Assembly: GCF_000759435.1 (NCBI RefSeq)
Contig: NZ_JRJG01000030.1
Location: 1-64,000 of the forward strand
Direction of reading: 5' to 3'
Origin: Hoeflea sp. BAL378
Lineage (GTDB): Bacteria > Pseudomonadota > Alphaproteobacteria > Rhizobiales > Rhizobiaceae
Length of the DNA stretch: 64,000 nt
In this document: piece after piece, positions 1 to 64,000 of the stretch
How positions within the stretch are numbered: the first letter of the stretch is position 1
Layout of the letters: each line of letters begins with the position of its first letter
Notes under the pieces: model-generated
What the model was told of the DNA's origin: nothing
Seen by the model: only the letters and a program-made list of their open reading frames with translations
Databases searched by the model: none
Program-made: the position numbers and the translations under genes

Positions 1-313
<313 letters not shown>

Positions 314-979
314 CTAAGCGTGTCTCCTGCGTGCAATTCGAACAAGTAACCATACGCCGCTCAGCACGAAGGGCGCTGCGATCGAAAGCGACATGGTCTT
401 CTCCCATTGCAGTTTATTGAATGGGCCCGCCAAAGCGTAACTGAGTATGCCGAGCAGGTAGTACGTGAGCGCGATCGTTGATAGCCCTTCCACCGTCCGT
501 TGGAGTAAGAATTGACTGCGTGCAGTCCGAGCAGTGCTGTCCAATAAGGCGGCATTCTGCAATTGCACATCAACTCCAATTCTGACGTGCAATAGCTCGA
601 TTGCTCGTTCGAGCTTGGTCGCAAGGACGGCCAGACGCTTCTCCATTGCTGAGCACGTGGCGAGCGCAGGATCTACGCGACTGCCAATACAATGGGTAAG
701 ATTTGAGCCGCGCGTTGTCGCGCTTTCGCGCAATCAGCCGAGCCGCATCCGCAGGATTTCGCCATAGGCATAACCTGCTGCAAACCGGTAGCTTATGCGC
801 TCGGCGAGTTGACCAGATCGTACCGAAAGTCCATGCAGGGCAGCTAGTGCCTGTTGCGCCCCAGCGTGCGTTTCGGTTGCGGAGAGGCCTTCGACGAGAC
901 GACCTAGCTCCACCTCAAGCGGCCCGCGGCACTCGTGGACCCGAAAGTCCAGCCTTACCTGGCGAAGGCCGCGGCGCAT
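314..979 (-). pseudogene. DUF3422 family membrane protein, C-terminal remnant with in-frame stop
   Basis: Two minus-strand reading frames, 979-734 and 733-314, are in the same frame and separated only by a stop codon at 734-736. The combined translation resembles the C-terminal part of DUF3422 proteins. It has an aromatic stretch ISYRFAAGYAYGEILRMRLG before the stop, then a helical segment (LERAIELLHVRIGVDVQLQN) and the characteristic TVEGLSTIALTYYLLG membrane-associated segment after it. Full DUF3422 proteins are over 400 residues, so the N-terminal half is missing and the remainder is interrupted. It is most likely a decaying fragment carried at the island edge. Function is unknown for the family. 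Confidence 0.6.
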
Positions 980-1199
980 TTCGCCATTCTGGAATTGGCG
1001 TATAAGAGTGACCTCGAAAATGACTGAGCGGTTCGCCCAATATGTCTACCCAGAGAAACTAGACGGCGTGATCGAGTTGGAGGTTCAGCGGCTCACAGAT
1101 CGTATTGATCATCTCTTAACTCATAGCGACCATCGCAACGGAAGACTGGCGCCACTGAAGATACCCACCGAACTCGCCATTTAGGATGTTGTCGCGGCA
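980..1199. other. No recognisable gene
   Basis: A plus-strand frame without its own start (ending in a TGA near 1022) and a short plus-strand ORF from ATG 1019 to about 1183 (MTERFAQYVYPEKLDGVIEL at its start) overlap here. Neither resembles a family I recognise. They may be residues of a disrupted gene, because the flanking DUF3422 fragment is also broken. Confidence 0.35.
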
Positions 1200-1418
1200 T
1201 CACTCCTCGTCGGCATCCGCCGCCTTGTTGGCTGCATCGGTATCGAGAAGCGCGGACGCCTCATTGGTCATCACCTCCTCGAGGATGGCGGCGATCGACT
1301 TGCGTTTGGCGAACCATTGCCGGCGGATGCGGGTCAGCAGGCGAGTGGCATCGACCTTGTCGAGCAGGATCGCACGGGTTGACCAACGATAGGGGTATGC
1401 GCCGCGGATCAACCCCAA
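1200..1418 (-). CDS. Small hypothetical protein, or displaced C-terminus of the upstream membrane protein
   Basis: A 72-residue ORF starts at TTG 1418 and overlaps the stop of the preceding minus-strand ORF (ending at 1409) by ten bases. It is rich in basic residues in the middle (RIRRQWFAKRKS) and acidic and alanine-rich at the end. I recognise no domain. The overlap with a continuing reading frame has two readings: translational coupling of a two-gene operon, or a frameshift that has split one longer protein. The sequence alone does not decide between them. Confidence 0.4.
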   Translation of the reverse strand: MGLIRGAYPYRWSTRAILLDKVDATRLLTRIRRQWFAKRKSIAAILEEVMTNEASALLDTDAANKAADADEE

Positions 1419-2632
1419 ATGGGCGACCGCACCGATGCGGCAAGATCGCGCGTGGCCACGCGACGCCAGGCGTCGACGTGGGCGGGCAATTTGTAGAGAT
1501 CGAAGCGCACATTCTGCAGTTCACGCTGGGCGACCCAGTCGGGGTCGATGTCACCCAGCTCGAAGGCCCGGAGCGTCGGATTATAGAGCTTCAGGTCGAA
1601 GTACGCGACCGGCCGGCGGGCATCCTCGCCCCCGCCCTGGGGCATCGCGTAGACAAGCACCTTGCCGTCGAAATAGGTGTAGCGGTCGAGTGCGGCGAGA
1701 AGTTTCAGCATCATTGCCCGCTGATGCTTGCGCGGGCGACCCGCCCGCCAGAAGCTCTCATTGGCGTCCGGAACCACGCCCAGCTTGCGCAGGCGGCCTT
1801 CACGGCGCGAGATCAGGCCAATCTGCAACAACTCGACCAACACCGCGATGCCGATCGCCAGCAGCGCCGGCCTGCTGGGCGGCGCTTCGCCGCGCAGCAG
1901 GGACTTGAGCGACTCGACCAGCAGCGCGCTCGAATCGGCAGTAGAGGGCGCGGCGGCGCGGGGCAGATCGGTCGCCAGGGGGGTGATCGCGAGCGCGGAC
2001 AGCGCCACGTCGACCACCACCTGGAATTGGGGCGTCGGGCAGGTATATGGATTGCCGTTGTCGACCCACCCGTCGCTCAGCTCGATGCCGACCTGCGTCA
2101 GCGTGGTACGCAGGGCGCTGATGCGGGGATCCATCGACAGACGGACGGCGCGACCGAAGACCTCGGGCAACTCTTCTTTAGTTGCGCGCTGCAGCGCGAA
2201 ATCGACGTCCAGCGCCTCGGCCGCCAGGGCGTCGGCAATGGTCGACGCACCGGCCATGGCTTGAGCGTGGCGGTCGCGCATGCGCTGGCGCGGCCCCTCG
2301 CCCGCCTCGGTGTTACCCGGACAGGTGCCGCCCACCGTGTCCTCGCGCAGTTTCAACGCAGCCGCGTCACGCGCCGCCGTCTGCATGGCCGACGAGGCGG
2401 TCCTCAGGCTGGCCGAGAAATTGCCGAGCGCGGTGCGGGCCGGGGCAATCGCCGCCGAACGCGAATTTTGCTGCAGCGTGGCATCCTCGATCGCCAGCAC
2501 CACGAACACGGCCGATATCCAGGCCGAGCTGAGCGACAGCGCGACTGCCATGATCATGACGATCAGGCCCCCCTCGCGCCACCACAGAGACCAGAGGAGG
2601 GTGATGGCCATCTGCAGGATGCCTGCGATCAT
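1409..2632 (-). CDS. Hypothetical membrane protein
   Basis: A 407-residue protein of unknown family. Hydrophobic segments are seen at about residues 1-20 and 24-47 and again near 255-275 (LLAIGIAVLVELLQIGLI). An alanine-rich, probably helical, segment lies between them and a mixed soluble domain of about 130 residues follows. The opposite strand also has a long open frame here, but its composition (long runs of Arg, Gly and Gln) is typical of antisense reading in high-GC DNA, whereas this strand gives a coherent membrane protein. The frame stays open about nine codons upstream of ATG 2632 with hydrophobic residues (WHLAIAF), so the N-terminus may be truncated. It lies in the left, poorly conserved part of the island. 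Confidence 0.5.
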   Translation of the reverse strand: MIAGILQMAITLLWSLWWREGGLIVMIMAVALSLSSAWISAVFVVLAIEDATLQQNSRSAAIAPARTALGNFSASLRTASSAMQTAARDAAALKLREDTVGGTCPGNTEAGEGPRQRMRDRHAQAMAGASTIADALAAEALDVDFALQRATKEELPEVFGRAVRLSMDPRISALRTTLTQVGIELSDGWVDNGNPYTCPTPQFQVVVDVALSALAITPLATDLPRAAAPSTADSSALLVESLKSLLRGEAPPSRPALLAIGIAVLVELLQIGLISRREGRLRKLGVVPDANESFWRAGRPRKHQRAMMLKLLAALDRYTYFDGKVLVYAMPQGGGEDARRPVAYFDLKLYNPTLRAFELGDIDPDWVAQRELQNVRFDLYKLPAHVDAWRRVATRDLAASVRSPIWG

Positions 2633-2634
2633 GA

Positions 2635-2967
2635 AGGCGATGGCCAGGTGCCACTGTCACTCTGATCTCGGGCGTTACGGTTTACTTCTTCGAACGTAAG
2701 AAGGAGCAACGGTCGGACCTGAAGCTGGCCGTTCTTGCGCCAATGCTCAGCGCCCTCGTGCTTGGCGCGGCCTTCGGCGCGCATCAGGCGTCGTACCTTC
2801 GGGTGCTGTCCCTGATGCGGGAACAGGCGACCGAGCGGCAGGCGGAAATCGACAAGGCCGACCACTCTGAAATCAAGGTGGTGTTGGATCGAGCGCGGCT
2901 CTGCCGACAGGTCTTTGCCGAGGATGCTGAAATGAAATTGGCCTGTGTCGGGCTTCTCAAGAAATAG
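2635..2967 (+). pseudogene. 3' fragment of a small membrane protein gene
   Basis: The plus-strand frame is open from 2635 to the TAG at 2965-2967 but has no plausible start until ATG 2743, which would remove a hydrophobic segment (VTLISGVTVYFF). The translation has two probable membrane segments followed by a charged helical tail (REQATERQAEIDKADHSE). The frame begins where the neighbouring minus-strand membrane gene also seems to lose its 5' end, so the point near 2635-2650 may be a deletion or recombination junction. No family is recognised. Confidence 0.4.
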
Positions 2968-3330
2968 ATTCAAAGCGATACGATCGCCATCTGTTGATTC
3001 CCATGGAGAGCAGGCTCTGACTCAAATCTGCTGCTGTTTCAGTGCGCTTTGCTGAAATTGCCTGAAGCGGTTCTCATCCGGGAGAAGCTTTCCAGTTCGA
3101 CTGGACGATCATTGGCAACGAGCTCCGGCTCCCGCTGGACATGCTGGTAGCAAGACCATCACGGGGCGTCCGTTCGACTATGTTTGTCTCAAAAAACAAT
3201 TTACCAAATTTTGAGCGGAGAATGAACAGTTACAAGCGTGACATTCGAGCGTAGGTTGCAAGCGGAAAAATTGCGTGCATAATGGAGTATCAGTTGTGCG
3301 CAGTTTAGAACGCAGACTGGAGGTCGCAAC
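2968..3330. other. Intergenic leader of the protease-nuclease-STAND operon
   Basis: There is no coding potential that I trust. The last 150 bases become AT-rich (for example CAAAAAACAATTTACCAAAT around 3190) and carry the predicted promoter and ribosome binding site of the operon that begins at 3331. Confidence 0.6.
3256..3283 (+). promoter_or_regulatory. Predicted sigma-70-type promoter of the protease-nuclease-STAND operon
   Basis: TTGCAA (3256-3261) and CATAAT (3278-3283) are separated by 16 bases. They lie about 48 bases before the GTG start at 3331, and an AT-rich stretch upstream could act as an UP-like element. The call rests on consensus resemblance only. Confidence 0.4.
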
Positions 3331-6300
3331 GTGAATACAAACTTGGTTGACCTAACGTTGAAGACGTATCTATGCGGCACGACCAACTCGGGCGAGTTGG
3401 ATGAAATTCTTGAGGAATCTTCTGGACCTGAGGCAGCTGGCGGTCCGGATATCCTTGGCCAGAAGACGCTTGAAAAGCTTGTTATGGGAGAAACGCTTTC
3501 CCCCGGAGAGCGTTTCCATCTTGAAGCGATTATCATTCCGGAGCGCCGGCCGGCAATCGACATTGTCGATGGAGACTATCAAACCCGCCATCAAGACTGG
3601 CTTCATCTGAACAGCGATCCGATCCGGAAACGGCTTCACACTGCCCTTCCCAAGATTGGCCGGGTCGAACTCCCTGACCACCCAACACTGCCCTATGGCG
3701 GCACCGCTTTCATTGTTGGTGACGGTTTGCTTATGACAAACCGTCACGTTGCCGAATTGTTTTCGACGGGCCTTGGATTGAGAAACCTCAGTTTCATACT
3801 TGGCATGTCAGGCGGCGTTGATTTCCTCAGGGAGCGGCGCTCGATCAGAACATTCTATCTTGAATTCTCCAAGGTCGTGATGATCCATCCCTATTGGGAC
3901 ATGGCTTTGGTCAAGGTCGAGGGGCTGCCGGGAAATCTTTCTTCGCTCGTCCTCTCGACAGAACCAGCCGGTTCTCTCATCGGCCGTGATGTCGCAGTCA
4001 TAGGATATCCCGGCTTCGATCCGCGCAATCCGGCCGATGTCCAGAACTTTGTGTTCGATGGGATCTACGGCGTCAAACGGCTCCAACCGGGACGTATGAA
4101 AGCGATCGCCACGGTCAGGAGTTACAACCACGCAGTTGAGGCTCAGACCCACGATGCATCCACACTCGGAGGAGACTCAGGCGCATGTGTCCTCGACGTG
4201 ACGACTGGCGAGGTGATCGGACTGCATTTCGGCGGCCGCTATGCTGTGGCAAATTTCTGCGTTCCGACGGGCGCGCTCGCCACAGATGGCCGGGTCATAG
4301 ATGCCGGCGTCCGGTTCGCGGGCACGGCGTCGCGGGCGCGGTCGGACTGGGAGCCATTCTGGCGGAGCGCAGAGGCCTCAGCCGCCGAACCGTCAGCAAT
4401 TACTCTCAACACTGATTCCGCGGGGAGGAGCAGCATGACCAAGGAAACTGGAGAAGTGACAGTCACGGTTCCACTCGAGATAACGGTCCGGCTTGGCGCG
4501 GTGCAGACCCACAGCGTCGCATCCGTTGCCCCGCCCGCCATCGACGACATCGAACGTGCAGAGGAGCCCGTTCGCGACCCCGACTATTCCACACGGAGGG
4601 GCTACGATCCTGACTTTCTCGGTATGCGCGTTTCGTTGCCGACGCCGCGCAATCCGCAAAACCTGGCAAGGGTGGAGGATGGAAGCCATCTGCTACATTA
4701 CCATCATTTTTCCCTCGCCATGCATCGACAGCGACGGCTTGCATTCTTCACCGCAGCCAATGTCGATGCCAGCAAAGCCGTCAAGCGTCCGGAAAACCGT
4801 CCTCAATCAGACTACTCGCGCAAAGGCCTCGCCAACCTGGGCCCAAATGACCAGGAAAAATGGTTTTCCGATCCGCGCATCCTGGCGACCGAACAGCTGC
4901 CCGACAAGTTTTTCACCAAGGATCGAGGGTCCTTCGACAAGGGGCACATTGTTCGGCGGGACGATGTTGCCTGGGGGATGACCTATGATGAAATGCGCAA
5001 TGCAAATGGCGATACTTTTCATGTGACCAATTGTTCGCCGCAAGTGGCAGGTTTCAACAGATCAAATCTCGGCGAGGATAATTGGGGCGATCTTGAAAAC
5101 CTGATCCTGTCGCAAGCTGATACGGAGAAGCTGGTGGTCTTCAGCGGCCCGGTGCTCGAGCCAAATGATCCGGTTTTCCTTGGAGTTGACCTTGAGGGAT
5201 CGGTCGCGGTTCGTATTCCACAACGCTACTGGAAAGTGATCGTTGCAGAAAAAAATGGTGCGCTGGAAAGTTTTGCATTCCTGCTGGAGCAAGACCTTTC
5301 CTCCGTCGAGCTTGAATTCCTGGTCCCCACCACATGGAAACGGTACATGGTTGCCGTGTCCAGGATTGAAGATCTGGCAGATCTCGACTTTGATCCGGCA
5401 ACCCGGGCCGCCGATCAGGTGGAAACGACAGAAGGGGTTAGCCTGGCTGCAGCTTCCGGATTTGAAGCGTCTGGCACGGCGTTCCCGCCAGCAGCATTCA
5501 GCGCCATATCCCCAAGTGTCCAAGACATAGTATCCCTATGGCGTGAGCAACAAACGTCCGGCAAGAAACCCGACGATATGGACGAGGTTCGCTTCGTTGT
5601 TTTGTTGGGTACACCGCTATCCGACGCAACGATCAAGTCAGAGATCGAGACTGCATTCAACCTGGAGGTCAACGTTTCGCCGCTCTTTGCCAGCGACAGG
5701 GACCTTGATCGTTATCGTGCCATCGACATCCCTGGCGCCACATCGGATGACCGGGCGGACCTGTTTGACGTTGCCCGAGCGATCAACACGCTTCTGGCAG
5801 CCGAGACGGTCGAACCGGATCTTGCGACGCACTATTATGATTCCGATACGCTTCGCCCAAGCGAGGGTAGCGCGGAGAGCGCCAATTGGGCCTTTTGGTG
5901 CTGGGTCAACGAGGACGATCCTGCAAATCAACCGACTGACAAGGACTGGGCCATCAACAAGACCCGTGTTCCGAATGCCTGGGCCTTTTCAGAGAGCCAA
6001 GGCAAACCGTCCAAGGGAAAAGGCATCAAGATATTTCAACCGGATACGGGCGTCGTCCCTACGCACAAGGAAATGCCGCCTAAAGTTGCCAAAAATCCGC
6101 TTTCGGCTAACTTCGTCGAAGGTGGCAAGTCACCTGTCGATCCGATGACTGGCAGCGGCAATCTCGGCCATGGAACATCAACCGGCAGCGTCGCCGCCAG
6201 TCCGGTAGCGGGTCTGGTTCGGGGCTCCGCGCCCGAAGCCATGTTGGTGCCTATCCGCTGCATCCGATCCGTGGCGGTCTTCAATCAAAGCCGTGTCGCG

Positions 6301-7125
6301 CAAGCGATCGATCACGCCAGGATCAAGGGGGCCCATGTGATTACCATGAGCCTCGGCGGGGTCGTGAGTTCGGCGCTGCACGACGCCGTGCGCAAGGCAG
6401 TCAAAGCCAATATCATCGTGCTTGCGGCCGCAGGAAATTGCGTGGGTACCGTGGTCTGGCCAGCGCGCTATGACGAGGTGATCGCGGTTGGCGGCGTCAA
6501 CGAGAAAGACAAACCCTGGAAGGGGTCCAGTTCGGGCCGAAGCGTCGATGTGTCCGGTCCGGCCGAGATGGTGCTGAAGGCTGACGCGCGCGATGCGTCC
6601 AACCCGGCGAAAGCCAGTGCCGGGCAGGGCACGTCTTATGCGACCGCGCATCTTGCAGGAGTGGCGGCCTGCTGGCTGGCCCACCACGGGCGCGACGCGC
6701 TGATTGCACGGCTTTCTCCGGGCATGACGCTGCAGGGCCTTTTCCGTGGTGTGTTGGCAAAGTCTTCGCGGGTGCCTGCGGGCTTTGACACAGAAAGATA
6801 TGGTGTCGGGATCGTCAACGCCGAGGCTCTGATCAAAGCCGATCCGGCGGTGGTCGCTGGCCTCGAATCTGCTCCCGGCCACGTCCGCGACATTGAGGCC
6901 CAGGTGAGGGAACTGCTTGCTGAGGTTGCCGGGGTCGGCCAGGCTGAGGCCGCCGCTCCAGTGCTTCGCGATCGTCAAAGCCTGCTTGAGCTGGCTTGCT
7001 CCGGCCTCGACATGGCGCGCTTTAGCCAGTCGGCTGCAGGCCAGCTTGAAGCCCGGCCGCCGATGCGACTGTCGAGCGGTTTGAAGAAATTGTTGGGCGA
7101 CGATGCCCTTAAAATCATTCGGTAG
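3331..7125 (+). CDS. Trypsin-like protease / NUC1 endonuclease / subtilisin-like protease fusion
   Basis: This 1264-residue, probably cytoplasmic protein (no signal peptide or membrane segment) has three catalytic modules. Residues about 100-330 are a trypsin-like domain with His139 (TNRHV), Asp190 and Ser283 (GGDSGA). Residues about 430-690 are a DNA/RNA non-specific endonuclease (NUC1) domain with the DKGH motif (His539), Asn576 in PQVAGFN and Glu589. Residues about 880-1170 are an S8 subtilisin domain with Asp905 (DTG), His947 (GHGTS), Asn1036 (AAGN) and Ser1102 (GTSYA). All key residues are present, so the protein could be an active protease plus nuclease. The GTG start is chosen because GGAGG lies 7 bases upstream and the preceding AT-rich DNA is non-coding. 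It is the first gene of a four-gene operon, 9 bases before the next start. The C-terminal 90 residues are of unknown role. I infer it to be the toxic effector of a conflict system, possibly activated by proteolysis. Confidence 0.85.
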   Translation: MNTNLVDLTLKTYLCGTTNSGELDEILEESSGPEAAGGPDILGQKTLEKLVMGETLSPGERFHLEAIIIPERRPAIDIVDGDYQTRHQDWLHLNSDPIRKRLHTALPKIGRVELPDHPTLPYGGTAFIVGDGLLMTNRHVAELFSTGLGLRNLSFILGMSGGVDFLRERRSIRTFYLEFSKVVMIHPYWDMALVKVEGLPGNLSSLVLSTEPAGSLIGRDVAVIGYPGFDPRNPADVQNFVFDGIYGVKRLQPGRMKAIATVRSYNHAVEAQTHDASTLGGDSGACVLDVTTGEVIGLHFGGRYAVANFCVPTGALATDGRVIDAGVRFAGTASRARSDWEPFWRSAEASAAEPSAITLNTDSAGRSSMTKETGEVTVTVPLEITVRLGAVQTHSVASVAPPAIDDIERAEEPVRDPDYSTRRGYDPDFLGMRVSLPTPRNPQNLARVEDGSHLLHYHHFSLAMHRQRRLAFFTAANVDASKAVKRPENRPQSDYSRKGLANLGPNDQEKWFSDPRILATEQLPDKFFTKDRGSFDKGHIVRRDDVAWGMTYDEMRNANGDTFHVTNCSPQVAGFNRSNLGEDNWGDLENLILSQADTEKLVVFSGPVLEPNDPVFLGVDLEGSVAVRIPQRYWKVIVAEKNGALESFAFLLEQDLSSVELEFLVPTTWKRYMVAVSRIEDLADLDFDPATRAADQVETTEGVSLAAASGFEASGTAFPPAAFSAISPSVQDIVSLWREQQTSGKKPDDMDEVRFVVLLGTPLSDATIKSEIETAFNLEVNVSPLFASDRDLDRYRAIDIPGATSDDRADLFDVARAINTLLAAETVEPDLATHYYDSDTLRPSEGSAESANWAFWCWVNEDDPANQPTDKDWAINKTRVPNAWAFSESQGKPSKGKGIKIFQPDTGVVPTHKEMPPKVAKNPLSANFVEGGKSPVDPMTGSGNLGHGTSTGSVAASPVAGLVRGSAPEAMLVPIRCIRSVAVFNQSRVAQAIDHARIKGAHVITMSLGGVVSSALHDAVRKAVKANIIVLAAAGNCVGTVVWPARYDEVIAVGGVNEKDKPWKGSSSGRSVDVSGPAEMVLKADARDASNPAKASAGQGTSYATAHLAGVAACWLAHHGRDALIARLSPGMTLQGLFRGVLAKSSRVPAGFDTERYGVGIVNAEALIKADPAVVAGLESAPGHVRDIEAQVRELLAEVAGVGQAEAAAPVLRDRQSLLELACSGLDMARFSQSAAGQLEARPPMRLSSGLKKLLGDDALKIIR

Positions 7126-7134
7126 GGGGCCGCA

Positions 7135-8295
7135 ATGAGCACCATTGATGATTTTCATCTCGACCAGACCGCCAAACGCATCCGCCGTCTTTTCCCCACG
7201 CTCGGGCATATGAGCGCACCAGAGCTTGGACGCGCCGGCAGTTCAGAAGCCAGTTTTGAGAGCAGCCAGGGCGGTGTGGGCGCGCTTCCCGGCATGCGCG
7301 ATGTTCAGGCGATTTCTGAGCGGCTGCTTGCTGCGAACAGAGGTCACAGACAATTGGGCGCGACGGAAGCCGAAGCCATGGCAACGAACATTGTGCGCAA
7401 GGCGCAAAATGGCTTGATGAAGCTCGATGGTGCTCCGGACTGGGTTCTCGACACAGAGGAAACGATGGCTCTGGAAGCCGTTGTTCAAGGGCGCGGACAA
7501 CTCGTTGCAGTGCGGGTGATGGGAGATACGCTGGATGATATCCGTCAATATCCGGGCGCAGATATGTGGGCGATGTTGGCCGACGCCCATATCACCAGGA
7601 TTCTGGCGAGCGTGTCGGCCGCAGCGGCGGTTCGCGTCACGGACAATCTTCTCCCGAGCCTGAGCTGGGTCCAGGGAACGGCGTTTCTCATTTCCCGAAA
7701 TCTGGCCTTGACCAATCGCCATGTCCTCTTCCCACCGGCCTATGGAACACGGCTGGCGCGGCGGGTGCCCGGGACAACGACAGCGCGGCTGAAGGGCGAG
7801 TATGAAATTTGTCTCGACTTTGCTTTCGACAGCGGAGAGCCGCGAGACTCAACCTATCGGATTGTCGACATTCCCTTTGTGTCCGAGGATGCCGATCCGG
7901 TGGATGCCGCTCTTCTCAAGGTCGAGCATCGCGCCGGAGCCGAGCCCGACGCGTTGACAATCTCCCGCGACAGCGTCTTCGATATCGATCGGCTTTATGT
8001 GGTCGGGCATCCGGGCCGGTTGGCCAGCGTACCGGACGATATCCAGATGGTGTTCGATAATCCGGACGAACGAAAACGGGTCAGTTTCGGCAAGCTGATG
8101 GACCCGGTTATGTCTGGCCAGGCACATATTGTTCACGATGCACCCACCATTGGCGGCTATTCCGGCGCAGCGGTTCATGGTTTTGCTGACACATCAGTGC
8201 ATGCGCTTCATTATTGGGGGGATGCAAGAGAAGGCAATCGGGCGATAGCGGCAACAGCGCTTCGAAATCATCCAACGCTTGGTTCAATGTTGTAG
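7135..8295 (+). CDS. Trypsin-like serine protease
   Basis: A 386-residue protein whose C-terminal half is a trypsin-fold peptidase with an intact triad: His196 (TNRHV), Asp257 (DPVDAALL) and Ser343 (GGYSGAAV). The first 170 residues are helical and match no family I recognise; they could be a recognition or adaptor domain. There is no signal peptide, so it should act in the cytoplasm with its neighbours. It follows the triple-domain gene by 9 bases with a purine-rich ribosome binding site overlapping the previous stop (TAGGGGGCC), and precedes the next gene by 12 bases. Its His motif is identical to that of the first gene's trypsin domain, which suggests duplication followed by divergence. 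Confidence 0.85.
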   Translation: MSTIDDFHLDQTAKRIRRLFPTLGHMSAPELGRAGSSEASFESSQGGVGALPGMRDVQAISERLLAANRGHRQLGATEAEAMATNIVRKAQNGLMKLDGAPDWVLDTEETMALEAVVQGRGQLVAVRVMGDTLDDIRQYPGADMWAMLADAHITRILASVSAAAAVRVTDNLLPSLSWVQGTAFLISRNLALTNRHVLFPPAYGTRLARRVPGTTTARLKGEYEICLDFAFDSGEPRDSTYRIVDIPFVSEDADPVDAALLKVEHRAGAEPDALTISRDSVFDIDRLYVVGHPGRLASVPDDIQMVFDNPDERKRVSFGKLMDPVMSGQAHIVHDAPTIGGYSGAAVHGFADTSVHALHYWGDAREGNRAIAATALRNHPTLGSML

Positions 8296-8307
8296 GCAGG
8301 CCATGCG

Positions 8308-10455
8308 ATGAAACTCACTGCAAACGAACTGGACACATTCGCTGCCAGTTGCGCCAGGCATCTCAACCCCGGAAGGCTGGAGTCCTTCGCACGCCAGCAC
8401 AAGCTCATCGACGATATCGAGGAATTCATCAAGTTGCATTCAGTCGGTCAGAGCAATTCCGCCTATTCCGTCGCAAGGGCAATTCTCGACAAGGCCAATC
8501 AGCGCGAGCTTGCGTGCGATATAGCCGAAATATTCTTCAGCGAGATGCTGTGGTCTGATGAATTCAAATCAGCTGTGGGTCCGCTGACCCGCTCCGCCAA
8601 ATCCGACGTTCAGGCACATCAGGCCCTTATGGCCCGCCGCGATCATTTCCTGAGCGATAGTAACCTTAAGTCGCTTGCCAACACGATCGGCGCACGTGTC
8701 TGCTGCATTGTCGGCGAACTTTTGATCGGCGTCGAAACCAGGGTGACGACGGGTACAGGTTTCCTGGTCGGACCGGACCTGGTCCTGACATCGATGCATG
8801 TCCTGGATACTTTGGTGCAGGCAGGCCGGGCAGGGGAAGTTCCCGATTGTTTCAAGGTCATCTTCAACTACGAGGCCGGCTCGGGAATAACCGGCCTCGC
8901 AAATATCGATCAGCTGGCAGGCATTCGGGTGGTCGGCCTTTCCCCGGACTGGCTCGTTTACTCGCGCGACAAGGTCGACTGGGACGGAAACCGCGCCCAC
9001 CCGACACCGGCCGATATCACGGAGTTGAAATCAAAACTGGATTTTGCACTCATCCGGCTTGCCGAACCGGTGGGCCTGCAACCGATCAGGCCCGGCAATT
9101 TGAAGCCGCGGGGCTGGTTGCCGATCGCACGGCTGACATCTGCAAACTTCCAGAACCAGACCCGAATTATCATTCCCCAGCATCCCGAGGGCTGGCCGCG
9201 CCAGTTCGATTTTGGCCGGCTCGATAAGCTGCTTCCCTGCGGCACACGCATGGTGTCCATCATCGAGACCGCCGCCGGCACATCGGGCGCGCCCTGTCTT
9301 GACAAGGAAATGCGCATCGTCGGAATACACAATGCTGCCTATCGACCGAACGGTCCTGTCGAAGGAAACCAGGCGATCCGGTTCGATGTTGTCGAGCCTT
9401 TGATCGCGGCCCATTTGGCAAATGTTTCAGTGGATCCGCCCAAAGCGATGGGAGCCTGGCGGGTGGAACGCACCGACAGCACTCTGTCGCCGATTCTCGG
9501 ACGCACGAGGCTGCTGAACTGGATCAATGCCACCCTCTCGCCGGCGGACGGGGCGATGAGCCGCGCCGACCGCGTCTATGCGGCTGATGCATCGAAGGCT
9601 GGTTCGGGAAAAACCTTCAGTACGCACATTCTGAGATCGGCGCTGTCGGCCGACCGGTCGCATATCGTCATTGTGCTGGGCGGGTCGACGGAGTTGTTGC
9701 CGGAAAAGCTCGAGGACTTCGTCACCATCCTTGCCGAAGCCTTCGGTGTTTCCAAAGACATCCTTGCGACGATGCCGGAACGGCCGAGCGCCGACCTGCC
9801 TCCGCATGCGCAGGATGGCGACAAGGTTGACCGCTGGGCTTCCAACAAGATGGTGAACTGGTTCACCGATATTCTCGAAAAGCACCGCAAGATTGAGGTC
9901 AACAAGTCCGAGCGGGCACGAATCGTCCTTGCAGAACTCGGCGCTGATACGCCCCAACATATGGTGGATATTGCCAATGAGGCGCCCGACATCATTGTCG
10001 AGGAAAAGCGGTGGTCGGTTGGCTGGATCGCAATCGACGATCTCAACGTCGTTTCAATGTCGGCACATGTGAAAAGCTTCGTCTCGGCTCTTCTGGGCGC
10101 GGATGTCGCGGAGAGCTCCGTGACCGGCGTTCGGCAGGACCTGCGCTGGCTCTTTCTCGGCTATGTCCCGGATTTCCTGTTGAGCGAAGAAGTAACCATC
10201 GAGCATCTTGATACTGGCGTTCCGGAGCTCCAGCTTATCGAAGCGGTGATAAGATCTGCGGTCGAGGAAGCCAACATTGACGCGGAAGACGATGAGATTG
10301 TGACTCAGGCGATGGTGATCCGCGGCTTGGTTCCCCCGCTTCTCACCAAATTCCTGGCTGCCGGCATCGATCAGGAGACGGGCCTCTCGCTGGGGCAGCA
10401 ATTGGTTGCCGACCACATCCAGGCGATTTACAAAGAGAACGGACGCCAGCTATGA
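8308..10455 (+). CDS. Helical N-domain + trypsin-like protease + P-loop domain protein
   Basis: A 715-residue protein. Residues 1-85 are an all-helical segment resembling effector-associated (EAD/Death-like adaptor) domains that tether proteases to STAND proteins in bacterial conflict systems; this resemblance is by eye. Residues about 125-370 form a trypsin-like domain with His164 (TSMHV), Asp245 (KLDFAL) and Ser326 (GTSGAP). Residues about 395-715 start with a LGRTRLL motif and contain a Walker-A-like AGSGKT (431-436), in which the usual first Gly is Ser429, and a Walker-B-like IAIDDL (575-580). Its last four bases (ATGA) overlap the start of the STAND NTPase gene, so the two are translationally coupled. 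It could link sensing to proteolysis. Confidence 0.8.
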   Translation: MKLTANELDTFAASCARHLNPGRLESFARQHKLIDDIEEFIKLHSVGQSNSAYSVARAILDKANQRELACDIAEIFFSEMLWSDEFKSAVGPLTRSAKSDVQAHQALMARRDHFLSDSNLKSLANTIGARVCCIVGELLIGVETRVTTGTGFLVGPDLVLTSMHVLDTLVQAGRAGEVPDCFKVIFNYEAGSGITGLANIDQLAGIRVVGLSPDWLVYSRDKVDWDGNRAHPTPADITELKSKLDFALIRLAEPVGLQPIRPGNLKPRGWLPIARLTSANFQNQTRIIIPQHPEGWPRQFDFGRLDKLLPCGTRMVSIIETAAGTSGAPCLDKEMRIVGIHNAAYRPNGPVEGNQAIRFDVVEPLIAAHLANVSVDPPKAMGAWRVERTDSTLSPILGRTRLLNWINATLSPADGAMSRADRVYAADASKAGSGKTFSTHILRSALSADRSHIVIVLGGSTELLPEKLEDFVTILAEAFGVSKDILATMPERPSADLPPHAQDGDKVDRWASNKMVNWFTDILEKHRKIEVNKSERARIVLAELGADTPQHMVDIANEAPDIIVEEKRWSVGWIAIDDLNVVSMSAHVKSFVSALLGADVAESSVTGVRQDLRWLFLGYVPDFLLSEEVTIEHLDTGVPELQLIEAVIRSAVEEANIDAEDDEIVTQAMVIRGLVPPLLTKFLAAGIDQETGLSLGQQLVADHIQAIYKENGRQL

Positions 10456-13400
10456 AGGAGAACTCGCGAAACCTGTTGTCCAGGCTGATGCAGGATGAGA
10501 GCATCCGGAGCGAAGCTCTCAGGATCGGCGGAGAAATGGCGCTCCATGCGGTCACCAGACTTGCCGGAGCGACGGCAGGCACGCGCCCGGTACGACTGGA
10601 TTCCGAGGTGCCCGCGATCTCGCCGCCCCAGGTTGAGGCCGCGCTCAGCTACAATATGGACCCTTCGTCCCTGAATCTCAGTCCGGAGGAGTACGACTGG
10701 GTGGTGGCGCGATCCGCCCTGGTGTCGATCGGTAGCACAAAGCTGCTGCGTCTGTCATCCGAGGAGCGGCGGCGGGTACTTAATCACCCCGACGCCGCAA
10801 CGCTTGTCGAAAAACTGCTTTCTGACCAGGAAGCGGAAGACGAAAGAACCATAGGCCCGGGTGGCGGTGACTCTGTTGCACTAACTGGTGCGTATATGCG
10901 CGAGCTGTTGCGCGGAAACAGGATCATGGACTTTGCGACACTCTCCTTACGCCGTCTGCGTGCGATTACCGCAGCTCGCGGGGCGCTCGACGGAGTAACC
11001 CTCCTGTCCCCATCGCTGCCGGACGCAGCGGAATACCAGCGGCGGACGGATCTCGCCGAACTGCTTGATCCGCTCGGCATCATCATCGGGCTCGATCTTG
11101 ATAAATCTGACGATTACAATGACCGGTTTGTCGGTCGCACCGCGGAGCTTCGTGCCCTGCGCAGTTTTGTCGATGTGCTCGGCTCACAATCTTTGAGCGA
11201 GACATTGAGCCGAGGATTTGCGCGCAGCAAAAGCGCATTGACCCACCAGATCTTTGACCGGCCTCCCCGGCTACTGACAATTGCAGCGCCTGGCGGCCTC
11301 GGCAAGTCGACACTGATCGCCAAGTTCGTTTATGATCACGCACTCTCGTCGCAGACCCGCTTTCCGTTCGCCTTTCTGGATTTTGACCGGGCAGCGCTGC
11401 AACCACGCAGTCCGGGTCAGATGCTGGTGGAGATTGCCCGGCAGGTTTCGCTGCAGTTTCCGGATTCTTCCAAGCCGCTCAATGTGCTCAGGCGCGACAT
11501 TCGTTCTTCATTGTCCGGCAATGAAGGCGTCCCTCTGAGGGCCTACTTTGAAACATTCCAGGACCTAATTCGCAGTGTCCTTGAGAGCTGCCGCGCAAGC
11601 ACTTTTTTGCTGACACTTGATACAATGGAGATTGTCCAAGCCGATCCGCTGGCGATGAATGGTGTCGCTGCAATGGTTAAGGCGCTGACTGAAAGACCGT
11701 TCCCCGAACTCTGCATTGTGGCCGCTGGGCGCTCCGGACTTAACGAGTTGCTTGATGTCAACGAAAACAACTTTCGGGTGGAAAGGCTTCAGTTGCAGGC
11801 GTTGTCGGTCGGCGAGGCCCAGACAATGGTCGACCGACTTGGCAAAAACCTGATGGGTGCCGAATGGAACTCGGCTTGGGCGAGCAAAATTGCTGGCAGC
11901 AGGTCGCATTCGGAGATCCGGCGCGAGCCGCTGACATTAAGGCTTGCCGTGGAAATCGTCCGCGAGACAGTTCCTTCGAAGCGCAAGGCGCTCATCGACG
12001 ACATTCATCGGCTGGGAGAGAATGCTGATGACGGTTTCGTCGGGGCGCTCTATGAGAGGCGCATTCTCGACCATATCCGCAACCCGCATGCGCGCAAGCT
12101 CGCCTGGCCGGGCCTGGTAGCTCGGACCGTCGACATGAAGCTGGTGAGGAATGTCCTTGCCGGGATCTGCGGCCTTTCGGATGAGGAAGCCGGCGAAGCT
12201 TTCGAAACACTTTCCCTCGAAGGCTGGATCGTTGAGGCAAGCAATGGAGCGTTGCGTCATCGGCGCGATCTCCGCGCCCGCACTCTGCCGATGATGCGGC
12301 GCCATGACCCGAAACGCTTTCACCAGGTGCTGGATGCGCTCATCGACTACCATTCGAATCCGAAGGTTTCCGATCCATTGGAGGAAGTCTACTATCGGCT
12401 GCTGCGTGGCTCGCCAGAGGATGTAAGATCTGTCACTGGCGCAAGCTCCTTGATTGATAGTCTTGCGGCAGCCCGCGGGGATATGGAGGAAGGATCGCCG
12501 GGCTGGTGCGTCCTCGAAGCGCACTTTGCCGACAGGCCGATGGCGCTCGAACACATGAGAAAACTGCCTGCCGATCTGCTTTGGGAACATGTAGCACGCA
12601 CTGGCAGCAGCCTTCGGGGTATGGACGACCGGCAAATCGAACCTCGCGTCCAGTTGCTGATGGGCATTGATCCGTTTGAAACGGCGGGCTTGCCGCCCAG
12701 TAAAGCGGCGATGACTGCCTGGCAGCACCTACAGATCAAATGTGGACGCTGGGACAGGCTTGAAGAGCAAGATCTGTTGATGCCTATCGAGCAATGCGAC
12801 GTCACCTCGTTTGCATTTTATGCTTCCCGGTTGTCGCTGGCCAATGTCGAGTCCGCGAAGTTCTGGGGGGAGCGCTATCCATCCCTGCTGGCGCGTATAT
12901 TTGAGACCCGTGGACGGAAAAACTGGCAGGCGCTTGCCCAGGCGCTTGTGGTTGCCCGGCTCTATGACCGCGAGCTCGCTGAAGATATCGACCGCCAGAT
13001 AGTCGAAAACTATGCGTCGAGGGCAACCTTCAGCCGATCGTCCGAATTCGCCATGCGCACGATCCTGATTCACGGACTGACGAGCAGCCGTTCGGTGATC
13101 CAGAATTGGTGCGCCCTCGAAGCCTCCCGAATCCTGGAGGGGATTTCGGTTGCCGAGTTCTGTGTTGTCGCCCCAATCTTTGCAGAGCGTGGATGGCTTC
13201 AGAAAGAAGGCAACATTATCGAGTTGCTGGTACTGGCTCGGGAACTGGCATTTTCGATTGAGCAAGGCAATATCCCTCCAATTGCGCGGCGCATAATCTC
13301 CGACAAACTCGCGCTTTCACTGCTGGTCCGCGCGTTCGAGCGATGTGCATCAGAGATGGACGAGGATCCCGAAATCAAGCAAGCTTTCGGACTCTACTGC

Positions 13401-13742
13401 ACACTGCGACAGCCAGAATGGATCGTGCCATTCGGTTATCTGTTTGCTGACGGTATCCATTCAGAGTGGTGTGATGTTGCGTCCCAGCAAGTCAAAGAGG
13501 GCCACTATAGCCACGAGCCGAGCAGCTGGTGGCCTTTGTCCTCATCCAGACGGAAGCCATCGCTTCAGAACGATGTAATCAAATATCTCACATGGGCAGA
13601 CCGGGCCTGTGATTTGGATGGTGCGTTGAGCATGCTGCTGCGCTTTTCCCCGGCTGGAGAATCCAAGAATTTCGAGGGGCTGGAAATGGTGCGCAGGCAG
13701 GTCAGAGAAAACCATTTTCACAACGCCGTGACGTCAACATGA
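10452..13742 (+). CDS. STAND-type NTPase (probable sensor)
   Basis: A 1096-residue P-loop NTPase of the STAND/AP-ATPase type. An FVGR motif (226-229) precedes the NTPase. Walker A is APGGLGKST (279-287), Walker B lies in FLLTLD (Asp390), and an Arg-containing sensor-like strand is CIVAAGR (Arg427). About 225 N-terminal residues of unknown fold precede the NTPase, and about 600 mostly helical residues follow, as expected for a ligand-sensing superstructure. It is the last gene of the operon and overlaps the protease/P-loop gene by ATGA. In established STAND systems (for example Avs proteins) the C-terminal half recognises a phage product and the NTPase oligomerises to activate an effector. Here the effectors would be the separate proteases and the nuclease encoded upstream. 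The trigger is unknown. Confidence 0.8.
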   Translation: MKENSRNLLSRLMQDESIRSEALRIGGEMALHAVTRLAGATAGTRPVRLDSEVPAISPPQVEAALSYNMDPSSLNLSPEEYDWVVARSALVSIGSTKLLRLSSEERRRVLNHPDAATLVEKLLSDQEAEDERTIGPGGGDSVALTGAYMRELLRGNRIMDFATLSLRRLRAITAARGALDGVTLLSPSLPDAAEYQRRTDLAELLDPLGIIIGLDLDKSDDYNDRFVGRTAELRALRSFVDVLGSQSLSETLSRGFARSKSALTHQIFDRPPRLLTIAAPGGLGKSTLIAKFVYDHALSSQTRFPFAFLDFDRAALQPRSPGQMLVEIARQVSLQFPDSSKPLNVLRRDIRSSLSGNEGVPLRAYFETFQDLIRSVLESCRASTFLLTLDTMEIVQADPLAMNGVAAMVKALTERPFPELCIVAAGRSGLNELLDVNENNFRVERLQLQALSVGEAQTMVDRLGKNLMGAEWNSAWASKIAGSRSHSEIRREPLTLRLAVEIVRETVPSKRKALIDDIHRLGENADDGFVGALYERRILDHIRNPHARKLAWPGLVARTVDMKLVRNVLAGICGLSDEEAGEAFETLSLEGWIVEASNGALRHRRDLRARTLPMMRRHDPKRFHQVLDALIDYHSNPKVSDPLEEVYYRLLRGSPEDVRSVTGASSLIDSLAAARGDMEEGSPGWCVLEAHFADRPMALEHMRKLPADLLWEHVARTGSSLRGMDDRQIEPRVQLLMGIDPFETAGLPPSKAAMTAWQHLQIKCGRWDRLEEQDLLMPIEQCDVTSFAFYASRLSLANVESAKFWGERYPSLLARIFETRGRKNWQALAQALVVARLYDRELAEDIDRQIVENYASRATFSRSSEFAMRTILIHGLTSSRSVIQNWCALEASRILEGISVAEFCVVAPIFAERGWLQKEGNIIELLVLARELAFSIEQGNIPPIARRIISDKLALSLLVRAFERCASEMDEDPEIKQAFGLYCTLRQPEWIVPFGYLFADGIHSEWCDVASQQVKEGHYSHEPSSWWPLSSSRRKPSLQNDVIKYLTWADRACDLDGALSMLLRFSPAGESKNFEGLEMVRRQVRENHFHNAVTST

Positions 13743-13889
13743 AAAGAATGACCGGACGATTGACGAGACAGGACACCGTCACTTTCGGATGATCGGTAAG
13801 GCCGACTTCGAGCTGCGCTTCTTGGTCCTACGCAAAGTCTTTTTAGTTGCAAGTTTCTCCGAAGCTCGTAATTATTGCGAAAGTTGAAA

Positions 13890-13909
13890 TTCACATAACT
13901 CGGAATTAT
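13890..13909. repeat. 20-bp perfect inverted repeat, left arm
   Basis: TTCACATAACTCGGAATTAT lies four bases before the ATG at 13914. Its exact reverse complement is at 15772-15791. The two arms enclose 1862 bases holding two convergent genes. Each arm sits at the start of the gene reading into the segment, and the right arm also overlaps the stop codon of the tyrosine recombinase gene. Confidence 0.85.
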
Positions 13910-13913
13910 CCGT

Positions 13914-14612
13914 ATGATTTTCCCGTTCGACGAGGTGACGAAAACCTTAATCAGCTTAATGATCGGAGGTCTCTTAGGACGGGAAATCTATCGGATTGTC
14001 GACAAACCGCGCGTAACGATTCAGTATAGGAAGCCGATAACTTTCACTCAGGAGGATGGCCAATTTCTTTCTATTCGAGTGGGCAACGTTGGTCGAAATG
14101 CGGCCACTAAATGCTTCTGCACGTTAACCATTCTTGACCTGGATCATTCGCTTATTCTTGATCCGTCTGAGGCAGAAGCCTTTGAGAACTTACATGAATA
14201 CAAGGAAGAAAAGCCCTCTTTCGACGTCCCTCGCTATCAGATTATTCACCCAAAATCACAACGCGGTGTTGCAAATGATCTCTTATGCTGGTCGGCGCTC
14301 GGCAATCCGGCACACGTTGAGATAAATCCCGGAACGACAAGCAGTATTGACGTTTGCAAACTTCTGCGGTCAGCGGAAAAAGAGTATTTCATTTTTCCAT
14401 CCGAATTCGGATGGCGCCGGGTCCGAGTTCGTATCAAGGCGACAACGCCGCTGAGATGCAGGGTGCTGGTTTGTCCTGCAAATGACTATCCGACACCGCT
14501 AGACTTTGAGATTTTTGCGGAAGAAGGCGAAATTAAACTTCGTATCGTTCGGCTTAGTTTTTTTGTAAAGATGAGGCGCCTGATCTCTCGAAATTCTTTA
14601 TATACGAAGTAG
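13914..14612 (+). CDS. Hypothetical membrane-anchored protein
   Basis: A 232-residue protein with a short hydrophobic N-terminal stretch (residues about 10-22, TLISLMIGGLLG) that could be a membrane anchor, then a mainly beta soluble domain. No family is recognised. Its base composition is clearly AT-rich relative to the rest of the window, which indicates recent transfer. It starts four bases after one arm of a 20-bp inverted repeat, and its end overlaps the end of the convergent glycosyltransferase gene by 15 bases. No good Shine-Dalgarno sequence precedes ATG 13914, so translation may be weak or start elsewhere. Confidence 0.55.
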   Translation: MIFPFDEVTKTLISLMIGGLLGREIYRIVDKPRVTIQYRKPITFTQEDGQFLSIRVGNVGRNAATKCFCTLTILDLDHSLILDPSEAEAFENLHEYKEEKPSFDVPRYQIIHPKSQRGVANDLLCWSALGNPAHVEINPGTTSSIDVCKLLRSAEKEYFIFPSEFGWRRVRVRIKATTPLRCRVLVCPANDYPTPLDFEIFAEEGEIKLRIVRLSFFVKMRRLISRNSLYTK

Positions 14613-15773
14613 CTGCAGATATGCATTCGCATATCTTTTTGCACAATCTCTGAAATCGTTTTTAAGCCGAAATCTAATCATATCGAGTTGATGATTTTCT
14701 CTGGTAGCTGAACAACGAAGGATCGCGTTCGCGAGGCCTTCCGCGTCGTCTACGGCAACAAAGGTAGCGTGTTGAAAGGTAGATGCTATCTCCAAATAGG
14801 TCGGAATTTCGGAGAGAACTAAAGCCTTTCCTGACGCGAGCGCTTCCGAGACGGACAGCCCGTATGAGCAGTATCTTTCTGGTGAAATGACGATATCTGC
14901 CTCCTCGAATGCGTCCTGCATCCTGGAGAAATTTTTAATTCGGATCGCGTCAGCGATGCCAAGTTCGCGGGCTTCTTGTCGAAACGACTCGACCATATCT
15001 CCGTAATAATCTCGGACGCCCGTGAAAAGGAACGAAAAATTGCTGTGGCCTTTATCGCGTAAAATCCTGCAAGCCCGCAGAGCGACATCTTGCCCTTTCT
15101 GAGCCGGGAAAAAGCGTGACGGAAGAAGGACTGTGTATTGGCGTTCCGATTTTGGGCGCACTTTGACTGGAGCGAAATTTTCTAAGTTTACCCCAAGATG
15201 ATTTGCCCGAACTTGTCGGGAAAACGCGTTTGAATACTCTTCCGAATAGAAGCGGCTGGGTGTGAACAAAAGGGGAGACGATGGAAACGCGTCAGGGTCA
15301 CTACGAACAAGCTGCCCCATTGTTTCGAAGGCGCCATGATGCCAGAACCCTTCGAGTTCGCGGGCATTTTCGTGGTTGGTAACAACCTGCGGCACTTCTG
15401 TCTTAACGTAAAGGGCCGCGGAAAACGCGTTGAAGTGAAAAAGATCGGCCTCGACGTCTTCTATCTGTTTCTGGACGTAAGTTGAAATATGCCGAAAAGC
15501 TCCTTTCGAGGCCTCTTGATTATAGACGGCGTCTTTCATGAACGCTGCTATATTTGGGTCAGTTTTGCGATAGTGCGTTTGAAATTCAGCGGGTATCCGG
15601 CCGCGCACCTCGACGCCTTCAATATCCAATTCACGCTGCAAATTGGAACAAACGACGAAGGGGTCGAAGCCCAGAACTTTTAACTCTTTAGCAAGCTCTA
15701 TTAGAAAACGTTCTGTCCCTCCAATAAAATTGGCCGGAACGCTCCATGCGGTATGTAAGCAAATGCGTATCAT
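14598..15773 (-). CDS. Glycosyltransferase family 4 protein
   Basis: A 391-residue GT4-type (GT-B fold) glycosyltransferase. The N-terminal Rossmann domain carries a glycine-rich loop near NFIGGTERF. The C-terminal domain has LPSRFFPAQKGQDVALRA, the usual sugar-nucleotide-binding start, and ends with a GLSVSEALASGKALV motif. In the family's E-x7-E motif the second Glu is present, but the first position is Cys (CSYGLSVSE), which may alter activity. It probably transfers a sugar from a nucleotide sugar to a surface glycan. The gene is AT-rich and starts inside the right arm of the 20-bp inverted repeat, 9 bases from the recombinase stop. No other glycan-biosynthesis gene is nearby, so its acceptor is unknown. 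Confidence 0.75.
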   Translation of the reverse strand: MIRICLHTAWSVPANFIGGTERFLIELAKELKVLGFDPFVVCSNLQRELDIEGVEVRGRIPAEFQTHYRKTDPNIAAFMKDAVYNQEASKGAFRHISTYVQKQIEDVEADLFHFNAFSAALYVKTEVPQVVTNHENARELEGFWHHGAFETMGQLVRSDPDAFPSSPLLFTPSRFYSEEYSNAFSRQVRANHLGVNLENFAPVKVRPKSERQYTVLLPSRFFPAQKGQDVALRACRILRDKGHSNFSFLFTGVRDYYGDMVESFRQEARELGIADAIRIKNFSRMQDAFEEADIVISPERYCSYGLSVSEALASGKALVLSEIPTYLEIASTFQHATFVAVDDAEGLANAILRCSATRENHQLDMIRFRLKNDFRDCAKRYANAYLQLLRI

Positions 15774-15791
15774 AATTCCGAGTTATGTGAA
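15772..15791. repeat. 20-bp perfect inverted repeat, right arm
   Basis: ATAATTCCGAGTTATGTGAA is the exact reverse complement of 13890-13909. It contains the last codons and stop (TTC ACA TAA on the minus strand) of the tyrosine recombinase gene and runs into the start codon of the glycosyltransferase. Its placement beside a site-specific recombinase suggests a recombination site. Confidence 0.85.
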
Positions 15792-16754
15792 CTCGGCGAG
15801 TATTTTTCCCAGCGTATCGGCTGTATTCATGGCCTGCATGAGGGCCGTATCCGAGACGCGGGTATAGATTTCAGTGGTCGCAATACTTGAATGCCCGAGA
15901 AGTCGCTGGACGAAGCGGATATCGACCCCTTCTTCGATCAAGAATGTAGCGGCGGAATGACGAAAGCGGTGAGGGGTCACGCGCGTGTCCAGATTGCAGG
16001 CTTGCGCAAGAAGGCGGAGCCTTCGCCTAAGCGCTTGTTCGGTGAGACGCCGGCGGGCGCTGTTGAGAAGCAGGTAATCGCCGTGATGCGCGGCTTGGCT
16101 GGCTTGCCATTTTATATACTGCAGCTCGACACGCAGCTTGGAATTGCCGATATAGACATTGCGTTCTTTGCTGCCCTTGCCATGAATGCGTATTCGAAAG
16201 CCGTCATTGGATATGTTGGATAGTTTGATCTGCGTCAGCTCGCCGACGCGTACCCCCGTGGCCACCATCAGCTTGATCGCTAGCGCAGTCGTTTTCGATA
16301 TCGTATGAAGTTCACTCGAAAGCGCAGGAATGCTGGATGACGCCTTGGAGCGCTCTCCGTCAGTTTCTTTTAACATTGTTCGCACATCGACCCATTCGAC
16401 AGGACGCGGCAAGCGTTTGGGTGGTCGGAGGTCAATTTCCAGTCCGGCAAAGGGATCTTCTTCAATATGACCGGCTTTGCGCAGCCAAGTCGAAAAAGCT
16501 CGCAGTGTCACTAGCCGCCGACGGATGGTCGCGTGCCTGTAGTTACGTTCTCTTTTCAAATGGTTGAGATAGTCGAGCACCACTCGACCATTTAGTTCAT
16601 CCCCATAATCATTCAGTTGGGCGAACTTTAGGTAGCCGGCGATGTCCTGCTCATAGGCGTCGACGCTGTGTTGGCTCAGTCCCTTGGTGTGTTGGCAGTG
16701 AGTCAGGAAGGCCTGCTTTTCGGAAATCAAAATATCTGGAAGCATACAATTCAT
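15783..16754 (-). CDS. Tyrosine recombinase / integrase (XerC/D-like)
   Basis: A 323-residue site-specific recombinase with a SAM-like N-terminal DNA-binding domain (about 8-100) and a catalytic domain carrying the full residue set: Arg169 (ATGVRVGEL), Lys193 or Lys196 (HGKGSKER), His262 and Arg265 (HRFRH), His288 (LLGHSS) and nucleophile Tyr297 (TEIYTRV). The annotated ATG is 16754; ATG 16745 (MLPDILIS) is an equally good start. It is the only intact integrase in the island and the likely agent of integration at tRNA-fMet. Its length and compact structure are closer to Xer-type recombinases than to P4-type island integrases, so it may instead, or also, act on the adjacent 20-bp inverted repeats. 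Confidence 0.9.
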   Translation of the reverse strand: MNCMLPDILISEKQAFLTHCQHTKGLSQHSVDAYEQDIAGYLKFAQLNDYGDELNGRVVLDYLNHLKRERNYRHATIRRRLVTLRAFSTWLRKAGHIEEDPFAGLEIDLRPPKRLPRPVEWVDVRTMLKETDGERSKASSSIPALSSELHTISKTTALAIKLMVATGVRVGELTQIKLSNISNDGFRIRIHGKGSKERNVYIGNSKLRVELQYIKWQASQAAHHGDYLLLNSARRRLTEQALRRRLRLLAQACNLDTRVTPHRFRHSAATFLIEEGVDIRFVQRLLGHSSIATTEIYTRVSDTALMQAMNTADTLGKILAEFT

Positions 16755-16755
16755 T

Positions 16756-16775
16756 CCCCATCTGGATTGATGGGG
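16756..16775. promoter_or_regulatory. Inverted repeat just upstream of the recombinase start
   Basis: CCCCATC (16756-16762) and GATGGGG (16769-16775) form a 7-bp inverted repeat around a 6-base spacer, immediately upstream of the recombinase start codon at 16754. It may be an operator or mRNA hairpin controlling recombinase expression. The role is inferred from position. Confidence 0.35.
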
Positions 16776-16865
16776 TTTGCTATCGGTTTGATATTAATGG
16801 GTGATGTTCAAGGCTGAGGCGCAAGTGGTTTGGAAGGCTATTGGTTCTGACCTTGCCCCCAGGTT

Positions 16866-17795
16866 TTATCCAGCATTGAGTTCGTTTCCGGCGTTGGTTT
16901 TGCCCTGATAGGCGGTTGATGCGACGGGCGGTGGCGCGGTGCTTTCCATGTTGCGAAGCGCCAATGCCCGTCGTGGTGCGAAGGTTGATGCAAACTCGTT
17001 TGGTGTCTGCCAGTCGAGTTGCGAGTGCGGCCGGCTGCCATTGTAATCGAGCCGCCATTTGATCAGGCTTGTTCGGGCAGCGGTCAAGGATGAAAACAGT
17101 GTCTCATTGAGCAGTTCGTCCCGGAGGCGACCGTTGAAGCTCTCGATGAATCCGTTTTGCATTGGCTTTCCGGGGGCGATGTAGTGCCATTCGACCCTTG
17201 CCCGGTCGGCCCAGCCGAGGATCGCATTGCTGGTAAACTCGCTCCCATTGTCGCTGACAATCATCTTCGGCTTGCCACGCTCGGCGATGAGGCAATCCAA
17301 CTCACGGGCTACACGCAGCCCTGACAGTGATGTGTCCGCGACAAGCGCCAGGTTCTCACGCGTGCAATCATCGACGATGGCCAGAATCCGAAAGCGGCGA
17401 CCGTCCGTGAACTGATCGGAGACGAAGTCCAGTGACCAGCGCTGGTTCGGGCGCTGCGGGATCAACATGGGTGCTCGTGTCCCAATCGCCCGCTTTCGTC
17501 CGCCGCGACGGCGAACGGCAAGCTTCTCCTCCCGGTAGAGCCGAAACAGCTTCTTGTGGTTGACGACATGCCCCTCACGCTTGAGCATGACATGCAGTCG
17601 TCGGTCGCCGAAACGTCGGCGTTCTCTGGCAATCGCAATCATGCGCGCCCGAAGGTCGGCATCATCGCCTCGTCTGGTGCTGTATCTGACAGTCATGCGG
17701 CAGCAGCCGATGGCTTTACACGCCCGCCGTTCGCTCATCCCATGGTGCTCCATGAGATGGGCGACGGCTTTCCGCTCGGCAGCGGGCGTCACCAT
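16866..17795 (-). CDS. IS3-family transposase OrfB (DDE catalytic subunit)
   Basis: A 309-residue rve-domain transposase with an N-terminal HTH_21-like region (about 45-100) and the catalytic triad Asp123 (WSLDF), Asp182 (VSDNGSEF) and Glu218 (FIESFNG), with the 35-residue D-to-E spacing typical of IS3. It overlaps orfA by 7 bases. The junction AAAGAAATGG offers an A-rich slippage site, so a -1 frameshifted OrfAB fusion is expected, as in the family. The reading frame is intact and probably active. Confidence 0.9.
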
Positions 17796-18055
17796 TTCTT
17801 TCCCAGCAAGTCCTTCAGCGCCACATTATCGAGCATCGCATCGGCGAGCATCCGCTTGAGCTTGCCGTTCTCCTCCTCAAGAGCCCGGAGCCGCTTGGCC
17901 TCGGACACTTCCATTCCGCCAAACTTCGCTTTCCATTTGTAAATGCTGGCGTCGCTGACACCATGTTTGCGGCAGAGCTCCGAAACCGCAATCCCGGCCT
18001 CATGCTCCTTCAATATCCCGATAATCTGCTCTTCTGAAAAACGGCTACGCTTCAT
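17789..18055 (-). CDS. IS3-family transposase OrfA (HTH subunit)
   Basis: An 88-residue protein of the IS407-type OrfA family: a helix-turn-helix (about 8-45, [16 protein letters not shown] then [12 protein letters not shown]) followed by a coiled-coil segment (about 55-75, [17 protein letters not shown]). It binds the element ends and regulates OrfB. A mutated copy of the same gene start is found at 43090-43207, showing that the element type has moved in this genome before. Confidence 0.9.
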
Positions 18056-18119
18056 GTCCTGGTCCTCTGATTAGGCCAGAACGAACTTCAAACTGGATTA
18101 GAGCGCGGGGGCAAGGTCA

Positions 18120-18215
18120 CTTTCCTGGAAAGGGCAGATGAAGCCCGAGCAGCTTGAGATCGAGCGGCTCCGTCGCGAAGTCACAAGGCTGAAGGCGGAG
18201 CGCGACTCCTTAGCT
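18120..18215 (+). pseudogene. Fragment of a different IS3-type OrfA
   Basis: The plus-strand ORF from ATG 18138 begins MKPEQLEIERLRREVTRLKA, the coiled-coil end of another IS3-family OrfA. Just upstream, TTTCCTGGAAAGGGCAG would encode the preceding FPGKGQ of that family with one base lost. After about residue 26 the similarity stops. The fragment directly abuts the right end of the complete IS, so the complete IS probably inserted into or recombined with it. Confidence 0.65.
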
Positions 18216-18287
18216 GGGACGCCAGGAACTCCTGTTTGCGCTTCGGTAGCAAAAACCGAATCTTCATACAAGTCTCTGTGCAATCAG

Positions 18288-18304
18288 GCCCCCGCAACCA
18301 AATC
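18288..18304 (+). repeat. Partial third copy of the tRNA-fMet 3' end
   Basis: GCCCCCGCAACCAAA matches the last bases of the tRNA and its immediate flank (30-44) exactly. It lies about 100 bases inside the right island repeat and lacks the T arm. It may be a remnant of an earlier or tandem insertion event at the same site. Confidence 0.5.
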
Positions 18305-18391
18305 ATACACACCAGCAAATACCTGCAGCCAGCGTCGCGGGCGCGAAAGCTGCGCTTCCGCCGGCGAGGCAGCTCCTCGTCCTCACCGACC

Positions 18392-18437
18392 ATAACCTGA
18401 AGGTCGCAGCTTAAAATCCTGCCCCCGAAACCAAAAT
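18392..18437 (+). repeat. Island-flanking direct repeat, right copy (attR-like)
   Basis: ATAACCTGAAGGTCGCAGCT...CCAAAAT repeats positions 1-46 with three substitutions, two in the T loop or stem and one in the acceptor strand. No tRNA 5' half precedes it, so it is not a functional tRNA. It marks the right end of the island. Confidence 0.8.
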
Positions 18438-18453
18438 CAATCCAAGCCCACTC

Positions 18454-18475
18454 AGCCCCCTTCGCGGGGCTTTTT
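18454..18475 (+). terminator. Rho-independent terminator, probably of the original tRNA-fMet locus
   Basis: AGCCCC/CTTCGC/GGGGCT forms a short GC-rich hairpin followed by TTTTT. It lies 17 bases after the right tRNA-like repeat, where the terminator of tRNA-fMet would be before island insertion. Confidence 0.75.
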
Positions 18476-18917
18476 GCGTTTCCAAGCCCCGGAAACCGCA
18501 ACTTCGCAAAGTCTGCGAGTTCCGCCGGTTGATCAATGAAGGCCGCGTTCCTCATGCCGCAGGAAAACGTCAGGATCGCCGCTAGATTGCCGCTAAGCAC
18601 GATCGCCTGTGTATCCCGGCACAGCGAGGATGTGCTGTTGTCGAACGTGACCTGAATGAAGCCCTGCCAGATGACCCCCTACAGATAATCGCCCACCCCA
18701 GAGCGTGACCGGCGCCGGCAGCCAGACTGTTCGTCCGGTTCGTCGCGGGGTTGAACACCAGACATGCGCATCTCCCGACAGTGCAGGATATGCATTGATG
18801 GCGTGCAGTCTGGCGACTTGTTGCTGTTCTTGCACGTGTTAACGTTCCCGAAATGGACAGGCTGGCGGTCTTGGAGGAGATCTTGATCGCAGATGCCAGC
18901 TCTCCATGGAGGACCTG
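18476..18917. other. Intergenic region with possible decayed coding remnant
   Basis: No intact gene is seen. On the minus strand between about 18840 and 18560, broken frames read pieces such as FNPATN, GAGHALGW and NLAAILTF. These faintly recall beta-propeller proteins of the SMP-30 / streptogramin-lyase type, but frames change and stops intervene. I treat this as a possible relic only. The last part should contain the promoter of the downstream operon; no clear elements are seen. Confidence 0.35.
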
Positions 18918-19577
18918 ATGAAGCTTGTCACATTCCTGAAGCGCCGCCCGGATATGACCCGCGACGCCTTTGTCGAGCGTTGGCTGACCAAGCACGCGCC
19001 GATGGCGGCGGTCTTCCCGGGCCTGCGAAAATACACGCTTTCGGGCTCCTGCGGGCCGGAAAGCGAAGCGGATGCGTTTGCCGAATTGTGGTTCGACGAC
19101 AGGCAAGCCTGCCAGGCCGCATACAGCTCGGAAGTGGGTCGCTCGGGGTCGGGAGACGCCAATGCCTATACCTCGCGCCGCGCCCAGGCCCTTCTCGACG
19201 AAGTCTGGCTGACGCCGGATGTCGGGCGGGTCGGCGAGAAAGTCGTCCTCGCGGTCAAGCGGCCGGAGCAGACCGCGCGACAGGATTTTGTCGCCTGGTG
19301 GCAGGGTGAGGTCGGCAGGCAGGTGGCGCCGCTGATCGGCGAGCGCCAGGCGCGTCTGTGCTTCGATCGCGTGGGGCTGGTTCTCAACTCCGACCCGCAA
19401 AGCAGCGACGGGCTGAGGCGGGCCGAAGGAGAAGTCGACGGGCTTCTGGAAATCTGGACGTCGCCAAATGAGAGCCCCGAGAGTGTCGCCACCCGGCTCG
19501 AGCCATTCCTGGCATCAATCCGGTCCCTCGGAATCAGGGCCGAACTGCTCATGCTCCGTGAAAACCGGATCGTTTGA
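18918..19577 (+). CDS. EthD-domain protein (dimeric alpha-beta barrel)
   Basis: A 219-residue protein beginning MKLVTFLKRRPDMTRDAFVE, the signature start of EthD-type ferredoxin-like barrels. A second similar unit begins near residue 100 (EKVVLAVKRPEQTARQDFVA), so it is a fused tandem dimer. ATG 18918 is preferred over the in-frame ATG 18906 because GGAGG lies 5 bases upstream of it. EthD proteins accompany catabolic oxidations of ethers, aromatics or polyketide-like compounds, usually as small isomerase-like or accessory enzymes. It heads an operon with a PRISE-type reductase, a cupin and a TRAP transporter. The substrate is unknown. Confidence 0.75.
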   Translation: MKLVTFLKRRPDMTRDAFVERWLTKHAPMAAVFPGLRKYTLSGSCGPESEADAFAELWFDDRQACQAAYSSEVGRSGSGDANAYTSRRAQALLDEVWLTPDVGRVGEKVVLAVKRPEQTARQDFVAWWQGEVGRQVAPLIGERQARLCFDRVGLVLNSDPQSSDGLRRAEGEVDGLLEIWTSPNESPESVATRLEPFLASIRSLGIRAELLMLRENRIV

Positions 19578-19593
19578 ACATCTGTAAAGGGTA

Positions 19594-20661
19594 ATGAAGA
19601 CAATGCCGCAAAAGACCGCCCTCATTCTCGGCGCCACCGGCGTCTCCGGACGATCGCTGCTCACGCATCTGACATCCAAAGATGACTGGAAGGTCATCGG
19701 CGCCTCCCGCCGCGCTCCGGACTTCAGGACATCGGCCGAGCATGTGGCCGTCGATCTTTCGGACCCGGCGGATGCAAAGCGCGCCTTCGCGGGTCTCAAG
19801 GACGTCACCCATGTCTTCTCGACCGCCTATGTCAGCCGGCCGGACTGGAACTGGGCCGATCACAGGCTTCCCAACATCACGATCCTGAAGAACGCGATCG
19901 ACGCGATCGAGCCGGTTGCCAAGGGCCTCGAGCACGTCTGCCTTCTGCAGGGCACCAAATATTACGGCCAGCATCTGGGCCCCTTCAAGAACCCGGCCCG
20001 CGAAGACGATCCCCGTCACATGCCGCCGAACTTTTACTTCGATCAGCAGGATCTGCTGATCGAGCGCAGCGAAGGCAAGGCCTGGAGCTGGTCATGCGCC
20101 CGGCCGCATGTGATTTGCGGGCTGGCGCTCGGAAACCCGCTGAACCTGATCTCGGTCCTGGGCGTCTATGCGACGATATCAAAGGAACTGGGCGTTCCGC
20201 TCAGGTTTCCGGGAAAGCCGGGCGCGTTCGAGACGATCTACCAGGCGACGGATGCGGGGCTTTTGGCCCGCGCCATGGAATGGATGGCGATCACACCGTC
20301 CTGCGCAGGCGAGGCCTTCAACATCACCAATGGCGACTTCTTCCGCTACAAGCACCTCTGGCCGAAGATCGCCGACTATTTCGGCATCGAAGCCGGGCCG
20401 CCACAGCAGATCGACCTCGTCACGTTCATGAGCGACAAGACCGAACTGTGGGACCGCATCGTCAAGAAACACGGGCTGCAGGACAATCCCTACGCCCGCG
20501 TGGCGGATTGGAACTTCGCCAACTACGCGTTTTCCAATGACTGGGACGTGATGTCGGATACCACCAAATGCCGGAAGCACGGCTTTCTCGAGTTCATCGA
20601 CACGCACCAGATGTTCCTGGATCAGTTCGATCAGTTCCGTGCCGCCAAGATCATCCCCTGA
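19594..20661 (+). CDS. PRISE-type SDR reductase (progesterone 5-beta-reductase / iridoid-synthase-like)
   Basis: A 355-residue extended SDR with the nucleotide motif GATGVSG (13-19). The family signature GTKYYGQHLGPF (Lys122) and NFYFDQQD (Tyr148) resemble the GTKHYxGPF and NFYY motifs of plant and bacterial progesterone-5-beta-reductase/iridoid-synthase-like (PRISE) enzymes. Members reduce the C=C bond of enones with NADPH. The gene follows the EthD gene by 16 bases and precedes a cupin gene by 17. It is probably a reduction or epimerisation step in degrading an unsaturated carbonyl compound imported by the TRAP system downstream. Confidence 0.7.
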   Translation: MKTMPQKTALILGATGVSGRSLLTHLTSKDDWKVIGASRRAPDFRTSAEHVAVDLSDPADAKRAFAGLKDVTHVFSTAYVSRPDWNWADHRLPNITILKNAIDAIEPVAKGLEHVCLLQGTKYYGQHLGPFKNPAREDDPRHMPPNFYFDQQDLLIERSEGKAWSWSCARPHVICGLALGNPLNLISVLGVYATISKELGVPLRFPGKPGAFETIYQATDAGLLARAMEWMAITPSCAGEAFNITNGDFFRYKHLWPKIADYFGIEAGPPQQIDLVTFMSDKTELWDRIVKKHGLQDNPYARVADWNFANYAFSNDWDVMSDTTKCRKHGFLEFIDTHQMFLDQFDQFRAAKIIP

Positions 20662-20678
20662 GCTTTCGAGGTTGTGAC

Positions 20679-21059
20679 ATGAGCCCTGACCAGCATCCAG
20701 ACCCCATTCGGCGCGAGTTCGAAGACAATCACTTAAACGGCAATGTCGGATCCACCCTTGTCTCGGAGACGGACAGGCTTCGCGTCTGGCACATCGCCCT
20801 GCCGCCCGGCGAGAGGCTTCCGGTGCACAAGCATGTGCTCGACTACTTCTGGACAGCCCTCAGCGAGGGGAAGAGCCGGTCTCACTACATGGACGGCCAG
20901 GTGACCGAACACGAATACGCCGTCGGCGAAACCAAACATTTCGAGTTCGGCCGCGGCGAATTCATGATGCATGACCTTGAGAACATCGGAGATACGGAAC
21001 TCCGCTTCGTCACGGTCGAAATGAAGAACGGAGAAAACGAGCCGCTTGAAGTCAACTGA
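20679..21059 (+). CDS. Cupin-domain protein
   Basis: A 126-residue single-domain beta-barrel with a cupin-1-like motif around residues 40-60 (LPPGERLPVHKHVLDYFW) and a second strand set near 85-110. One His pair (HKH) is visible, but the full four-ligand set is not obvious, so metal binding is unsure. ATG 20679 starts 17 bases after the previous stop; an in-frame upstream start would lie inside the reductase gene. Likely roles are isomerase, small dioxygenase or ligand-binding accessory in the same pathway. Confidence 0.65.
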   Translation: MSPDQHPDPIRREFEDNHLNGNVGSTLVSETDRLRVWHIALPPGERLPVHKHVLDYFWTALSEGKSRSHYMDGQVTEHEYAVGETKHFEFGRGEFMMHDLENIGDTELRFVTVEMKNGENEPLEVN

Positions 21060-21110
21060 GGCAGAGACCCATGGAGGAGTGGGCCTGCAACACAACGGGA
21101 GGAAGCTATC

Positions 21111-22112
21111 ATGATTACTCGGAAATTATTCTGCCTGTGCCTGGCGGCGACCATGGCGATGCCCTTTGGCGTCGCTGTGGCCCAGGAGACGTTCGAATTC
21201 CGGCTGGCGAGTTTCGCCAATGACGGAGACTCGTTCGGCCAGGCGCAGACCAAGTTTGCGGAAGAACTCGCAACACGCAGTGGCGGGCGGATACGGGTCT
21301 CGATCTTCAACAACAATTCGCTCGGGTCGAACCGCGAGGCGATCGAGATGGCGACCATGAACAGCGTCGACTTCGTCGTCACCGGCGTCTCCCATGCCAC
21401 GCGCTATGCGCCCGCTTTGGACGCGGTCATGCTGCCCTATCTCTGGGAGAGCCGTGAAGACATGTTCGAGGCCCTCGATGGTGAAACCGGCGACAGGCTG
21501 GACGGCACCCTGGAAAGCCAAGGCCTCTCCATCATCGGCTGGTGGGACAACGGTTTCCGGCACGTCTCCAACAACCGGCAGCCGATCACCCAGCCGGGCG
21601 ACATCGCGGGGCTCAAGCTGCGCACCCTGCCGTCGGCCGTCCAGGTCGAATTCTTCCGGCAACTGGGCGCCATCCCCACGCCGATGGATTTCTCCGAACT
21701 GCTTCCGGCGCTCCGCCAGGGCATTATCGACGGCCAGGAGAACCCGCCCGCGGTCGTCTATCCCTACCAGATCTACGAAGCGCAGAAATACTACTCGCTG
21801 ACCGGGCACGTGAATGAGCCCATGCTGCTGCTGGCCAGCGATGCCGCGATCGGCCGGCTCCCGGACGATCTGAAGACGGTGGTCGACGAAGCCGCTGCTT
21901 CGGCCAGCGAATTCCAGCGCCAGCTCAATGACGAGCGGACCGAGGAACTCATGGCCGGCATCCGCGCCGAAATGGAGGTCAACGAGGTTCCCGAAGAAAC
22001 CCTGGCGGCGTTCCGCAAGGTTGCGGTCTCCGTCTACGAAAAGGCCTATGAAGGCATGGGTCCCGAAGGCGAAGCCATCGTACGTGCGATCCTGGAAAAG
22101 CGGTCGCAGTAA
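21111..22112 (+). CDS. TRAP transporter solute-binding protein (DctP family)
   Basis: A 333-residue periplasmic binding protein with a Sec signal peptide (about 1-25, cleavage near AVA-QE). DctP-family landmarks include GGRIRVSIFNNNSLG, GWWDNGFRHVSNN, PGDIAGLKLR and the ligand-contact segment ELLPALRQGIIDGQENP. It delivers a substrate, usually a carboxylate, to the DctQM permease encoded two genes downstream. A ribosome binding site GGGAGG precedes ATG 21111. A strong hairpin follows the gene (22132-22158). Confidence 0.9.
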   Translation: MITRKLFCLCLAATMAMPFGVAVAQETFEFRLASFANDGDSFGQAQTKFAEELATRSGGRIRVSIFNNNSLGSNREAIEMATMNSVDFVVTGVSHATRYAPALDAVMLPYLWESREDMFEALDGETGDRLDGTLESQGLSIIGWWDNGFRHVSNNRQPITQPGDIAGLKLRTLPSAVQVEFFRQLGAIPTPMDFSELLPALRQGIIDGQENPPAVVYPYQIYEAQKYYSLTGHVNEPMLLLASDAAIGRLPDDLKTVVDEAAASASEFQRQLNDERTEELMAGIRAEMEVNEVPEETLAAFRKVAVSVYEKAYEGMGPEGEAIVRAILEKRSQ

Positions 22113-22131
22113 GCGGTAGGAAGACGATAGT

Positions 22132-22158
22132 GAGCAGCGCCACCTTTCGGCGCTGCTC
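22132..22158 (+). promoter_or_regulatory. Intra-operon hairpin downstream of the TRAP binding-protein gene
   Basis: GAGCAGCGCC (22132-22141) pairs perfectly with GGCGCTGCTC (22149-22158) around a 7-base loop. There is no long U tract (CACTTTTG follows). Such hairpins between binding-protein and permease genes commonly stabilise the upstream message or attenuate the downstream one, giving excess binding protein. Confidence 0.65.
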
Positions 22159-22181
22159 CACTTTTGCCAGGGAGTATTCAA

Positions 22182-22940
22182 GTGTCGGCAGATTTCAAGG
22201 TTGCAGTGGTTTCCGGCGCCGGCCGCGGCATAGCCAAGAACGTGGCGCTTGCCCTGGTCCGGTCAGGCTACGCGGTTGCGGTGCTGGACATCGACGAACA
22301 GAGCGCGCGCGAAACCGTCGCGGAAGCGATCGCGCTCGGCGGCCAGGCGATCGCCTGCCCTGCCGACATCTCGAACGAGACCCATGTGGAGCAGGCGATC
22401 GCAGCCGTGCTGGATCGCTGGGATCGGATCGACCTCCTGGTCAATGCCGCCGGCTCGCACGGGATGGGCTTCCGGAAAACCCACGAGACGCCCCTGGACG
22501 AGTGGCAACACGTCCTGGCGTCCAATCTGACCGGCTATTTCCTGTGCGCAAAGCACTGCCTGGCCACAATGATGCGCCAGAAATCCGGCCGCATCATCAA
22601 CTTCTCCTCCAATGCGGGACGGAGTGTCAGCCCGTTGCTCGGCGCGTCCTACACGGCGGCGAAGGCGGGCGTGATCGGCCTGACGCGGCATCTGGCCCAT
22701 GAGTATGCGTCCCATGGCATTCTGGTGAACACAATCGCTCCGGGTCCTGTCGATGGCGAACGGGTCGACAAGCTGCTTCAGGAGCGCGGGGGAAGCAAGG
22801 AACTCGCGCGCAGTATCCCCCTGGGAAGGCTGGCGACGGAAGACGATGTCAGGGACGTCGTGCTGTTTCTGGCCTCCGATGCCTCGCGTTTCATGACGGG
22901 CGCGATCCTGGATGTGAACGGCGGATATGTATTGGCATGA
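22182..22940 (+). CDS. Short-chain dehydrogenase/reductase
   Basis: A 252-residue classical SDR: cofactor motif SGAGRGIAK (about 11-19), NAAG (88-91), catalytic Ser near 142, Tyr157 and Lys161 (YTAAK). The Asp at the end of beta-2 (VLDID) suggests NAD preference. The GTG at 22182 is chosen because AGGGAG lies about 9 bases upstream; the longer TTG-started frame begins before that site. The gene sits between the TRAP binding-protein and permease genes and overlaps the small permease start. It probably oxidises or reduces the imported compound or an intermediate. Confidence 0.85.
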   Translation: MSADFKVAVVSGAGRGIAKNVALALVRSGYAVAVLDIDEQSARETVAEAIALGGQAIACPADISNETHVEQAIAAVLDRWDRIDLLVNAAGSHGMGFRKTHETPLDEWQHVLASNLTGYFLCAKHCLATMMRQKSGRIINFSSNAGRSVSPLLGASYTAAKAGVIGLTRHLAHEYASHGILVNTIAPGPVDGERVDKLLQERGGSKELARSIPLGRLATEDDVRDVVLFLASDASRFMTGAILDVNGGYVLA

Positions 22941-23424
22941 CCCGATGATGCGGCGCCTCGAAAAACTCATTGAAATCGTCGTCATCGCGATGATGGCCAT
23001 CGTCGCCCTCACGATCATGTCGGAGGTCGCCGCCCGCACCTTTTTCGCGACCTCGCTGATCGTTTCGGAAGAACTGAGCCGCTATCTCATGATCTGGACC
23101 GCCATGCTGTCTGTCGCATTGGTCGCCAGGGAGAACGGCCATATCCGCATCAGCATGGTCACCGACACGTTGGGCCCGAAAGCCAGGCTGTTTGTCGCCA
23201 CCGTCTCGGATCTGGCTGTCATCGGCTTTCTGCTGGTTCTGATGATCTACTCGGTCCTGCAGATGCCGCGCCTGGCAAACCAGGGCACCGTGACGCTGGG
23301 TCTCAACATGGCCTGGGTCTACGCCGCCATGCCGGTCGGCGCCGCTCTGACGATCCTGTTCGTCGCGCGCCGATGCTGGGTTCGCCTCACGGGCGCGCCG
23401 GATACCGAGGATTCGCCGCTATGA
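22927..23424 (+). CDS. TRAP transporter small permease (DctQ family)
   Basis: A 165-residue protein with four predicted membrane segments (about 13-35, 48-66, 88-110 and 130-150) and the family motif ENGHIRI between the second and third. ATG 22927 overlaps the SDR end; ATG 22945 is an alternative. Its stop overlaps the large-permease start (ATGA). It forms the membrane complex with the DctM protein that follows. Confidence 0.85.
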   Translation: MYWHDPMMRRLEKLIEIVVIAMMAIVALTIMSEVAARTFFATSLIVSEELSRYLMIWTAMLSVALVARENGHIRISMVTDTLGPKARLFVATVSDLAVIGFLLVLMIYSVLQMPRLANQGTVTLGLNMAWVYAAMPVGAALTILFVARRCWVRLTGAPDTEDSPL

Positions 23425-24707
23425 TGGCCATCTGGCTCACCGTCTTCTTCGTTGTCCTGGCCCTCGGCGTGCCTGTCGCCTTCACGCTCGGCCTCGTCGG
23501 CATCGGGATGCTTCTGAGCAGCGACCGCATGTCGCTCGATGTCCTGCCCACCGTCATTTTCGGCGGCATGGACTCGTTTCCGCTGCTTGCGATCCCTCTC
23601 TTCATCATGGCCGGGGATCTGCTGGCGCGATCCCAGATGCTCGATCAGATGATCGGGTTCGCTAAAGCGCTGGTGGGACCGCTTCCCGGCGGCCTTGCCC
23701 ATGTGAACATCGGCTCGAGCATGCTGTTCGGCGGGGTCACCGGGGTCGCCGTGGCCGATACGGCGGCCGTCGGCTCGACGCTCGTGCCGGCAATGGTGAA
23801 AGAGGGCTACAAGCCGGGCTTCGCCGCAGCCATTACGGCGGCCTCGTCGGTGATGGGGGCGATCATTCCGCCAAGCGTTGCGATGCTGATCATCGTCTAT
23901 ATCTACGGGGGCGGGCTATCGGTCGGAAAGCTCTTCCTTGCGGGCGCGGTTCCCGGCATTCTGATCGGTCTGGCGCTGATGCTGACCGTTGCCATCATGG
24001 CGCCGCTGCGCGGCTTCCCGCGCGGGCAGGGCTCCTGGTCGCTGAGCGAGATCCTCCGCGAGTTCAGGGGCGCGGCCCTCGGCCTGATGGTTCCCGTCAT
24101 TGTCATCGGGGGGATCATCGGCGGCTGGTTCACGGCAACCGAAGCCGGAGCCATCGCCGTCGCCTATTCGCTGCTCGTCGGCACCCTCATTCTGAGGAAG
24201 CTCACCCTGTCGGACATCGGCGCGGCGCTGCTCACGAGCGCAAAGATGAGCGGCGTGGTCTTCATCCTTCTGGCAACCGCGAAACTGATTGCCTGGCTGC
24301 TGGTCCTCAACGGCATTCCGCAGTCCCTGGCCGCGGCTCTCGAACCTCTGGTCTCCTCTCCCCAGGCCTTCCTGGTCGGTACGGTGGTTCTGCTGCTGCT
24401 GCTGGGCATGGTCATGGAGGGCGTGGCCGCGATGATCATGGTCGTCCCCATTCTGGCCCCCATGGCGGTGCGTTTCGGGGTCGACCCGCATCATCTTGCC
24501 CTTGTGGTTGTCATGACCGTCCAGGTCGCGCTGATCACCCCGCCCGTTGCGCTCGGCCTCTTCATCGTCGCTCCCTTCGCGGGCTGCAGCCTGAAGGAGG
24601 CCTCGATCGAGGTGGTGCCATTGATTGCCGCGATCGCGTCCATTATCCTGCTCGTCGTGTTCGTGCCTGACGTGGCCATGTGGCTTCCCGAGGCGCTTGG
24701 GTATTGA
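23421..24707 (+). CDS. TRAP transporter large permease (DctM family)
   Basis: A 428-residue polytopic protein (about 12 membrane segments) with DctM landmarks: PLLAIPLFIMAGDLL, GSSMLFGGVTGVAVAD, ITAASSVMGAIIPPSV and TPPVALGLF near the end. ATG 23421 is taken because it overlaps the DctQ stop as ATGA; a longer in-frame extension runs back into that gene and is not coding. It uses a cation gradient to import the ligand delivered by the DctP protein encoded at 21111-22112. Confidence 0.9.
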   Translation: MMAIWLTVFFVVLALGVPVAFTLGLVGIGMLLSSDRMSLDVLPTVIFGGMDSFPLLAIPLFIMAGDLLARSQMLDQMIGFAKALVGPLPGGLAHVNIGSSMLFGGVTGVAVADTAAVGSTLVPAMVKEGYKPGFAAAITAASSVMGAIIPPSVAMLIIVYIYGGGLSVGKLFLAGAVPGILIGLALMLTVAIMAPLRGFPRGQGSWSLSEILREFRGAALGLMVPVIVIGGIIGGWFTATEAGAIAVAYSLLVGTLILRKLTLSDIGAALLTSAKMSGVVFILLATAKLIAWLLVLNGIPQSLAAALEPLVSSPQAFLVGTVVLLLLLGMVMEGVAAMIMVVPILAPMAVRFGVDPHHLALVVVMTVQVALITPPVALGLFIVAPFAGCSLKEASIEVVPLIAAIASIILLVVFVPDVAMWLPEALGY

Positions 24708-24710
24708 CCG

Positions 24711-25649
24711 TTGGAGAGCCCGTGGTTGATTGAGGAACGGTCCAACGGTGCGACGCGGTCTCCTATCGTTGATCTTGATATCGCGCTTTTCGTCGCCGTG
24801 GTCGAGCGTGACGGCATTCAGAATGCGGCGAGGGCCCTGGACCTTCCGCGTTCGACTGTCTCAAAGCGCCTGAGCCGGCTGGAGAAACGCCTGGGCGTGG
24901 TCTTGCTCAATCGCAACTCGCGGACGCTCAGCCTGACGCCCGTCGGCCGCATTTACTACGAACACGGCAAGCGGGCCCTGTCCTGCCTGAACGAAGCGGA
25001 AAACGCCGTCCAGGCGCTCAAGAACGAACCCAGCGGCACGTTGCGCGTCTCCTGCGCGGTGATGATCGGCATCAATGCGATCGTTCCCCGGTTGCCGGCG
25101 TTCCACCGGGCCTACCCGAAGATACGGCTTGACCTCAGCCTGTCGGACAAGTTCGAGGACCTGGTGGCTTCGGGCTTCGACATGGCCATCCGGTTCGGCA
25201 CCATGTCCGATTCCTCCCTGATCGCAAGAAAGGTCATGTCGGCCCGGCGCATCGTGTGCGCCAGCCCGAAATATCTGGAATTGTACGGCGCGCCGGAGAA
25301 GCCTGACGATCTCCATCGGCACAATTGCCTCAATCTGTCGACGCTCGGGCAGATGACTAATGTCTGGACGTTCCAGGACGGGGACCGTGTCCGTCATCTT
25401 GAGGTGCGCGGCAATTTCACGACCGACAGCGGTGCGGCACATTATGCGGCCATTCTCGCGGGTGTCGGCATCGGCCGGGTGACGCAACTGCGTGCGATGC
25501 CGGATCTCGAAGAAGGGCGGCTGGTTCGGCTGCTGGAGGCGCATGATCTCGCGTCTCCGACGCCCATCTACGCCGTCATGCCGGGCAACCGCAACGTCAT
25601 CCCCGCCGTCCGGGCCTTCATGGATTTCGTGTCCCAGATCGAAAGCTAG
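24711..25649 (+). CDS. LysR-family transcriptional regulator
   Basis: A protein of about 312 residues with an N-terminal winged helix-turn-helix (LDIALFVAVVERDGIQNAAR, then LPRSTVSKRLSRLEKRLG) and a LysR substrate-binding domain. The start is uncertain: TTG 24711 lies three bases after the permease stop, and TTG 24726 is also possible. It is co-directional with and tightly linked to the TRAP operon, which is less usual than the divergent arrangement for LysR proteins. It is the probable regulator of the EthD/PRISE/TRAP module. Confidence 0.85.
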   Translation: MESPWLIEERSNGATRSPIVDLDIALFVAVVERDGIQNAARALDLPRSTVSKRLSRLEKRLGVVLLNRNSRTLSLTPVGRIYYEHGKRALSCLNEAENAVQALKNEPSGTLRVSCAVMIGINAIVPRLPAFHRAYPKIRLDLSLSDKFEDLVASGFDMAIRFGTMSDSSLIARKVMSARRIVCASPKYLELYGAPEKPDDLHRHNCLNLSTLGQMTNVWTFQDGDRVRHLEVRGNFTTDSGAAHYAAILAGVGIGRVTQLRAMPDLEEGRLVRLLEAHDLASPTPIYAVMPGNRNVIPAVRAFMDFVSQIES

Positions 25650-25872
25650 AGAGCCGTGCGGGACCTGGTCACGCAGGGCGGCCTTTGCACCGGGGCCTGA
25701 AGCGGCGGAGGTTGCCGTTCGGGCAACGCGGTTTCCGCCGGAAGGCATCCAAGGTGTGTCCGGATCCGCAAGGGCCGGCCGCTGTGGCACGGCGTCGGAT
25801 TACCTGACACGCGTGAACGGACCGATCTGCGTCCTCGTCCGTTGTTGCATCGCTGCAAGCCGTCGTCGCGCG

Positions 25873-26646
25873 TCACAATCCCTTGGGATGGGCCATGAAT
25901 TCCTCGATGATCTCGACGGGCGGCTTGACGTAATCGGAGGTCCGGCTGATGCCGAGCCCGGTCATCTGCCGCAGGCGCACCGCCATTTCCGCCATCTTCA
26001 TGACGATGGGGATGCCGTTGATCACCGGCGCTCCCTCGACACGGTGATCGTTGAGCTGGGAAAACAGCAGCATGGGAATGCCGCCGCCGGGAATGAGCAC
26101 GTCGACGCCCTGTTTGACCAGGGGTTTCGCCTGCTCCTCGAAAAGCCTGCGGACCTCTTCAAGCCGCTCGTCCGAACCGAAGGCCGAGAGGATCTGCCCC
26201 GGTTCGAAGTCCATGGCGTGAACACCCGTGACACGGTCCTTCAGCCCGTACTTGCCGATCTGGTGATGGAACCACGGAATGAAGCGGCGGTTGATGGTGA
26301 CGATGCCGGACCGCTGGCCAAGCTGGCAGGAATACAGCATCGACGCCTCGCCCATGCCAAGCACCGGAATGTCCACCACAGAGCGCGCCTCGTAGAGGCC
26401 CGCGTCCTGGAAATGGCCGATGATGAAGGCGTCATAGCCCTCGCGCTCGGCCTTCACCGCGTTGCAGATCACCTCGCGGGCACAGCGGAACTCGACAATG
26501 GCATGGGCGTAATTGTCATGCGGCGTGATGCCCTTGATGTCCACCTGGGTGCCGGGGTCGACGATGGCATCGAGATGCTTGCGCAGTTCATCCCAGTACT
26601 GCGCGCCATTTTCATAGTCCACATAGCTCTGGTACCAGATCTTCAT
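25873..26646 (-). CDS. Aspartate/glutamate (hydantoin) racemase superfamily protein lacking the usual cysteines
   Basis: A 257-residue protein with the two-domain racemase layout: YDAFIIGHFQDAGLYEA matches the region that usually reads GCFGDPGL, and VDVLIPGGGIP matches the usual LGCAG. Both catalytic cysteines of the family are replaced (His78 and about Gly187), so cysteine-based two-base racemisation is unlikely. It may catalyse a decarboxylation, isomerisation or hydrolysis, or bind a ligand. It is the last gene of a minus-strand operon with a TRAP transporter, 4 bases after the large permease gene. The upstream neighbours suggest a role with amino-acid or hydroxy-acid derivatives. Confidence 0.75.
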   Translation of the reverse strand: MKIWYQSYVDYENGAQYWDELRKHLDAIVDPGTQVDIKGITPHDNYAHAIVEFRCAREVICNAVKAEREGYDAFIIGHFQDAGLYEARSVVDIPVLGMGEASMLYSCQLGQRSGIVTINRRFIPWFHHQIGKYGLKDRVTGVHAMDFEPGQILSAFGSDERLEEVRRLFEEQAKPLVKQGVDVLIPGGGIPMLLFSQLNDHRVEGAPVINGIPIVMKMAEMAVRLRQMTGLGISRTSDYVKPPVEIIEEFMAHPKGL

Positions 26647-26650
26647 CGCT

Positions 26651-27970
26651 CTAGCTCCTCATCAGCCCCGGCAGCCAAAGCGCCAGTTGCGGGAATATAA
26701 CAAGAATGACCACAAGCAGCAGCGTGCAGGCGATATAGGGCGCGGCGGCCCATGCCACCTGACCGATGGTCGTGCCGGGCGGGCTGACGCCGACCATGAC
26801 GAACAGCAGCAATCCGAAGGGCGGGGTCGCCAGGCTGAGCTCCAGCGCCAGCAGCATGATGACGCCGAACCACACCGGTTCGAACCCATAGGTCGCCGCC
26901 AGCGGCATGAAGATCGGCAAGGTCAGCATCATGATCGAGAGCTGGTCCATGAACATGCCGAGAAGGATGAGCACCAGGAACATCAGCGCCAGGATGGCGT
27001 AGAAGCCGAAATCGAAGCTCATGGCGTAGGAAATCAGACCCGTCGACGCGCCGGAGAAGGCAAGAATCTGGGAAAACGTGGTCGAGCCGACAATGATCAT
27101 CAGCATCATGGCGGACACCATCAGCGTGCCCTTCATGGCGGCGACGACCGCGGTCCATGTCAGCTTGCCGTAGACGGCGGCCAGAATGGCGACCGCAAGC
27201 GTTCCAAAGGCCGCCGATTCCGTTGGTGTCGCCCAGCCGAGCAGGATGAGGCCGACGACGGCGAAGATGACGAGGCCCATCGGCAGGATGTCGGTGGCGA
27301 TGGCGTAGAGGATCTGTCCGAAACTGGCGCGCTCGGCGGCATAGCCGGGCGCTGCATCGGGATCGAGCGCGATCTGGATCCGGATGGTGGCGACGAACAG
27401 AAGCGCCAGAACGAGCCCGGGCACCAGCCCGGCGATCAGCAGGGCGCCGACATCGATCCGCGCCAGCGATCCGAGCAGCACGGCGAGCGAGGATGGCGGA
27501 ATGATCATCGCCAGGCCGCCGGTGGCCAGGATCGGCCCCATGATCATCTTGGGCTTGTAGCCGCGCTTGATCATGTCGGGCATCAGGGTGGTGCCGAGCA
27601 TGGCGGTGTTGGCCATCGAGGAGCCGGAAAGCGTGGCGAAGATGGTGCCGCCGCCGACGGTGAGGTAGGACAGCCGTCCCTTGATGCCGCCGAAGCACTT
27701 GTCCAGCGCGTCGAACACCCTGACGGCAAGGCCGGTGTGGAACAGCAGCTCGCCCATGATCAGGAACAGCGGCACCGGCACCAGCGCGAAGCTTGTCACC
27801 GCCGTGGTGGCGTTGGCCACAAGCTGGTCGATCCCGATCATGCCGCCCATGAACAGATAGACGCCGATGACATTGATCGTCAGGAAGGCGATGGCCACCG
27901 GCATGCCGACGAACATCAGGAACAACAGTCCGCCCACCATCAGGCTGGCCGCTTCGTACCATTCCATCAT
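26651..27970 (-). CDS. TRAP transporter large permease (DctM family)
   Basis: A 439-residue polytopic membrane protein with LFLMFVGMPVAIAFL near the start, GSSMANTAMLGTTLMPDM, ATGGLAMIIPPSSLAV and a C-terminal ATPPFGLLLF. ATG 27970 is chosen (MMEWYEAAS) with GGAG about 12 bases upstream, instead of the TTG at 27988. It pairs with the small permease encoded 31 bases upstream and the binding protein at 28559-29569. Confidence 0.9.
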   Translation of the reverse strand: MMEWYEAASLMVGGLLFLMFVGMPVAIAFLTINVIGVYLFMGGMIGIDQLVANATTAVTSFALVPVPLFLIMGELLFHTGLAVRVFDALDKCFGGIKGRLSYLTVGGGTIFATLSGSSMANTAMLGTTLMPDMIKRGYKPKMIMGPILATGGLAMIIPPSSLAVLLGSLARIDVGALLIAGLVPGLVLALLFVATIRIQIALDPDAAPGYAAERASFGQILYAIATDILPMGLVIFAVVGLILLGWATPTESAAFGTLAVAILAAVYGKLTWTAVVAAMKGTLMVSAMMLMIIVGSTTFSQILAFSGASTGLISYAMSFDFGFYAILALMFLVLILLGMFMDQLSIMMLTLPIFMPLAATYGFEPVWFGVIMLLALELSLATPPFGLLLFVMVGVSPPGTTIGQVAWAAAPYIACTLLLVVILVIFPQLALWLPGLMRS

Positions 27971-28001
27971 GGCAGTCTCGCTCCGCAAATGTTGCTGCAG
28001 G

Positions 28002-28496
28002 TCAATGGGTGGCCTCGCTGCCGGTGTAGATGTGGCCCTTAAACAGCATGCGCAGGAATTCCAGCGTCATCAGCCCGAAGCCGCCTGACAGCATGGCGTA
28101 GAGGACCCAGGACGGAATGTTGATCGAGCGCATGTCGACGGAGGCCGTCGCCAGCATCTGCAGACCGACCGCGCCCGAGCGCCAGGACAGCAGTCCCAGC
28201 ATGACGATGCACAGGATCAGCACCGCACGGCCGACGAAAAGGCGGGAGCTTCCCGGCAGGCGCTCGACGAAGGAGGTGATGGCGATATGGCCGTTGTTTC
28301 GCACCAGCCAGGGAGCGGCCGCCATGGTCGAGTAGAGCATCACGTATTCGACCAGCGCGCTGGTCGATTGCGACGGCCGGAAGCCGGTGTTGCGCAGCAC
28401 CACGTCGATGATGATGGCGATGGTGATGATGACCAGGCTGATCCCGCCGGTGATCGCCAGGCCGGTGATCATCCTGTCATAGAAACGCACAAGCAT
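28002..28496 (-). CDS. TRAP transporter small permease (DctQ family)
   Basis: A 164-residue protein with four membrane segments and the DctQ motif VRNNGHIAI (about 65-73). It lies between the binding-protein gene and the large permease gene in the minus-strand operon. A 13-bp perfect hairpin (28521-28550) separates it from the binding-protein gene. Confidence 0.85.
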   Translation of the reverse strand: MLVRFYDRMITGLAITGGISLVIITIAIIIDVVLRNTGFRPSQSTSALVEYVMLYSTMAAAPWLVRNNGHIAITSFVERLPGSSRLFVGRAVLILCIVMLGLLSWRSGAVGLQMLATASVDMRSINIPSWVLYAMLSGGFGLMTLEFLRMLFKGHIYTGSEATH

Positions 28497-28520
28497 GGGG
28501 GGCTCCCTTGTGGCGAAAGG

Positions 28521-28550
28521 GGCTGCGGGCGCCGGAAGGCGCCCGCAGCC
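28521..28550 (-). promoter_or_regulatory. Strong hairpin between TRAP binding-protein and small-permease genes
   Basis: GGCTGCGGGCGCC (28521-28533) and its complement (28538-28550) form a 13-bp perfect stem with a 4-base loop and no U tract. It sits between the DctP and DctQ genes and probably tunes their relative expression by stabilising the upstream transcript or attenuating downstream. Confidence 0.7.
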
Positions 28551-28558
28551 GGGTGCGG

Positions 28559-29569
28559 TCAGCGGTCGTAATAGGCTTCGCGGAGCGCGTCGTAGTGTTC
28601 CGACCCGGCTTCCTTCATCCGTTTCCAGGCGCTGTCATAGGCGCCGTCGAGATACTTGGCTGCGGCCTCGCCTTCGAGCGTGATGACCTGCATGCCTTCG
28701 TCCCGGACGGTCTTGTCGGTTTCCGAGATCATCGCCTGGAAATTGTCATACGATGTCTGCTCGTACTCGGCTGCCGCCTCGTTGATGATGGTCTTGGCCT
28801 CTTCGCTGAGCCCGTCCCACTTCGCCGGGTTCACGACAACCGCCAGGTCTGTCTGGAAGAAGCCGGGATCGATCCGGAAGCGCAGGAACTTGTCCCAGGA
28901 GAGGTCCTTGATGGCGACGATCGGCCAGCCGGAACCGTCGAAGGTGTGGCGCTCGAGGCCGGTGTAGACGTCGGGAACCGGCACCGAGACGGGGATCGCG
29001 CCGAGCGACTCGAAGAAGGAGTTGTAGATCGGCTGCGAGCGGATGCGCAGGCCGTCGAGATCGACACCGCCGTCTTCCGTGCGCTTGGGCTCGTCAATGG
29101 TGTAGATGTGGAACTCCACGCCGGTGTCGAGGTGCGCAACCAGGTTGACGCCGAGCTTTTCGGAGAAGGCTTTCTGCATGGTCGCAAAACCGCCATTGGC
29201 GCGGGCTTCCGCGGCTGACACGGTGGACCCGACCCAGGCGTCGGCTTCCGGCATGGTGCCGAGATAGTACGACGCCGGGCCGTACTGCATGTCGATCACG
29301 CCGCGGCGGACAGCATCGACCTGCTGGTTGGGCGGGAACATTTCCGGCCCGCCGATATATTCGATCTTGACGACGCCCTTGCCCTTCTCGTTGACGAGAT
29401 CGACAAAGCCCTGGAAGCTCTGCGAAAAGGCCAGCGGCTTCGGGAAGGCGGAAACCGCGCGCAGGGTTTCCTCGGCATTGGCCGCCCCGGTCATGAAGAC
29501 CAGCGCGAGCGCCGTGCCGGACACGGCCATTCCGGCGATGCGCCGGGCGAGATGATGGGTATGGTTCAT
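28559..29569 (-). CDS. TRAP transporter solute-binding protein (DctP-like)
   Basis: A 336-residue periplasmic protein. The signal peptide spans residues about 1-32 (hydrophobic MAVSGTALALVFMTGAANA, cleavage near ANA-EE). The mature part has the family features VVKIEYIGGPEMFPP, DAVRRGVIDMQYGP and a C-terminal helical region. It is closest to the DctP branch that binds keto or hydroxy acids, but the ligand cannot be read from the sequence. A ribosome binding site (GGAG) lies just upstream of ATG 29569. Confidence 0.88.
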   Translation of the reverse strand: MNHTHHLARRIAGMAVSGTALALVFMTGAANAEETLRAVSAFPKPLAFSQSFQGFVDLVNEKGKGVVKIEYIGGPEMFPPNQQVDAVRRGVIDMQYGPASYYLGTMPEADAWVGSTVSAAEARANGGFATMQKAFSEKLGVNLVAHLDTGVEFHIYTIDEPKRTEDGGVDLDGLRIRSQPIYNSFFESLGAIPVSVPVPDVYTGLERHTFDGSGWPIVAIKDLSWDKFLRFRIDPGFFQTDLAVVVNPAKWDGLSEEAKTIINEAAAEYEQTSYDNFQAMISETDKTVRDEGMQVITLEGEAAAKYLDGAYDSAWKRMKEAGSEHYDALREAYYDR

Positions 29570-29619
29570 TATTCATTCTCCTCTGGTTGCACGGATTTGA
29601 CCATCCGCTTGGGCTGCCG

Positions 29620-30612
29620 TCATTGATCGTCGAGTACTGGTCCCCTTGTCATACCGGCACCGTCGAGCGCTCTGAGAAAATCCGCCATGCGTCGCTGGCG
29701 GTAGGCTTCGACATCGATTTTCGAGTAGTCGAAGAATCCGGACCCTGTCTTGAGGCCGATGCGGCCTTCCTTCATGTTCTGCGAAATCACCTCGGGCGCC
29801 TTGAAGCGGTCATCATCGAAGGCATCGCGCAGATAGTTGCTGGCGTAGTAAAGAATGTCGCCGCCGCCCCAGTCAATGAACTCGAGAAGTCCCAGAACGC
29901 CGAAGCGGAGGCCGAAGCCGTAGGTGACCGCCTTGTCGATGTCCTCGGCGCTGGCCACGCCCTCTTCGACCAGGCGCGCCGCCTCGTTCATGGCGAGCGC
30001 CTGAATGCGCGGCACGATGTAGCCGGGCGAGGCCTTGCAGACGATCGGCACCTTGCCCATGGCTTCAAGGAGGCCGCGCAACCGTGCGAGCGTCCGCGGG
30101 TCGGTCGCATCGGTCGGGCTGAGTTCGATCAGCGGCATCAGGAACGCCGGATTGAGCCAATGGGCATTGAGAAAGTTCTGCGGCCGAGTGGTGAAGCCCG
30201 AGAGATCGGTCGACAGGATGGTCGAGGTGGTCGACGCCAGGATCGCGCCATCATCGGCATGCGCGTCAAACAGGGCGAAGGCGTCGCGCTTGGCGTCGAG
30301 CACCTCGGGCACCGCCTCGAACACGATCTCGCAGCCGGCCAGTCCGCGCGCCGCATCGGTGAGGCTGCAGACGCTGATGCGCGCCATGATCGCGGGAATG
30401 GCGGACGCGTCGAAGGCCCCGAGGGCAGCCACCGAGGCGAGGCCGCCGCTGATTTCGGCCAGCGCTTCGCGGCTCAGCCGTGCGAACTCGTCCTCGCTGC
30501 GGCTCTTGGCGTCGACCAGCACGGCGCGATGCCCCGCATAGGCGACGCTGTGGGCGATGCCGCGGCCCATGCGCCCCGCACCGATGCAGGCGATCGCCGG
30601 CCGGGCGTCCAT
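29620..30612 (-). CDS. 3-hydroxyacyl-CoA dehydrogenase-family NAD-dependent oxidoreductase
   Basis: A 330-residue protein starting at ATG 30612 (MDARPAIACIGAGRMGRGIA). It has an N-terminal Rossmann fold with GAGRMGRG and a C-terminal helical domain with SPGYIVPRIQALAMNEAARL, typical of the 3-hydroxyacyl-CoA dehydrogenase / lambda-crystallin / L-gulonate dehydrogenase group. The catalytic His-Glu pair appears in NAHWLNP and in the C-terminal part. Stand-alone versions without a crotonase domain often act on free hydroxy acids. Its start overlaps the stop of the octopine-dehydrogenase-like gene (TGATG). It is probably the second oxidation step in the same pathway. Confidence 0.82.
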   Translation of the reverse strand: MDARPAIACIGAGRMGRGIAHSVAYAGHRAVLVDAKSRSEDEFARLSREALAEISGGLASVAALGAFDASAIPAIMARISVCSLTDAARGLAGCEIVFEAVPEVLDAKRDAFALFDAHADDGAILASTTSTILSTDLSGFTTRPQNFLNAHWLNPAFLMPLIELSPTDATDPRTLARLRGLLEAMGKVPIVCKASPGYIVPRIQALAMNEAARLVEEGVASAEDIDKAVTYGFGLRFGVLGLLEFIDWGGGDILYYASNYLRDAFDDDRFKAPEVISQNMKEGRIGLKTGSGFFDYSKIDVEAYRQRRMADFLRALDGAGMTRGPVLDDQ

Positions 30613-31688
30613 CACAGGCCCTCGCGCAGCATGGCCTGCACCGATGCCGGATCCTGCCCGGCGAGCCCGACCGTTCCCATGGTGCGGCCATCCTTGCGGA
30701 AGTCGCATTCCGACACCGTCTCGCCGAGCGCCAGCAGGCCCTGCGCCACCGGGCAGGGCACGCCGGCCCATTCGCCGACGGAGACCAGGAACGCCAGGCC
30801 GAGCCCGATGTCTTCCTGCATGTAGCGATGGGTCTTGAGTTCCAGATGCTCGTGCCAGTCGCCGGACCCGACCAGCTTGTCATGCGCCAGGTTGCCGTAC
30901 ATCCAGTTCGAGGTCTCGTAATGGTCCGCGAGCGGGAAGTGCGGCGCGCCATAGCCGAGCGCCTCGCGGATGGCGATGCGTTCATTGTCGAGCGCGGTGT
31001 GTACCCGGCGGATGGCCGGCTGGGTGCCCTCGTTGTGGATGTCCCAGCGCTCGAAATGCTCGATCGGGCCGGCATTCATCAGGATCAGCGGCGGATGGAT
31101 GATCGGGCCGGCGTTCATCAGCGCGCCCGACAGCGCGTCCTCGATGGTCTCGATCGCCTCCGGGAACGCCTGCGCGATGACGGCGATGGCTTGCCCGGTC
31201 TTGCGCGCAGGCATCACGCCGGTTGGCAGCCGCGAGGCGCGGGTCGAGATCCGCACCTCGGTCTGGCTCTGCTTGCGCGTGAGCCACGGCAGCGTGCCGG
31301 TTTCGGCGATGGCGAAATCGGCGGTGCAGCCGGCATCGCGCATCCGCTTCATCATGATGTAGGAGCCGAAGGTGCCCGGCGGCAGGAAGATCACCTGCCC
31401 GTCGGCCATATGCGGCGCCAGCCGGTCGGCGATATCGGCCTGGGCATTCGCCGGCGTTGGCGCGACGATCAGTTCGGCGCCTGCCATGGCCGCGGCCAGA
31501 TCGTCGGTCGGCACCAGCCTGACCGGCCGGCTGCCCTTGTAGTCCGTGACCGTGATGCCGCCGGCCTCGGCCACTGCGGCAAAGTCGCCGGCGTTGCGCC
31601 GCCACCAGCGCACCTCATGGCCCGCCTCGACAAAGTCGGCCACCGCCGCATAGGATCCGTTACCACCACCGATGACCACAATTTTCAT
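30612..31688 (-). CDS. NAD/NADP octopine/nopaline dehydrogenase-family protein
   Basis: A 358-residue protein starting MKIVVIGGGNGSYAAVADF, a Rossmann fold with GGGNGSYA. Its C-terminal domain carries ALNAGPIIHPPLILMNAGPI-like sequence (from about residue 190, SGALMNAGPIIHPP) typical of octopine/nopaline dehydrogenases. These enzymes form or oxidise N-(carboxyalkyl) amino acids (opines). ATG 31688 is used; the longer frame upstream overlaps the RidA gene and lacks support. Between RidA and a second dehydrogenase, it may initiate breakdown of an opine-like or secondary-amine substrate. Confidence 0.8.
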   Translation of the reverse strand: MKIVVIGGGNGSYAAVADFVEAGHEVRWWRRNAGDFAAVAEAGGITVTDYKGSRPVRLVPTDDLAAAMAGAELIVAPTPANAQADIADRLAPHMADGQVIFLPPGTFGSYIMMKRMRDAGCTADFAIAETGTLPWLTRKQSQTEVRISTRASRLPTGVMPARKTGQAIAVIAQAFPEAIETIEDALSGALMNAGPIIHPPLILMNAGPIEHFERWDIHNEGTQPAIRRVHTALDNERIAIREALGYGAPHFPLADHYETSNWMYGNLAHDKLVGSGDWHEHLELKTHRYMQEDIGLGLAFLVSVGEWAGVPCPVAQGLLALGETVSECDFRKDGRTMGTVGLAGQDPASVQAMLREGL

Positions 31689-31689
31689 T

Positions 31690-32163
31690 CTATAACTCCC
31701 CAGGGATTGCGGTTGAGGCCTTGCCGGGCAGGACGGCCGTCGCCTCGATTTCGACCATCGCCTCGCGCTCGACCAGGCGGACCACCTCGACGGTGGCCAT
31801 CGCCGGGAAGCAGCGGCCGAACACGTCCCGGTAGGCCGCGCCAAGACCCTTGGGGTCGGCCATGTAGGCGTCGATGCTGGTGACGTACCAGGTCAGCCGT
31901 GTGAGGTGCTGCGGACCTGCGCCGGCGGCGGCCAGCACATCGCGGATGTTGCGGAAGGTCTGGTGCGCCTGGGCGACGAAGCCTTCCGGGAAATTGCCCT
32001 CGACATCCCAGCCGACCAGGCCGCCGGTGTAGATCGTGCCGCCATCGGTCACCACGCCATTGGCGTAGCCCTTCGGGATCGGCCAGCCCTCCGGCTGCAG
32101 CACCCTGTGAAGCAGCGTGGCGTTCGGGGCGGTTTTTGCGGGTCCACTCGTTGTCATGACCAT
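31690..32163 (-). CDS. RidA/YjgF-family protein (imine deaminase)
   Basis: A protein of about 157 residues of the RidA family, with an N-terminal strand set, GWDVEGNFPEGFVAQAHQTF and the C-terminal VRLVEREAMVEIEATAV, where the Arg and Glu positions expected for imine hydrolysis occur. Starts at 32163 and 32157 are both possible. It is the first gene of the minus-strand operon, one base before the octopine-dehydrogenase-like gene. RidA proteins hydrolyse reactive enamine/imine intermediates to keto acids and ammonia, which fits a pathway that oxidises an amine. Confidence 0.85.
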   Translation of the reverse strand: MVMTTSGPAKTAPNATLLHRVLQPEGWPIPKGYANGVVTDGGTIYTGGLVGWDVEGNFPEGFVAQAHQTFRNIRDVLAAAGAGPQHLTRLTWYVTSIDAYMADPKGLGAAYRDVFGRCFPAMATVEVVRLVEREAMVEIEATAVLPGKASTAIPGEL

Positions 32164-32648
32164 CTTCCCGATGCTGCAGCTCGGGCGAGGGGCCGGCAGC
32201 CTTGCCGCTGGCCCGCGGGCCGCGTCTGGACGCGCATGGAGGCAACGGGTTTCGCCTCAGCCGTGGCCGACCGGCTGCCTGCCGCTGACTGTGCAGGCGA
32301 AGCGATAGATCGAAATGCATGTAGTTTCACTGCACCATCCACAGCCTTCCTCCTCCCACAAACATCCAAAACCTGAGGAAAGCTCACACAGCTTCGATCT
32401 TTCTTCAAGCTTAAAATATGAAAACGCACTATTTTAAGGTTGAAGCTTGAGAGAGGGAGATATGAAATTTCATAGATTTTCACCTTGACATATTCCCGCC
32501 GCTCATGGGCTTGTGGCAGGCCTCGGGGCGCGGGCGCCAGGGACGCAAATCCAGCTCAGGCTGCCGGCGGTTCCGATCCACTCAAGGCTGATCCGGCCGG
32601 ACCGATCCCCGGCGGCCGTCCCATCCGGCAACACCGAAAGGCCATCCC
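32164..32648. promoter_or_regulatory. Divergent regulatory region between the RidA operon and the quinone oxidoreductase gene
   Basis: A 485-bp non-coding region, AT-rich from about 32310 to 32500. It contains a perfect 14-bp palindrome TATGAAATTTCATA (32461-32474), a nearby pair of AAGCTT-containing segments (CTTCAAGCTT near 32393 and TTGAAGCTTGAG near 32443), and TTGACA at 32485-32490 pointing to the right without a clear -10. These are plausible operator and promoter elements for the divergent transcripts; the cognate regulator is not identified. Confidence 0.45.
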
Positions 32649-33572
32649 ATGAAAGCGGTTGTCATCCATTCTCACGGCGGTCCCGACGCACTCGTCCTCG
32701 AGGATGTGCCCGATCCCATGCCGGGCAGAGGCGAGGCGCTCGTCGCCATCAAGGCGGCAAGCGTCAACGCCGCCGACTGGAAGGTGCGCAGCGGCAACCT
32801 GCCGGTCCCCATCGCCTTTCCGCACATTCTCGGGCGCGATTTTTCCGGCGTTGTCGAAGTCGCCGCCCCCGGTTCGGATCTGCAACCCGGAACCGAAGTC
32901 TATGCGGTCTGCCCGCCAGGACAGGAAGGCGGCTATGCCGAAAAGATCGCGATTGACGCGCGCTACCTTGCCCGCAAGCCGAAGAACCTGTCGCATGTGG
33001 AGGCGGCATCGATCGGACTTGCCGCCCTCACCGCCCTCGTCTCCCTGGAAGACACGCTGGACTTGAAGCGCAGCGAGAAAATCCTGATACAGGGTGGGGC
33101 CGGTGGCGTCGCCGGCATTGCGATCCAGCTTGCGCACCATCTTGGCGCTGAGGTCGTGACGACAGCGCGGGCCGGGAACCACGCTTATGTGCGCAGCCTC
33201 GGCGCGGACCACGTCATCGACTACACGCAAGAGGATCCATCAACGCTTCTCGGCGATTGCGACGCCGCCTTCGACACGGTCGGCGGCGCCTGCGTGGCTC
33301 AGTGTTTTGCGGCGTTGAAGCCGGGCGGACGCGCGGCCTTCATTGCCGGCGGGGCGCAAGCGCCGGAATCGCCGCGCGACGACGTTGTTGCCCTGCGACC
33401 GGCCGTCGGCCGCAGCCGCGCGCTGATGGATCGCGTCACCGCCTATATTGAGGCAGGCGTCATCAGGGTCCCCGAAATAACCATCATGGCCCTGTCCGAA
33501 GCTGCACGCGCTCACGAACTCAGCGAAGCCAAACATGTTCGCGGCAAGCTGGTCTTCGAGATCGGCAGGTGA
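32649..33572 (+). CDS. Zinc-independent NADPH:quinone oxidoreductase-like MDR protein
   Basis: A 307-residue medium-chain dehydrogenase/reductase: GroES-like N-domain with GRDFSGVVE (about 62-70), then a Rossmann domain with GGAGGVAG. No structural-zinc cysteine cluster is present, as in quinone oxidoreductases. It uses NADPH to reduce quinones or activated alkenes. It is divergent from the RidA operon and followed by an IS630 remnant, so it may be a stand-alone gene. Confidence 0.85.
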   Translation: MKAVVIHSHGGPDALVLEDVPDPMPGRGEALVAIKAASVNAADWKVRSGNLPVPIAFPHILGRDFSGVVEVAAPGSDLQPGTEVYAVCPPGQEGGYAEKIAIDARYLARKPKNLSHVEAASIGLAALTALVSLEDTLDLKRSEKILIQGGAGGVAGIAIQLAHHLGAEVVTTARAGNHAYVRSLGADHVIDYTQEDPSTLLGDCDAAFDTVGGACVAQCFAALKPGGRAAFIAGGAQAPESPRDDVVALRPAVGRSRALMDRVTAYIEAGVIRVPEITIMALSEAARAHELSEAKHVRGKLVFEIGR

Positions 33573-33612
33573 GCAAAGCCGCCGCGTAAAATAGGGCCAG
33601 CCATCGCGTTCG

Positions 33613-34060
33613 AAGCTCGACCCGCACGGCGATTATATTCTTGGCCTCCTTGAAGCGACGCCGGACATCGCGCGTGCCGAGATCGGTGAACGCCTTGTTT
33701 GGAGCGCTGTGTGTGGGCGGCTCCCCTGACGGTCTGGCTGTTTCTCGACCGCTGCGGCATCACGTTGAAAAAAGATGGCGCATGCCACCTCATTGACGAG
33801 ACCGCGGCATAGGCGAAGATGGCGCGGCTGCACGGACGCAGCCTGCGCGGCGAGGGAGGCCGGGCGGCGCTGCCTTCCTGGCCCATATAGACCAGATTCT
33901 TGCGCCTGAGCTTCGTCTCGAAGCTCAAGGCCCTTCGGCGAAAATCGGCAACCCGAAAAGCCCACGACCTCCGATCCATCGTGGTCGGTTCCCTCGCAGC
34001 ATTTACGCCCTCCGAATGCAGCCAGTCTCTCGAAGCGGCCGGATATGGATCCGTAGCAAG
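33613..34060 (+). pseudogene. IS630-family transposase remnant
   Basis: Broken plus-strand frames read in order KLDPHGDYILGLLEATPDI, LTVWLFLDRCGITLKKDGA, MARLHGRSLRGEGGRAALP and SLAAFTPSECSQSLEAAGY. These are recognisable pieces of IS630-family transposases from the N-terminal helix-turn-helix end to the C-terminus. Large parts, including much of the DDE core, are deleted and the frame changes several times. It is a relic filling most of the gap between the quinone reductase gene and the ABC operon. Confidence 0.7.
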
Positions 34061-34212
34061 TCGAACCTGCTCGAGATCTTTGCTTCTTTTCCTGTCCGTT
34101 CTGTCTCGGTCCGGACTCTGATCGGCTGTTGGGGCATTTCGCAGCGGCACGTCTACGGCTCTCAAAAAAAGCGCTTGCGGAGTCGGAAAAATGCATTATG
34201 GTTCGATTACAA

Positions 34213-34230
34213 GAATATTCCATGGAATTG
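34213..34230 (+). promoter_or_regulatory. Candidate MarR operator before the ABC binding-protein operon
   Basis: GAATATTCCATGGAATTG contains the 10-bp palindrome TTCCATGGAA. It shares GAATATTCCA with the region just upstream of the marR-like gene (42939-42948). The site lies about 27-44 bases before the operon start codon, suitable for repression. This is inference from sequence matching. Confidence 0.4.
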
Positions 34231-34256
34231 GACCATAACACAGAGGGGTAAATGTC

Positions 34257-35849
34257 ATGTCCGATTGCGTTTCGACCACCAAGACCGACGCCATGCAGTC
34301 CGCATTCGGTCTGCATCGCCGCGACCTGCTCAAGGCAAGCGTGGCAGCAGGGGCGCTTGGCCTTTTTCTTTCTCCCATGGCGTCCTCCCTTGCCCGCGCT
34401 GCCGAGCCGAAGCGGGGCGGAACGCTGCGTCTGGCCTATACCAGCGGCACGGTCCGGGAATCGCTTGACCCGGCCCGCGCCAGCATGGGCAACGACACCA
34501 TGTACTGCGCCAACATCTATGACCGCCTAGTCCGCATCGAGAACGATTTCACCGTCAGCGCCGAGCTGGCGGAGAGCTGGGAGGCCAGCGCCGAGGGTTC
34601 TGTCTGGACATTCTCCCTGCGCGATGGCCTCAAGTTCTCCGACGGCACCGATCTGACCACGGAAGACGTCGCCTATTCCTTCACGCGGATCCTCGACAAG
34701 GAGACCGGTTCGCCTGGCTTCGGCGTCCTGTCGCAGACGCTGGACGCCGCCGGCATCGAGGTGATCGATCCGCGCACGATCGCCTTCAAGCTCAAGGCGA
34801 CCAACAGCCAGTTCCCGCTGCAGATCGCGACGCGGAATTTCGCCATCGTCAAGAAGGGCACCACCGAGTTCACCGTCGAGACCGCGATCGGGTCCGGCCC
34901 CTTCCGGCTGGTGAGCTTCGTGCCCGGCGAGAGCTGGGAGCTGGTGCGCAACGACCACTACTGGCGCTCGGGCCTGCCGCTTCTGGACGGCATCCGTCAG
35001 GTCAATATCGTCGAGCCCGCGACGCTCATTCAATCGCTGGTCTCGGGCCAGATGGATGTGATCGGCCAGGTCGGTCCCGCACAGGCCAAGCAGGTGGAGA
35101 CCGCTCAGGACGCCAAGCTGGTGACCAGCGCGAATTCCGGCTTCATGTATGTGGTGATGGATCTCACCCAGGCGCCGTTCAACGATCCCCGGGTCGTCAA
35201 GGCGGTCAAGCTCGCCGTCGATCGGCAGGTGTTGCTGAACCTCGTTTTCCAGGGCTACGGCACGCTCACCAGCGACGTCAACATCTGGCCGGACCATGCG
35301 TCCTATCCGCCGGCGCTCGGCTTGCGCGCACAGGACATCGACCAGTCGAAGGCCCTGCTGGCCGAGGCCGGCTATCCCGACGGCCTGGACCTTCAGCTTT
35401 TCACCTCGCCAAGCCTCGCCGGAATGGTCGAGATGGCCACGGCGTTCGGCGAAGTGGTCAAGCCGGCCGGCATCCGCGTCGCCATCCAGCAGGAGAATGC
35501 CGGCACCTACTGGAGCCAGGTCTGGCAGACCAAGCCGATGTATGTCAGCTACAGCGGCACCCGTCCGCCGGTCGCCACCATCTCCAATCTCTATTCGACG
35601 ACGCCGGCCTATGCCGAGACCAAGCTCAACAACCCGGAGATCGACAGGCTGTTGGCTGAGGTTCGCCAATCGCTGGATGTGAAGGAGCAGAACGAGCTGC
35701 TGCAAAACGCCTGGCAGATTGTCGCCGATGAATCGGGGGCAAGCATCTCCTTCGCGCTCAATGTCCTCTGGGGCATGCGGAACACGGTCGAAGGGGTGCG
35801 GACGCACACCGAAGACAATCTGCAGTTCCACGAGGCCTATCTGGCCTGA
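34257..35849 (+). CDS. ABC transporter solute-binding protein, family 5, Tat-exported
   Basis: A 530-residue SBP_bac_5 (peptide/nickel/opine-type) binding protein. The N-terminus has a twin-arginine motif HRRDLLKAS (about 20-28) and a hydrophobic segment ending AARA, so it is exported folded through Tat. The mature protein shows LAESWEASAEG, GLKFSDGTDLTTEDVAYSF and the usual C-terminal hinge. The ribosome binding site AGAGGGG precedes ATG 34257 (ATG 34252 is out of frame). It is the first gene of an operon with two permeases, a fused ATPase and three enzymes. Confidence 0.9.
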   Translation: MSDCVSTTKTDAMQSAFGLHRRDLLKASVAAGALGLFLSPMASSLARAAEPKRGGTLRLAYTSGTVRESLDPARASMGNDTMYCANIYDRLVRIENDFTVSAELAESWEASAEGSVWTFSLRDGLKFSDGTDLTTEDVAYSFTRILDKETGSPGFGVLSQTLDAAGIEVIDPRTIAFKLKATNSQFPLQIATRNFAIVKKGTTEFTVETAIGSGPFRLVSFVPGESWELVRNDHYWRSGLPLLDGIRQVNIVEPATLIQSLVSGQMDVIGQVGPAQAKQVETAQDAKLVTSANSGFMYVVMDLTQAPFNDPRVVKAVKLAVDRQVLLNLVFQGYGTLTSDVNIWPDHASYPPALGLRAQDIDQSKALLAEAGYPDGLDLQLFTSPSLAGMVEMATAFGEVVKPAGIRVAIQQENAGTYWSQVWQTKPMYVSYSGTRPPVATISNLYSTTPAYAETKLNNPEIDRLLAEVRQSLDVKEQNELLQNAWQIVADESGASISFALNVLWGMRNTVEGVRTHTEDNLQFHEAYLA

Positions 35850-35891
35850 TCGGAAACTTAGGCGTCACCGCAGCATAACGGACCCCTCTCC

Positions 35892-36887
35892 ATGGCCTTG
35901 CAGGATACAGCAACAGAGACGCGTGGCGCCGCCGGGGCCCGTATCCTGTCGGTCGTGGCGGGGCGGCTCTGCTTCGCGGCGATCACCATTCTGGTGATGT
36001 CCATTGTCACGTTTGCCTCGACCAACCTCCCGCCCGAGGACATTGCCCGCAATGCGCTGGGGCGGGAGGTGAGCCAGGAGCAACTGGAGAGCTACATCAG
36101 CGCCAATGGCTTGGACCGGTCGATGCCCGTGCGCTACGTGGAATGGCTGTCCGCGCTGGTGACCGGCGATTTCGGCGTCTCGACCGTGACGGGTCGCAAC
36201 GTCAGCGCCGATATAATGCCGAAACTCGGCAACACGCTCATCCTGGCATTGTTCACCCTGGCCATAAGCCTGCCCCTGGCCCTTGGCCTGGCCGTCTACA
36301 TGGCTCTGCGCACCGGGGCGTGGCAGGATGTCACCCTGCTCATGGTGACGACCGTCTTCACGGCAGTTCCTGAATTCGTGACGGGACTGGCGCTGATCCT
36401 GCTCTTCGGCGTGCTTCTCAACTGGCTGCCGATCGACAGCACCGGGCTCATCTTCGGCACCGGGATGCAGCGCGTCAGCGCCTATGTGCTTCCCATCGTG
36501 ACGATGGTGCTGGTCACCGCTCCCTACACGATCCGGATTGCGCGATCCGCAATCCGCGAGTCGCTGGCCTCCGAGCACACGCGGTCTGCAATCCTCAATG
36601 GTCTGTCCCGCAGACGCATACTGTCGGCCTATGTGGTGCTTCCCGCCGCCGTGCCGATCATCAACACGCTCGCGCTCAACCTCGTCTATCTCATCAGCGG
36701 CGTCGTGGTGATCGAGAACGTGTTCAACTTCCCCGGCATCGGCCGCCGCCTCGTGGAGGCCATCACCACCGGGGATACGGTGACCGTTCAGGCGATTGCG
36801 GTCCTGATGGGCGCAATGTTCATCTTCATCAATTTTTGCGCCGATCTGCTTGCGGCCTACGTCAATCCGAAGTTGCGTGCGAAATGA
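35892..36887 (+). CDS. ABC transporter permease (DppB-type)
   Basis: A 331-residue inner-membrane permease with six membrane segments and the BPD_transp_1 region. The cytoplasmic EAA-like loop SAIRESLASEHTRSAILNGL is followed by VIENVFNFPGIGRRLVEAI, typical of DppB/OppB. The gene begins 42 bases after the binding-protein gene and overlaps the next permease by ATGA. Confidence 0.88.
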   Translation: MALQDTATETRGAAGARILSVVAGRLCFAAITILVMSIVTFASTNLPPEDIARNALGREVSQEQLESYISANGLDRSMPVRYVEWLSALVTGDFGVSTVTGRNVSADIMPKLGNTLILALFTLAISLPLALGLAVYMALRTGAWQDVTLLMVTTVFTAVPEFVTGLALILLFGVLLNWLPIDSTGLIFGTGMQRVSAYVLPIVTMVLVTAPYTIRIARSAIRESLASEHTRSAILNGLSRRRILSAYVVLPAAVPIINTLALNLVYLISGVVVIENVFNFPGIGRRLVEAITTGDTVTVQAIAVLMGAMFIFINFCADLLAAYVNPKLRAK

Positions 36888-37801
36888 GTGCCATCGATGA
36901 AATCGGAACCGTCGCCGAGACGCCTGTCCCCGGCGGCCAACAGCAGCGCCTGTGGACCTCGCTGACCGCCAGCACCAGCGGAACCGTCGGCCTGACGCTC
37001 TCGGTGCTCATGCTGGCGATCATTGTGCTCGGACCGTTCCTTGCGCCATACTCTCCGACCCAGATCGGCCTCGGCATGCCCAACGATGCGCCGTCCTGGA
37101 GCCATGTGTTCGGAACCGATGAACTCGGGCGCGACATCCTGAGCCGCTTCCTGTCCGGAGGCGGATCGGTGTTGCTGGTGCCCCTTCTTGCGGTGACCCT
37201 GGCCACGCTTGTCGGCGGCGGCCTGGGCGTCCTCGGCGGCTATGCCTCCGTACAGTCGCGCCTGCGATGGCTGGACCAGTTGATCAGCAGCGTCTTTGAC
37301 CTCACGCTGGCGCTGCCGCCCTTGTTGCTGGCGCTTGTGCTGATCGCAGGATTCGGCACGTCGCATATGACCATGATCTTCGCGGTGGCGCTGATCTTCG
37401 CTCCGCGCACGGGGCGCATCCTGCGCGGGGCAACGCAGGCCGTGGTCACCAGCGATTATATAACGGCCGCCCAGGCGCGCGGCGAAGGCCTTCCCTACAT
37501 CCTGGTTCGCGAACTGCTTCCCAACATCGCAACCACCGTCATCGCCGAGTTCACGCTGCGCATGACATGGGCCGTGATCTTCGTGGCGGCCTTGAGCTTC
37601 CTCGGCCTCGGCGCCCAGCCTCCCTCATCCGACTGGGGCCTGATGGTGGCGCAGGCGCGCTCCTTCATCACGGTGTCGCCGCTGGCGGTGCTGGCGCCGG
37701 CCACCGGAATCGCTGTGTTGTCGGTGTCGCTCAACCTGGTCGCGGATGCCCTGTCGCAGCATCTGGATCCCGCTTCGCGCCGAAAAGGGGCGACAGTGTA
37801 A
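36884..37801 (+). CDS. ABC transporter permease (DppC-type)
   Basis: A 305-residue second permease. The N-terminal OppC-like region and motif GTDELGRDILSRFLSGG (about 81-97) are diagnostic of DppC/OppC, and the EAA loop is near SDYITAAQARGEGLPYI. The start is ATG 36884 (ATGA overlap). It ends in TAATG with the ATPase gene, so translation is coupled. Confidence 0.88.
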   Translation: MSAIDEIGTVAETPVPGGQQQRLWTSLTASTSGTVGLTLSVLMLAIIVLGPFLAPYSPTQIGLGMPNDAPSWSHVFGTDELGRDILSRFLSGGGSVLLVPLLAVTLATLVGGGLGVLGGYASVQSRLRWLDQLISSVFDLTLALPPLLLALVLIAGFGTSHMTMIFAVALIFAPRTGRILRGATQAVVTSDYITAAQARGEGLPYILVRELLPNIATTVIAEFTLRMTWAVIFVAALSFLGLGAQPPSSDWGLMVAQARSFITVSPLAVLAPATGIAVLSVSLNLVADALSQHLDPASRRKGATV

Positions 37802-39660
37802 TGGGCGCCTGGACGACGATGGACGAGCAGAGAACGGAGGCCACGGATTTGCCGAACCCCCTGGGACAGGATGCGGACGCCTTGCGCATAAGCGGACTGA
37901 CGCTCGCCTACAGAACGCCGGACAACCGGCTGAACGAGGTGGTGCGCGGCGTCGACCTGACCTTGCGCCGGGGCGAGATTCTCGGCCTGGTCGGCGAGTC
38001 GGGCTGTGGCAAGTCGACCACCGCTCTCGCGGCCATCGGCTTTCGCAGCGCCGACATCCGGGTGCTGGGCGGCGAGGCTCTGCTGGGCGCGGATGACCTT
38101 CTGTCGATGCCGCGCGAGGCCTTGCGCGCCATCTGGGGCAAGCGCGTCGCATTCGTGGCGCAACAGGCCGGCCTGGCGCTGAACGCCTCCCTGCCCATCG
38201 GCCGGCTGCTCGCCGACCCGATCCAGAAGCACCTCGGTCTCACGGGCGAGGTGCTGCGCCGCTACCAGATCGAGCTTCTCCGACGCGTCGAGATCAGGGA
38301 TCCGGAGCAGGCGCTGGCGAAATTTGTGTTTCAGTTCAGCGGCGGCCAGCAGCAGCGTCTGGCGATCGCGATCGCGCTGTCATGCCGGCCCGAGATTCTC
38401 GTCCTGGACGAGCCGACGACCGGCCTGGACGCCACCACCCAGGCCCATATCTCGGCGCTGCTGGTGACGCTCGTGCGCGAGGGCGGCGTCAGCGTGATCT
38501 ATGTCAGCCACGACCTGGCCCTGCTGCACGACATCGCCGACCGCATCGCGGTGATGTATGCGGGCGAGATCGTCGAGATCGGCGATGCCGACGACATCGT
38601 CACGGCGCCGCGTCATCCCTATACGCGCGCGCTGATGATGGCTGCCCCCAGCATCAGGACGCCGGGCATGGTCGCCGGGATCCCGGGCCGTCCGCCCCTG
38701 TCGACGGTTCGCGGCGGCTGCGGCTTTGCGCCCAGATGCCGCTACGTTCTCGACGCCTGCACGCGCCAGGACGTGGCCCTGCTCGCCCGCGGCGGCCACC
38801 CGGTGCGCTGCCTGCGCGCCACCGAACTGCCACCCGGCGCGCCGGGCCTTGCCCCGCTCGAATCCGTCCCGGTGGGCGATGTCGTGCTGAAGGTGAGCGA
38901 TCTGGTCTGCCAGTACTCCAAATGGATGACGCCGACCGTGCGCGGCGTCAGTCTCGAGGTAAGGCACGGCGAAACGATCGGCATCATTGGCGAGAGCGGG
39001 AGCGGCAAGTCCACGTTTCTGAGGGGCATTGCGGGTCTTCTGCCGCCGACGTCCGGGAGGGTCGAATTCCGCGGCAAGCCGCTGGCAGGCTCGGTCGCGG
39101 ACCGGCATCGCGCCGAGCGCAGGGACCTGCAACTGATCTTCCAGAACCCCGATTCCTCGCTCAATCCGCGCCAGACGGTCGGCGCGATCCTCAAGCGCCC
39201 CATTCGGCTGTTCCGTGGCCGCCTCGACCACGCGCAGGAACATGCCCTGCTCGAGCGCCTGCTCGACGATGTGCAATTGCCGCGCGCCGTTCTGCATCGC
39301 TACCCGGCTGAACTCTCCGGCGGCCAGAAACAGCGCATTGCGATCGCGCGGGCATTTGCCGCCGACCCGGCCGTGCTCCTGTGCGACGAGATCACCTCTG
39401 CCCTGGATGTTTCGGTGCAGGCCTCCATCCTGGAAATCCTGGTCAGGCTTTCGCACGAGCGTGGCGTCGCCACGATCTTCGTGAGCCACGACCTGGCCGT
39501 CGTCAGGATGCTGGCGGCGACGACACTGGTGATGCGCAATGGCGCCCTCGTCGAGGCCGGGCCGACCGCCGAGCTGTTCCGGTCTCCGCACCATGACTAC
39601 ACGAGGACCCTCCTGGCCGCCGTCCACGACCTTCCGCGCGGCGCGTTGCCGCAACCTTAG
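37801..39660 (+). CDS. ABC transporter ATPase, fused DppD-DppF type
   Basis: A 619-residue protein with two ABC domains. Domain one has Walker A GESGCGKST (about 65-73), signature FSGGQQQR (near 180) and Walker B LVLDEPTTGLD, then the OppD C-terminal Cys-rich stretch (CGFAPRCRYVLDAC). Domain two has Walker A GESGSGKST (near 397), signature LSGGQKQR (near 505) and LLCDEITSALD. It powers the transporter formed by the two preceding permeases. ATG 37801 overlaps the previous stop by one base; the longer frame upstream is a shadow of the permease. Confidence 0.9.
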   Translation: MGAWTTMDEQRTEATDLPNPLGQDADALRISGLTLAYRTPDNRLNEVVRGVDLTLRRGEILGLVGESGCGKSTTALAAIGFRSADIRVLGGEALLGADDLLSMPREALRAIWGKRVAFVAQQAGLALNASLPIGRLLADPIQKHLGLTGEVLRRYQIELLRRVEIRDPEQALAKFVFQFSGGQQQRLAIAIALSCRPEILVLDEPTTGLDATTQAHISALLVTLVREGGVSVIYVSHDLALLHDIADRIAVMYAGEIVEIGDADDIVTAPRHPYTRALMMAAPSIRTPGMVAGIPGRPPLSTVRGGCGFAPRCRYVLDACTRQDVALLARGGHPVRCLRATELPPGAPGLAPLESVPVGDVVLKVSDLVCQYSKWMTPTVRGVSLEVRHGETIGIIGESGSGKSTFLRGIAGLLPPTSGRVEFRGKPLAGSVADRHRAERRDLQLIFQNPDSSLNPRQTVGAILKRPIRLFRGRLDHAQEHALLERLLDDVQLPRAVLHRYPAELSGGQKQRIAIARAFAADPAVLLCDEITSALDVSVQASILEILVRLSHERGVATIFVSHDLAVVRMLAATTLVMRNGALVEAGPTAELFRSPHHDYTRTLLAAVHDLPRGALPQP

Positions 39661-39761
39661 CCACGGCCGCAGGCGAAGCAGGCGCGACTGCGGGCCCACC
39701 GGCCCCGAACGCAAGCCTTCGCCCTGCCAATCAACCCATCAACACCCCAAAGGAGACCATC

Positions 39762-40088
39762 ATGGCCACAATCGATCCATCCAAGAAACTGCTCACCCTG
39801 ATCAACGTCGTCGAGGTGGACCCCTCCAAATGCGACGAGGTGGTCAAGATGTTCGTCGATGCGACGACCGCGGTGATGTCGGGCCTCGACGGCTTCGTCT
39901 CGTCGAGCATCCATCGCAGCCTCGACGGCAAGCAGGTCATCAACTACGCGCAGTGGGAAAGCGAAGCCGCCCTGGAGGCCGCCCGCAACAATCCCGACAC
40001 CCACATCTACTACCAGCAGATGGACGCCTACGCCAAGAGCTACAATCCCATGCTCACCACCGTGATCGACAGCCAGGGCCACAAATAG
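39762..40088 (+). CDS. Antibiotic biosynthesis monooxygenase (ABM) domain protein
   Basis: A 108-residue ferredoxin-like alpha-beta barrel: LTLINVVEVDPSKCDEVVKM at the start, MSGLDGFVSSSIHRSLDG in the middle and YAQWESEAALEAA near the end match the ABM family. Members are small cofactor-free oxygenases or heme/ligand-binding proteins. A strong ribosome binding site (AAAGGAG) precedes ATG 39762. It lies between the transporter ATPase and a 2-hydroxyacid dehydrogenase in the same direction. Confidence 0.75.
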   Translation: MATIDPSKKLLTLINVVEVDPSKCDEVVKMFVDATTAVMSGLDGFVSSSIHRSLDGKQVINYAQWESEAALEAARNNPDTHIYYQQMDAYAKSYNPMLTTVIDSQGHK

Positions 40089-40117
40089 GCCGGACGAACG
40101 GCTGCGACACACCGCTT

Positions 40118-40132
40118 CCCGCACTTCGCGGG
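40118..40132 (+). promoter_or_regulatory. Short hairpin between ABM and hydroxyacid dehydrogenase genes
   Basis: CCCGC (40118-40122) pairs with GCGGG (40128-40132) around ACTTC. There is no following U tract, so it is probably an RNA processing or stabilising hairpin and not a terminator. Function is inferred only. Confidence 0.3.
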
Positions 40133-40179
40133 GGCGGACCCAACCGACCCGTTTCAAACAGACATGTAGGACGAACTCG

Positions 40180-41190
40180 ATGCCAATTCCCACGAGCACG
40201 ATTGATTTTCTCGGAATGGAGGATTTCGACGGTATCTTCGATCACGCCGTTCAGGCGCTGCGCGCGCAGGGCCACGACGTCGGACGGTACACGGACGGAA
40301 GCGCCTATCTCGCTTCGGGCCGCCTGAACCGGGCGGACGTCATCGTCGATGTCGACGTCCTGCAGATCGGCGCCCGGGAAATGGACGCGGCGACGCGCCT
40401 TCGCGCCCTGATCTCGCCGGTGATCGGCACCGAGGAATTCGATCACGAGGCAGCCACCGCGCGGAGCATCCTGATCGCCAACGGACAGACCGTCGAGAAC
40501 TACACCAGCATGGCCGAAGCAGGCATCATGCTCATCCTCGCGTCGCTCTACGAGTTCGACCGGGCTCTCACCTTCATCACCAATCCGTCGGCCCGCCCCG
40601 GATATCCGCGCGCCCGCACGCTGCGCGGACGCACCGTCGGCATCATCGGACTGGGCAAGATCGGCCTGGCGATGGTCGAGCGGCTCAAGGGCTTCGAGTG
40701 CGCCGTGCAGGCCCATGTCCGCACCCCGCGCTCCTTGCCCGATGGCGTGGCGGCTGCATCGCTCGACGATCTGCTGCGCACCAGTGACGTGGTGGTGGTC
40801 GCCACCGAACTCAACGATCAGACGCGCGGCATGCTCGGCGCCGACAAGCTCGCGCTGATGAAACCCGACGCCGTGTTCGTGAACATCGCACGCGGGGCGA
40901 TAACCAACGACCTGGCGCTGGCCAACCTCGCCACCGAGCGGCCCGAGATGCGGCTGGCGCTCGACGTGTTCGATCCCGAACCGCTCAGCCCGGGTAGCCC
41001 GCTGCGCGACCTTCCGAACGCCATCCTCACCCCGCACATGGTCGGCCACACCAAGGACACCTTCGATCGCATGCCGCTGATCCTGCTCGAGAACGTCGAG
41101 CGGGTCCTGACCGGCCGCGTGCCGCAATTCGTCTGCAATCCCGCCGTGATCGAGGCTTGGAGCGCCAAGTGGCGGGGAGCGTCGAACTGA
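40180..41190 (+). CDS. D-isomer-specific 2-hydroxyacid dehydrogenase
   Basis: A 336-residue NAD(P)-dependent dehydrogenase. Nucleotide motif GLGKIG (157-162); catalytic Arg238 (NIARGA), Glu267 (DVFDPEP) and His286 (LTPHMVGHT) are all present. It interconverts a D-2-hydroxyacid and 2-ketoacid. The stop overlaps the start of the M24-fold gene (TGATG). The substrate probably derives from what the preceding Opp-type transporter imports. Confidence 0.85.
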   Translation: MPIPTSTIDFLGMEDFDGIFDHAVQALRAQGHDVGRYTDGSAYLASGRLNRADVIVDVDVLQIGAREMDAATRLRALISPVIGTEEFDHEAATARSILIANGQTVENYTSMAEAGIMLILASLYEFDRALTFITNPSARPGYPRARTLRGRTVGIIGLGKIGLAMVERLKGFECAVQAHVRTPRSLPDGVAAASLDDLLRTSDVVVVATELNDQTRGMLGADKLALMKPDAVFVNIARGAITNDLALANLATERPEMRLALDVFDPEPLSPGSPLRDLPNAILTPHMVGHTKDTFDRMPLILLENVERVLTGRVPQFVCNPAVIEAWSAKWRGASN

Positions 41191-42377
41191 TGGAGCCGTC
41201 GCGCTTCGCCCGCATGAGCGGGGCCGAGATCGAGCGGCGGCACGCGCGTCTCACCGCCGCCGCCGATGCGCTGCGGCTGGACGCGATCGTGGCCGTCGGC
41301 GACGAAGACGACATGTCGGGCTATGTGCGCTGGTTTACCGACGAGCCGGTGAGTTCGTACCGGACGGTGGTGATGTTCGTGCCCGGCGAGGGCGTCACCG
41401 TGATCGAACACGGCAATGCGGACGGCTTCCGGACCCACGACCGCGCTGCGGCGGATTATCCGGGCGTTGTCGGCATCGCCACCGTCGCGTCGTTCCAGTC
41501 GGTCGCCTACACGGCCGGCCTCGAAGCGGCGACCTTGATCGGGATGGTCCGCAAACGCGGATTCACCCGCATCGGGCTGGCCGGCATGGACAACATGCCG
41601 AACCGCTTCGTGCGCATGATCCATGACGGCCTTGCCGGCGCGGTCACGCTCGAGGACGTCACAGACGACGTCGACGCGATGATGGTGGTCAAGAGCCCCG
41701 AGGAGCTCGAGCACATACGCGCCGCCGCGGCGCTGCAGGACGCCGTATTTGCGGACATCCTGCCGCAGTTGCGGCCGGGCATGCGCGAGATCGACATCAC
41801 GGCGCTCGCCCGATCCGCCTCGCTCGGCCTGGGCGGCGCCGGCGGCGTCATCCTGGCGGGATCGGCCCCGCAGGGACAGTTCGCACCGTTCAAGCTGCCC
41901 AACAGCCAGACGCGCGTCGTCGAGGCGGGGGACTATGTCTCCCTGCTGATCGAGAACGCCGGTCCGTCGGGGCATTTCACCGAGATCGCGCGCAACATCG
42001 TCTTCGGCAAGGCGCTGCCTGTGCTGCTCGAGCCGAGCTCCGAGGCGCATGCGCTGCAGACCAGTATTCTGCGCTCGATGCGGCCCGGCGCCGCCTGCGC
42101 AGATGTGTATGCCGAGCACAACCGTCAGAGGCTTGCGGCCGGCCATCCCGCCGAGACGCGGATCTTCGCCCATGGGCAGGGCTACAATCTGGTCGAGCGG
42201 CCGCTCATCCGGCAGGACGAGCCGATGGCGCTGCTGGCCGGAATGAATCTCGCCGTTCACCCGACGCTGGCCGATTGCCGTAGCTGCTTCGCCGTGATGT
42301 GCGACAATTTCGTGCTCGGCGAAGACGGTTCGATGACGCGGCTTCACCGGACGGAGCAGAAAGTCTTCGAGATCTGA
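41190..42377 (+). CDS. M24 (creatinase/prolidase-fold) hydrolase with altered metal ligands
   Basis: A 395-residue pita-bread-fold protein: creatinase N-terminal domain (about 10-160), then an M24 catalytic domain (about 170-385). The usual Asp-Asp-His-Glu-Glu metal set aligns with Glu255, Glu265 (FTEIAR), His328 (AHGQG), His357 (GMNLAVHP) and Asp372, and the usual catalytic His of HExP is Val335. A dinuclear metallopeptidase mechanism is therefore doubtful. Metal-free relatives such as creatinase and some ectoine hydrolases cleave C-N bonds in small molecules, which fits this catabolic operon. Start ATG 41190 overlaps the previous stop. Confidence 0.75.
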   Translation: MEPSRFARMSGAEIERRHARLTAAADALRLDAIVAVGDEDDMSGYVRWFTDEPVSSYRTVVMFVPGEGVTVIEHGNADGFRTHDRAAADYPGVVGIATVASFQSVAYTAGLEAATLIGMVRKRGFTRIGLAGMDNMPNRFVRMIHDGLAGAVTLEDVTDDVDAMMVVKSPEELEHIRAAAALQDAVFADILPQLRPGMREIDITALARSASLGLGGAGGVILAGSAPQGQFAPFKLPNSQTRVVEAGDYVSLLIENAGPSGHFTEIARNIVFGKALPVLLEPSSEAHALQTSILRSMRPGAACADVYAEHNRQRLAAGHPAETRIFAHGQGYNLVERPLIRQDEPMALLAGMNLAVHPTLADCRSCFAVMCDNFVLGEDGSMTRLHRTEQKVFEI

Positions 42378-42446
42378 CGGACCGATGCGGCCTGGGCCGC
42401 ACTCCGCCGCAGGCGACGACGGCCGCGCCGCGCCGCCCGCCCGCTC

Positions 42447-42923
42447 TCAGTGCTCCAGTTGCTCGTACATCTGCTTGGTGAGCTTGTTCATCAGGTCGAT
42501 GTCGTCTTCGGCGATGCCCATGAACGCCCGCGCGGCAACGGTGTCGACCTTTCGCAGGGCGATATCCAGGGTCTGGCGCCCGTGCGGCGTCAGCGAGACT
42601 TCGATGGACCGCGCATCCTTCTGCGACACGCTTGTCGAGACCAGTTCCTGAGCGACCATTCTCCGGATGATCTTGGCTGTGGTCGAGATCATGGTCGCGG
42701 CTTCATCCGAGATCTGCGTGACGGTCGCGGTCCCGCGCTTTCCCAGAATGCTCAGCACGCGCCAGCGCGGCGTGTCGATGCCAATCGGCTTCAAGACGGC
42801 GTCGAGCCGGCGGTGATAGATCGAGATGAGCCGAGACATATTGTAGAACGGCCATTCATCGAAAACAAAATTGTCGTGCGCGAGCTCGAATTTGCTGCGC
42901 GGGCGCTGGTACTGATTCATCAT
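42447..42923 (-). CDS. MarR-family transcriptional regulator
   Basis: A 158-residue winged-helix regulator: ISIYHRRLDAVLKPIGIDTP helix, then VTQISDEAATMISTTAKIIRR recognition region and the wing DARSIEVSLTPHG. ATG 42923 (first of two adjacent ATGs) follows CGGAG; a longer frame reaching 43031 runs into IS debris. It is convergent with the ABC/ABM/dehydrogenase/M24 operon. A sequence shared between its own promoter (GAATATTCCACG) and the operon promoter (34213) suggests that it represses both, released by a small-molecule ligand. Confidence 0.85.
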   Translation of the reverse strand: MMNQYQRPRSKFELAHDNFVFDEWPFYNMSRLISIYHRRLDAVLKPIGIDTPRWRVLSILGKRGTATVTQISDEAATMISTTAKIIRRMVAQELVSTSVSQKDARSIEVSLTPHGRQTLDIALRKVDTVAARAFMGIAEDDIDLMNKLTKQMYEQLEH

Positions 42924-43024
42924 AAAACTCCGTTTGTCGAATATTCCACGATTTCCGCGACTAAGTCCAGCGTTCACACGGCAGGCATGTGCGTGTTGGT
43001 CGAGTGTCCCGAGGGCCGGCATGT

Positions 43025-43207
43025 TGGCCATGCCCCCGCGCTCTCATCCAGTTTGAGGTTCAAACTGGCCCACTCAGCGGACCAGGACATGAAGCGAGGC
43101 CGTTTTTTGAAGAGCAGATCATCGGGAGAGTGAAGGAGGATGCGGCCGGGATTGCGGCTTTGGAGCTCTGCCGCAACGTGGCTTCAGCGACGCCCGCATC
43201 TACAGGT
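43025..43207 (+). pseudogene. Decayed end of an IS407-like element with orfA fragment
   Basis: The sequence TGGCCATGCCCCCGCGCTCT, then ATCCAGTTTGA and GGACCAGGACATGAAGCG match, in opposite orientation, the right end and orfA start of the complete IS at 16848-18119. The orfA frame starts at 43090 (MKRGRF) but is broken after a few codons by base changes. Similarity runs to about the SDAxIYK region and stops at the LysR gene end. It is a remnant of an old insertion between the MarR and LysR genes. Confidence 0.75.
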
Positions 43208-44108
43208 CACGCGGTTGCTTCATCAGGCTCTGCACCAGCCCTATCAGCTCGTCGAGAACGGCAATCCGTTGGGCGCCGGCGGGACGGATTGCGAAATAGG
43301 AGACGTCGATCCGGGGCTCGAAGGGGATGGCCACGATGTCGGCCTTTGCGGCATTCAGGCTGGTTTCGTCGACAATCCCCACACCCATGCCCGCTGCGGC
43401 AAAATGGCAGCAGTTCAGCATCGAGGTTTCCATCGTGCTGACAGGCTGGTGATCTTCATGGGAGAAGGCGCGATCGAGCGCCAGCCTCAAGGGGGAATTG
43501 CGGCCGGGGATCAGCACGCGCTCATCGAGCAGGTCGGCCGGGACGATGACATTCCGGTCCGCCAGCCGGTGCCCCTTCGCCATCGCCGCCACGGCGTGGG
43601 AGCTGTGCAGCAGCACCGCATTCTTGTCCGCCATCCGCGGCGAGCCGTAGACGAGACCGAGATCGTAGCGGTTCTGCTCGACCATGTTCCAGATGTGGCG
43701 GCTGTTCTCGACGTCGATCACCAGGGGAATGTCCAGGCGATGACCGAGGCTCTGCCTGAGCGCCTGGTGCAGATACGGCCGGACCAGCGAGGTGACGCTG
43801 GCCACGCGGATGACGGTATTCTTGTGCAGGCGGATGTCATCGGCGGCCTGGGCGATCTGGTCGAGCCCCAGATACAGACGCTCCACTTCCCGGTAGAGCT
43901 GCGCGGCTTCGGAGGTCGGCACCAGACGCACGCCCACCCGTTCGAACAGGGGGATCCGGACAGCGATCTCGAGGTCGCGAATGAGCCGGCTGACCGCGGG
44001 CTGGGTGACGTTCATGGCGTCCGCCGCGGCCGTGATGCCGCCGGTCATCATCACGCTCCTGAAGGCTTCGACCTGCCGGGGTTTCAATCGCACGCCACGC
44101 CATCCCAT
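43200..44108 (-). CDS. LysR-family transcriptional regulator
   Basis: A 302-residue LysR protein starting at ATG 44108 (MGWRGVRLKPRQVEAFRSVM). The HTH region is GGITAAADAMNVTQPAVSRLIRD, followed by a substrate-binding domain. It is divergent from the ABC/aldolase/nucleoside-hydrolase operon, the classical LysR arrangement, with an inverted repeat TATTTG-N16-CAAATA just upstream of its start. It probably controls that operon in response to its substrate. Its 3' end abuts the IS remnant. Confidence 0.88.
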   Translation of the reverse strand: MGWRGVRLKPRQVEAFRSVMMTGGITAAADAMNVTQPAVSRLIRDLEIAVRIPLFERVGVRLVPTSEAAQLYREVERLYLGLDQIAQAADDIRLHKNTVIRVASVTSLVRPYLHQALRQSLGHRLDIPLVIDVENSRHIWNMVEQNRYDLGLVYGSPRMADKNAVLLHSSHAVAAMAKGHRLADRNVIVPADLLDERVLIPGRNSPLRLALDRAFSHEDHQPVSTMETSMLNCCHFAAAGMGVGIVDETSLNAAKADIVAIPFEPRIDVSYFAIRPAGAQRIAVLDELIGLVQSLMKQPRDL

Positions 44109-44110
44109 AA

Positions 44111-44138
44111 TATTTGAACATGAAGTGTGCACCAAATA
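44111..44138. promoter_or_regulatory. Candidate LysR binding site
   Basis: TATTTG (44111-44116) and CAAATA (44133-44138) form an inverted repeat with a 16-base spacer in the 117-bp gap between the divergent LysR and binding-protein genes. Position and dyad symmetry fit a LysR autoregulatory site; not proven. Confidence 0.35.
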
Positions 44139-44225
44139 CAATTTTTATCGCACAGGAGAAAGGGATAACTGAAACGTCGACCCCGCAAAGGAGAGTGCGG
44201 GCCGGATAACCTGGAGGAGTCCACC

Positions 44226-45776
44226 ATGAAAATTTCCGCACGCGCGGCCATTCTTGCTGCGTCCGTCGTCTTCGCGCCGCTGGCCGGTCACGCCCAGGAC
44301 CTGACGATCGGCCTTGCCGCGTCGACCACATCCATGGATCCGCAATTCTATGTCGTCGGCCCCAACAGCGCCATGGCGCGCAACATCTTCGACGGCCTGG
44401 TCAACCAGGACGACAAGCAGCAGTTGCAGCCGGCGCTGGCGGTGTCATGGACCGCCGTCGACGAGACGACCTGGGAATTCAAGCTGCGCGAAGGCGTCAA
44501 GTTCCACGATGGCAGCGATTTTACCGCTGAGGATGTGGTGGCCAGCATCAAGCGGGTGCCGCTCGCCTCGGCCAACAGCCCGAGCTCGTTCGCGCCCTAT
44601 GTGAAGGCGATCACCGATGTGGTCGCGGTCGATCCGCTGACCGTCCGCGTCACCACGGCCGAACCGACGCCGCTTCTGCCCAACAATCTCAGCCGCATCG
44701 CCATCCTGCCGGCGGAGATGGAGAACACGACGACGGAAGAGATGAACTCCGGCACCGGCGTCATCGGCACCGGTCCGTTCAAATTCGTCTCCTGGTCCCC
44801 GGACGAGAACGTCGTTGTCGCGCGCAACGAGGATTACTGGGGCGAGAAGGCCGTGTGGGACACGGTCACCTTCCGCATCTTCAAGAATTCGAGCGCACGC
44901 GTTGCCGCCATCCTTTCCGGCGATGTCGACATGATCGAGAGCATTCCGACCGCCGACACCCGCAGGCTCCAGTCGTCCGACGATCTGACGGTGACCAATG
45001 TCGCGGGCAACCGTGTGATGTATCTGCACATGGACCAGGATCGCGAGGTTTCGCCCTTCGCCAAGGGGCCGGATGGCAAGAACCCGCTCCTGAAGCCTGA
45101 AGTCCGCCGCGCATTGTCGCTGTCGCTCAACCGTCAGGCGATCGTCGACCGGATCATGGACGGGCAGGGCGTCCCTGCCGGCCAGTTGGTCCCGGAAGGC
45201 TATTTCGGCTACGATCCGTCGATCGCGGTTGATCCCTACGATGCGGAAAAGGCGACCCAGTTGCTCGCCGACGCGGGCTATCCGGACGGCTTCTCTCTCA
45301 CCTTCCATGCCTCCAATGATCGCTATCCGAACGATTCCAAGGTCGCCCAGGCGATCGGCCAGTTCTTCAACCGGATCGGCGTCAAGACAGAGGTCGAGAC
45401 GCTTCCGGCCAGCGTCTATTTCAGCCGCGCCTCCAATCTGGAATTCAGCTTCATCATGGGCGGCGCCGCCGTCGAGACCGGGGAAGCCTCCGGCGTTCTC
45501 GGGCCGCTCTTGGAAACCTACGGAGAGAAGTCGGGCCAGGGCAATCGCGGCCGGTATTCCAACCCGGACTTCGACAAGGCGCTCAACGAGGCCCGCGTCA
45601 CGCTCGACGATGAAAAGCGGGAAGGACTGCTTCAAAAGGCCATGGACATCGCCATGAGCGACCTCGGTGTCATCCCGGTCTTCTATCTCGCCAATACTTG
45701 GGCCATGAAGGACGAGTTCTCCTATCCGGGGCGTTCGGACGGCTACACGCTGCCCTATTACGTGACGCCCAACTAG
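44226..45776 (+). CDS. ABC transporter solute-binding protein, family 5
   Basis: A 516-residue SBP_bac_5 protein with a Sec signal peptide (about 1-23, cleavage near GHA-QD). The mature sequence shows MARNIFDGLVNQD, LREGVKFHDGSDFTAEDVVA and a C-terminal VIPVFYLANTW segment typical of dipeptide/oligopeptide/glutathione-type receptors. GGAGG precedes the ATG. It is the first gene of a plus-strand operon extending to 52363. Confidence 0.9.
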   Translation: MKISARAAILAASVVFAPLAGHAQDLTIGLAASTTSMDPQFYVVGPNSAMARNIFDGLVNQDDKQQLQPALAVSWTAVDETTWEFKLREGVKFHDGSDFTAEDVVASIKRVPLASANSPSSFAPYVKAITDVVAVDPLTVRVTTAEPTPLLPNNLSRIAILPAEMENTTTEEMNSGTGVIGTGPFKFVSWSPDENVVVARNEDYWGEKAVWDTVTFRIFKNSSARVAAILSGDVDMIESIPTADTRRLQSSDDLTVTNVAGNRVMYLHMDQDREVSPFAKGPDGKNPLLKPEVRRALSLSLNRQAIVDRIMDGQGVPAGQLVPEGYFGYDPSIAVDPYDAEKATQLLADAGYPDGFSLTFHASNDRYPNDSKVAQAIGQFFNRIGVKTEVETLPASVYFSRASNLEFSFIMGGAAVETGEASGVLGPLLETYGEKSGQGNRGRYSNPDFDKALNEARVTLDDEKREGLLQKAMDIAMSDLGVIPVFYLANTWAMKDEFSYPGRSDGYTLPYYVTPN

Positions 45777-45797
45777 GCCGGGAAAGGGGCATACACC

Positions 45798-46679
45798 ATG
45801 GCTTTCAGCGGCGTATTTCCCTATCTCGTCTCTCCGGTCGATGCCTCCGGCGAGGTCTTGACCGGCGTTCTCGCCGATCTGGTGGACCATCTCGTCGAAG
45901 CCGGGGTCCATGGTCTGACCCCGCTCGGCAGCACCGGTGAATTTCCCTATCTCTCCCAAGAGAAGAAGCGCAACGTCGTCGACACGGTGATCTCGGCCAA
46001 TCGCGGCCGGGTTCCCGTTGTCGCCGGCGTTGCGTCGACGTCGATCATCGATGCCGTTGCCCAGACCGAATCGATGGTCGAGGCCGGGGCCGACGGCATT
46101 CTTGCGGTGCTCGAGGCCTATTTCCCGGTGAGCGAGGCGGGTGTCGAGGAGTATTTCAAGGCCATCGCCCGGGCGGCCAGGGGCCGTCCCGTGGTGCTCT
46201 ACACCAATCCGCAGTTTCAACGGTCGGATCTCAGCCTGCCCGTCATCGAGCGGCTGAGCCATGTCGACAACATCGGCTACATCAAGGATGCATCGACCAA
46301 TACGGGGCGCCTTCTCTCCATCATCGAGAGGACGCGCGGCCGCATGGAGGTGTTTTCAGCGTCCGCGCATATTCCGGCCTGTGTGATGATGATTGGCGGA
46401 GTGGGCTGGATGGCCGGTCCCGCCTGCATCATCCCAAAGCAGAGCATCGCGCTCTACGACGCCGCCAAGGCCGGAGACTGGACTCGGGCGATGGAGCTCC
46501 AGCGCCCGCTCTGGCGGGTCAACGAGATCTTCGCAAAATATTCGATCGCCGCCTGCGTCAAGACGGCCCTCGATCTCCAGGGCTTTGCGGTGGGAGCGCC
46601 GATCGCCCCGCAGCAGCCGCTGGGCGAGGCGGCCCGCTACGAAATCGCCGCGGTCCTTCGCGACGTCGGCGCACTCTGA
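45798..46679 (+). CDS. Dihydrodipicolinate synthase-family aldolase
   Basis: A 293-residue TIM-barrel class I aldolase. Schiff-base Lys163 (YIKDAS), Tyr135 (VVLYTNP) and the substrate-carboxylate loop GSTGEF (44-49) are present. Paralogues outside lysine biosynthesis act on 2-keto-3-deoxy sugar acids, N-acetylneuraminate or related compounds. Its place between a binding-protein gene and two nucleoside hydrolases points to catabolism of a nucleoside- or sugar-linked substrate. Confidence 0.85.
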
Positions 46680-46712
46680 GCGTCTTCCTCCGGCAATTTA
46701 GGGCATTTCAGC

Positions 46713-47672
46713 ATGAAGACGATTCCGATTATTGTCGACTGCGATCCGGGTATCGACGATACCATCGCGCTTCTGACGGCCTTCGTGTCGCCGGAACTCG
46801 ACATTCTCGGCATCACCCCCGTGTGCGGCAACCAGCCGCTCGGACGCACCGTCCTCAACGCGCTGCAGGTCTGCGAACTGGGCGGGCGCCCCGACATTCC
46901 GGTCTATCCCGGCTGCTTCCGGCCGATGCTCCGCGAGCCCATTCATGGCCAGTTCCACGGCAAGACCGGACTTGGCAACACGACGCTGCCCGATCCCGTC
47001 AAGACGGCGGAAGAGATGTCGGCCGTCGACTTTCTGATCGAGGCGTTGAGCCTGGCCAGCGCCAAGGGGGAGCCCGTCACCCTTTGCTGCCTCGGTCCGA
47101 TGACCAATCTCGCCGTCGCCCTGCGCATCAAGCCGCAGATCGCCGACGGCATCGGCCGCGTCGTGATGATGGGCGGCGCCTATCGCGAGCCCGGCAATCG
47201 CACGATGACGTCGGAGTTCAACGTTCTGGCCGATCCGCATGCCGCCCATGTGGTGTTTTCGAGCGGGATCCCGATTGTTGCGCTTGCCCTGGATGCGACC
47301 CATCAGGTCATGCTGAAGCCCGAGCATGTCACCGCATTTTCCCGGGTCGGCGGACGCATTTCGCACGCGCTCGGAGAACTGATGGCCTTCTGGGACCGCA
47401 ATGACGTCGCCCGCTACGGCTCGCGCGGCGGCCCGCTGCACGATCCGCTGGTCATCGCCTATATTCTGGCGCCGCACCTGTTCGGGACCACGCGGGCGCG
47501 CATCTTCGTCGAATACGAGAGCGAGCTGTGCATGGGCCAGACGATCGCCGACTGGTACGGCAAGAGCGGGCTGGAGCCCAATGCCGAGATCGTCACCCGG
47601 GTGGATGCGCAAGGGGTGATCGATTTCTTCCTCGACCGCCTGTCGCGATATGCCGAGAAGGTCCCGGCATGA
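46713..47672 (+). CDS. Inosine-uridine-preferring nucleoside hydrolase family protein
   Basis: A 319-residue protein with the calcium-binding signature VDCDPGIDD (Asp9, Asp11, Asp15, Asp16) and the C-terminal GPLHDP motif. It cleaves the N-glycosidic bond of ribonucleosides or analogues to release base and ribose. The stop overlaps the start of a second nucleoside hydrolase gene (ATGA), so the pair is co-translated. Confidence 0.88.
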   Translation: MKTIPIIVDCDPGIDDTIALLTAFVSPELDILGITPVCGNQPLGRTVLNALQVCELGGRPDIPVYPGCFRPMLREPIHGQFHGKTGLGNTTLPDPVKTAEEMSAVDFLIEALSLASAKGEPVTLCCLGPMTNLAVALRIKPQIADGIGRVVMMGGAYREPGNRTMTSEFNVLADPHAAHVVFSSGIPIVALALDATHQVMLKPEHVTAFSRVGGRISHALGELMAFWDRNDVARYGSRGGPLHDPLVIAYILAPHLFGTTRARIFVEYESELCMGQTIADWYGKSGLEPNAEIVTRVDAQGVIDFFLDRLSRYAEKVPA

Positions 47673-48637
47673 GCGTTCACAGGATCATCATCGACACAGA
47701 TCCCGGCCTGGACGACGCCGCGGCCATCCTGATGGCTCTTGCCTCGCCGGAGATCGAGGTGCTCGGCCTGTCCGTCGTGGCCGGGAATGTGCCGTTGCAG
47801 GATGCGCTGATCAACGCCTGCAAGATCGTGGGGCTGAGCGGCCGGACCGATGTGCCGGTGCATGGCGGCGCCGCCGGTCCGCTTGTGCGCGACCGGGTGC
47901 TGGGGAAATACGCCGGGATCGGCGCCTTCGACGATCGCCTCGTGCCCGCGGGGCAGATCCGCCCGGCGGAGGAAAACGCCGTGCGGTTCATCGTCCGGCT
48001 CGCGCGCGAAGCCGCAAGGACCGGCGATCCCGTCACCATCTGCGCCATCGGCCCGATGACGAACATCGCCCTGGCGCTGGTCCAGCATCCCGACGTCGCC
48101 AGGGGCATCGGCCGCATCGTCCTCATGGGCGGAGCCTTTGCCGCCATGGGGCACCGCACGCCCTGGGCGGAATTCAACGTCTATGCCGATCCGCATGCCG
48201 CTGATGTCGTTTTGCGCTCCGGCGTGCCGATCGTCATGATGCCGCTCGACGTGACGTTCAAGACTTTGTTCACCCGGGAGCATTTCGAGGCGTTCCGCCG
48301 CGGCGGCGCTGCGGGTCAGGCCCTGAGCAACCTGTTCACGACCTTCGACCGCTCCGACACGGCGCGATTCGGACGTCCGGGAGGGCCGATCCACGATGCG
48401 ACGACGATTGCCTGGCTGCTTCGTCCCGACCTGTTCAAGGGCGAGGACGTCCATGTCGGCGTCGAGCTCATGGGCGTGACGATGGGACATACCTATGCCG
48501 ATTTCCACAACAAGCTCGGCCGGCAGAGCAATGCCACCGTCATCACCGATGTGGACCAGGCCGGATTTACCAAACTGCTGATTGAGCGTATCGGCCGTCA
48601 CGGCGGCGCGCGTTCACAGCCGATGCCGGAGGCATGA
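47669..48637 (+). CDS. Second nucleoside hydrolase family protein
   Basis: A 322-residue paralogue of the preceding gene with IDTDPGLDD (Asp9-Asp16) and GPIHDA. The two proteins are clearly diverged, so they probably have different nucleobase or sugar specificity, or form a heteromer. ATG 47669 overlaps the previous stop by ATGA. The operon continues with an Opp-type transporter 4 bases downstream. Confidence 0.88.
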   Translation: MSVHRIIIDTDPGLDDAAAILMALASPEIEVLGLSVVAGNVPLQDALINACKIVGLSGRTDVPVHGGAAGPLVRDRVLGKYAGIGAFDDRLVPAGQIRPAEENAVRFIVRLAREAARTGDPVTICAIGPMTNIALALVQHPDVARGIGRIVLMGGAFAAMGHRTPWAEFNVYADPHAADVVLRSGVPIVMMPLDVTFKTLFTREHFEAFRRGGAAGQALSNLFTTFDRSDTARFGRPGGPIHDATTIAWLLRPDLFKGEDVHVGVELMGVTMGHTYADFHNKLGRQSNATVITDVDQAGFTKLLIERIGRHGGARSQPMPEA

Positions 48638-48641
48638 CACC

Positions 48642-49619
48642 ATGAGCGGATATCTCTTCAGCCGGCTGGTCCAGACCGCGCTCACGCTCCTGGTCATGTC
48701 GATCCTGGTCTTCGCCGGCCTCTATCTTGTCGGCAATCCGGTCGACGTGCTGTTGAGCCCGACCGCGACGCCGGCCGAAAGGCTGCAGGTGATCCAGTCC
48801 TTCGGCCTCGACAAGCCGGTATGGGAGCAATACTGGCTCTTCCTCAGCCGCGCCTTGTCGGGCGACCTGGGCAATTCCTTTGTCTTCAACCAGCCGGCGC
48901 TGACGCTGATCCTCAAGCGGATGCCGGCGACGCTGGAACTGGCCTTCGTCGCCCTGATGATGGCTTTGGTGATCGGCATCCCGCTGGGCATCTATGCCGG
49001 ATTGAAGCCCAAGAGCCTGGTCTCCAAATCCATCATGACCTTCTCGATCCTGGGCTTCAGCCTGCCGACCTTCTGGATCGGTCTCATGATGATCATGCTC
49101 TTCAGCGTCTATCTCGGATGGCTGCCGGCATCGGGCCGCGGCGAGACGGTCCCGGTCCTGGGGGTCCCGCTCAGCCTGTTGACGATCGACGGGTGGTCGC
49201 ATCTGCTCCTGCCCGCCCTCAATCTCGCGCTGTTCAAGATATCGCTGGTCATCCGGCTGACCCGCGCCGGCGTGATGGAGACCATGCAGCTCGATTTCGT
49301 CCGCTTCGCCCGGGCCAAGGGGCTCCCCGAGCGTCACATCGTCATTGTCCATGTGCTCAAGAACACGCTCATTCCGCTGATCACCGTCATCGGCCTCGAA
49401 CTCGGGTCGCTGATTGCCTTTGCGGTGGTGACCGAGACGATCTTTGCCTGGCCGGGCATGGGCAAGCTGATCATCGACGCCATCAGCGTTCTCGATCGGC
49501 CTTTGATCCTGGCCTATCTGATGATCACCGTGGTGATGTTCAGTCTCATCAATCTCCTCGTCGACATCCTCTACTCGATCGTGGACCCCCGCGTCCGCCT
49601 CGAAGGAAATTCGCAATGA
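48642..49619 (+). CDS. ABC transporter permease (DppB-type)
   Basis: A 325-residue six-segment permease beginning MSGYLFSRLVQTALTLLVMS. The loop FARAKGLPERHIVIVHVLKN and AVVTETIFAWPGMGKLIIDA are diagnostic of DppB/OppB. It pairs with the next gene and with the binding protein at 44226. ATG 48642 is chosen over an upstream in-frame start inside the nucleoside hydrolase gene. Confidence 0.88.
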   Translation: MSGYLFSRLVQTALTLLVMSILVFAGLYLVGNPVDVLLSPTATPAERLQVIQSFGLDKPVWEQYWLFLSRALSGDLGNSFVFNQPALTLILKRMPATLELAFVALMMALVIGIPLGIYAGLKPKSLVSKSIMTFSILGFSLPTFWIGLMMIMLFSVYLGWLPASGRGETVPVLGVPLSLLTIDGWSHLLLPALNLALFKISLVIRLTRAGVMETMQLDFVRFARAKGLPERHIVIVHVLKNTLIPLITVIGLELGSLIAFAVVTETIFAWPGMGKLIIDAISVLDRPLILAYLMITVVMFSLINLLVDILYSIVDPRVRLEGNSQ

Positions 49620-50554
49620 GCAAGACCACTCCCGCGACCGCATCGATCCACTCCGACGAGGCAGAAGCCCCGGACCGGCCCGCGCGCGCGCCGGCCTGGC
49701 AGGTGGTGTCGGCGCTGCTGCACGACAGGCTGGCCCTTCTCGGCATCATCCTCGTGACGATCTTCATTCTGGCCGCCGTGCTGGCGCCTCTGATCGCGCC
49801 GCAGAATCCCTATGATCTCGGCCAGCTCGACATCATGGACGGCCGCCTGCCGCCCGGATCCGAAAGCATGACCGGCATGATCTATGTGATCGGCACCGAC
49901 ACCCAGGGCCGCGACCTGTTCAGCGCCATTCTTTACGGGCTGCGCACCAGTCTCCTGGTCGGCCTTTCAAGCGCGGCGATTGCGCTGGCGATCGGCGCAT
50001 CGATCGGGCTTGCCAGCGCCTATGTCGGCGGACGGCTGGACGCGGTGCTGATGCGCATCGTCGACATCCAGTTGAGCTTCCCGGCTATCCTGATCGCGCT
50101 GATCTTCCTCGCAATCCTCGGCCAGGGCGTCGACAAGATCATCCTGGCGCTGGTCGTCACCCAATGGGCCTATTACGCGCGCACCATTCGCGGATCGGCG
50201 CTGATCGAGCGCAAGCGCGCCTATGTCGATGCCGCGCGCTCGCTGGCCCTGCCCGACAGGCGCATTGTCTTCCGGCACATCCTGCCCAACTGCCTGCCGC
50301 CGCTGATCGTGGTCGCCACCATGCGTGTCGCCTACGCCATCATGCTCGAAGCGACGCTCTCCTTCCTCGGCATCGGCCTGCCGGTCACCGAACCGTCGCT
50401 CGGCCTGTTGATCTCCAACGGCTTCGATTACCTGCTTTCCGGTGATTACTGGATCAGCCTGTTTCCGGGCATCGCGCTTCTCCTGCTGATCGTCGCCATC
50501 AACCTGATCGGCGATTCCCTGCGCGACATCATCAATCCTCGGCGCGAGAGCTAA
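49616..50554 (+). CDS. ABC transporter permease (DppC-type)
   Basis: A 312-residue permease starting MSKTTPATASIHSDE, with an OppC N-terminal segment and the motif GTDTQGRDLFSAILYG. The EAA loop is YVDAARSLALPDRRIVFRHI. It overlaps the DppB-type gene by ATGA. A longer open frame upstream is a shadow of that gene. Confidence 0.88.
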   Translation: MSKTTPATASIHSDEAEAPDRPARAPAWQVVSALLHDRLALLGIILVTIFILAAVLAPLIAPQNPYDLGQLDIMDGRLPPGSESMTGMIYVIGTDTQGRDLFSAILYGLRTSLLVGLSSAAIALAIGASIGLASAYVGGRLDAVLMRIVDIQLSFPAILIALIFLAILGQGVDKIILALVVTQWAYYARTIRGSALIERKRAYVDAARSLALPDRRIVFRHILPNCLPPLIVVATMRVAYAIMLEATLSFLGIGLPVTEPSLGLLISNGFDYLLSGDYWISLFPGIALLLLIVAINLIGDSLRDIINPRRES

Positions 50555-50557
50555 CCC

Positions 50558-52363
50558 ATGATCAAACCGATCCTCTCCATCAAAGATCTCAGCGTCGCGT
50601 TCCGCGCCGGCGACCAGTGGCGCAATGTCGTGCGCGACGTGAGCTTTGACATCGGGCCAAGGGAAACGGTCGCGCTGGTCGGCGAATCCGGGTCGGGCAA
50701 GAGCGTGACGGCGATGTCCGTCATGCGGCTGCTTTCGCCGAGCAATGCCCGCGTCACTGGCCAGGTCGACTTCGAGGGACAGGACCTGTTGGCCCTGCCG
50801 TTGCAGGCGATGCAGTCCATCCGTGGCAACCGCATCGGCATGATCTTCCAGGAACCGATGACCTCGCTCAATCCGGTCCTCAAGATCGGCCAGCAGATTA
50901 CCGAGGTGCTCGTGCATCACCGTGGCATGTCGAAGACGCAGGCAGAGGCGGAGGCGGTGCGCCTTCTCGAAAAGGTCCGCATTCCCTCGGCAAAATCGCG
51001 CCTCAACGAGTATCCGATGAACTTTTCGGGCGGCATGCGCCAGCGCGTGGTGATTGCCATCGCGCTTGCCTGCGATCCGAAGCTTCTGATCGCCGACGAA
51101 CCGACCACGGCGCTCGACGTGACCATTCAGGCCCAGATCCTCGAGCTCATCAAGACGCTTCAGGACGAAGAGGGCATGTCGGTGCTGTTCATCACCCACG
51201 ACATGGGCGTGGTGGCCGAAATCTCGGACCGCACCATCGTGATGTATCGCGGCGAGCAGGTGGAAACCGGGACGACGGTGGACATTTTCGCGGGCGCCAA
51301 GCATCCCTACACCCGCGCGCTCCTGTCCGCGGTTCCGCAACTGGGCTCGATGACGGGCAAGGACCGCCCGCTGCGCTTCCCGCAGGTGGAAATGGCGACC
51401 GGCGAAATCCGGCCGGTGAAGCCGACCAAGGACACGGTCAAGCGCGACGAGCCGTCGATCCTGAAGGTCGACAATCTCGTCACCCGCTTTCCGATCAAGG
51501 CCGGTTTCCTGCGCAGGACCATCGGCCGTATTCATGCGGTCGAAGGGGTCTCGCTGGAGCTGAAGCAGGGCGAGACCCTCTCGCTGGTCGGGGAATCGGG
51601 CTGCGGCAAGTCGACCACAGGACAATCGATCATCCGCCTGACCGAGCCTGTCTCCGGGGATGTGCGCATTGACGGCAAGAATGTCATCACGGCCGGCCGG
51701 TCCGAACTCGCCGGCATCCGCCGCGAAGCACAGATGATCTTTCAGGACCCGTTCGAGAGCCTCAATCCGCGCATGCGCATCGGCGAAGCGATTGCCGAGC
51801 CGATTGTCGCCCACGACCTGGCCGGTCAGGCCGATGCCCAGAAGCGGGTCGGCGACCTTCTGGAGCGCGTCGGGCTCTCCGCCTCCATGGGCGATCGGTT
51901 CCCGCACGAATTCTCCGGCGGCCAGCGCCAGCGGGTCTGTATCGCGCGGGCGCTCGCGCTGGAGCCGAAGCTGCTGATTGCAGACGAGGCGGTGTCCGCG
52001 CTGGACGTTTCTGTGAAAGCCCAGGTGATCAACCTGCTGCTGGACCTGCAGGAGGAGTTCGGCCTTGGCTATCTCTTCATCAGTCACGACATGGCCGTCG
52101 TCGAGCGCATCAGCCACCGGGTGGCGGTCATGTATCTCGGCGAGATCGTCGAAATCGGGCCGCGGCAGGCGGTGTTCGAAAATCCGCAGCACGACTACAC
52201 AAAGCGCCTGATGGCCGCCGTGCCGATCGCCGATCCGACGCGCCGGCAAACGCGCCGCATTTCCAGCGACGAGATCAAGAGCCCGTTCCGGCCGGCCGAT
52301 TTCGTCCCGCCGAAACGCCTCTACACCGAGGCGGGTGAAGGCCATTTTGTCCAGGTTTCATAA
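50558..52363 (+). CDS. ABC transporter ATPase, fused DppD-DppF (GsiA-like) type
   Basis: A 601-residue protein with two complete ATP-binding cassettes: Walker A GESGSGKS (near 43), signature FSGGMRQR (near 156) and ADEPTTALD; then GESGCGKST (near 345), FSGGQRQR (near 452) and ADEAVSALD. The second Walker B ends in EA instead of the common EP, seen also in related fused ATPases. It is the last gene of the LysR-controlled operon, 3 bases after the DppC-type gene. Confidence 0.9.
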   Translation: MIKPILSIKDLSVAFRAGDQWRNVVRDVSFDIGPRETVALVGESGSGKSVTAMSVMRLLSPSNARVTGQVDFEGQDLLALPLQAMQSIRGNRIGMIFQEPMTSLNPVLKIGQQITEVLVHHRGMSKTQAEAEAVRLLEKVRIPSAKSRLNEYPMNFSGGMRQRVVIAIALACDPKLLIADEPTTALDVTIQAQILELIKTLQDEEGMSVLFITHDMGVVAEISDRTIVMYRGEQVETGTTVDIFAGAKHPYTRALLSAVPQLGSMTGKDRPLRFPQVEMATGEIRPVKPTKDTVKRDEPSILKVDNLVTRFPIKAGFLRRTIGRIHAVEGVSLELKQGETLSLVGESGCGKSTTGQSIIRLTEPVSGDVRIDGKNVITAGRSELAGIRREAQMIFQDPFESLNPRMRIGEAIAEPIVAHDLAGQADAQKRVGDLLERVGLSASMGDRFPHEFSGGQRQRVCIARALALEPKLLIADEAVSALDVSVKAQVINLLLDLQEEFGLGYLFISHDMAVVERISHRVAVMYLGEIVEIGPRQAVFENPQHDYTKRLMAAVPIADPTRRQTRRISSDEIKSPFRPADFVPPKRLYTEAGEGHFVQVS

Positions 52364-52808
52364 GACCTTGTGTTGGGTACCGGGCCGCAGCGCGGCCGGC
52401 GCAGCGGGCGCATCCGCGTCCCGATCGCCGGCGCGCAGGCCGGAACCCGGCGGCTGATCGTCTGATGGTCGATCTCCAAACCGCGGCCACGGAACATGAC
52501 CTCCGGATCGCGACGGCCGGGCCGACAGTGCAGATGCCCGGCAACCGCCTGCACCAAGGCTACTTCCCGGAATACCGTCTCTCGACATCGTCCCGCGACC
52601 GGCGCGGCAACGCCGTTTGCAGTGCGCGCCCGACCTTCGACGCCATGCGGTTGAGCGCAGTGATCCTGCGCTTCGATCCACTCCTTGGATCGTTGGAGCT
52701 TCGATCTGAATTGGCTCGGCGCGCAGCGGTTCGGTATCAGATGGGGTGAGGCCGCATCGCAAACAGCAGTCCGGCACGCCAGAAGACATCCACGCGGAGC
52801 ACCGAGCC
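52364..52808 (-). pseudogene. Intergenic region with degenerate IS6-like transposase fragment
   Basis: On the minus strand, about 52570-52384 reads VMFRGRGLEIDHQTISRRVP followed by PAIGTRMRP and a basic stretch. This resembles the MMAERGxxVDHxTIxRWV region of IS6/IS26-type transposases, with many substitutions (SRRVPACAP for the usual YRWVQRFAP). No start, DDE residues or terminal repeats are seen. The rest of the region, to the acyl-CoA synthetase start at 52809, shows nothing I recognise. Confidence 0.4.
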
Positions 52809-54725
52809 ATGAGCCGTTATCACGACACATACGCCCGCTGGCGTGACGATCCTGAGAGCTTCTGGGCGGAAGCGGCTGCGGAGATCGACTGGTTTCGGCC
52901 GGCCGACACGGTATTTGACCCCGAGCAAGGACCGTTCGGCGCCTGGTTTGCCGGTGCGCTCTGCAACACCTGCCACAACTGCGTCGATCGCCACGTCCAG
53001 GCCGGCAACGGCGACCGGATTGCCGTCCGCTACGACAGCCCCGTGACCGGCAAGCAGGGCAATTATTCTTTCGACCGTCTGTTGCGCGAAGTCTCGGCGC
53101 TTGCTGCCGTCATGCGGCAACGCGGGGTCGGCAAGGGCGATCGTGTCCTGATCTACATGCCGATGGTGCCCGAAGCGCTGGTGGCGATGCTGGCCTCCGC
53201 GCGGCTGGGCGCCGTGCATTCGGTCGTCTTCGGCGGATTTGCGGCGGAGGAACTGGCGTTGCGCATCGAAGATGCGACCCCCAAGCTCATTGTCTCCGCG
53301 TCGTGCGGGATCGAGACGCTTCGGGTGGTGGCCTACAAGCCGCTGCTGGACGCGGCGATCGCGCAATCGCAGCACAAGCCCGCGACATGCCTGATCCTGC
53401 AGCGCAAGGAGCACCCGTGCGCGCTGATCGACGGCCGCGACGAAGACTACGCCGCCTGCCTGGAGGCCGCGCTGGCCGCATCTGAAGGCACCGAATGCGT
53501 TCCGGTGGCGGCAACCGATCCGCTCTATATCCTCTATACCTCCGGCACGACCGGCAAGCCCAAGGGCGTCGTTCGCGACAATGGCGGCCACATGGTCGCC
53601 TTGAAATGGACAATGGCCCATCACTACGGGCTGGCGCCGGGAGAGACCTTCTGGGCCGCTTCCGACCTCGGCTGGGTCGTGGGGCATTCCTACATCTGCT
53701 ATGGGCCACTGCTTCATGGCTGCGCCACCGTGCTCTACGAGGGCAAGCCCGTGGGAACTCCGGATGCCGGCGCGTTCTGGCGCGTGATTGCCGAGCATGG
53801 CGTCGCCGCCCTGTTCACCGCGCCGACTGCGCTGCGCGCCATCCGCAAGGCCGATCCGGAAGGCAATTGCATCGCTGAGCACGACCTCAGCCGCTTCCGC
53901 ACCCTGTTCCTGGCCGGCGAGAGATCGGATCCGACGACGGTAAGCTGGGCCGAAGACAAGCTGCAACGACCCGTCGTCGATCACTGGTGGCAGACGGAAA
54001 CGGGATGGCCCATGAGCGGCAACCCGGTGGGCCTCGGCCTGCTGCCGGTCAAGCCCGGGTCTGCCGGCGTTCCGATGCCGGGCTACGATATCCGGGTGCT
54101 TGCCGACGACGGCACCGAAAAGCAGCCCGGCGAACTGGGCAACATCGTCTGCCGCCTGCCGCTGCCGCCGGCCGGTTTCACGGGCCTGTGGAACGCCGAG
54201 GGGCGATACCGCGAGACCTATTTCTCGGAATTTCCGGGCCACTACGCCACATCGGATGCCGGTTATCGCGACGCGGACGGATATGTCTTCATCATGGCGC
54301 GGACCGACGACGTCATCAACGTGGCGGGCCACCGGTTGTCGACCGGCGCGATGGAAGAGGTGATCGCCAGCCACCCCGACGTCGCCGAATGCGCCGTGAT
54401 CGGTCGCGCCGATCCCTTGAAGGGACAGCTTCCCCTGGGCTTTCTGGTGCTGACGGACGGCGCGAGCCGCGACGAGGGCGCGCTGGAACGCGAGATTGTC
54501 GCCTTGATGCGCAAGCGTATCGGCCCGGTTGCGGCATTCCGCAATGCGCTGATCGTGGCACGGCTGCCCAAGACACGTTCGGGAAAGGTCCTGCGCGGAA
54601 CCATGCAAAAGATCGCCGATGGCGTCAGCGTGGCGGTTCCGGCCGCCATCGAGGACCCCGAGGTTCTCGAGGAGATCCGCGCCGCGCTGGGGCGGTATGA
54701 CAGGGCGGCGGGGACCCAAGCATGA
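52809..54725 (+). CDS. AMP-forming acyl-CoA synthetase (acetyl/propionyl-CoA synthetase-like)
   Basis: A 638-residue adenylate-forming enzyme. The P-loop-like motif YTSGTTGKPKG is at 243-253, an SVVFGGFAAEEL segment near 138-149 matches short-chain acyl-CoA synthetases, and the C-terminal catalytic lysine lies in TRSGKVLRG. The size and the ACAS-type N-terminus (YARWRDDPESFWAEAA) fit acetyl- or propionyl-CoA synthetases. It activates a short carboxylic acid with CoA and ATP. Start ATG 52809 is used because upstream sequence is IS debris. It may head the operon with the enolase-superfamily gene. Confidence 0.88.
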   Translation: MSRYHDTYARWRDDPESFWAEAAAEIDWFRPADTVFDPEQGPFGAWFAGALCNTCHNCVDRHVQAGNGDRIAVRYDSPVTGKQGNYSFDRLLREVSALAAVMRQRGVGKGDRVLIYMPMVPEALVAMLASARLGAVHSVVFGGFAAEELALRIEDATPKLIVSASCGIETLRVVAYKPLLDAAIAQSQHKPATCLILQRKEHPCALIDGRDEDYAACLEAALAASEGTECVPVAATDPLYILYTSGTTGKPKGVVRDNGGHMVALKWTMAHHYGLAPGETFWAASDLGWVVGHSYICYGPLLHGCATVLYEGKPVGTPDAGAFWRVIAEHGVAALFTAPTALRAIRKADPEGNCIAEHDLSRFRTLFLAGERSDPTTVSWAEDKLQRPVVDHWWQTETGWPMSGNPVGLGLLPVKPGSAGVPMPGYDIRVLADDGTEKQPGELGNIVCRLPLPPAGFTGLWNAEGRYRETYFSEFPGHYATSDAGYRDADGYVFIMARTDDVINVAGHRLSTGAMEEVIASHPDVAECAVIGRADPLKGQLPLGFLVLTDGASRDEGALEREIVALMRKRIGPVAAFRNALIVARLPKTRSGKVLRGTMQKIADGVSVAVPAAIEDPEVLEEIRAALGRYDRAAGTQA

Positions 54726-54888
54726 TGTCCCGCACCGGTCTCGTTCCGAGCCACCGATACAATTTGTGGATCCATCGCAACAGTCTTGGAACTGGAGATT
54801 CCGCAAGATTGGATCACAGTCAGTCACAGGCACAGCAGCGCAAGAGGGCGGCGGCATGGCCGCGCACCGAGATCAGAGGCACTTCACG

Positions 54889-56100
54889 ATGACGAAAATC
54901 AGCAAGGTCGAGACACTCAGTTGTGACGCCGGCTGGCGCAATTACTATTTCTGCAAGGTGACGCTCGAGAACGGGACCATAGGCTGGAGCGAATACGACG
55001 AGGGCTTCGGGTCGCCAGGAGTCTCCGAGGTCATCGCAAAGCTTGGCAATCGTCTTGTCGGCCTGTCGGTGATGGACCATGAACGGTTTTATGCCGAGGC
55101 CTACTGCCTGATCCGGCCGGCGGCGGGCGGCATCGCCTCGCAGGGGATCGGCGCCATCGAGAATGCGCTTCTGGACGCCAAGGCCAAGGTGCTGGGCGTG
55201 CCCTGTTTCGAACTGCTGGGCGGGCGCATGCGGCCTGCCGTGCCGGTCTACTGGTCCCATTGCGCGTCCTGGAGGATCAACCACCCGCAGGTCTACGGCA
55301 ACCCGATCAAGACCCTCGACGGAGTCCGCCAGGCCGGCGCCGAGGCGCGCGAGAAAGGCTTCCGCGCAGCGAAAACGAACCTCTTCGCCCTCGACGACAA
55401 CCATGAAAACCCGAAATCCTGGCGTCCGGGCTTCGCTGCGCCCTTTCACCCCGAGCTCAATCCCACGCCGAAATTGCTGCGCAACCTGCGCCAGCATCTC
55501 GAGGCCATGATCGACGGAGCGGGTCCGGACGTCGAAATCCTGCTCGACCTCAATTTCAATTTCCGCACGGAGGGCTTCGTGCGCGCCCTGCAGGAGATCG
55601 CCGATCTGCCTCTGTTCTGGGTGGAGATCGACTCCTACAGCCCCGAAGCGCTGGCCTACATCCGCAGCCGCAGCCCGCATCCCATCAGCTCGGGCGAGAC
55701 CTTGATCGGCATCCGCGACTTCCTGCCGTTCTTTCGCGCCCAGGCCCTGGACGTCGCCATCGTCGACACCGTCTGGAACGGGGTCTGGCAGTCCATGAAG
55801 ATCGCCAATCTTGCCGAAGCCTTCGAAGTCAACGTCGCGCCGCACAATTTCTACGGCCACCTTTGCACGATGATGAATGCGCATTTCTGCTCGGCCATTC
55901 CGAACCTGCGGATCATGGAGCTCGACATCGATCGCACGCCGTGGGACGCGGACCTTTTCTCCGTCGTGCCGCAGGTCAAGGACGGAATGCTGCAGGTGCC
56001 GGATACGCCCGGCTGGGGGATCGAGCCGATCGAGGAACGCATCCTTGCCCGGCCGCCGCTCAAGGATGCCGGTCTGTTCCGGCCGCGGACCGCGGCCTGA
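54889..56100 (+). CDS. Enolase-superfamily (mandelate racemase/muconate lactonizing) enzyme
   Basis: A 403-residue protein. Metal ligands Asp220 (LLDLN), Glu246 (WVEID) and Glu270 (SSGET) are present, with acid/base candidates Lys162 (RAAKTN, where the family's KxK is KxN) and the Asp293/His319 pair (VDTVWN, APHNF). The pattern fits dehydratases or epimerases of acid sugars or hydroxy acids. Start ATG 54889 has AGAGG about 9 bases upstream; ATG 54856 is a possible longer start. Enolase-superfamily members need Mg2+. Confidence 0.82.
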   Translation: MTKISKVETLSCDAGWRNYYFCKVTLENGTIGWSEYDEGFGSPGVSEVIAKLGNRLVGLSVMDHERFYAEAYCLIRPAAGGIASQGIGAIENALLDAKAKVLGVPCFELLGGRMRPAVPVYWSHCASWRINHPQVYGNPIKTLDGVRQAGAEAREKGFRAAKTNLFALDDNHENPKSWRPGFAAPFHPELNPTPKLLRNLRQHLEAMIDGAGPDVEILLDLNFNFRTEGFVRALQEIADLPLFWVEIDSYSPEALAYIRSRSPHPISSGETLIGIRDFLPFFRAQALDVAIVDTVWNGVWQSMKIANLAEAFEVNVAPHNFYGHLCTMMNAHFCSAIPNLRIMELDIDRTPWDADLFSVVPQVKDGMLQVPDTPGWGIEPIEERILARPPLKDAGLFRPRTAA

Positions 56101-56142
56101 GAAATCCACCACAAGATCAACGCACTCAAACAGGAGAGAACC

Positions 56143-56481
56143 ATGCTGGACTGGAAAGAATATCGACGCGAAGTCAAAGGCCGCGTCGGCGACCTGGCGA
56201 AGGCCGCCCCGGAAGCAATGAAGGGCTATGTCGCGCTTGCGACTTCCGGCGACAAGGCGCAGCACCTCGACGGCAAGACCCGCGAACTGATTGCCTTGGC
56301 AGTGGCCGTGACCACCCATTGCGACGGCTGCATCGCCAGCCATGTCGAAGCGGCAATCAAGTACGGCGCGACCAAGGAGGAGCTGTCGGAGGCCCTGGGC
56401 GTCGCCATCGCGCTTAATGCCGGCGCGGCGCTGGTCTACTCGGCGCGCACGCTTGACTGTTTCGATCAAATGTCCGCGTAA
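56143..56481 (+). CDS. Carboxymuconolactone decarboxylase / AhpD-like protein
   Basis: A 112-residue helical protein with the AhpD-type redox motif Cys60-x2-Cys63 and His67 (THCDGCIASH). Members are alkylhydroperoxidase-like or decarboxylase enzymes, usually oligomeric. GGAGAG precedes ATG 56143. It lies between the enolase-superfamily enzyme and the TTT transporter; its peroxidase-type motif suggests detoxification more than carboxymuconolactone chemistry. Confidence 0.85.
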   Translation: MLDWKEYRREVKGRVGDLAKAAPEAMKGYVALATSGDKAQHLDGKTRELIALAVAVTTHCDGCIASHVEAAIKYGATKEELSEALGVAIALNAGAALVYSARTLDCFDQMSA

Positions 56482-56595
56482 GCGGTCGATCTTGGCTTGG
56501 CGCCGCCGCCGCTGACTGCAAGGAGAGGCAGTCTCGGCAACGCGGCCGCGGCGGCAGCCACGTCTCAAATCAGACTATCACCGGGAGGAAAAATC

Positions 56596-57540
56596 ATGAA
56601 TCGACTCACTGTCCTGCGTCTCGTGGCGGGCGCGACACTTGCCCTGAATGTAAGCGCGGCGATGGCCGCGGACTGGCCGGACGGACCGGTCCAGGTCGTG
56701 GTGCCCTTCGGCGCCGGCGGCGACACCGATTTCAATGCCAGAGTGTTGTCGAAATACCTCGAGCCGATCCTCGGGGTGGCGATGCCGGTGGTCAACGTCA
56801 CCGGCGCAGGCGGGACCATCGCCGCCCGTCAGGTCATGGGAGCCAAGCCCGACGGCCAAACCGTCCTGTTCTTCAACACGTCCTTTCTGGCAAGCACGGC
56901 GTCCGGAATGGCCGATTTCAGCTTCGAGGACTTCGACATGGTCGGCATTGCCGCCCAGGAGCCCGGCGCGGTGATCAGCGTGAACGGCCAAGCGCCCTGG
57001 AACACCATGAAAGAGCTCATGGACGCCACCAAGGCTGACCCCGGCGGCATCGACCTGACGACCAATACCGGCGCCACCACCTATCTGATCGGCAGCCAGC
57101 TCAATGGCGCGGGAGCCGAATTCAACTTCGTCGATGTCGGCGGCGCATCCGGCCGGCTCACGGCGATCCTTGGCGGCAATGTCGACGTTTCGCAGAACCC
57201 GATCGGCCAGGTGCTGCCCTATGCCCAGAACGGGGAGCTGAAAATCCTTGCCTCGCTGTCTTCGGAGCGCACCGACGTTCTGCCGGATGTCCCGACCCTG
57301 AAGGAACTGGGCTACGACATCGAGCTGCAGCTCGAATATTTCTACCTTTTCCCCAAGGGCGTTGATCCGGAGGTGATCAAGACCTTTGCCACCGCGATCC
57401 AGAAAGTCGTCGAGGAAGACGAGGGCTATGCGGGAGAAATCTACAAGGCCTTCTATCAGAAGCCCCACTGGCTGGACGCCGAGGCCGCCACGGCGCGCCT
57501 TCGCGAGGTGCTGGCGACCATGGAGAAGGTCGAGTTCTGA
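56596..57540 (+). CDS. Tripartite tricarboxylate transporter binding protein (TctC family)
   Basis: A 314-residue periplasmic receptor with a signal peptide (about 1-24, cleavage AMA-AD) and the TctC signatures VQVVVPFGAGGDTDFNAR and GGASGRLTAILGGNVDV. It starts at ATG 56596 with GGGAGG 8 bases upstream. It binds a carboxylate for the TctAB permease encoded downstream, and a strong hairpin (57548-57573) separates the two. Confidence 0.88.
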   Translation: MNRLTVLRLVAGATLALNVSAAMAADWPDGPVQVVVPFGAGGDTDFNARVLSKYLEPILGVAMPVVNVTGAGGTIAARQVMGAKPDGQTVLFFNTSFLASTASGMADFSFEDFDMVGIAAQEPGAVISVNGQAPWNTMKELMDATKADPGGIDLTTNTGATTYLIGSQLNGAGAEFNFVDVGGASGRLTAILGGNVDVSQNPIGQVLPYAQNGELKILASLSSERTDVLPDVPTLKELGYDIELQLEYFYLFPKGVDPEVIKTFATAIQKVVEEDEGYAGEIYKAFYQKPHWLDAEAATARLREVLATMEKVEF

Positions 57541-57547
57541 TCCGAAG

Positions 57548-57573
57548 CCGGTGCCCCGTCCCCGGGGCACCGG
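57548..57573 (+). promoter_or_regulatory. Strong hairpin between TTT binding-protein and permease genes
   Basis: CCGGTGCCCC (57548-57557) and GGGGCACCGG (57564-57573) form a 10-bp perfect stem with a 6-base loop and no long U run. It sits just after the tctC-like stop, where it could protect the upstream mRNA and lower permease expression. Confidence 0.7.
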
Positions 57574-57600
57574 TTCGATTTCTCCGAAGGAGGACTGCCC

Positions 57601-58086
57601 GTGACATCATCTGCTAGGGATCTGCTCTCTTCCATCCTGTTGTGCGCGCTGGGTGTCGCGGTCCATCTGGACGCGCGCACCATCGTGCCGCGTTTCAAGA
57701 CCGGCGTGGATTCGGGGCTCTTTCCCGAAGTCGTTTCGGCGGTGCTGGTCGTGATGGCCGCGATCATCGCCCTGTCGGCTGTCCGCGAGATGAGGCGCAA
57801 GCCTCCGGTCGACGGGGCGCCGGGGGAGCCGGCGGAGGAAGGGCCCGTCAACCGGGCCCGTGTCTGGGGCGCCGTCGCCGTGACGGCACTCTACATTGCG
57901 GCCATGCCGCTGACAGGCTTTCTTGCCGCGACGATGGTCTTCCTCTTTGCTCAAATGTGTCTGCTGGCCCAACCCAGCGAGCGGCGCTGGCTGGTGTTTG
58001 CGCTCGTCGCCGTCGTGGCGGCCATCGCGATTCACCTGATCTTCGTCCGCGGGTTCGGATTGCCGCTGCCACGCGGAATTTTCTAA
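57601..58086 (+). CDS. Tripartite tricarboxylate transporter small permease (TctB family)
   Basis: A 161-residue protein with four membrane segments typical of TctB (the first near 10-24, the last two near 110-155). The GTG start at 57601 follows a strong AAGGAGG. It forms the permease with the TctA protein encoded 9 bases downstream. Confidence 0.85.
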   Translation: MTSSARDLLSSILLCALGVAVHLDARTIVPRFKTGVDSGLFPEVVSAVLVVMAAIIALSAVREMRRKPPVDGAPGEPAEEGPVNRARVWGAVAVTALYIAAMPLTGFLAATMVFLFAQMCLLAQPSERRWLVFALVAVVAAIAIHLIFVRGFGLPLPRGIF

Positions 58087-58095
58087 GGACATGTC

Positions 58096-59613
58096 ATGAC
58101 CAACCTCTCGGGCATCCTTGACGTTCTGGCGCTTGGACCGCTTCTGGCCATTTTCGGAGGAGTGGCTCTCGGCATCGTCTTCGGATCGATCCCCGGCCTG
58201 ACGGCCACGATGGCCGTTGCCCTGTGCCTGCCGCTGACATTCGGCGTGGAGCCGGTCACCGCCTTGTCGCTGCTGGTCGGGCTTTACATCGGCGGCATCT
58301 CCGGAGGGCTGATCACCGCGATCCTGCTCAACATCCCCGGCACGCCATCCTCCATCGCCACTGCGTTTGACGGCTATCCGATGTCGCAGCGGGGCGAGGG
58401 CGGCAAGGCCCTGGGCATCGCCATCCTCTTCAGTTTCCTGGGCACGCTGGTCGGCTGCGCCGTCCTGTTTCTGGTCGCTCCCCCGCTGGCCCGCATCGCC
58501 TTGAAATTCGGCAGCTTCGAATATTTCGCCATCGCCGTCTTCGCGCTCACCCTGGTGGCCGGGCTTTCGGGCGGCAACATGGCCAAGGGAATCGTCAGCA
58601 CCCTGATCGGCCTGCTGGCCGCGATGATCGGCCTGGCCCCGGTCGACGCCTACACGCGGTTCACCTTCGGCCTGCCGGCGCTCGATGGCGGGCTGTCGCT
58701 CCTGCCGGTCCTGCTGGGGATGTTCGCGGTGTCGGAAGTGCTCAAATTCGCCGAGCAAACCCTACAGGGCCGAGTCGACCGGGCTCCGCGGTTCGCGATG
58801 ACGGGCTTTTTCGGGCTGACCGGCCCGGAGTTCCGCAGTTACCTGCCGAACTTCGCCCGCTCGAGCGCGATCGGCGTCGCAGTCGGGCTGTTGCCGGGTA
58901 TCGGCGCCGCCTCCTCCAATCTGCTGGCCTACATGGCGGCGCGGAGCGCCTCGCACGATCCCAAAAGCTTCGGCAAGGGCAATCCGCAGGGGCTCGTCGC
59001 TTCGGAAAGCGCGAACAATGCCGGGATCGGCGCCGCGATGGTCCCGTTGATGGCGCTCGGGATCCCTGGCGATTCGGTGACTGCGCTGATGCTCGGCGGA
59101 TTCCTCATCCACGGCATCCAGCCCGGCCCGCTGCTCTTTGCCACCAACGGCCCGCTGGTTTATTCGATCTTCACCGCCTTGGTGCTCGCCGCGGTGGTGA
59201 TGCTGGCGCTGGAATACTGGGGCATCCGCCTGTTCATCCGGATCCTGTCGGTGCCCAAGCACTATCTGCTGTCGATCGTGCTGGTCATGTGCGTGGTGGG
59301 CGCCTTCGCCGCCAACAATCGCATGTTCGATGTCTGGACGCTGTTCGCCTTCGGCCTGCTGGGCTATGCGATGCTGCGCTTCGACTATCCCTTCGCGCCG
59401 CTGATCCTGGGCTTCATACTGGGGCCGATGATCGAGGAGAACCTGCGCAGCGCGCTGATGTCGACCCGCGGAGATTTCCTGCCGATCCTTGAACGGCCGG
59501 TCGCGGCGATTTTCCTGGGATTGGCGGTCTGCTATCTCGTCGGCTATACAGTGAGCCGGATTGTCCGCATGCGCCGCGAACGCAAGTCCGGCCAGGCGGC
59601 GCGGCAGGAGTGA
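58096..59613 (+). CDS. Tripartite tricarboxylate transporter large permease (TctA family)
   Basis: A 505-residue polytopic protein with TctA landmarks: GSIPGLTATMAVAL near residue 33, LLNIPGTPSSIATAFDGYPM near 75-95, LLPGIGAASSNLLAY near 260 and a second half repeating the fold (GIPGDSVTALMLGGFLIHG). It uses a proton or sodium gradient to import the carboxylate bound by the TctC protein. Confidence 0.92.
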   Translation: MTNLSGILDVLALGPLLAIFGGVALGIVFGSIPGLTATMAVALCLPLTFGVEPVTALSLLVGLYIGGISGGLITAILLNIPGTPSSIATAFDGYPMSQRGEGGKALGIAILFSFLGTLVGCAVLFLVAPPLARIALKFGSFEYFAIAVFALTLVAGLSGGNMAKGIVSTLIGLLAAMIGLAPVDAYTRFTFGLPALDGGLSLLPVLLGMFAVSEVLKFAEQTLQGRVDRAPRFAMTGFFGLTGPEFRSYLPNFARSSAIGVAVGLLPGIGAASSNLLAYMAARSASHDPKSFGKGNPQGLVASESANNAGIGAAMVPLMALGIPGDSVTALMLGGFLIHGIQPGPLLFATNGPLVYSIFTALVLAAVVMLALEYWGIRLFIRILSVPKHYLLSIVLVMCVVGAFAANNRMFDVWTLFAFGLLGYAMLRFDYPFAPLILGFILGPMIEENLRSALMSTRGDFLPILERPVAAIFLGLAVCYLVGYTVSRIVRMRRERKSGQAARQE

Positions 59614-59647
59614 CGATGCCAGGGGGAGGGCCGTTCCGGTTTCACTG

Positions 59648-60562
59648 ATGTTCGAACTCAAGCAGTTGAAGTGCTTCGTCGCGGTGGCGACCGAGATGAA
59701 CTTTCACCGGGCCGCGGCGAGGCTGAACATGACCCAGCCGCCCTTGTCGCGGCAAATCCGTCTGCTTGAACATGCCATCGGCGTGGAGCTCTTCGATCGC
59801 TCCGGACGGCAGATCCGTCTCACTCCGGGCGGCGAGCGGTTCTTGCTGGAAGCGCGGGATCTGCTGCGCCGGGCGGAGGACAGCGCGCTGGTGGCGCGCG
59901 CGGTCGCCTCGGGCCTGCAAGGCGCGGTGACGCTGGGGTTCGTGCCCATTGCGACGCTCGACCTGTTGCCTCGGATCGTGCCTTTCCTGTCCCGGGAATT
60001 CCCGCAGACCCGACTGGTCCTGCAGGAGATGCTGACGGTCCACCAGGTCCAGGCGCTGACCTCCGGGCGTCACGATCTGGGCATTATCCGGATTCCGCCC
60101 AGCCGCGAGGATCTCGAGTTCCGCCTGATCCGCAGCGAACGCTATCTGCTGGCCATGCACGCCGACCATCCCCTGGCCGGGAGCGAAAGCGTGTCGCTCA
60201 GCGATCTCAACGGACGGGATCTGATCATGTATTCCCCCGGCGCAGGCTGGTACGGCTACGAACGGTTGAATGCCCTCTTCTCGGATCAGGGAATCCGGCC
60301 CAACATCGTCCAGTATTTCGGGGAAACGCTGACCATGCTGTCGCTCGTCAACGTCGATGTCGGGCTCGCGCTGGTGGCCGCGTCCGCGCGCGCCCTGGGC
60401 TTGACCAATGTCGTCTACCGCGAGATCGATCTGCCCTCGCATGTGCGGTCGGAATACTATCTTGCCTACAGCCCGGTCAGGATCGGGGATCCCGTGGTGC
60501 GCCGGGTGTATGACCAGATCATCGACCTGTTTTCCGGCCAGGAAAGCGGCGACGCGCTTTAG
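59648..60562 (+). CDS. LysR-family transcriptional regulator
   Basis: A 304-residue LysR protein starting MFELKQLKCFVAVATEMNFH, with HTH AAARLNMTQPPLSRQIRLLE and a full substrate-binding domain. It follows the TctA gene by 34 bases in the same direction. The 2-hydroxyacid dehydrogenase gene converges on it and overlaps its end by four bases. It probably regulates the acyl-CoA synthetase/enolase/TTT module. Confidence 0.9.
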   Translation: MFELKQLKCFVAVATEMNFHRAAARLNMTQPPLSRQIRLLEHAIGVELFDRSGRQIRLTPGGERFLLEARDLLRRAEDSALVARAVASGLQGAVTLGFVPIATLDLLPRIVPFLSREFPQTRLVLQEMLTVHQVQALTSGRHDLGIIRIPPSREDLEFRLIRSERYLLAMHADHPLAGSESVSLSDLNGRDLIMYSPGAGWYGYERLNALFSDQGIRPNIVQYFGETLTMLSLVNVDVGLALVAASARALGLTNVVYREIDLPSHVRSEYYLAYSPVRIGDPVVRRVYDQIIDLFSGQESGDAL

Positions 60563-61545
60563 GACCTGGCCCCGCCCTGAAGCACCTCTTCCACCATGTC
60601 CAGGCATCGCAGGGCGATGTCGTCGCGCGCTTCGCGCGTGGCGGAGCCGACATGGGGCGTCAGCGCCACATTCGGCAACGCCAGAAGCCGGGGTGAGGGC
60701 GACGGCTCGCCGCAGAAGACGTCGAGCCCCGCAGCCGCCAGATGGCCGTCCTCCAGCGCCGCAATCAGCGCGGCCTCGTCGACCAATCCGCCGCGGGCGG
60801 TGTTGACCAGGATCGCGCCGCGCGGCATCCGGGCAAGACGCCCCGCTGAGATCAGGCCCCGGGTCGCCTCCGTCTCGGGCACGTGCAGCGTCAGGGTGTC
60901 GATCTGCGATATCATGTCGTCGAGATCGGGGAAAAATACCTCGTCACGGCCCGGCGCGGCATTGCGCTGATGGTAAGCCACACTCATTCCGAAGCCGCGC
61001 GCGCGATCGGCGACCAGCCGGCCGATGGCGCCCATCCCGACGATCCCAAGCCGCCGCCCGGTAACCCGCAGGCCCAGCATCTCCGCGTAGCCCAGGCGTC
61101 GCCCCCAGCCGGCACGCATCAGGACGTCATACTCATGCGCGCGCCGGCATGCCATCAGCATCAGCATCAGCGTCAGATCCGCCGTGTCTTCGGTGCCGAT
61201 TGCGGGCACGTTGCAGACCGTGATTCCGCGCTCCGAAGCCGCTGCAAGGTCGATGTGATCGAGCCCGATGCCCGATGTCGCCACCACGCGGAGGCAGCCG
61301 GGCAATTCGGCGATCATCGCCTTGTCGAGCGGAAGGTTGCTGCCGATGATCATGGCCTGCGCGCGATGGGCGCGTGCGGCGGCGACGGTCTCCGCCAGAG
61401 AGAGCGCATGGGAGGAAAGCCGGACATCGAACCTGTCCTGGGCTTCTCGTTCCGCCCGCATCGTCATCGGGCGCGGTATGAGAAGCCTCCACCCGATGCC
61501 GCTTTGGCGTCTTGCCGTCTTTGTTTCGTCTGCACGATTTTCCAT
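60559..61545 (-). CDS. 2-hydroxyacid dehydrogenase (D-isomer specific)
   Basis: A 328-residue enzyme starting at ATG 61545 (MENRADETKTARRQSG); a longer upstream frame overlaps the next region and is not supported. The Rossmann motif is GMGAIG (in RLGIVGMGAIGRLVAD), and the catalytic set lies in NTARGGL, DVFCGEP and LTPHVGS. It resembles glyoxylate/hydroxypyruvate-type reductases. Its product or substrate would be a 2-keto acid, matching the acid-transport module beside it. Confidence 0.88.
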   Translation of the reverse strand: MENRADETKTARRQSGIGWRLLIPRPMTMRAEREAQDRFDVRLSSHALSLAETVAAARAHRAQAMIIGSNLPLDKAMIAELPGCLRVVATSGIGLDHIDLAAASERGITVCNVPAIGTEDTADLTLMLMLMACRRAHEYDVLMRAGWGRRLGYAEMLGLRVTGRRLGIVGMGAIGRLVADRARGFGMSVAYHQRNAAPGRDEVFFPDLDDMISQIDTLTLHVPETEATRGLISAGRLARMPRGAILVNTARGGLVDEAALIAALEDGHLAAAGLDVFCGEPSPSPRLLALPNVALTPHVGSATREARDDIALRCLDMVEEVLQGGARS

Positions 61546-61684
61546 GGCAGGATTTTCCACGGCCGTCCGCAGCCTGTCCAATCGCGATAGGGGATCAACC
61601 AATTCCAAGAATGAACTGGCGTCGCGACGCCGTTCTCGGCCATTCTGGGCGCCACGAATAACCCTTGACCGAGAGGACTGACGC

Positions 61685-62071
61685 ATGAAGACCGGATACA
61701 AGGCGCTGATCGCCGCCGCCGAAGCCGAAATCGAAACCATTTCGCCCCAGGAAGCGCAGCGATTGCACGCCGAGGCTGCGGTGCAATTCGTCGATCTTCG
61801 CGACCGCCGGGAACTCGAACGCGACGGCCGCATCCCGGGCGCCTTTCATTGCCCCCGCGGCATGTTGGAGTTCTGGATCGATCCCGAGAGCCCTTACCAC
61901 AAGCCCGTCTTCGCCGCAGATCGCAAGTTCGTCTTCTATTGCGCAAGCGGCTGGCGCTCGGCACTGGGGGCGAAAACGGCTCAGGACATGGGGCTCGACG
62001 CGGTGGCCCATATCGGCGGCGGATTTGGCGCCTGGCGCGAGGCCGGAGGCGTCACCGAGACGGTGGCGTGA
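61685..62071 (+). CDS. Rhodanese-like domain protein
   Basis: A 128-residue single rhodanese domain with Asp/Arg-rich VDLRDRRELERDG near 36-48 and the catalytic loop Cys86 in YCASGWRSA. It transfers sulfane sulfur or acts as a sulfur carrier. It is divergent from the 2-hydroxyacid dehydrogenase gene (61545) and has no obvious partner; nothing links it to the neighbouring pathway. Confidence 0.85.
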   Translation: MKTGYKALIAAAEAEIETISPQEAQRLHAEAAVQFVDLRDRRELERDGRIPGAFHCPRGMLEFWIDPESPYHKPVFAADRKFVFYCASGWRSALGAKTAQDMGLDAVAHIGGGFGAWREAGGVTETVA

Positions 62072-62670
62072 CGACCCGGTAGACCAGCAATTTCAGGCCG
62101 CGTCGAACCGGACCCCAAACGACCCCGCCGAGTGCGGCGCTGCTGCAGGCCGGAACGCCATGCGGCATATGATAAACTTATGGTGTTGTGAAAGGGGTGC
62201 CTCGGCCCCGCCTCGCATCCTCGGCCCCTGACAACGCCTGGTGGCGCAACGCCCACCGTGACAGGGGCAACAGCGACAGGCCAGCGGGCGCTGAGGCGGC
62301 GATGCGCACGTGCCGCCCCGGCCCAACCGCGGGTCCGGGGTCTGGCGACGCAGCCCCTCCGGCCGTTTCGGCCAGCAGATCAGCTTTCGGATAATTCCCG
62401 TGCTTCGGGCGCGGGAAGCAGCCGTCCCGCATCCGGTCGACCCGCGCAAACCCAGCTCCTTCCTGGGGTCGAGCATGATCTGGCTCAGGCGAGGTATGGG
62501 GCAGCCGCGCGGCTTCGATGACGAAGCCCGCGCGCGTGACTGGAAGACCTCCACCGGACGTGCAGGCTCCAATTACTCCATAGGTCAGACTTATCACCCA
62601 CCGCGGTTTCTGTCTTTGACGCAAGCAGGCCTCGCCACTCTAGTAGACCCACTGGACAGAAAGGCTTGCT
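62072..62670. other. 600-bp intergenic region, no recognised gene
   Basis: Several short frames exist on both strands, but none has a credible start, ribosome binding site or recognisable domain, and their composition is that of non-coding high-GC DNA. It may hold decayed sequence like the other module junctions. The promoter of the FAD oxidoreductase gene should be near the right end; no clear -35/-10 is seen. Confidence 0.5.
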
Positions 62671-64000
62671 ATGTCGGTGATCGTTCTAGGTGGTGGGCTG
62701 ATGGGAACAGCTTCGGCGTTCTTCCTGGCGCAGCGCGGGATTGAGGTTACGCTCATCGAGCGCGGACGCGTCGGCGCGGGCGCCACGGTCGCCTCCTTCG
62801 GCAATATCCGTCGCAGTGGACGCCATCTTTCGCAACTGCCGCTGGCGCGGCGATCCCTGGACCTGTGGAAGCGTGCCGAAGCCTTGCTGGGACGGGATGT
62901 GGAGTTCCGTGCCACCGGACATCTGCGCCTGATCTTCGATGCCGCCAGCCTGGCCGACATGCGCCGTTTCGCCGAGGCCGCGCGGCCGCTCGGCCTGACC
63001 ATCGAGGAGCTTGGGCTGGATGAGATCCGGCGCCGCTTTCCCGGTCTCGGACCACAGGCCATCTCCGCTTCCTTTTCCCCCGAGGACGGTTCCGCAAATC
63101 CCCGGCTGGCCGGCCCTGCCTTCGCGGCAGCCGCTGCCGCAAAGGGAGCGAGGATCGTCGAGGAGGCGCAGGTCTCCCGGATCGCGCGGGATGGCGACGG
63201 CTTCTCGGTGGAAACCGCCCGGGGGAGTTTCCAAGCCGCGACGCTGCTCAATTGCGCCGGCGCCTGGGGGGCCGACATCGCGGCGCAGTTCGGCGAACCC
63301 GTGCCTCTGAAAACCTTCGGTCCGCAGATGGGCGTGACCGAACCTTTGCCGCACCGCATTTTGCCCGTCGTCGGCGTCTGGTCGCAGGATCACGGTGCCT
63401 ATCTGCGGCAGGTCGAGCGCGGCAATATCGTCTTCGGCGGTGCTGTGGAACGGGTGCCGGTCGATCCGAATCCCGGCTTTGCCCAGGCCGATCCCGCCCG
63501 TTTGCCCAGGCAGTTGAGCGCTTTGCTGCGCCTGCTGCCGGCGTTGCGCGATACGGCGGTGATCCGGCAATGGTCGGGCTGCGAAGGGTATGTCGCCGAC
63601 GACCTGCCGATCATGGGCGCGTCGTCCACCACGCCGGGGCTGTTTCACGCATTCGGCTTCTGCGGGCAGGGTTTCCAGCTAGGACCGGGGGTCGGCTCGG
63701 CCATGGCCGAGCTCATTGCCACGGGCTCGTGCGAAACTTCCCTGGAACCCTTTTCCCCCGGCCGGTTCGCCGACAGGGGCACGGATCAGCAGCCGGCCGT
63801 CAGCCGATCCCCGGACATCCGCTCCACAGCCCACGGCGACGTGGCGCTTTCCGTGCGCGACCTGACGATAAGCCTGCCTGACGGGATGGAACGGGCCAAT
63901 GCGGTCGAAGGCGTGTCCTTTGACCTACAACGCGGCCAGATCCTCTGTGTCATCGGAGAATCCGGCTCGGGCAAGTCCGTGACGGCGAACACGATCATGG
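62671..64000 (+). CDS. FAD-dependent oxidoreductase fused in frame to an ABC-transporter ATPase (3' end beyond window)
   Basis: The frame opens at ATG 62671 and stays open to the window edge (443 codons read). Residues 1 to about 372 are a DAO-type FAD-dependent amine/amino-acid oxidoreductase: GGGLMG near residue 8, GATVASFGNIRRSG near 37, LNCAGAWG near 196 and a C-terminal GFCGQGFQLGPGVGSA. After a linker of about 18 residues, residue 391 onward is the start of an Opp/Dpp-type ABC ATPase (VALSVRDLTISLPDG) with Walker A GESGSGKS at 429-436. I checked the codons across the junction and found no stop. The two activities are normally separate adjacent genes in amine- or peptide-catabolic operons; here the oxidoreductase stop codon appears to have been lost. 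The rest of the ATPase lies outside the window. Confidence 0.85.
   Translation, partial: MSVIVLGGGLMGTASAFFLAQRGIEVTLIERGRVGAGATVASFGNIRRSGRHLSQLPLARRSLDLWKRAEALLGRDVEFRATGHLRLIFDAASLADMRRFAEAARPLGLTIEELGLDEIRRRFPGLGPQAISASFSPEDGSANPRLAGPAFAAAAAAKGARIVEEAQVSRIARDGDGFSVETARGSFQAATLLNCAGAWGADIAAQFGEPVPLKTFGPQMGVTEPLPHRILPVVGVWSQDHGAYLRQVERGNIVFGGAVERVPVDPNPGFAQADPARLPRQLSALLRLLPALRDTAVIRQWSGCEGYVADDLPIMGASSTTPGLFHAFGFCGQGFQLGPGVGSAMAELIATGSCETSLEPFSPGRFADRGTDQQPAVSRSPDIRSTAHGDVALSVRDLTISLPDGMERANAVEGVSFDLQRGQILCVIGESGSGKSVTANTIM

Follow-up and report, generated by a model that had tools for sequence, protein, structure and literature searches.

Several described systems invert DNA between paired sites. 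In the Mu G-segment, the P1 C-segment and the e14 P-segment, the serine recombinases Gin, Cin and Pin invert two alternative, opposed gene sets. Shufflons and tyrosine-recombinase switches (Rci, PsrA/hsdS and Mycoplasma Xer1/vpma) work by inversion between short inverted sites, while in invertible promoters (fim, Bacteroides Mpi and C. difficile RecV) inversion by a site-specific recombinase alters expression. The dif site has the form ATAA-N6-TTAT. Phage inhibition is reported to occur via serine-recombinase inversion (PinQ/e14), and recombinases near defence genes have often been found and dismissed (PMC12529663); simple tyrosine recombinases serve dimer resolution, integrons or mobile elements, and some of them are inversion switches (PMC8138268). 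A further article reviews invertons and shufflons (PMC11868660). The word recombinase is absent from the article on the bDLD and GT4 conflict systems (PMC8195603), and in PMC7159879 it appears in the references only. Within the open-access literature covered, which consisted mostly of titles and starts of abstracts and had preprints outside its scope, no published description of an arrangement such as the one reported here was found.

The locus is a probable DNA-inversion switch. It lies in the window, i.e., the whole 64,000-nucleotide stretch of Hoeflea sp. BAL378 DNA that was analysed, and comprises the following features:

13847..13875, plus strand: weak candidate promoter TTGCAA-17-AATTAT outside the far arm, reading into ORF232 (p 0.07 against random windows, 0.31 against shuffles)
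13890..13909, plus strand: far arm, predicted recombination site (TTCACATAACTCGGAATTAT), with the core ATAA-CTCGGAA-TTAT at 13895-13909
13914..14612, plus strand: ORF232 (232 aa), cargo gene distal to the recombinase, with an N-terminal hydrophobic stretch seen by eye
14598..15773, minus strand: GT4 glycosyltransferase gene (Pfam; GT4-conflict also above its cut-off), cargo gene proximal to the recombinase
15772..15791, minus strand: near arm, predicted recombination site, exact complement of TTCACATAACTCGGAATTAT, with the core at 15772-15786
15783..16754, minus strand: Xer-like simple tyrosine recombinase (323 aa) with Pfam catalytic and SAM-like domains
16755..16800, minus strand: recombinase leader with a short hairpin (CCCATC...GATGGGG), similar by eye to the leaders of the Rhizobium relatives Leaf306 and T1470

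The first-pass annotation had described a perfect 20-bp inverted repeat enclosing two convergent genes, with the right arm overlapping the recombinase stop codon and each arm forming the leader of the gene reading inward, and re-inspection confirmed this description. The two arms match exactly, ORF232 (plus strand) and the GT4 gene (minus strand) converge with a 15-nt overlap, the ATG of ORF232 lies 4 nt inside the left arm, and the near arm contains the recombinase stop codon together with the first two bases of the GT4 start codon. The chance expectation for such a repeat is nil (mean of 0.00 in 100 dinucleotide shuffles, 3 mismatches included), and no third copy of the 20-mer was found in the whole 5.48-Mb genome with up to 2 mismatches allowed. 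Each arm holds the dyad core with the same 7-nt spacer, and the window site pair is in inverted orientation. The G+C content of the segment is 0.48, versus 0.53-0.65 in 500-base windows from 5000 to 13749, and no transposase was detected inside it among the ORFs and Pfam matches. The contig was assembled across both arms in a single orientation; the other state was therefore absent or rare in that culture.

The recombinase carries the invariant family motifs TGVRVGEL, GKGSKER, HRFRHS and LGHSSIATTEIYT, which we take to hold the catalytic R-K-H-R-H-Y residues. It resembles XerD, XerC and XerA; among proteins of solved structure, XerA and XerD are closest to it in sequence. It scored 194 and 196 bits with the XerC and XerD models, respectively, below both cut-offs (335 and 330), and 100.7 bits with the integron-integrase model TIGR02249 (cut-off 265). 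The distal cargo product, ORF232, has no family match in Pfam, PADLOC or NCBIfam and no relative among 396 other genomes of the order (its own genome being the one of 397). A single match in 72,556 plasmid records, spanning 82 aligned residues (36.6% identity) on a Roseovarius plasmid, is partial and apparently a decayed copy; it starts immediately after a degenerate site, at a distance of 4 kb from a relative of the recombinase. A single-sequence structure model of ORF232 was unusable (mean pLDDT of 31).

Like the Mu G, P1 C and e14 P segments, in which the surroundings of the segment select one gene set, the locus has two inward-reading genes inside the segment, one of which would be selected from the outside. 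It differs from them in having a tyrosine, Xer-like enzyme and other sites instead of a serine invertase, and whole unrelated genes, with cargo replaced as a module, instead of tail-fibre variants. Shufflon-type systems vary one gene family, whereas here the two genes are unrelated and the sites also carry stop and start codons. Unlike in invertible promoters, the inverted segment contains the genes and not the promoter. The half-sites (ATAA-spacer-TTAT) and the enzyme recall the Xer/dif system, but the spacer is of 7 nt, the sites form inverted pairs, the enzyme falls below the XerC and XerD cut-offs and its location is accessory and sporadic. An Xer-related enzyme adjoining a cargo-exchange site is also a feature of integrons, from which the locus is distinguished by the integrase-model score, far below the cut-off, and by the lack of direct same-spacer pairs; an integron or direct-repeat cassette array was rejected, with no such direct motif pair in 42 loci.

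The recombinase family was surveyed in 43 distinct loci (26 plus 18 more, with L118 in both sets). Inverted site pairs with the core ATAA-N7-TTAT were distinguished in 24 of these loci (27 pairs), and no site pair was found in the other 19. The family occurs in Alphaproteobacteria, in Aliarcobacter (Campylobacterota), in Streptococcus salivarius and a Lachnospiraceae genome (Bacillota), and on one viral contig (L144). The spacers are identical in 26 of the 27 pairs, which were partly found through that identity. Since a search for pairs through exact repeats inherently favours matched spacers, the fair test is one that uses the motif only. When motif pairs separated by 1.2-9 kb were counted in 42 family loci, 25 of 49 were inverted with identical spacers (in 22 loci) and none was direct with the same spacer. 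In 79 control loci of distant recombinases, one of 82 motif pairs was inverted with the same spacer (L019) and none was direct. The lone control pair looks genuine, and L019 was taken into the family because an earlier loose scan had flagged it; in that scan, 4 of 76 distant recombinase loci had an inverted repeat with a score of at least 17 near the recombinase, and the core was present in L019 only.

Two positions of the near arm were distinguished, with searches covering only the vicinity of the recombinase ends: (i) in 14 of the 16 D-type pairs it lies at most 10 bp from the recombinase stop codon, the outliers L204 and L019 having it 30 and 91 bp downstream, respectively, and (ii) in all 11 U-type pairs it lies 89-290 bp upstream of the recombinase start. 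Three loci (L132, L134 and L137) carry pairs of both types, the upstream and downstream spacers of which differ.

The closest relative found that retains the site is Leaf306 (Rhizobium sp.), whose recombinase is 72% identical to that of the window and was the best of the 80 loci kept in a scan of species genomes. Its recombinase stop codon also lies within this 20-mer, which recurs in inverted orientation 5.5 kb downstream with a single mismatch at the centre of the spacer. The cargo differs from that of the window (proteins of 1566 aa, weakly matching AAA, and of 172 aa), and there is no convincing gene at the near arm. The recombinases of Rhizobium plasmids T1470 and T1473 share 77.6% identity with that of the window, and no such site is present in their records. 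Leaf306 and the T1470 relatives look decayed. With the own genome or query locus counted in each case, the recombinase was detected in 3 of 394 genomes of the family of Leaf306 (E 1e-60), 2 of 18 of the genus (E 1e-45), 12 of 397 of the order (E 1e-42) and 11 of 385 of the class (profile, 1e-75), i.e., its distribution is sporadic. A loose cut-off of 1e-30 gave 13 of 61, mostly relatives near 30% identity.

According to our own ORF calls, an inward ORF starts within 30 nt of the core at 49 of 54 arms. The caller began at the arms, a setting biased towards short distances, and among the 49 the far ORF of Leaf306 is probably a shadow ORF. In L112 and L204 the annotated gene starts agree with these calls. 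At 22 of the 54 arms the ATG is formed by the TTATG of the site itself. By the same calls, genes or gene sets converge in 26 of 27 segments, the exception being Leaf306; in L134 the genes nearest one arm of each segment start less clearly. Most D-type sites have the recombinase stop codon in the core or a few bases away and, by inspection, are compound sites in which the stop codon, a purine-rich, Shine-Dalgarno-like spacer and a start codon lie within about 25 nt. The arms of S. salivarius are 31 nt long and include an AGGAG motif.

The segments usually pair an enzyme with a conflict-type (STAND, pentapeptide), membrane or unnamed protein, the terms enzyme and partner having been assigned by hand from weak and strong family matches (for L201 by eye, from its likeness to L199). 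Besides the GT4 and ORF232 pair of the window, the following combinations were recognized, with U and D in a locus name marking its upstream and downstream segments: D-Ala ligase-like proteins with AAA proteins (L112 and L133) or with unnamed proteins of 823-853 aa (L137U and L204); carbamoyltransferases with AAA proteins (L099 and L137D); aminotransferase-like proteins with pentapeptide repeats (L132D, L135 and L141); SHMT with AAA-TPR (L132U); GT2 with AAA (L138) or with an unnamed protein (L200); a split GT4 with Mrr-AAA (L111); a PEP mutase-methyltransferase with NB-ARC (L199); and methyltransferases with unnamed proteins (L194, L019, L144 and L205). Neither partner in L195 had a Pfam match, nor did the partners in L106, L136 and L142. 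When 30 selected cargo proteins were compared, both members of the pair matched between L112 and L133, L137D and L099, L132D and L141, L135 and L141, and L194 and L134U, so some modules persist as pairs; between L137U and L204 the enzymes matched and the partners did not. Switching of surface glycans is not supported by the cargo as a general function of such loci: the enzymes vary (GT4, GT2, D-Ala ligase-like, carbamoyltransferase, SHMT, aminotransferase-like, methyltransferase and others), and conflict-type proteins are common among the partners.

Inversion between the arms, proposed in the first-pass annotation, was found in a homologous locus on two Aliarcobacter cryaerophilus plasmids, pACRY43158 and pM830MA (L204 and L213). 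BLAST aligned a 3458-bp segment in plus/minus orientation (99.91% identity) between flanks in plus/plus orientation (988 bp at 99.90% on the recombinase side and 4471 bp at 99.87% on the far side), and the switch of orientation falls at the AATAATAGGATATTATA arms. The BLAST blocks constitute the evidence, as small gaps blur the simple collinear identity (0.44 before and 0.68 after flipping). Arms of such length are short for homologous recombination, which makes site-specific recombination the natural cause; a second integrase is encoded upstream on the plasmid, and the adjacent recombinase is the presumed catalyst. This is a distant member of the family, its recombinase being 31% identical to that of L137. 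Within the class to which the window belongs, the gene adjoining the recombinase in G1110 can be read for 29 residues, and these resemble the L194 gene distal to the recombinase (80% over 20 aa); D-type loci may therefore contain this type of module in either orientation.

Other records show one orientation only, namely three Phaeobacter plasmids, two identical S. salivarius plasmids and the S. equinus/NU10 pair, all near-identical within their groups; L199 and L201 likewise share a single orientation. In D-type loci the enzyme is proximal to the recombinase in 13 of 14 callable pairs (the exception is L204; L108 and L195 were not callable), which suggests a preferred orientation, while in U-type loci our own calls place the enzyme near in 6 and far in 5. 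Assembly breaks were sought at ATAACTNNGAATTAT in seven genomes: G490 and G479 have an inverted pair on one contig, G679 and G595 have a single site, and in G008, G861 and G1110 the two sites are on separate contigs. The contigs end 79 bp past the core at both sites in G008, 82 bp at both in G861, and 121 and 8 bp in G1110. The tails differ in G008, as expected with both orientations among the reads, and are identical in G861 (82/82), where a longer inverted repeat accounts for them equally well; no further contigs with the G861 tail or the G008 near tail were found. These ends are no more than suggestive of mixed populations, and other causes fit too.

The alternative that the arms mark a mobile cassette was borne out as well, as in homologous loci the cargo is replaced with breaks at the arms. 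Genomes G732 and G649 belong to one genus and are 97% identical over a stretch that includes the recombinase and is delimited by the upstream and downstream near arms; the alignment stops 13 nt and 1 nt past the cores, and the cargo is unrelated. Identity between Ruegeria and Phaeobacter plasmids (68.5%) begins at the near-arm core. In four S. salivarius plasmid records and one of S. equinus, three types of cargo are embedded between conserved flanks: (i) an unnamed protein and a methyltransferase (two identical S. salivarius records), (ii) a polyprenyl synthetase and an unnamed protein (S. salivarius NU10 and S. equinus, with one 99.6% block common to both), and (iii) an aminotransferase and AAA-TPR (the further S. 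salivarius plasmid record). Plasmid pAFAEC of Aliarcobacter faecis shares with A. cryaerophilus the recombinase (97.8%) and the far flank (90.8%), and its cargo has been replaced by GNAT and a methyltransferase.

Promoter-like signals were scanned for with a generic, not a fitted, E. coli sigma-70 matrix against shuffled controls. Outside the far arm and reading inward, such a signal (p<0.1) was present in 8 of 16 D-type cases (Fisher 7e-6), and neither the near side (2/16) nor the outward strand (3/16) was enriched. The far side also exceeded the near side (Wilcoxon p=3e-5) and the inward strand the outward one (paired p 0.013). In U-type loci neither side was enriched alone (near 2/11, far 0/11), and near exceeded far (paired p 0.024). 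With random windows as the control the signals look stronger, yet the far-flank outward strand scores too (Fisher 0.004), so part of the signal is base composition. This pattern suggests that each segment may have one outside promoter and that inversion would select the gene facing it.

We consider the segment, with a probability of roughly 75%, to be a two-gene module that can be inverted and exchanged and on which the adjacent Xer-like tyrosine recombinase acts. The recombinase would bind the ATAA/TTAT half-sites and exchange strands within the identical 7-nt spacers, thereby flipping the 1.9-kb segment. As each gene starts at an arm and reads towards the other, inversion would swap the gene that adjoins the recombinase, coupled to its stop codon, with the gene that faces the far flank, where promoter-like signals tend to occur in loci of the window's type. 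Expression would then probably alternate between the GT4 enzyme and ORF232, the latter facing the far side in the present orientation. Over evolution, the same sites serve as replacement points for whole modules. Thus, judged by homologous loci, both earlier readings, inversion and cassette exchange, hold. For the window strain we infer inversion by the window recombinase and its reversibility, the placing of the promoter, expression of one gene at a time and a function in conflict with phages or competitors; a switch that is locked in this strain is possible.

It is also conceivable, if unlikely, that the arms are exchange points only and that inversion is a rare side reaction of no regulatory meaning, cassettes being replaced between strains either through homologous recombination in the conserved flanks or through action of the recombinase on a second molecule. 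The replacement of cargo at the arms in several independent comparisons, the proximal enzyme in 13 of 14 callable D-type pairs and the single orientation of the near-identical Phaeobacter records are in keeping with this; however, same-spacer motif pairs were inverted in 25 cases and direct in none, genes start at both arms, the enzyme of U-type loci is near in 6 and far in 5, and a natural inversion exists in Aliarcobacter. Much less probable is a transposon-like unit that has its terminal inverted repeats next to a recombinase gene by coincidence: the segment is indeed bounded by repeats and variable in cargo, but it lacks a transposase in the window, its near arm stays close to the recombinase in 27 pairs and the genome has no third copy. 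An IS or transposon was rejected on the single site pair in the genome and on the tie of the near arm to the recombinase. The least credible explanation, that the repeat is a chance or fossil feature devoid of function, would agree with the decayed look of the Leaf306 and T1470 relatives, and is opposed by the shuffle expectation of 0, the family-wide recurrence of same-spacer inverted pairs and the Aliarcobacter inversion.

If the module is indeed invertible and exchangeable, it would offer a heritable two-state choice (four-state with two segments) between an enzyme and a conflict protein, and new choices would be acquired as interchangeable modules. With odds slightly better than even, we regard the locus as one of a multi-phylum "flip-and-swap" class, in which an Xer-like recombinase with one or two compound sites would serve two-gene conflict modules that are exchanged between strains and toggled by inversion, the enzyme or its STAND, pentapeptide or membrane partner facing the promoter; segments on both sides with different spacers would act as two-bit switches. 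The precise sites link a recombinase family with defence-like gene pairs in at least three phyla. Members of the family are easily recognized by the site motif, and some gene pairs recur together in distant loci and provide a list of candidate two-gene systems. Viral contigs contained no match to the 20-mer, and their scan with the recombinase alignment yielded 38 loci, with the architecture present in one (L144) of the two checked for repeats. In the window strain itself, another relative of the recombinase (32% identity) is encoded on contig C11 of the same genome.

Three of the recombinase loci compared with that of the window (L132, L134 and L137) carry a separate segment on each side of the recombinase, and the spacers of their recombination sites (the N7 of the core ATAA-N7-TTAT) are matched within each side and different between the two sides. 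At L134 (genome G732; oriented positions 7585-8748), the two convergent genes of one segment have in common an inverted stretch of approximately 510 bp with 99.4% identity (164 aa); it looks as if one convergent gene had been copied onto its partner within the invertible segment.

In three draft genomes, contigs stop no more than approximately 120 bp beyond recombination sites (C4/C13 of G008, C49/C86 of G861 and C45/C105 of G1110), the tails past the sites being of equal length in two of these three genomes.

Palindromic ATAA-N7-TTAT sites with longer arms occur on two plasmids (L112, position 30306; L116, position 29092), in both cases just upstream of the gene for a different integrase. Loci L113-L117, on plasmids of the Roseobacter group, encode a clade of related recombinases, whose sites are degenerate or not recognisable; the regions surrounding several of them are rich in defence genes (Qat, AbiE, HEPN, AbiH and others).

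The following features lie near the segment and recombinase of the window:

3331-13742, + strand: four-gene operon adjoining the segment
16866-18055, - strand: IS3-like element, immediately upstream of the recombinase

The operon encodes a trypsin-nuclease-subtilase protein, a trypsin-like protein, a bDLD2-trypsin protein and a large AAA-like protein, an arrangement in the same style as the conflict systems described in PMC8195603. Approximately 90 bases near 43.1-43.2 kb of the window show inverted similarity to the first ORF of the IS3-like element.
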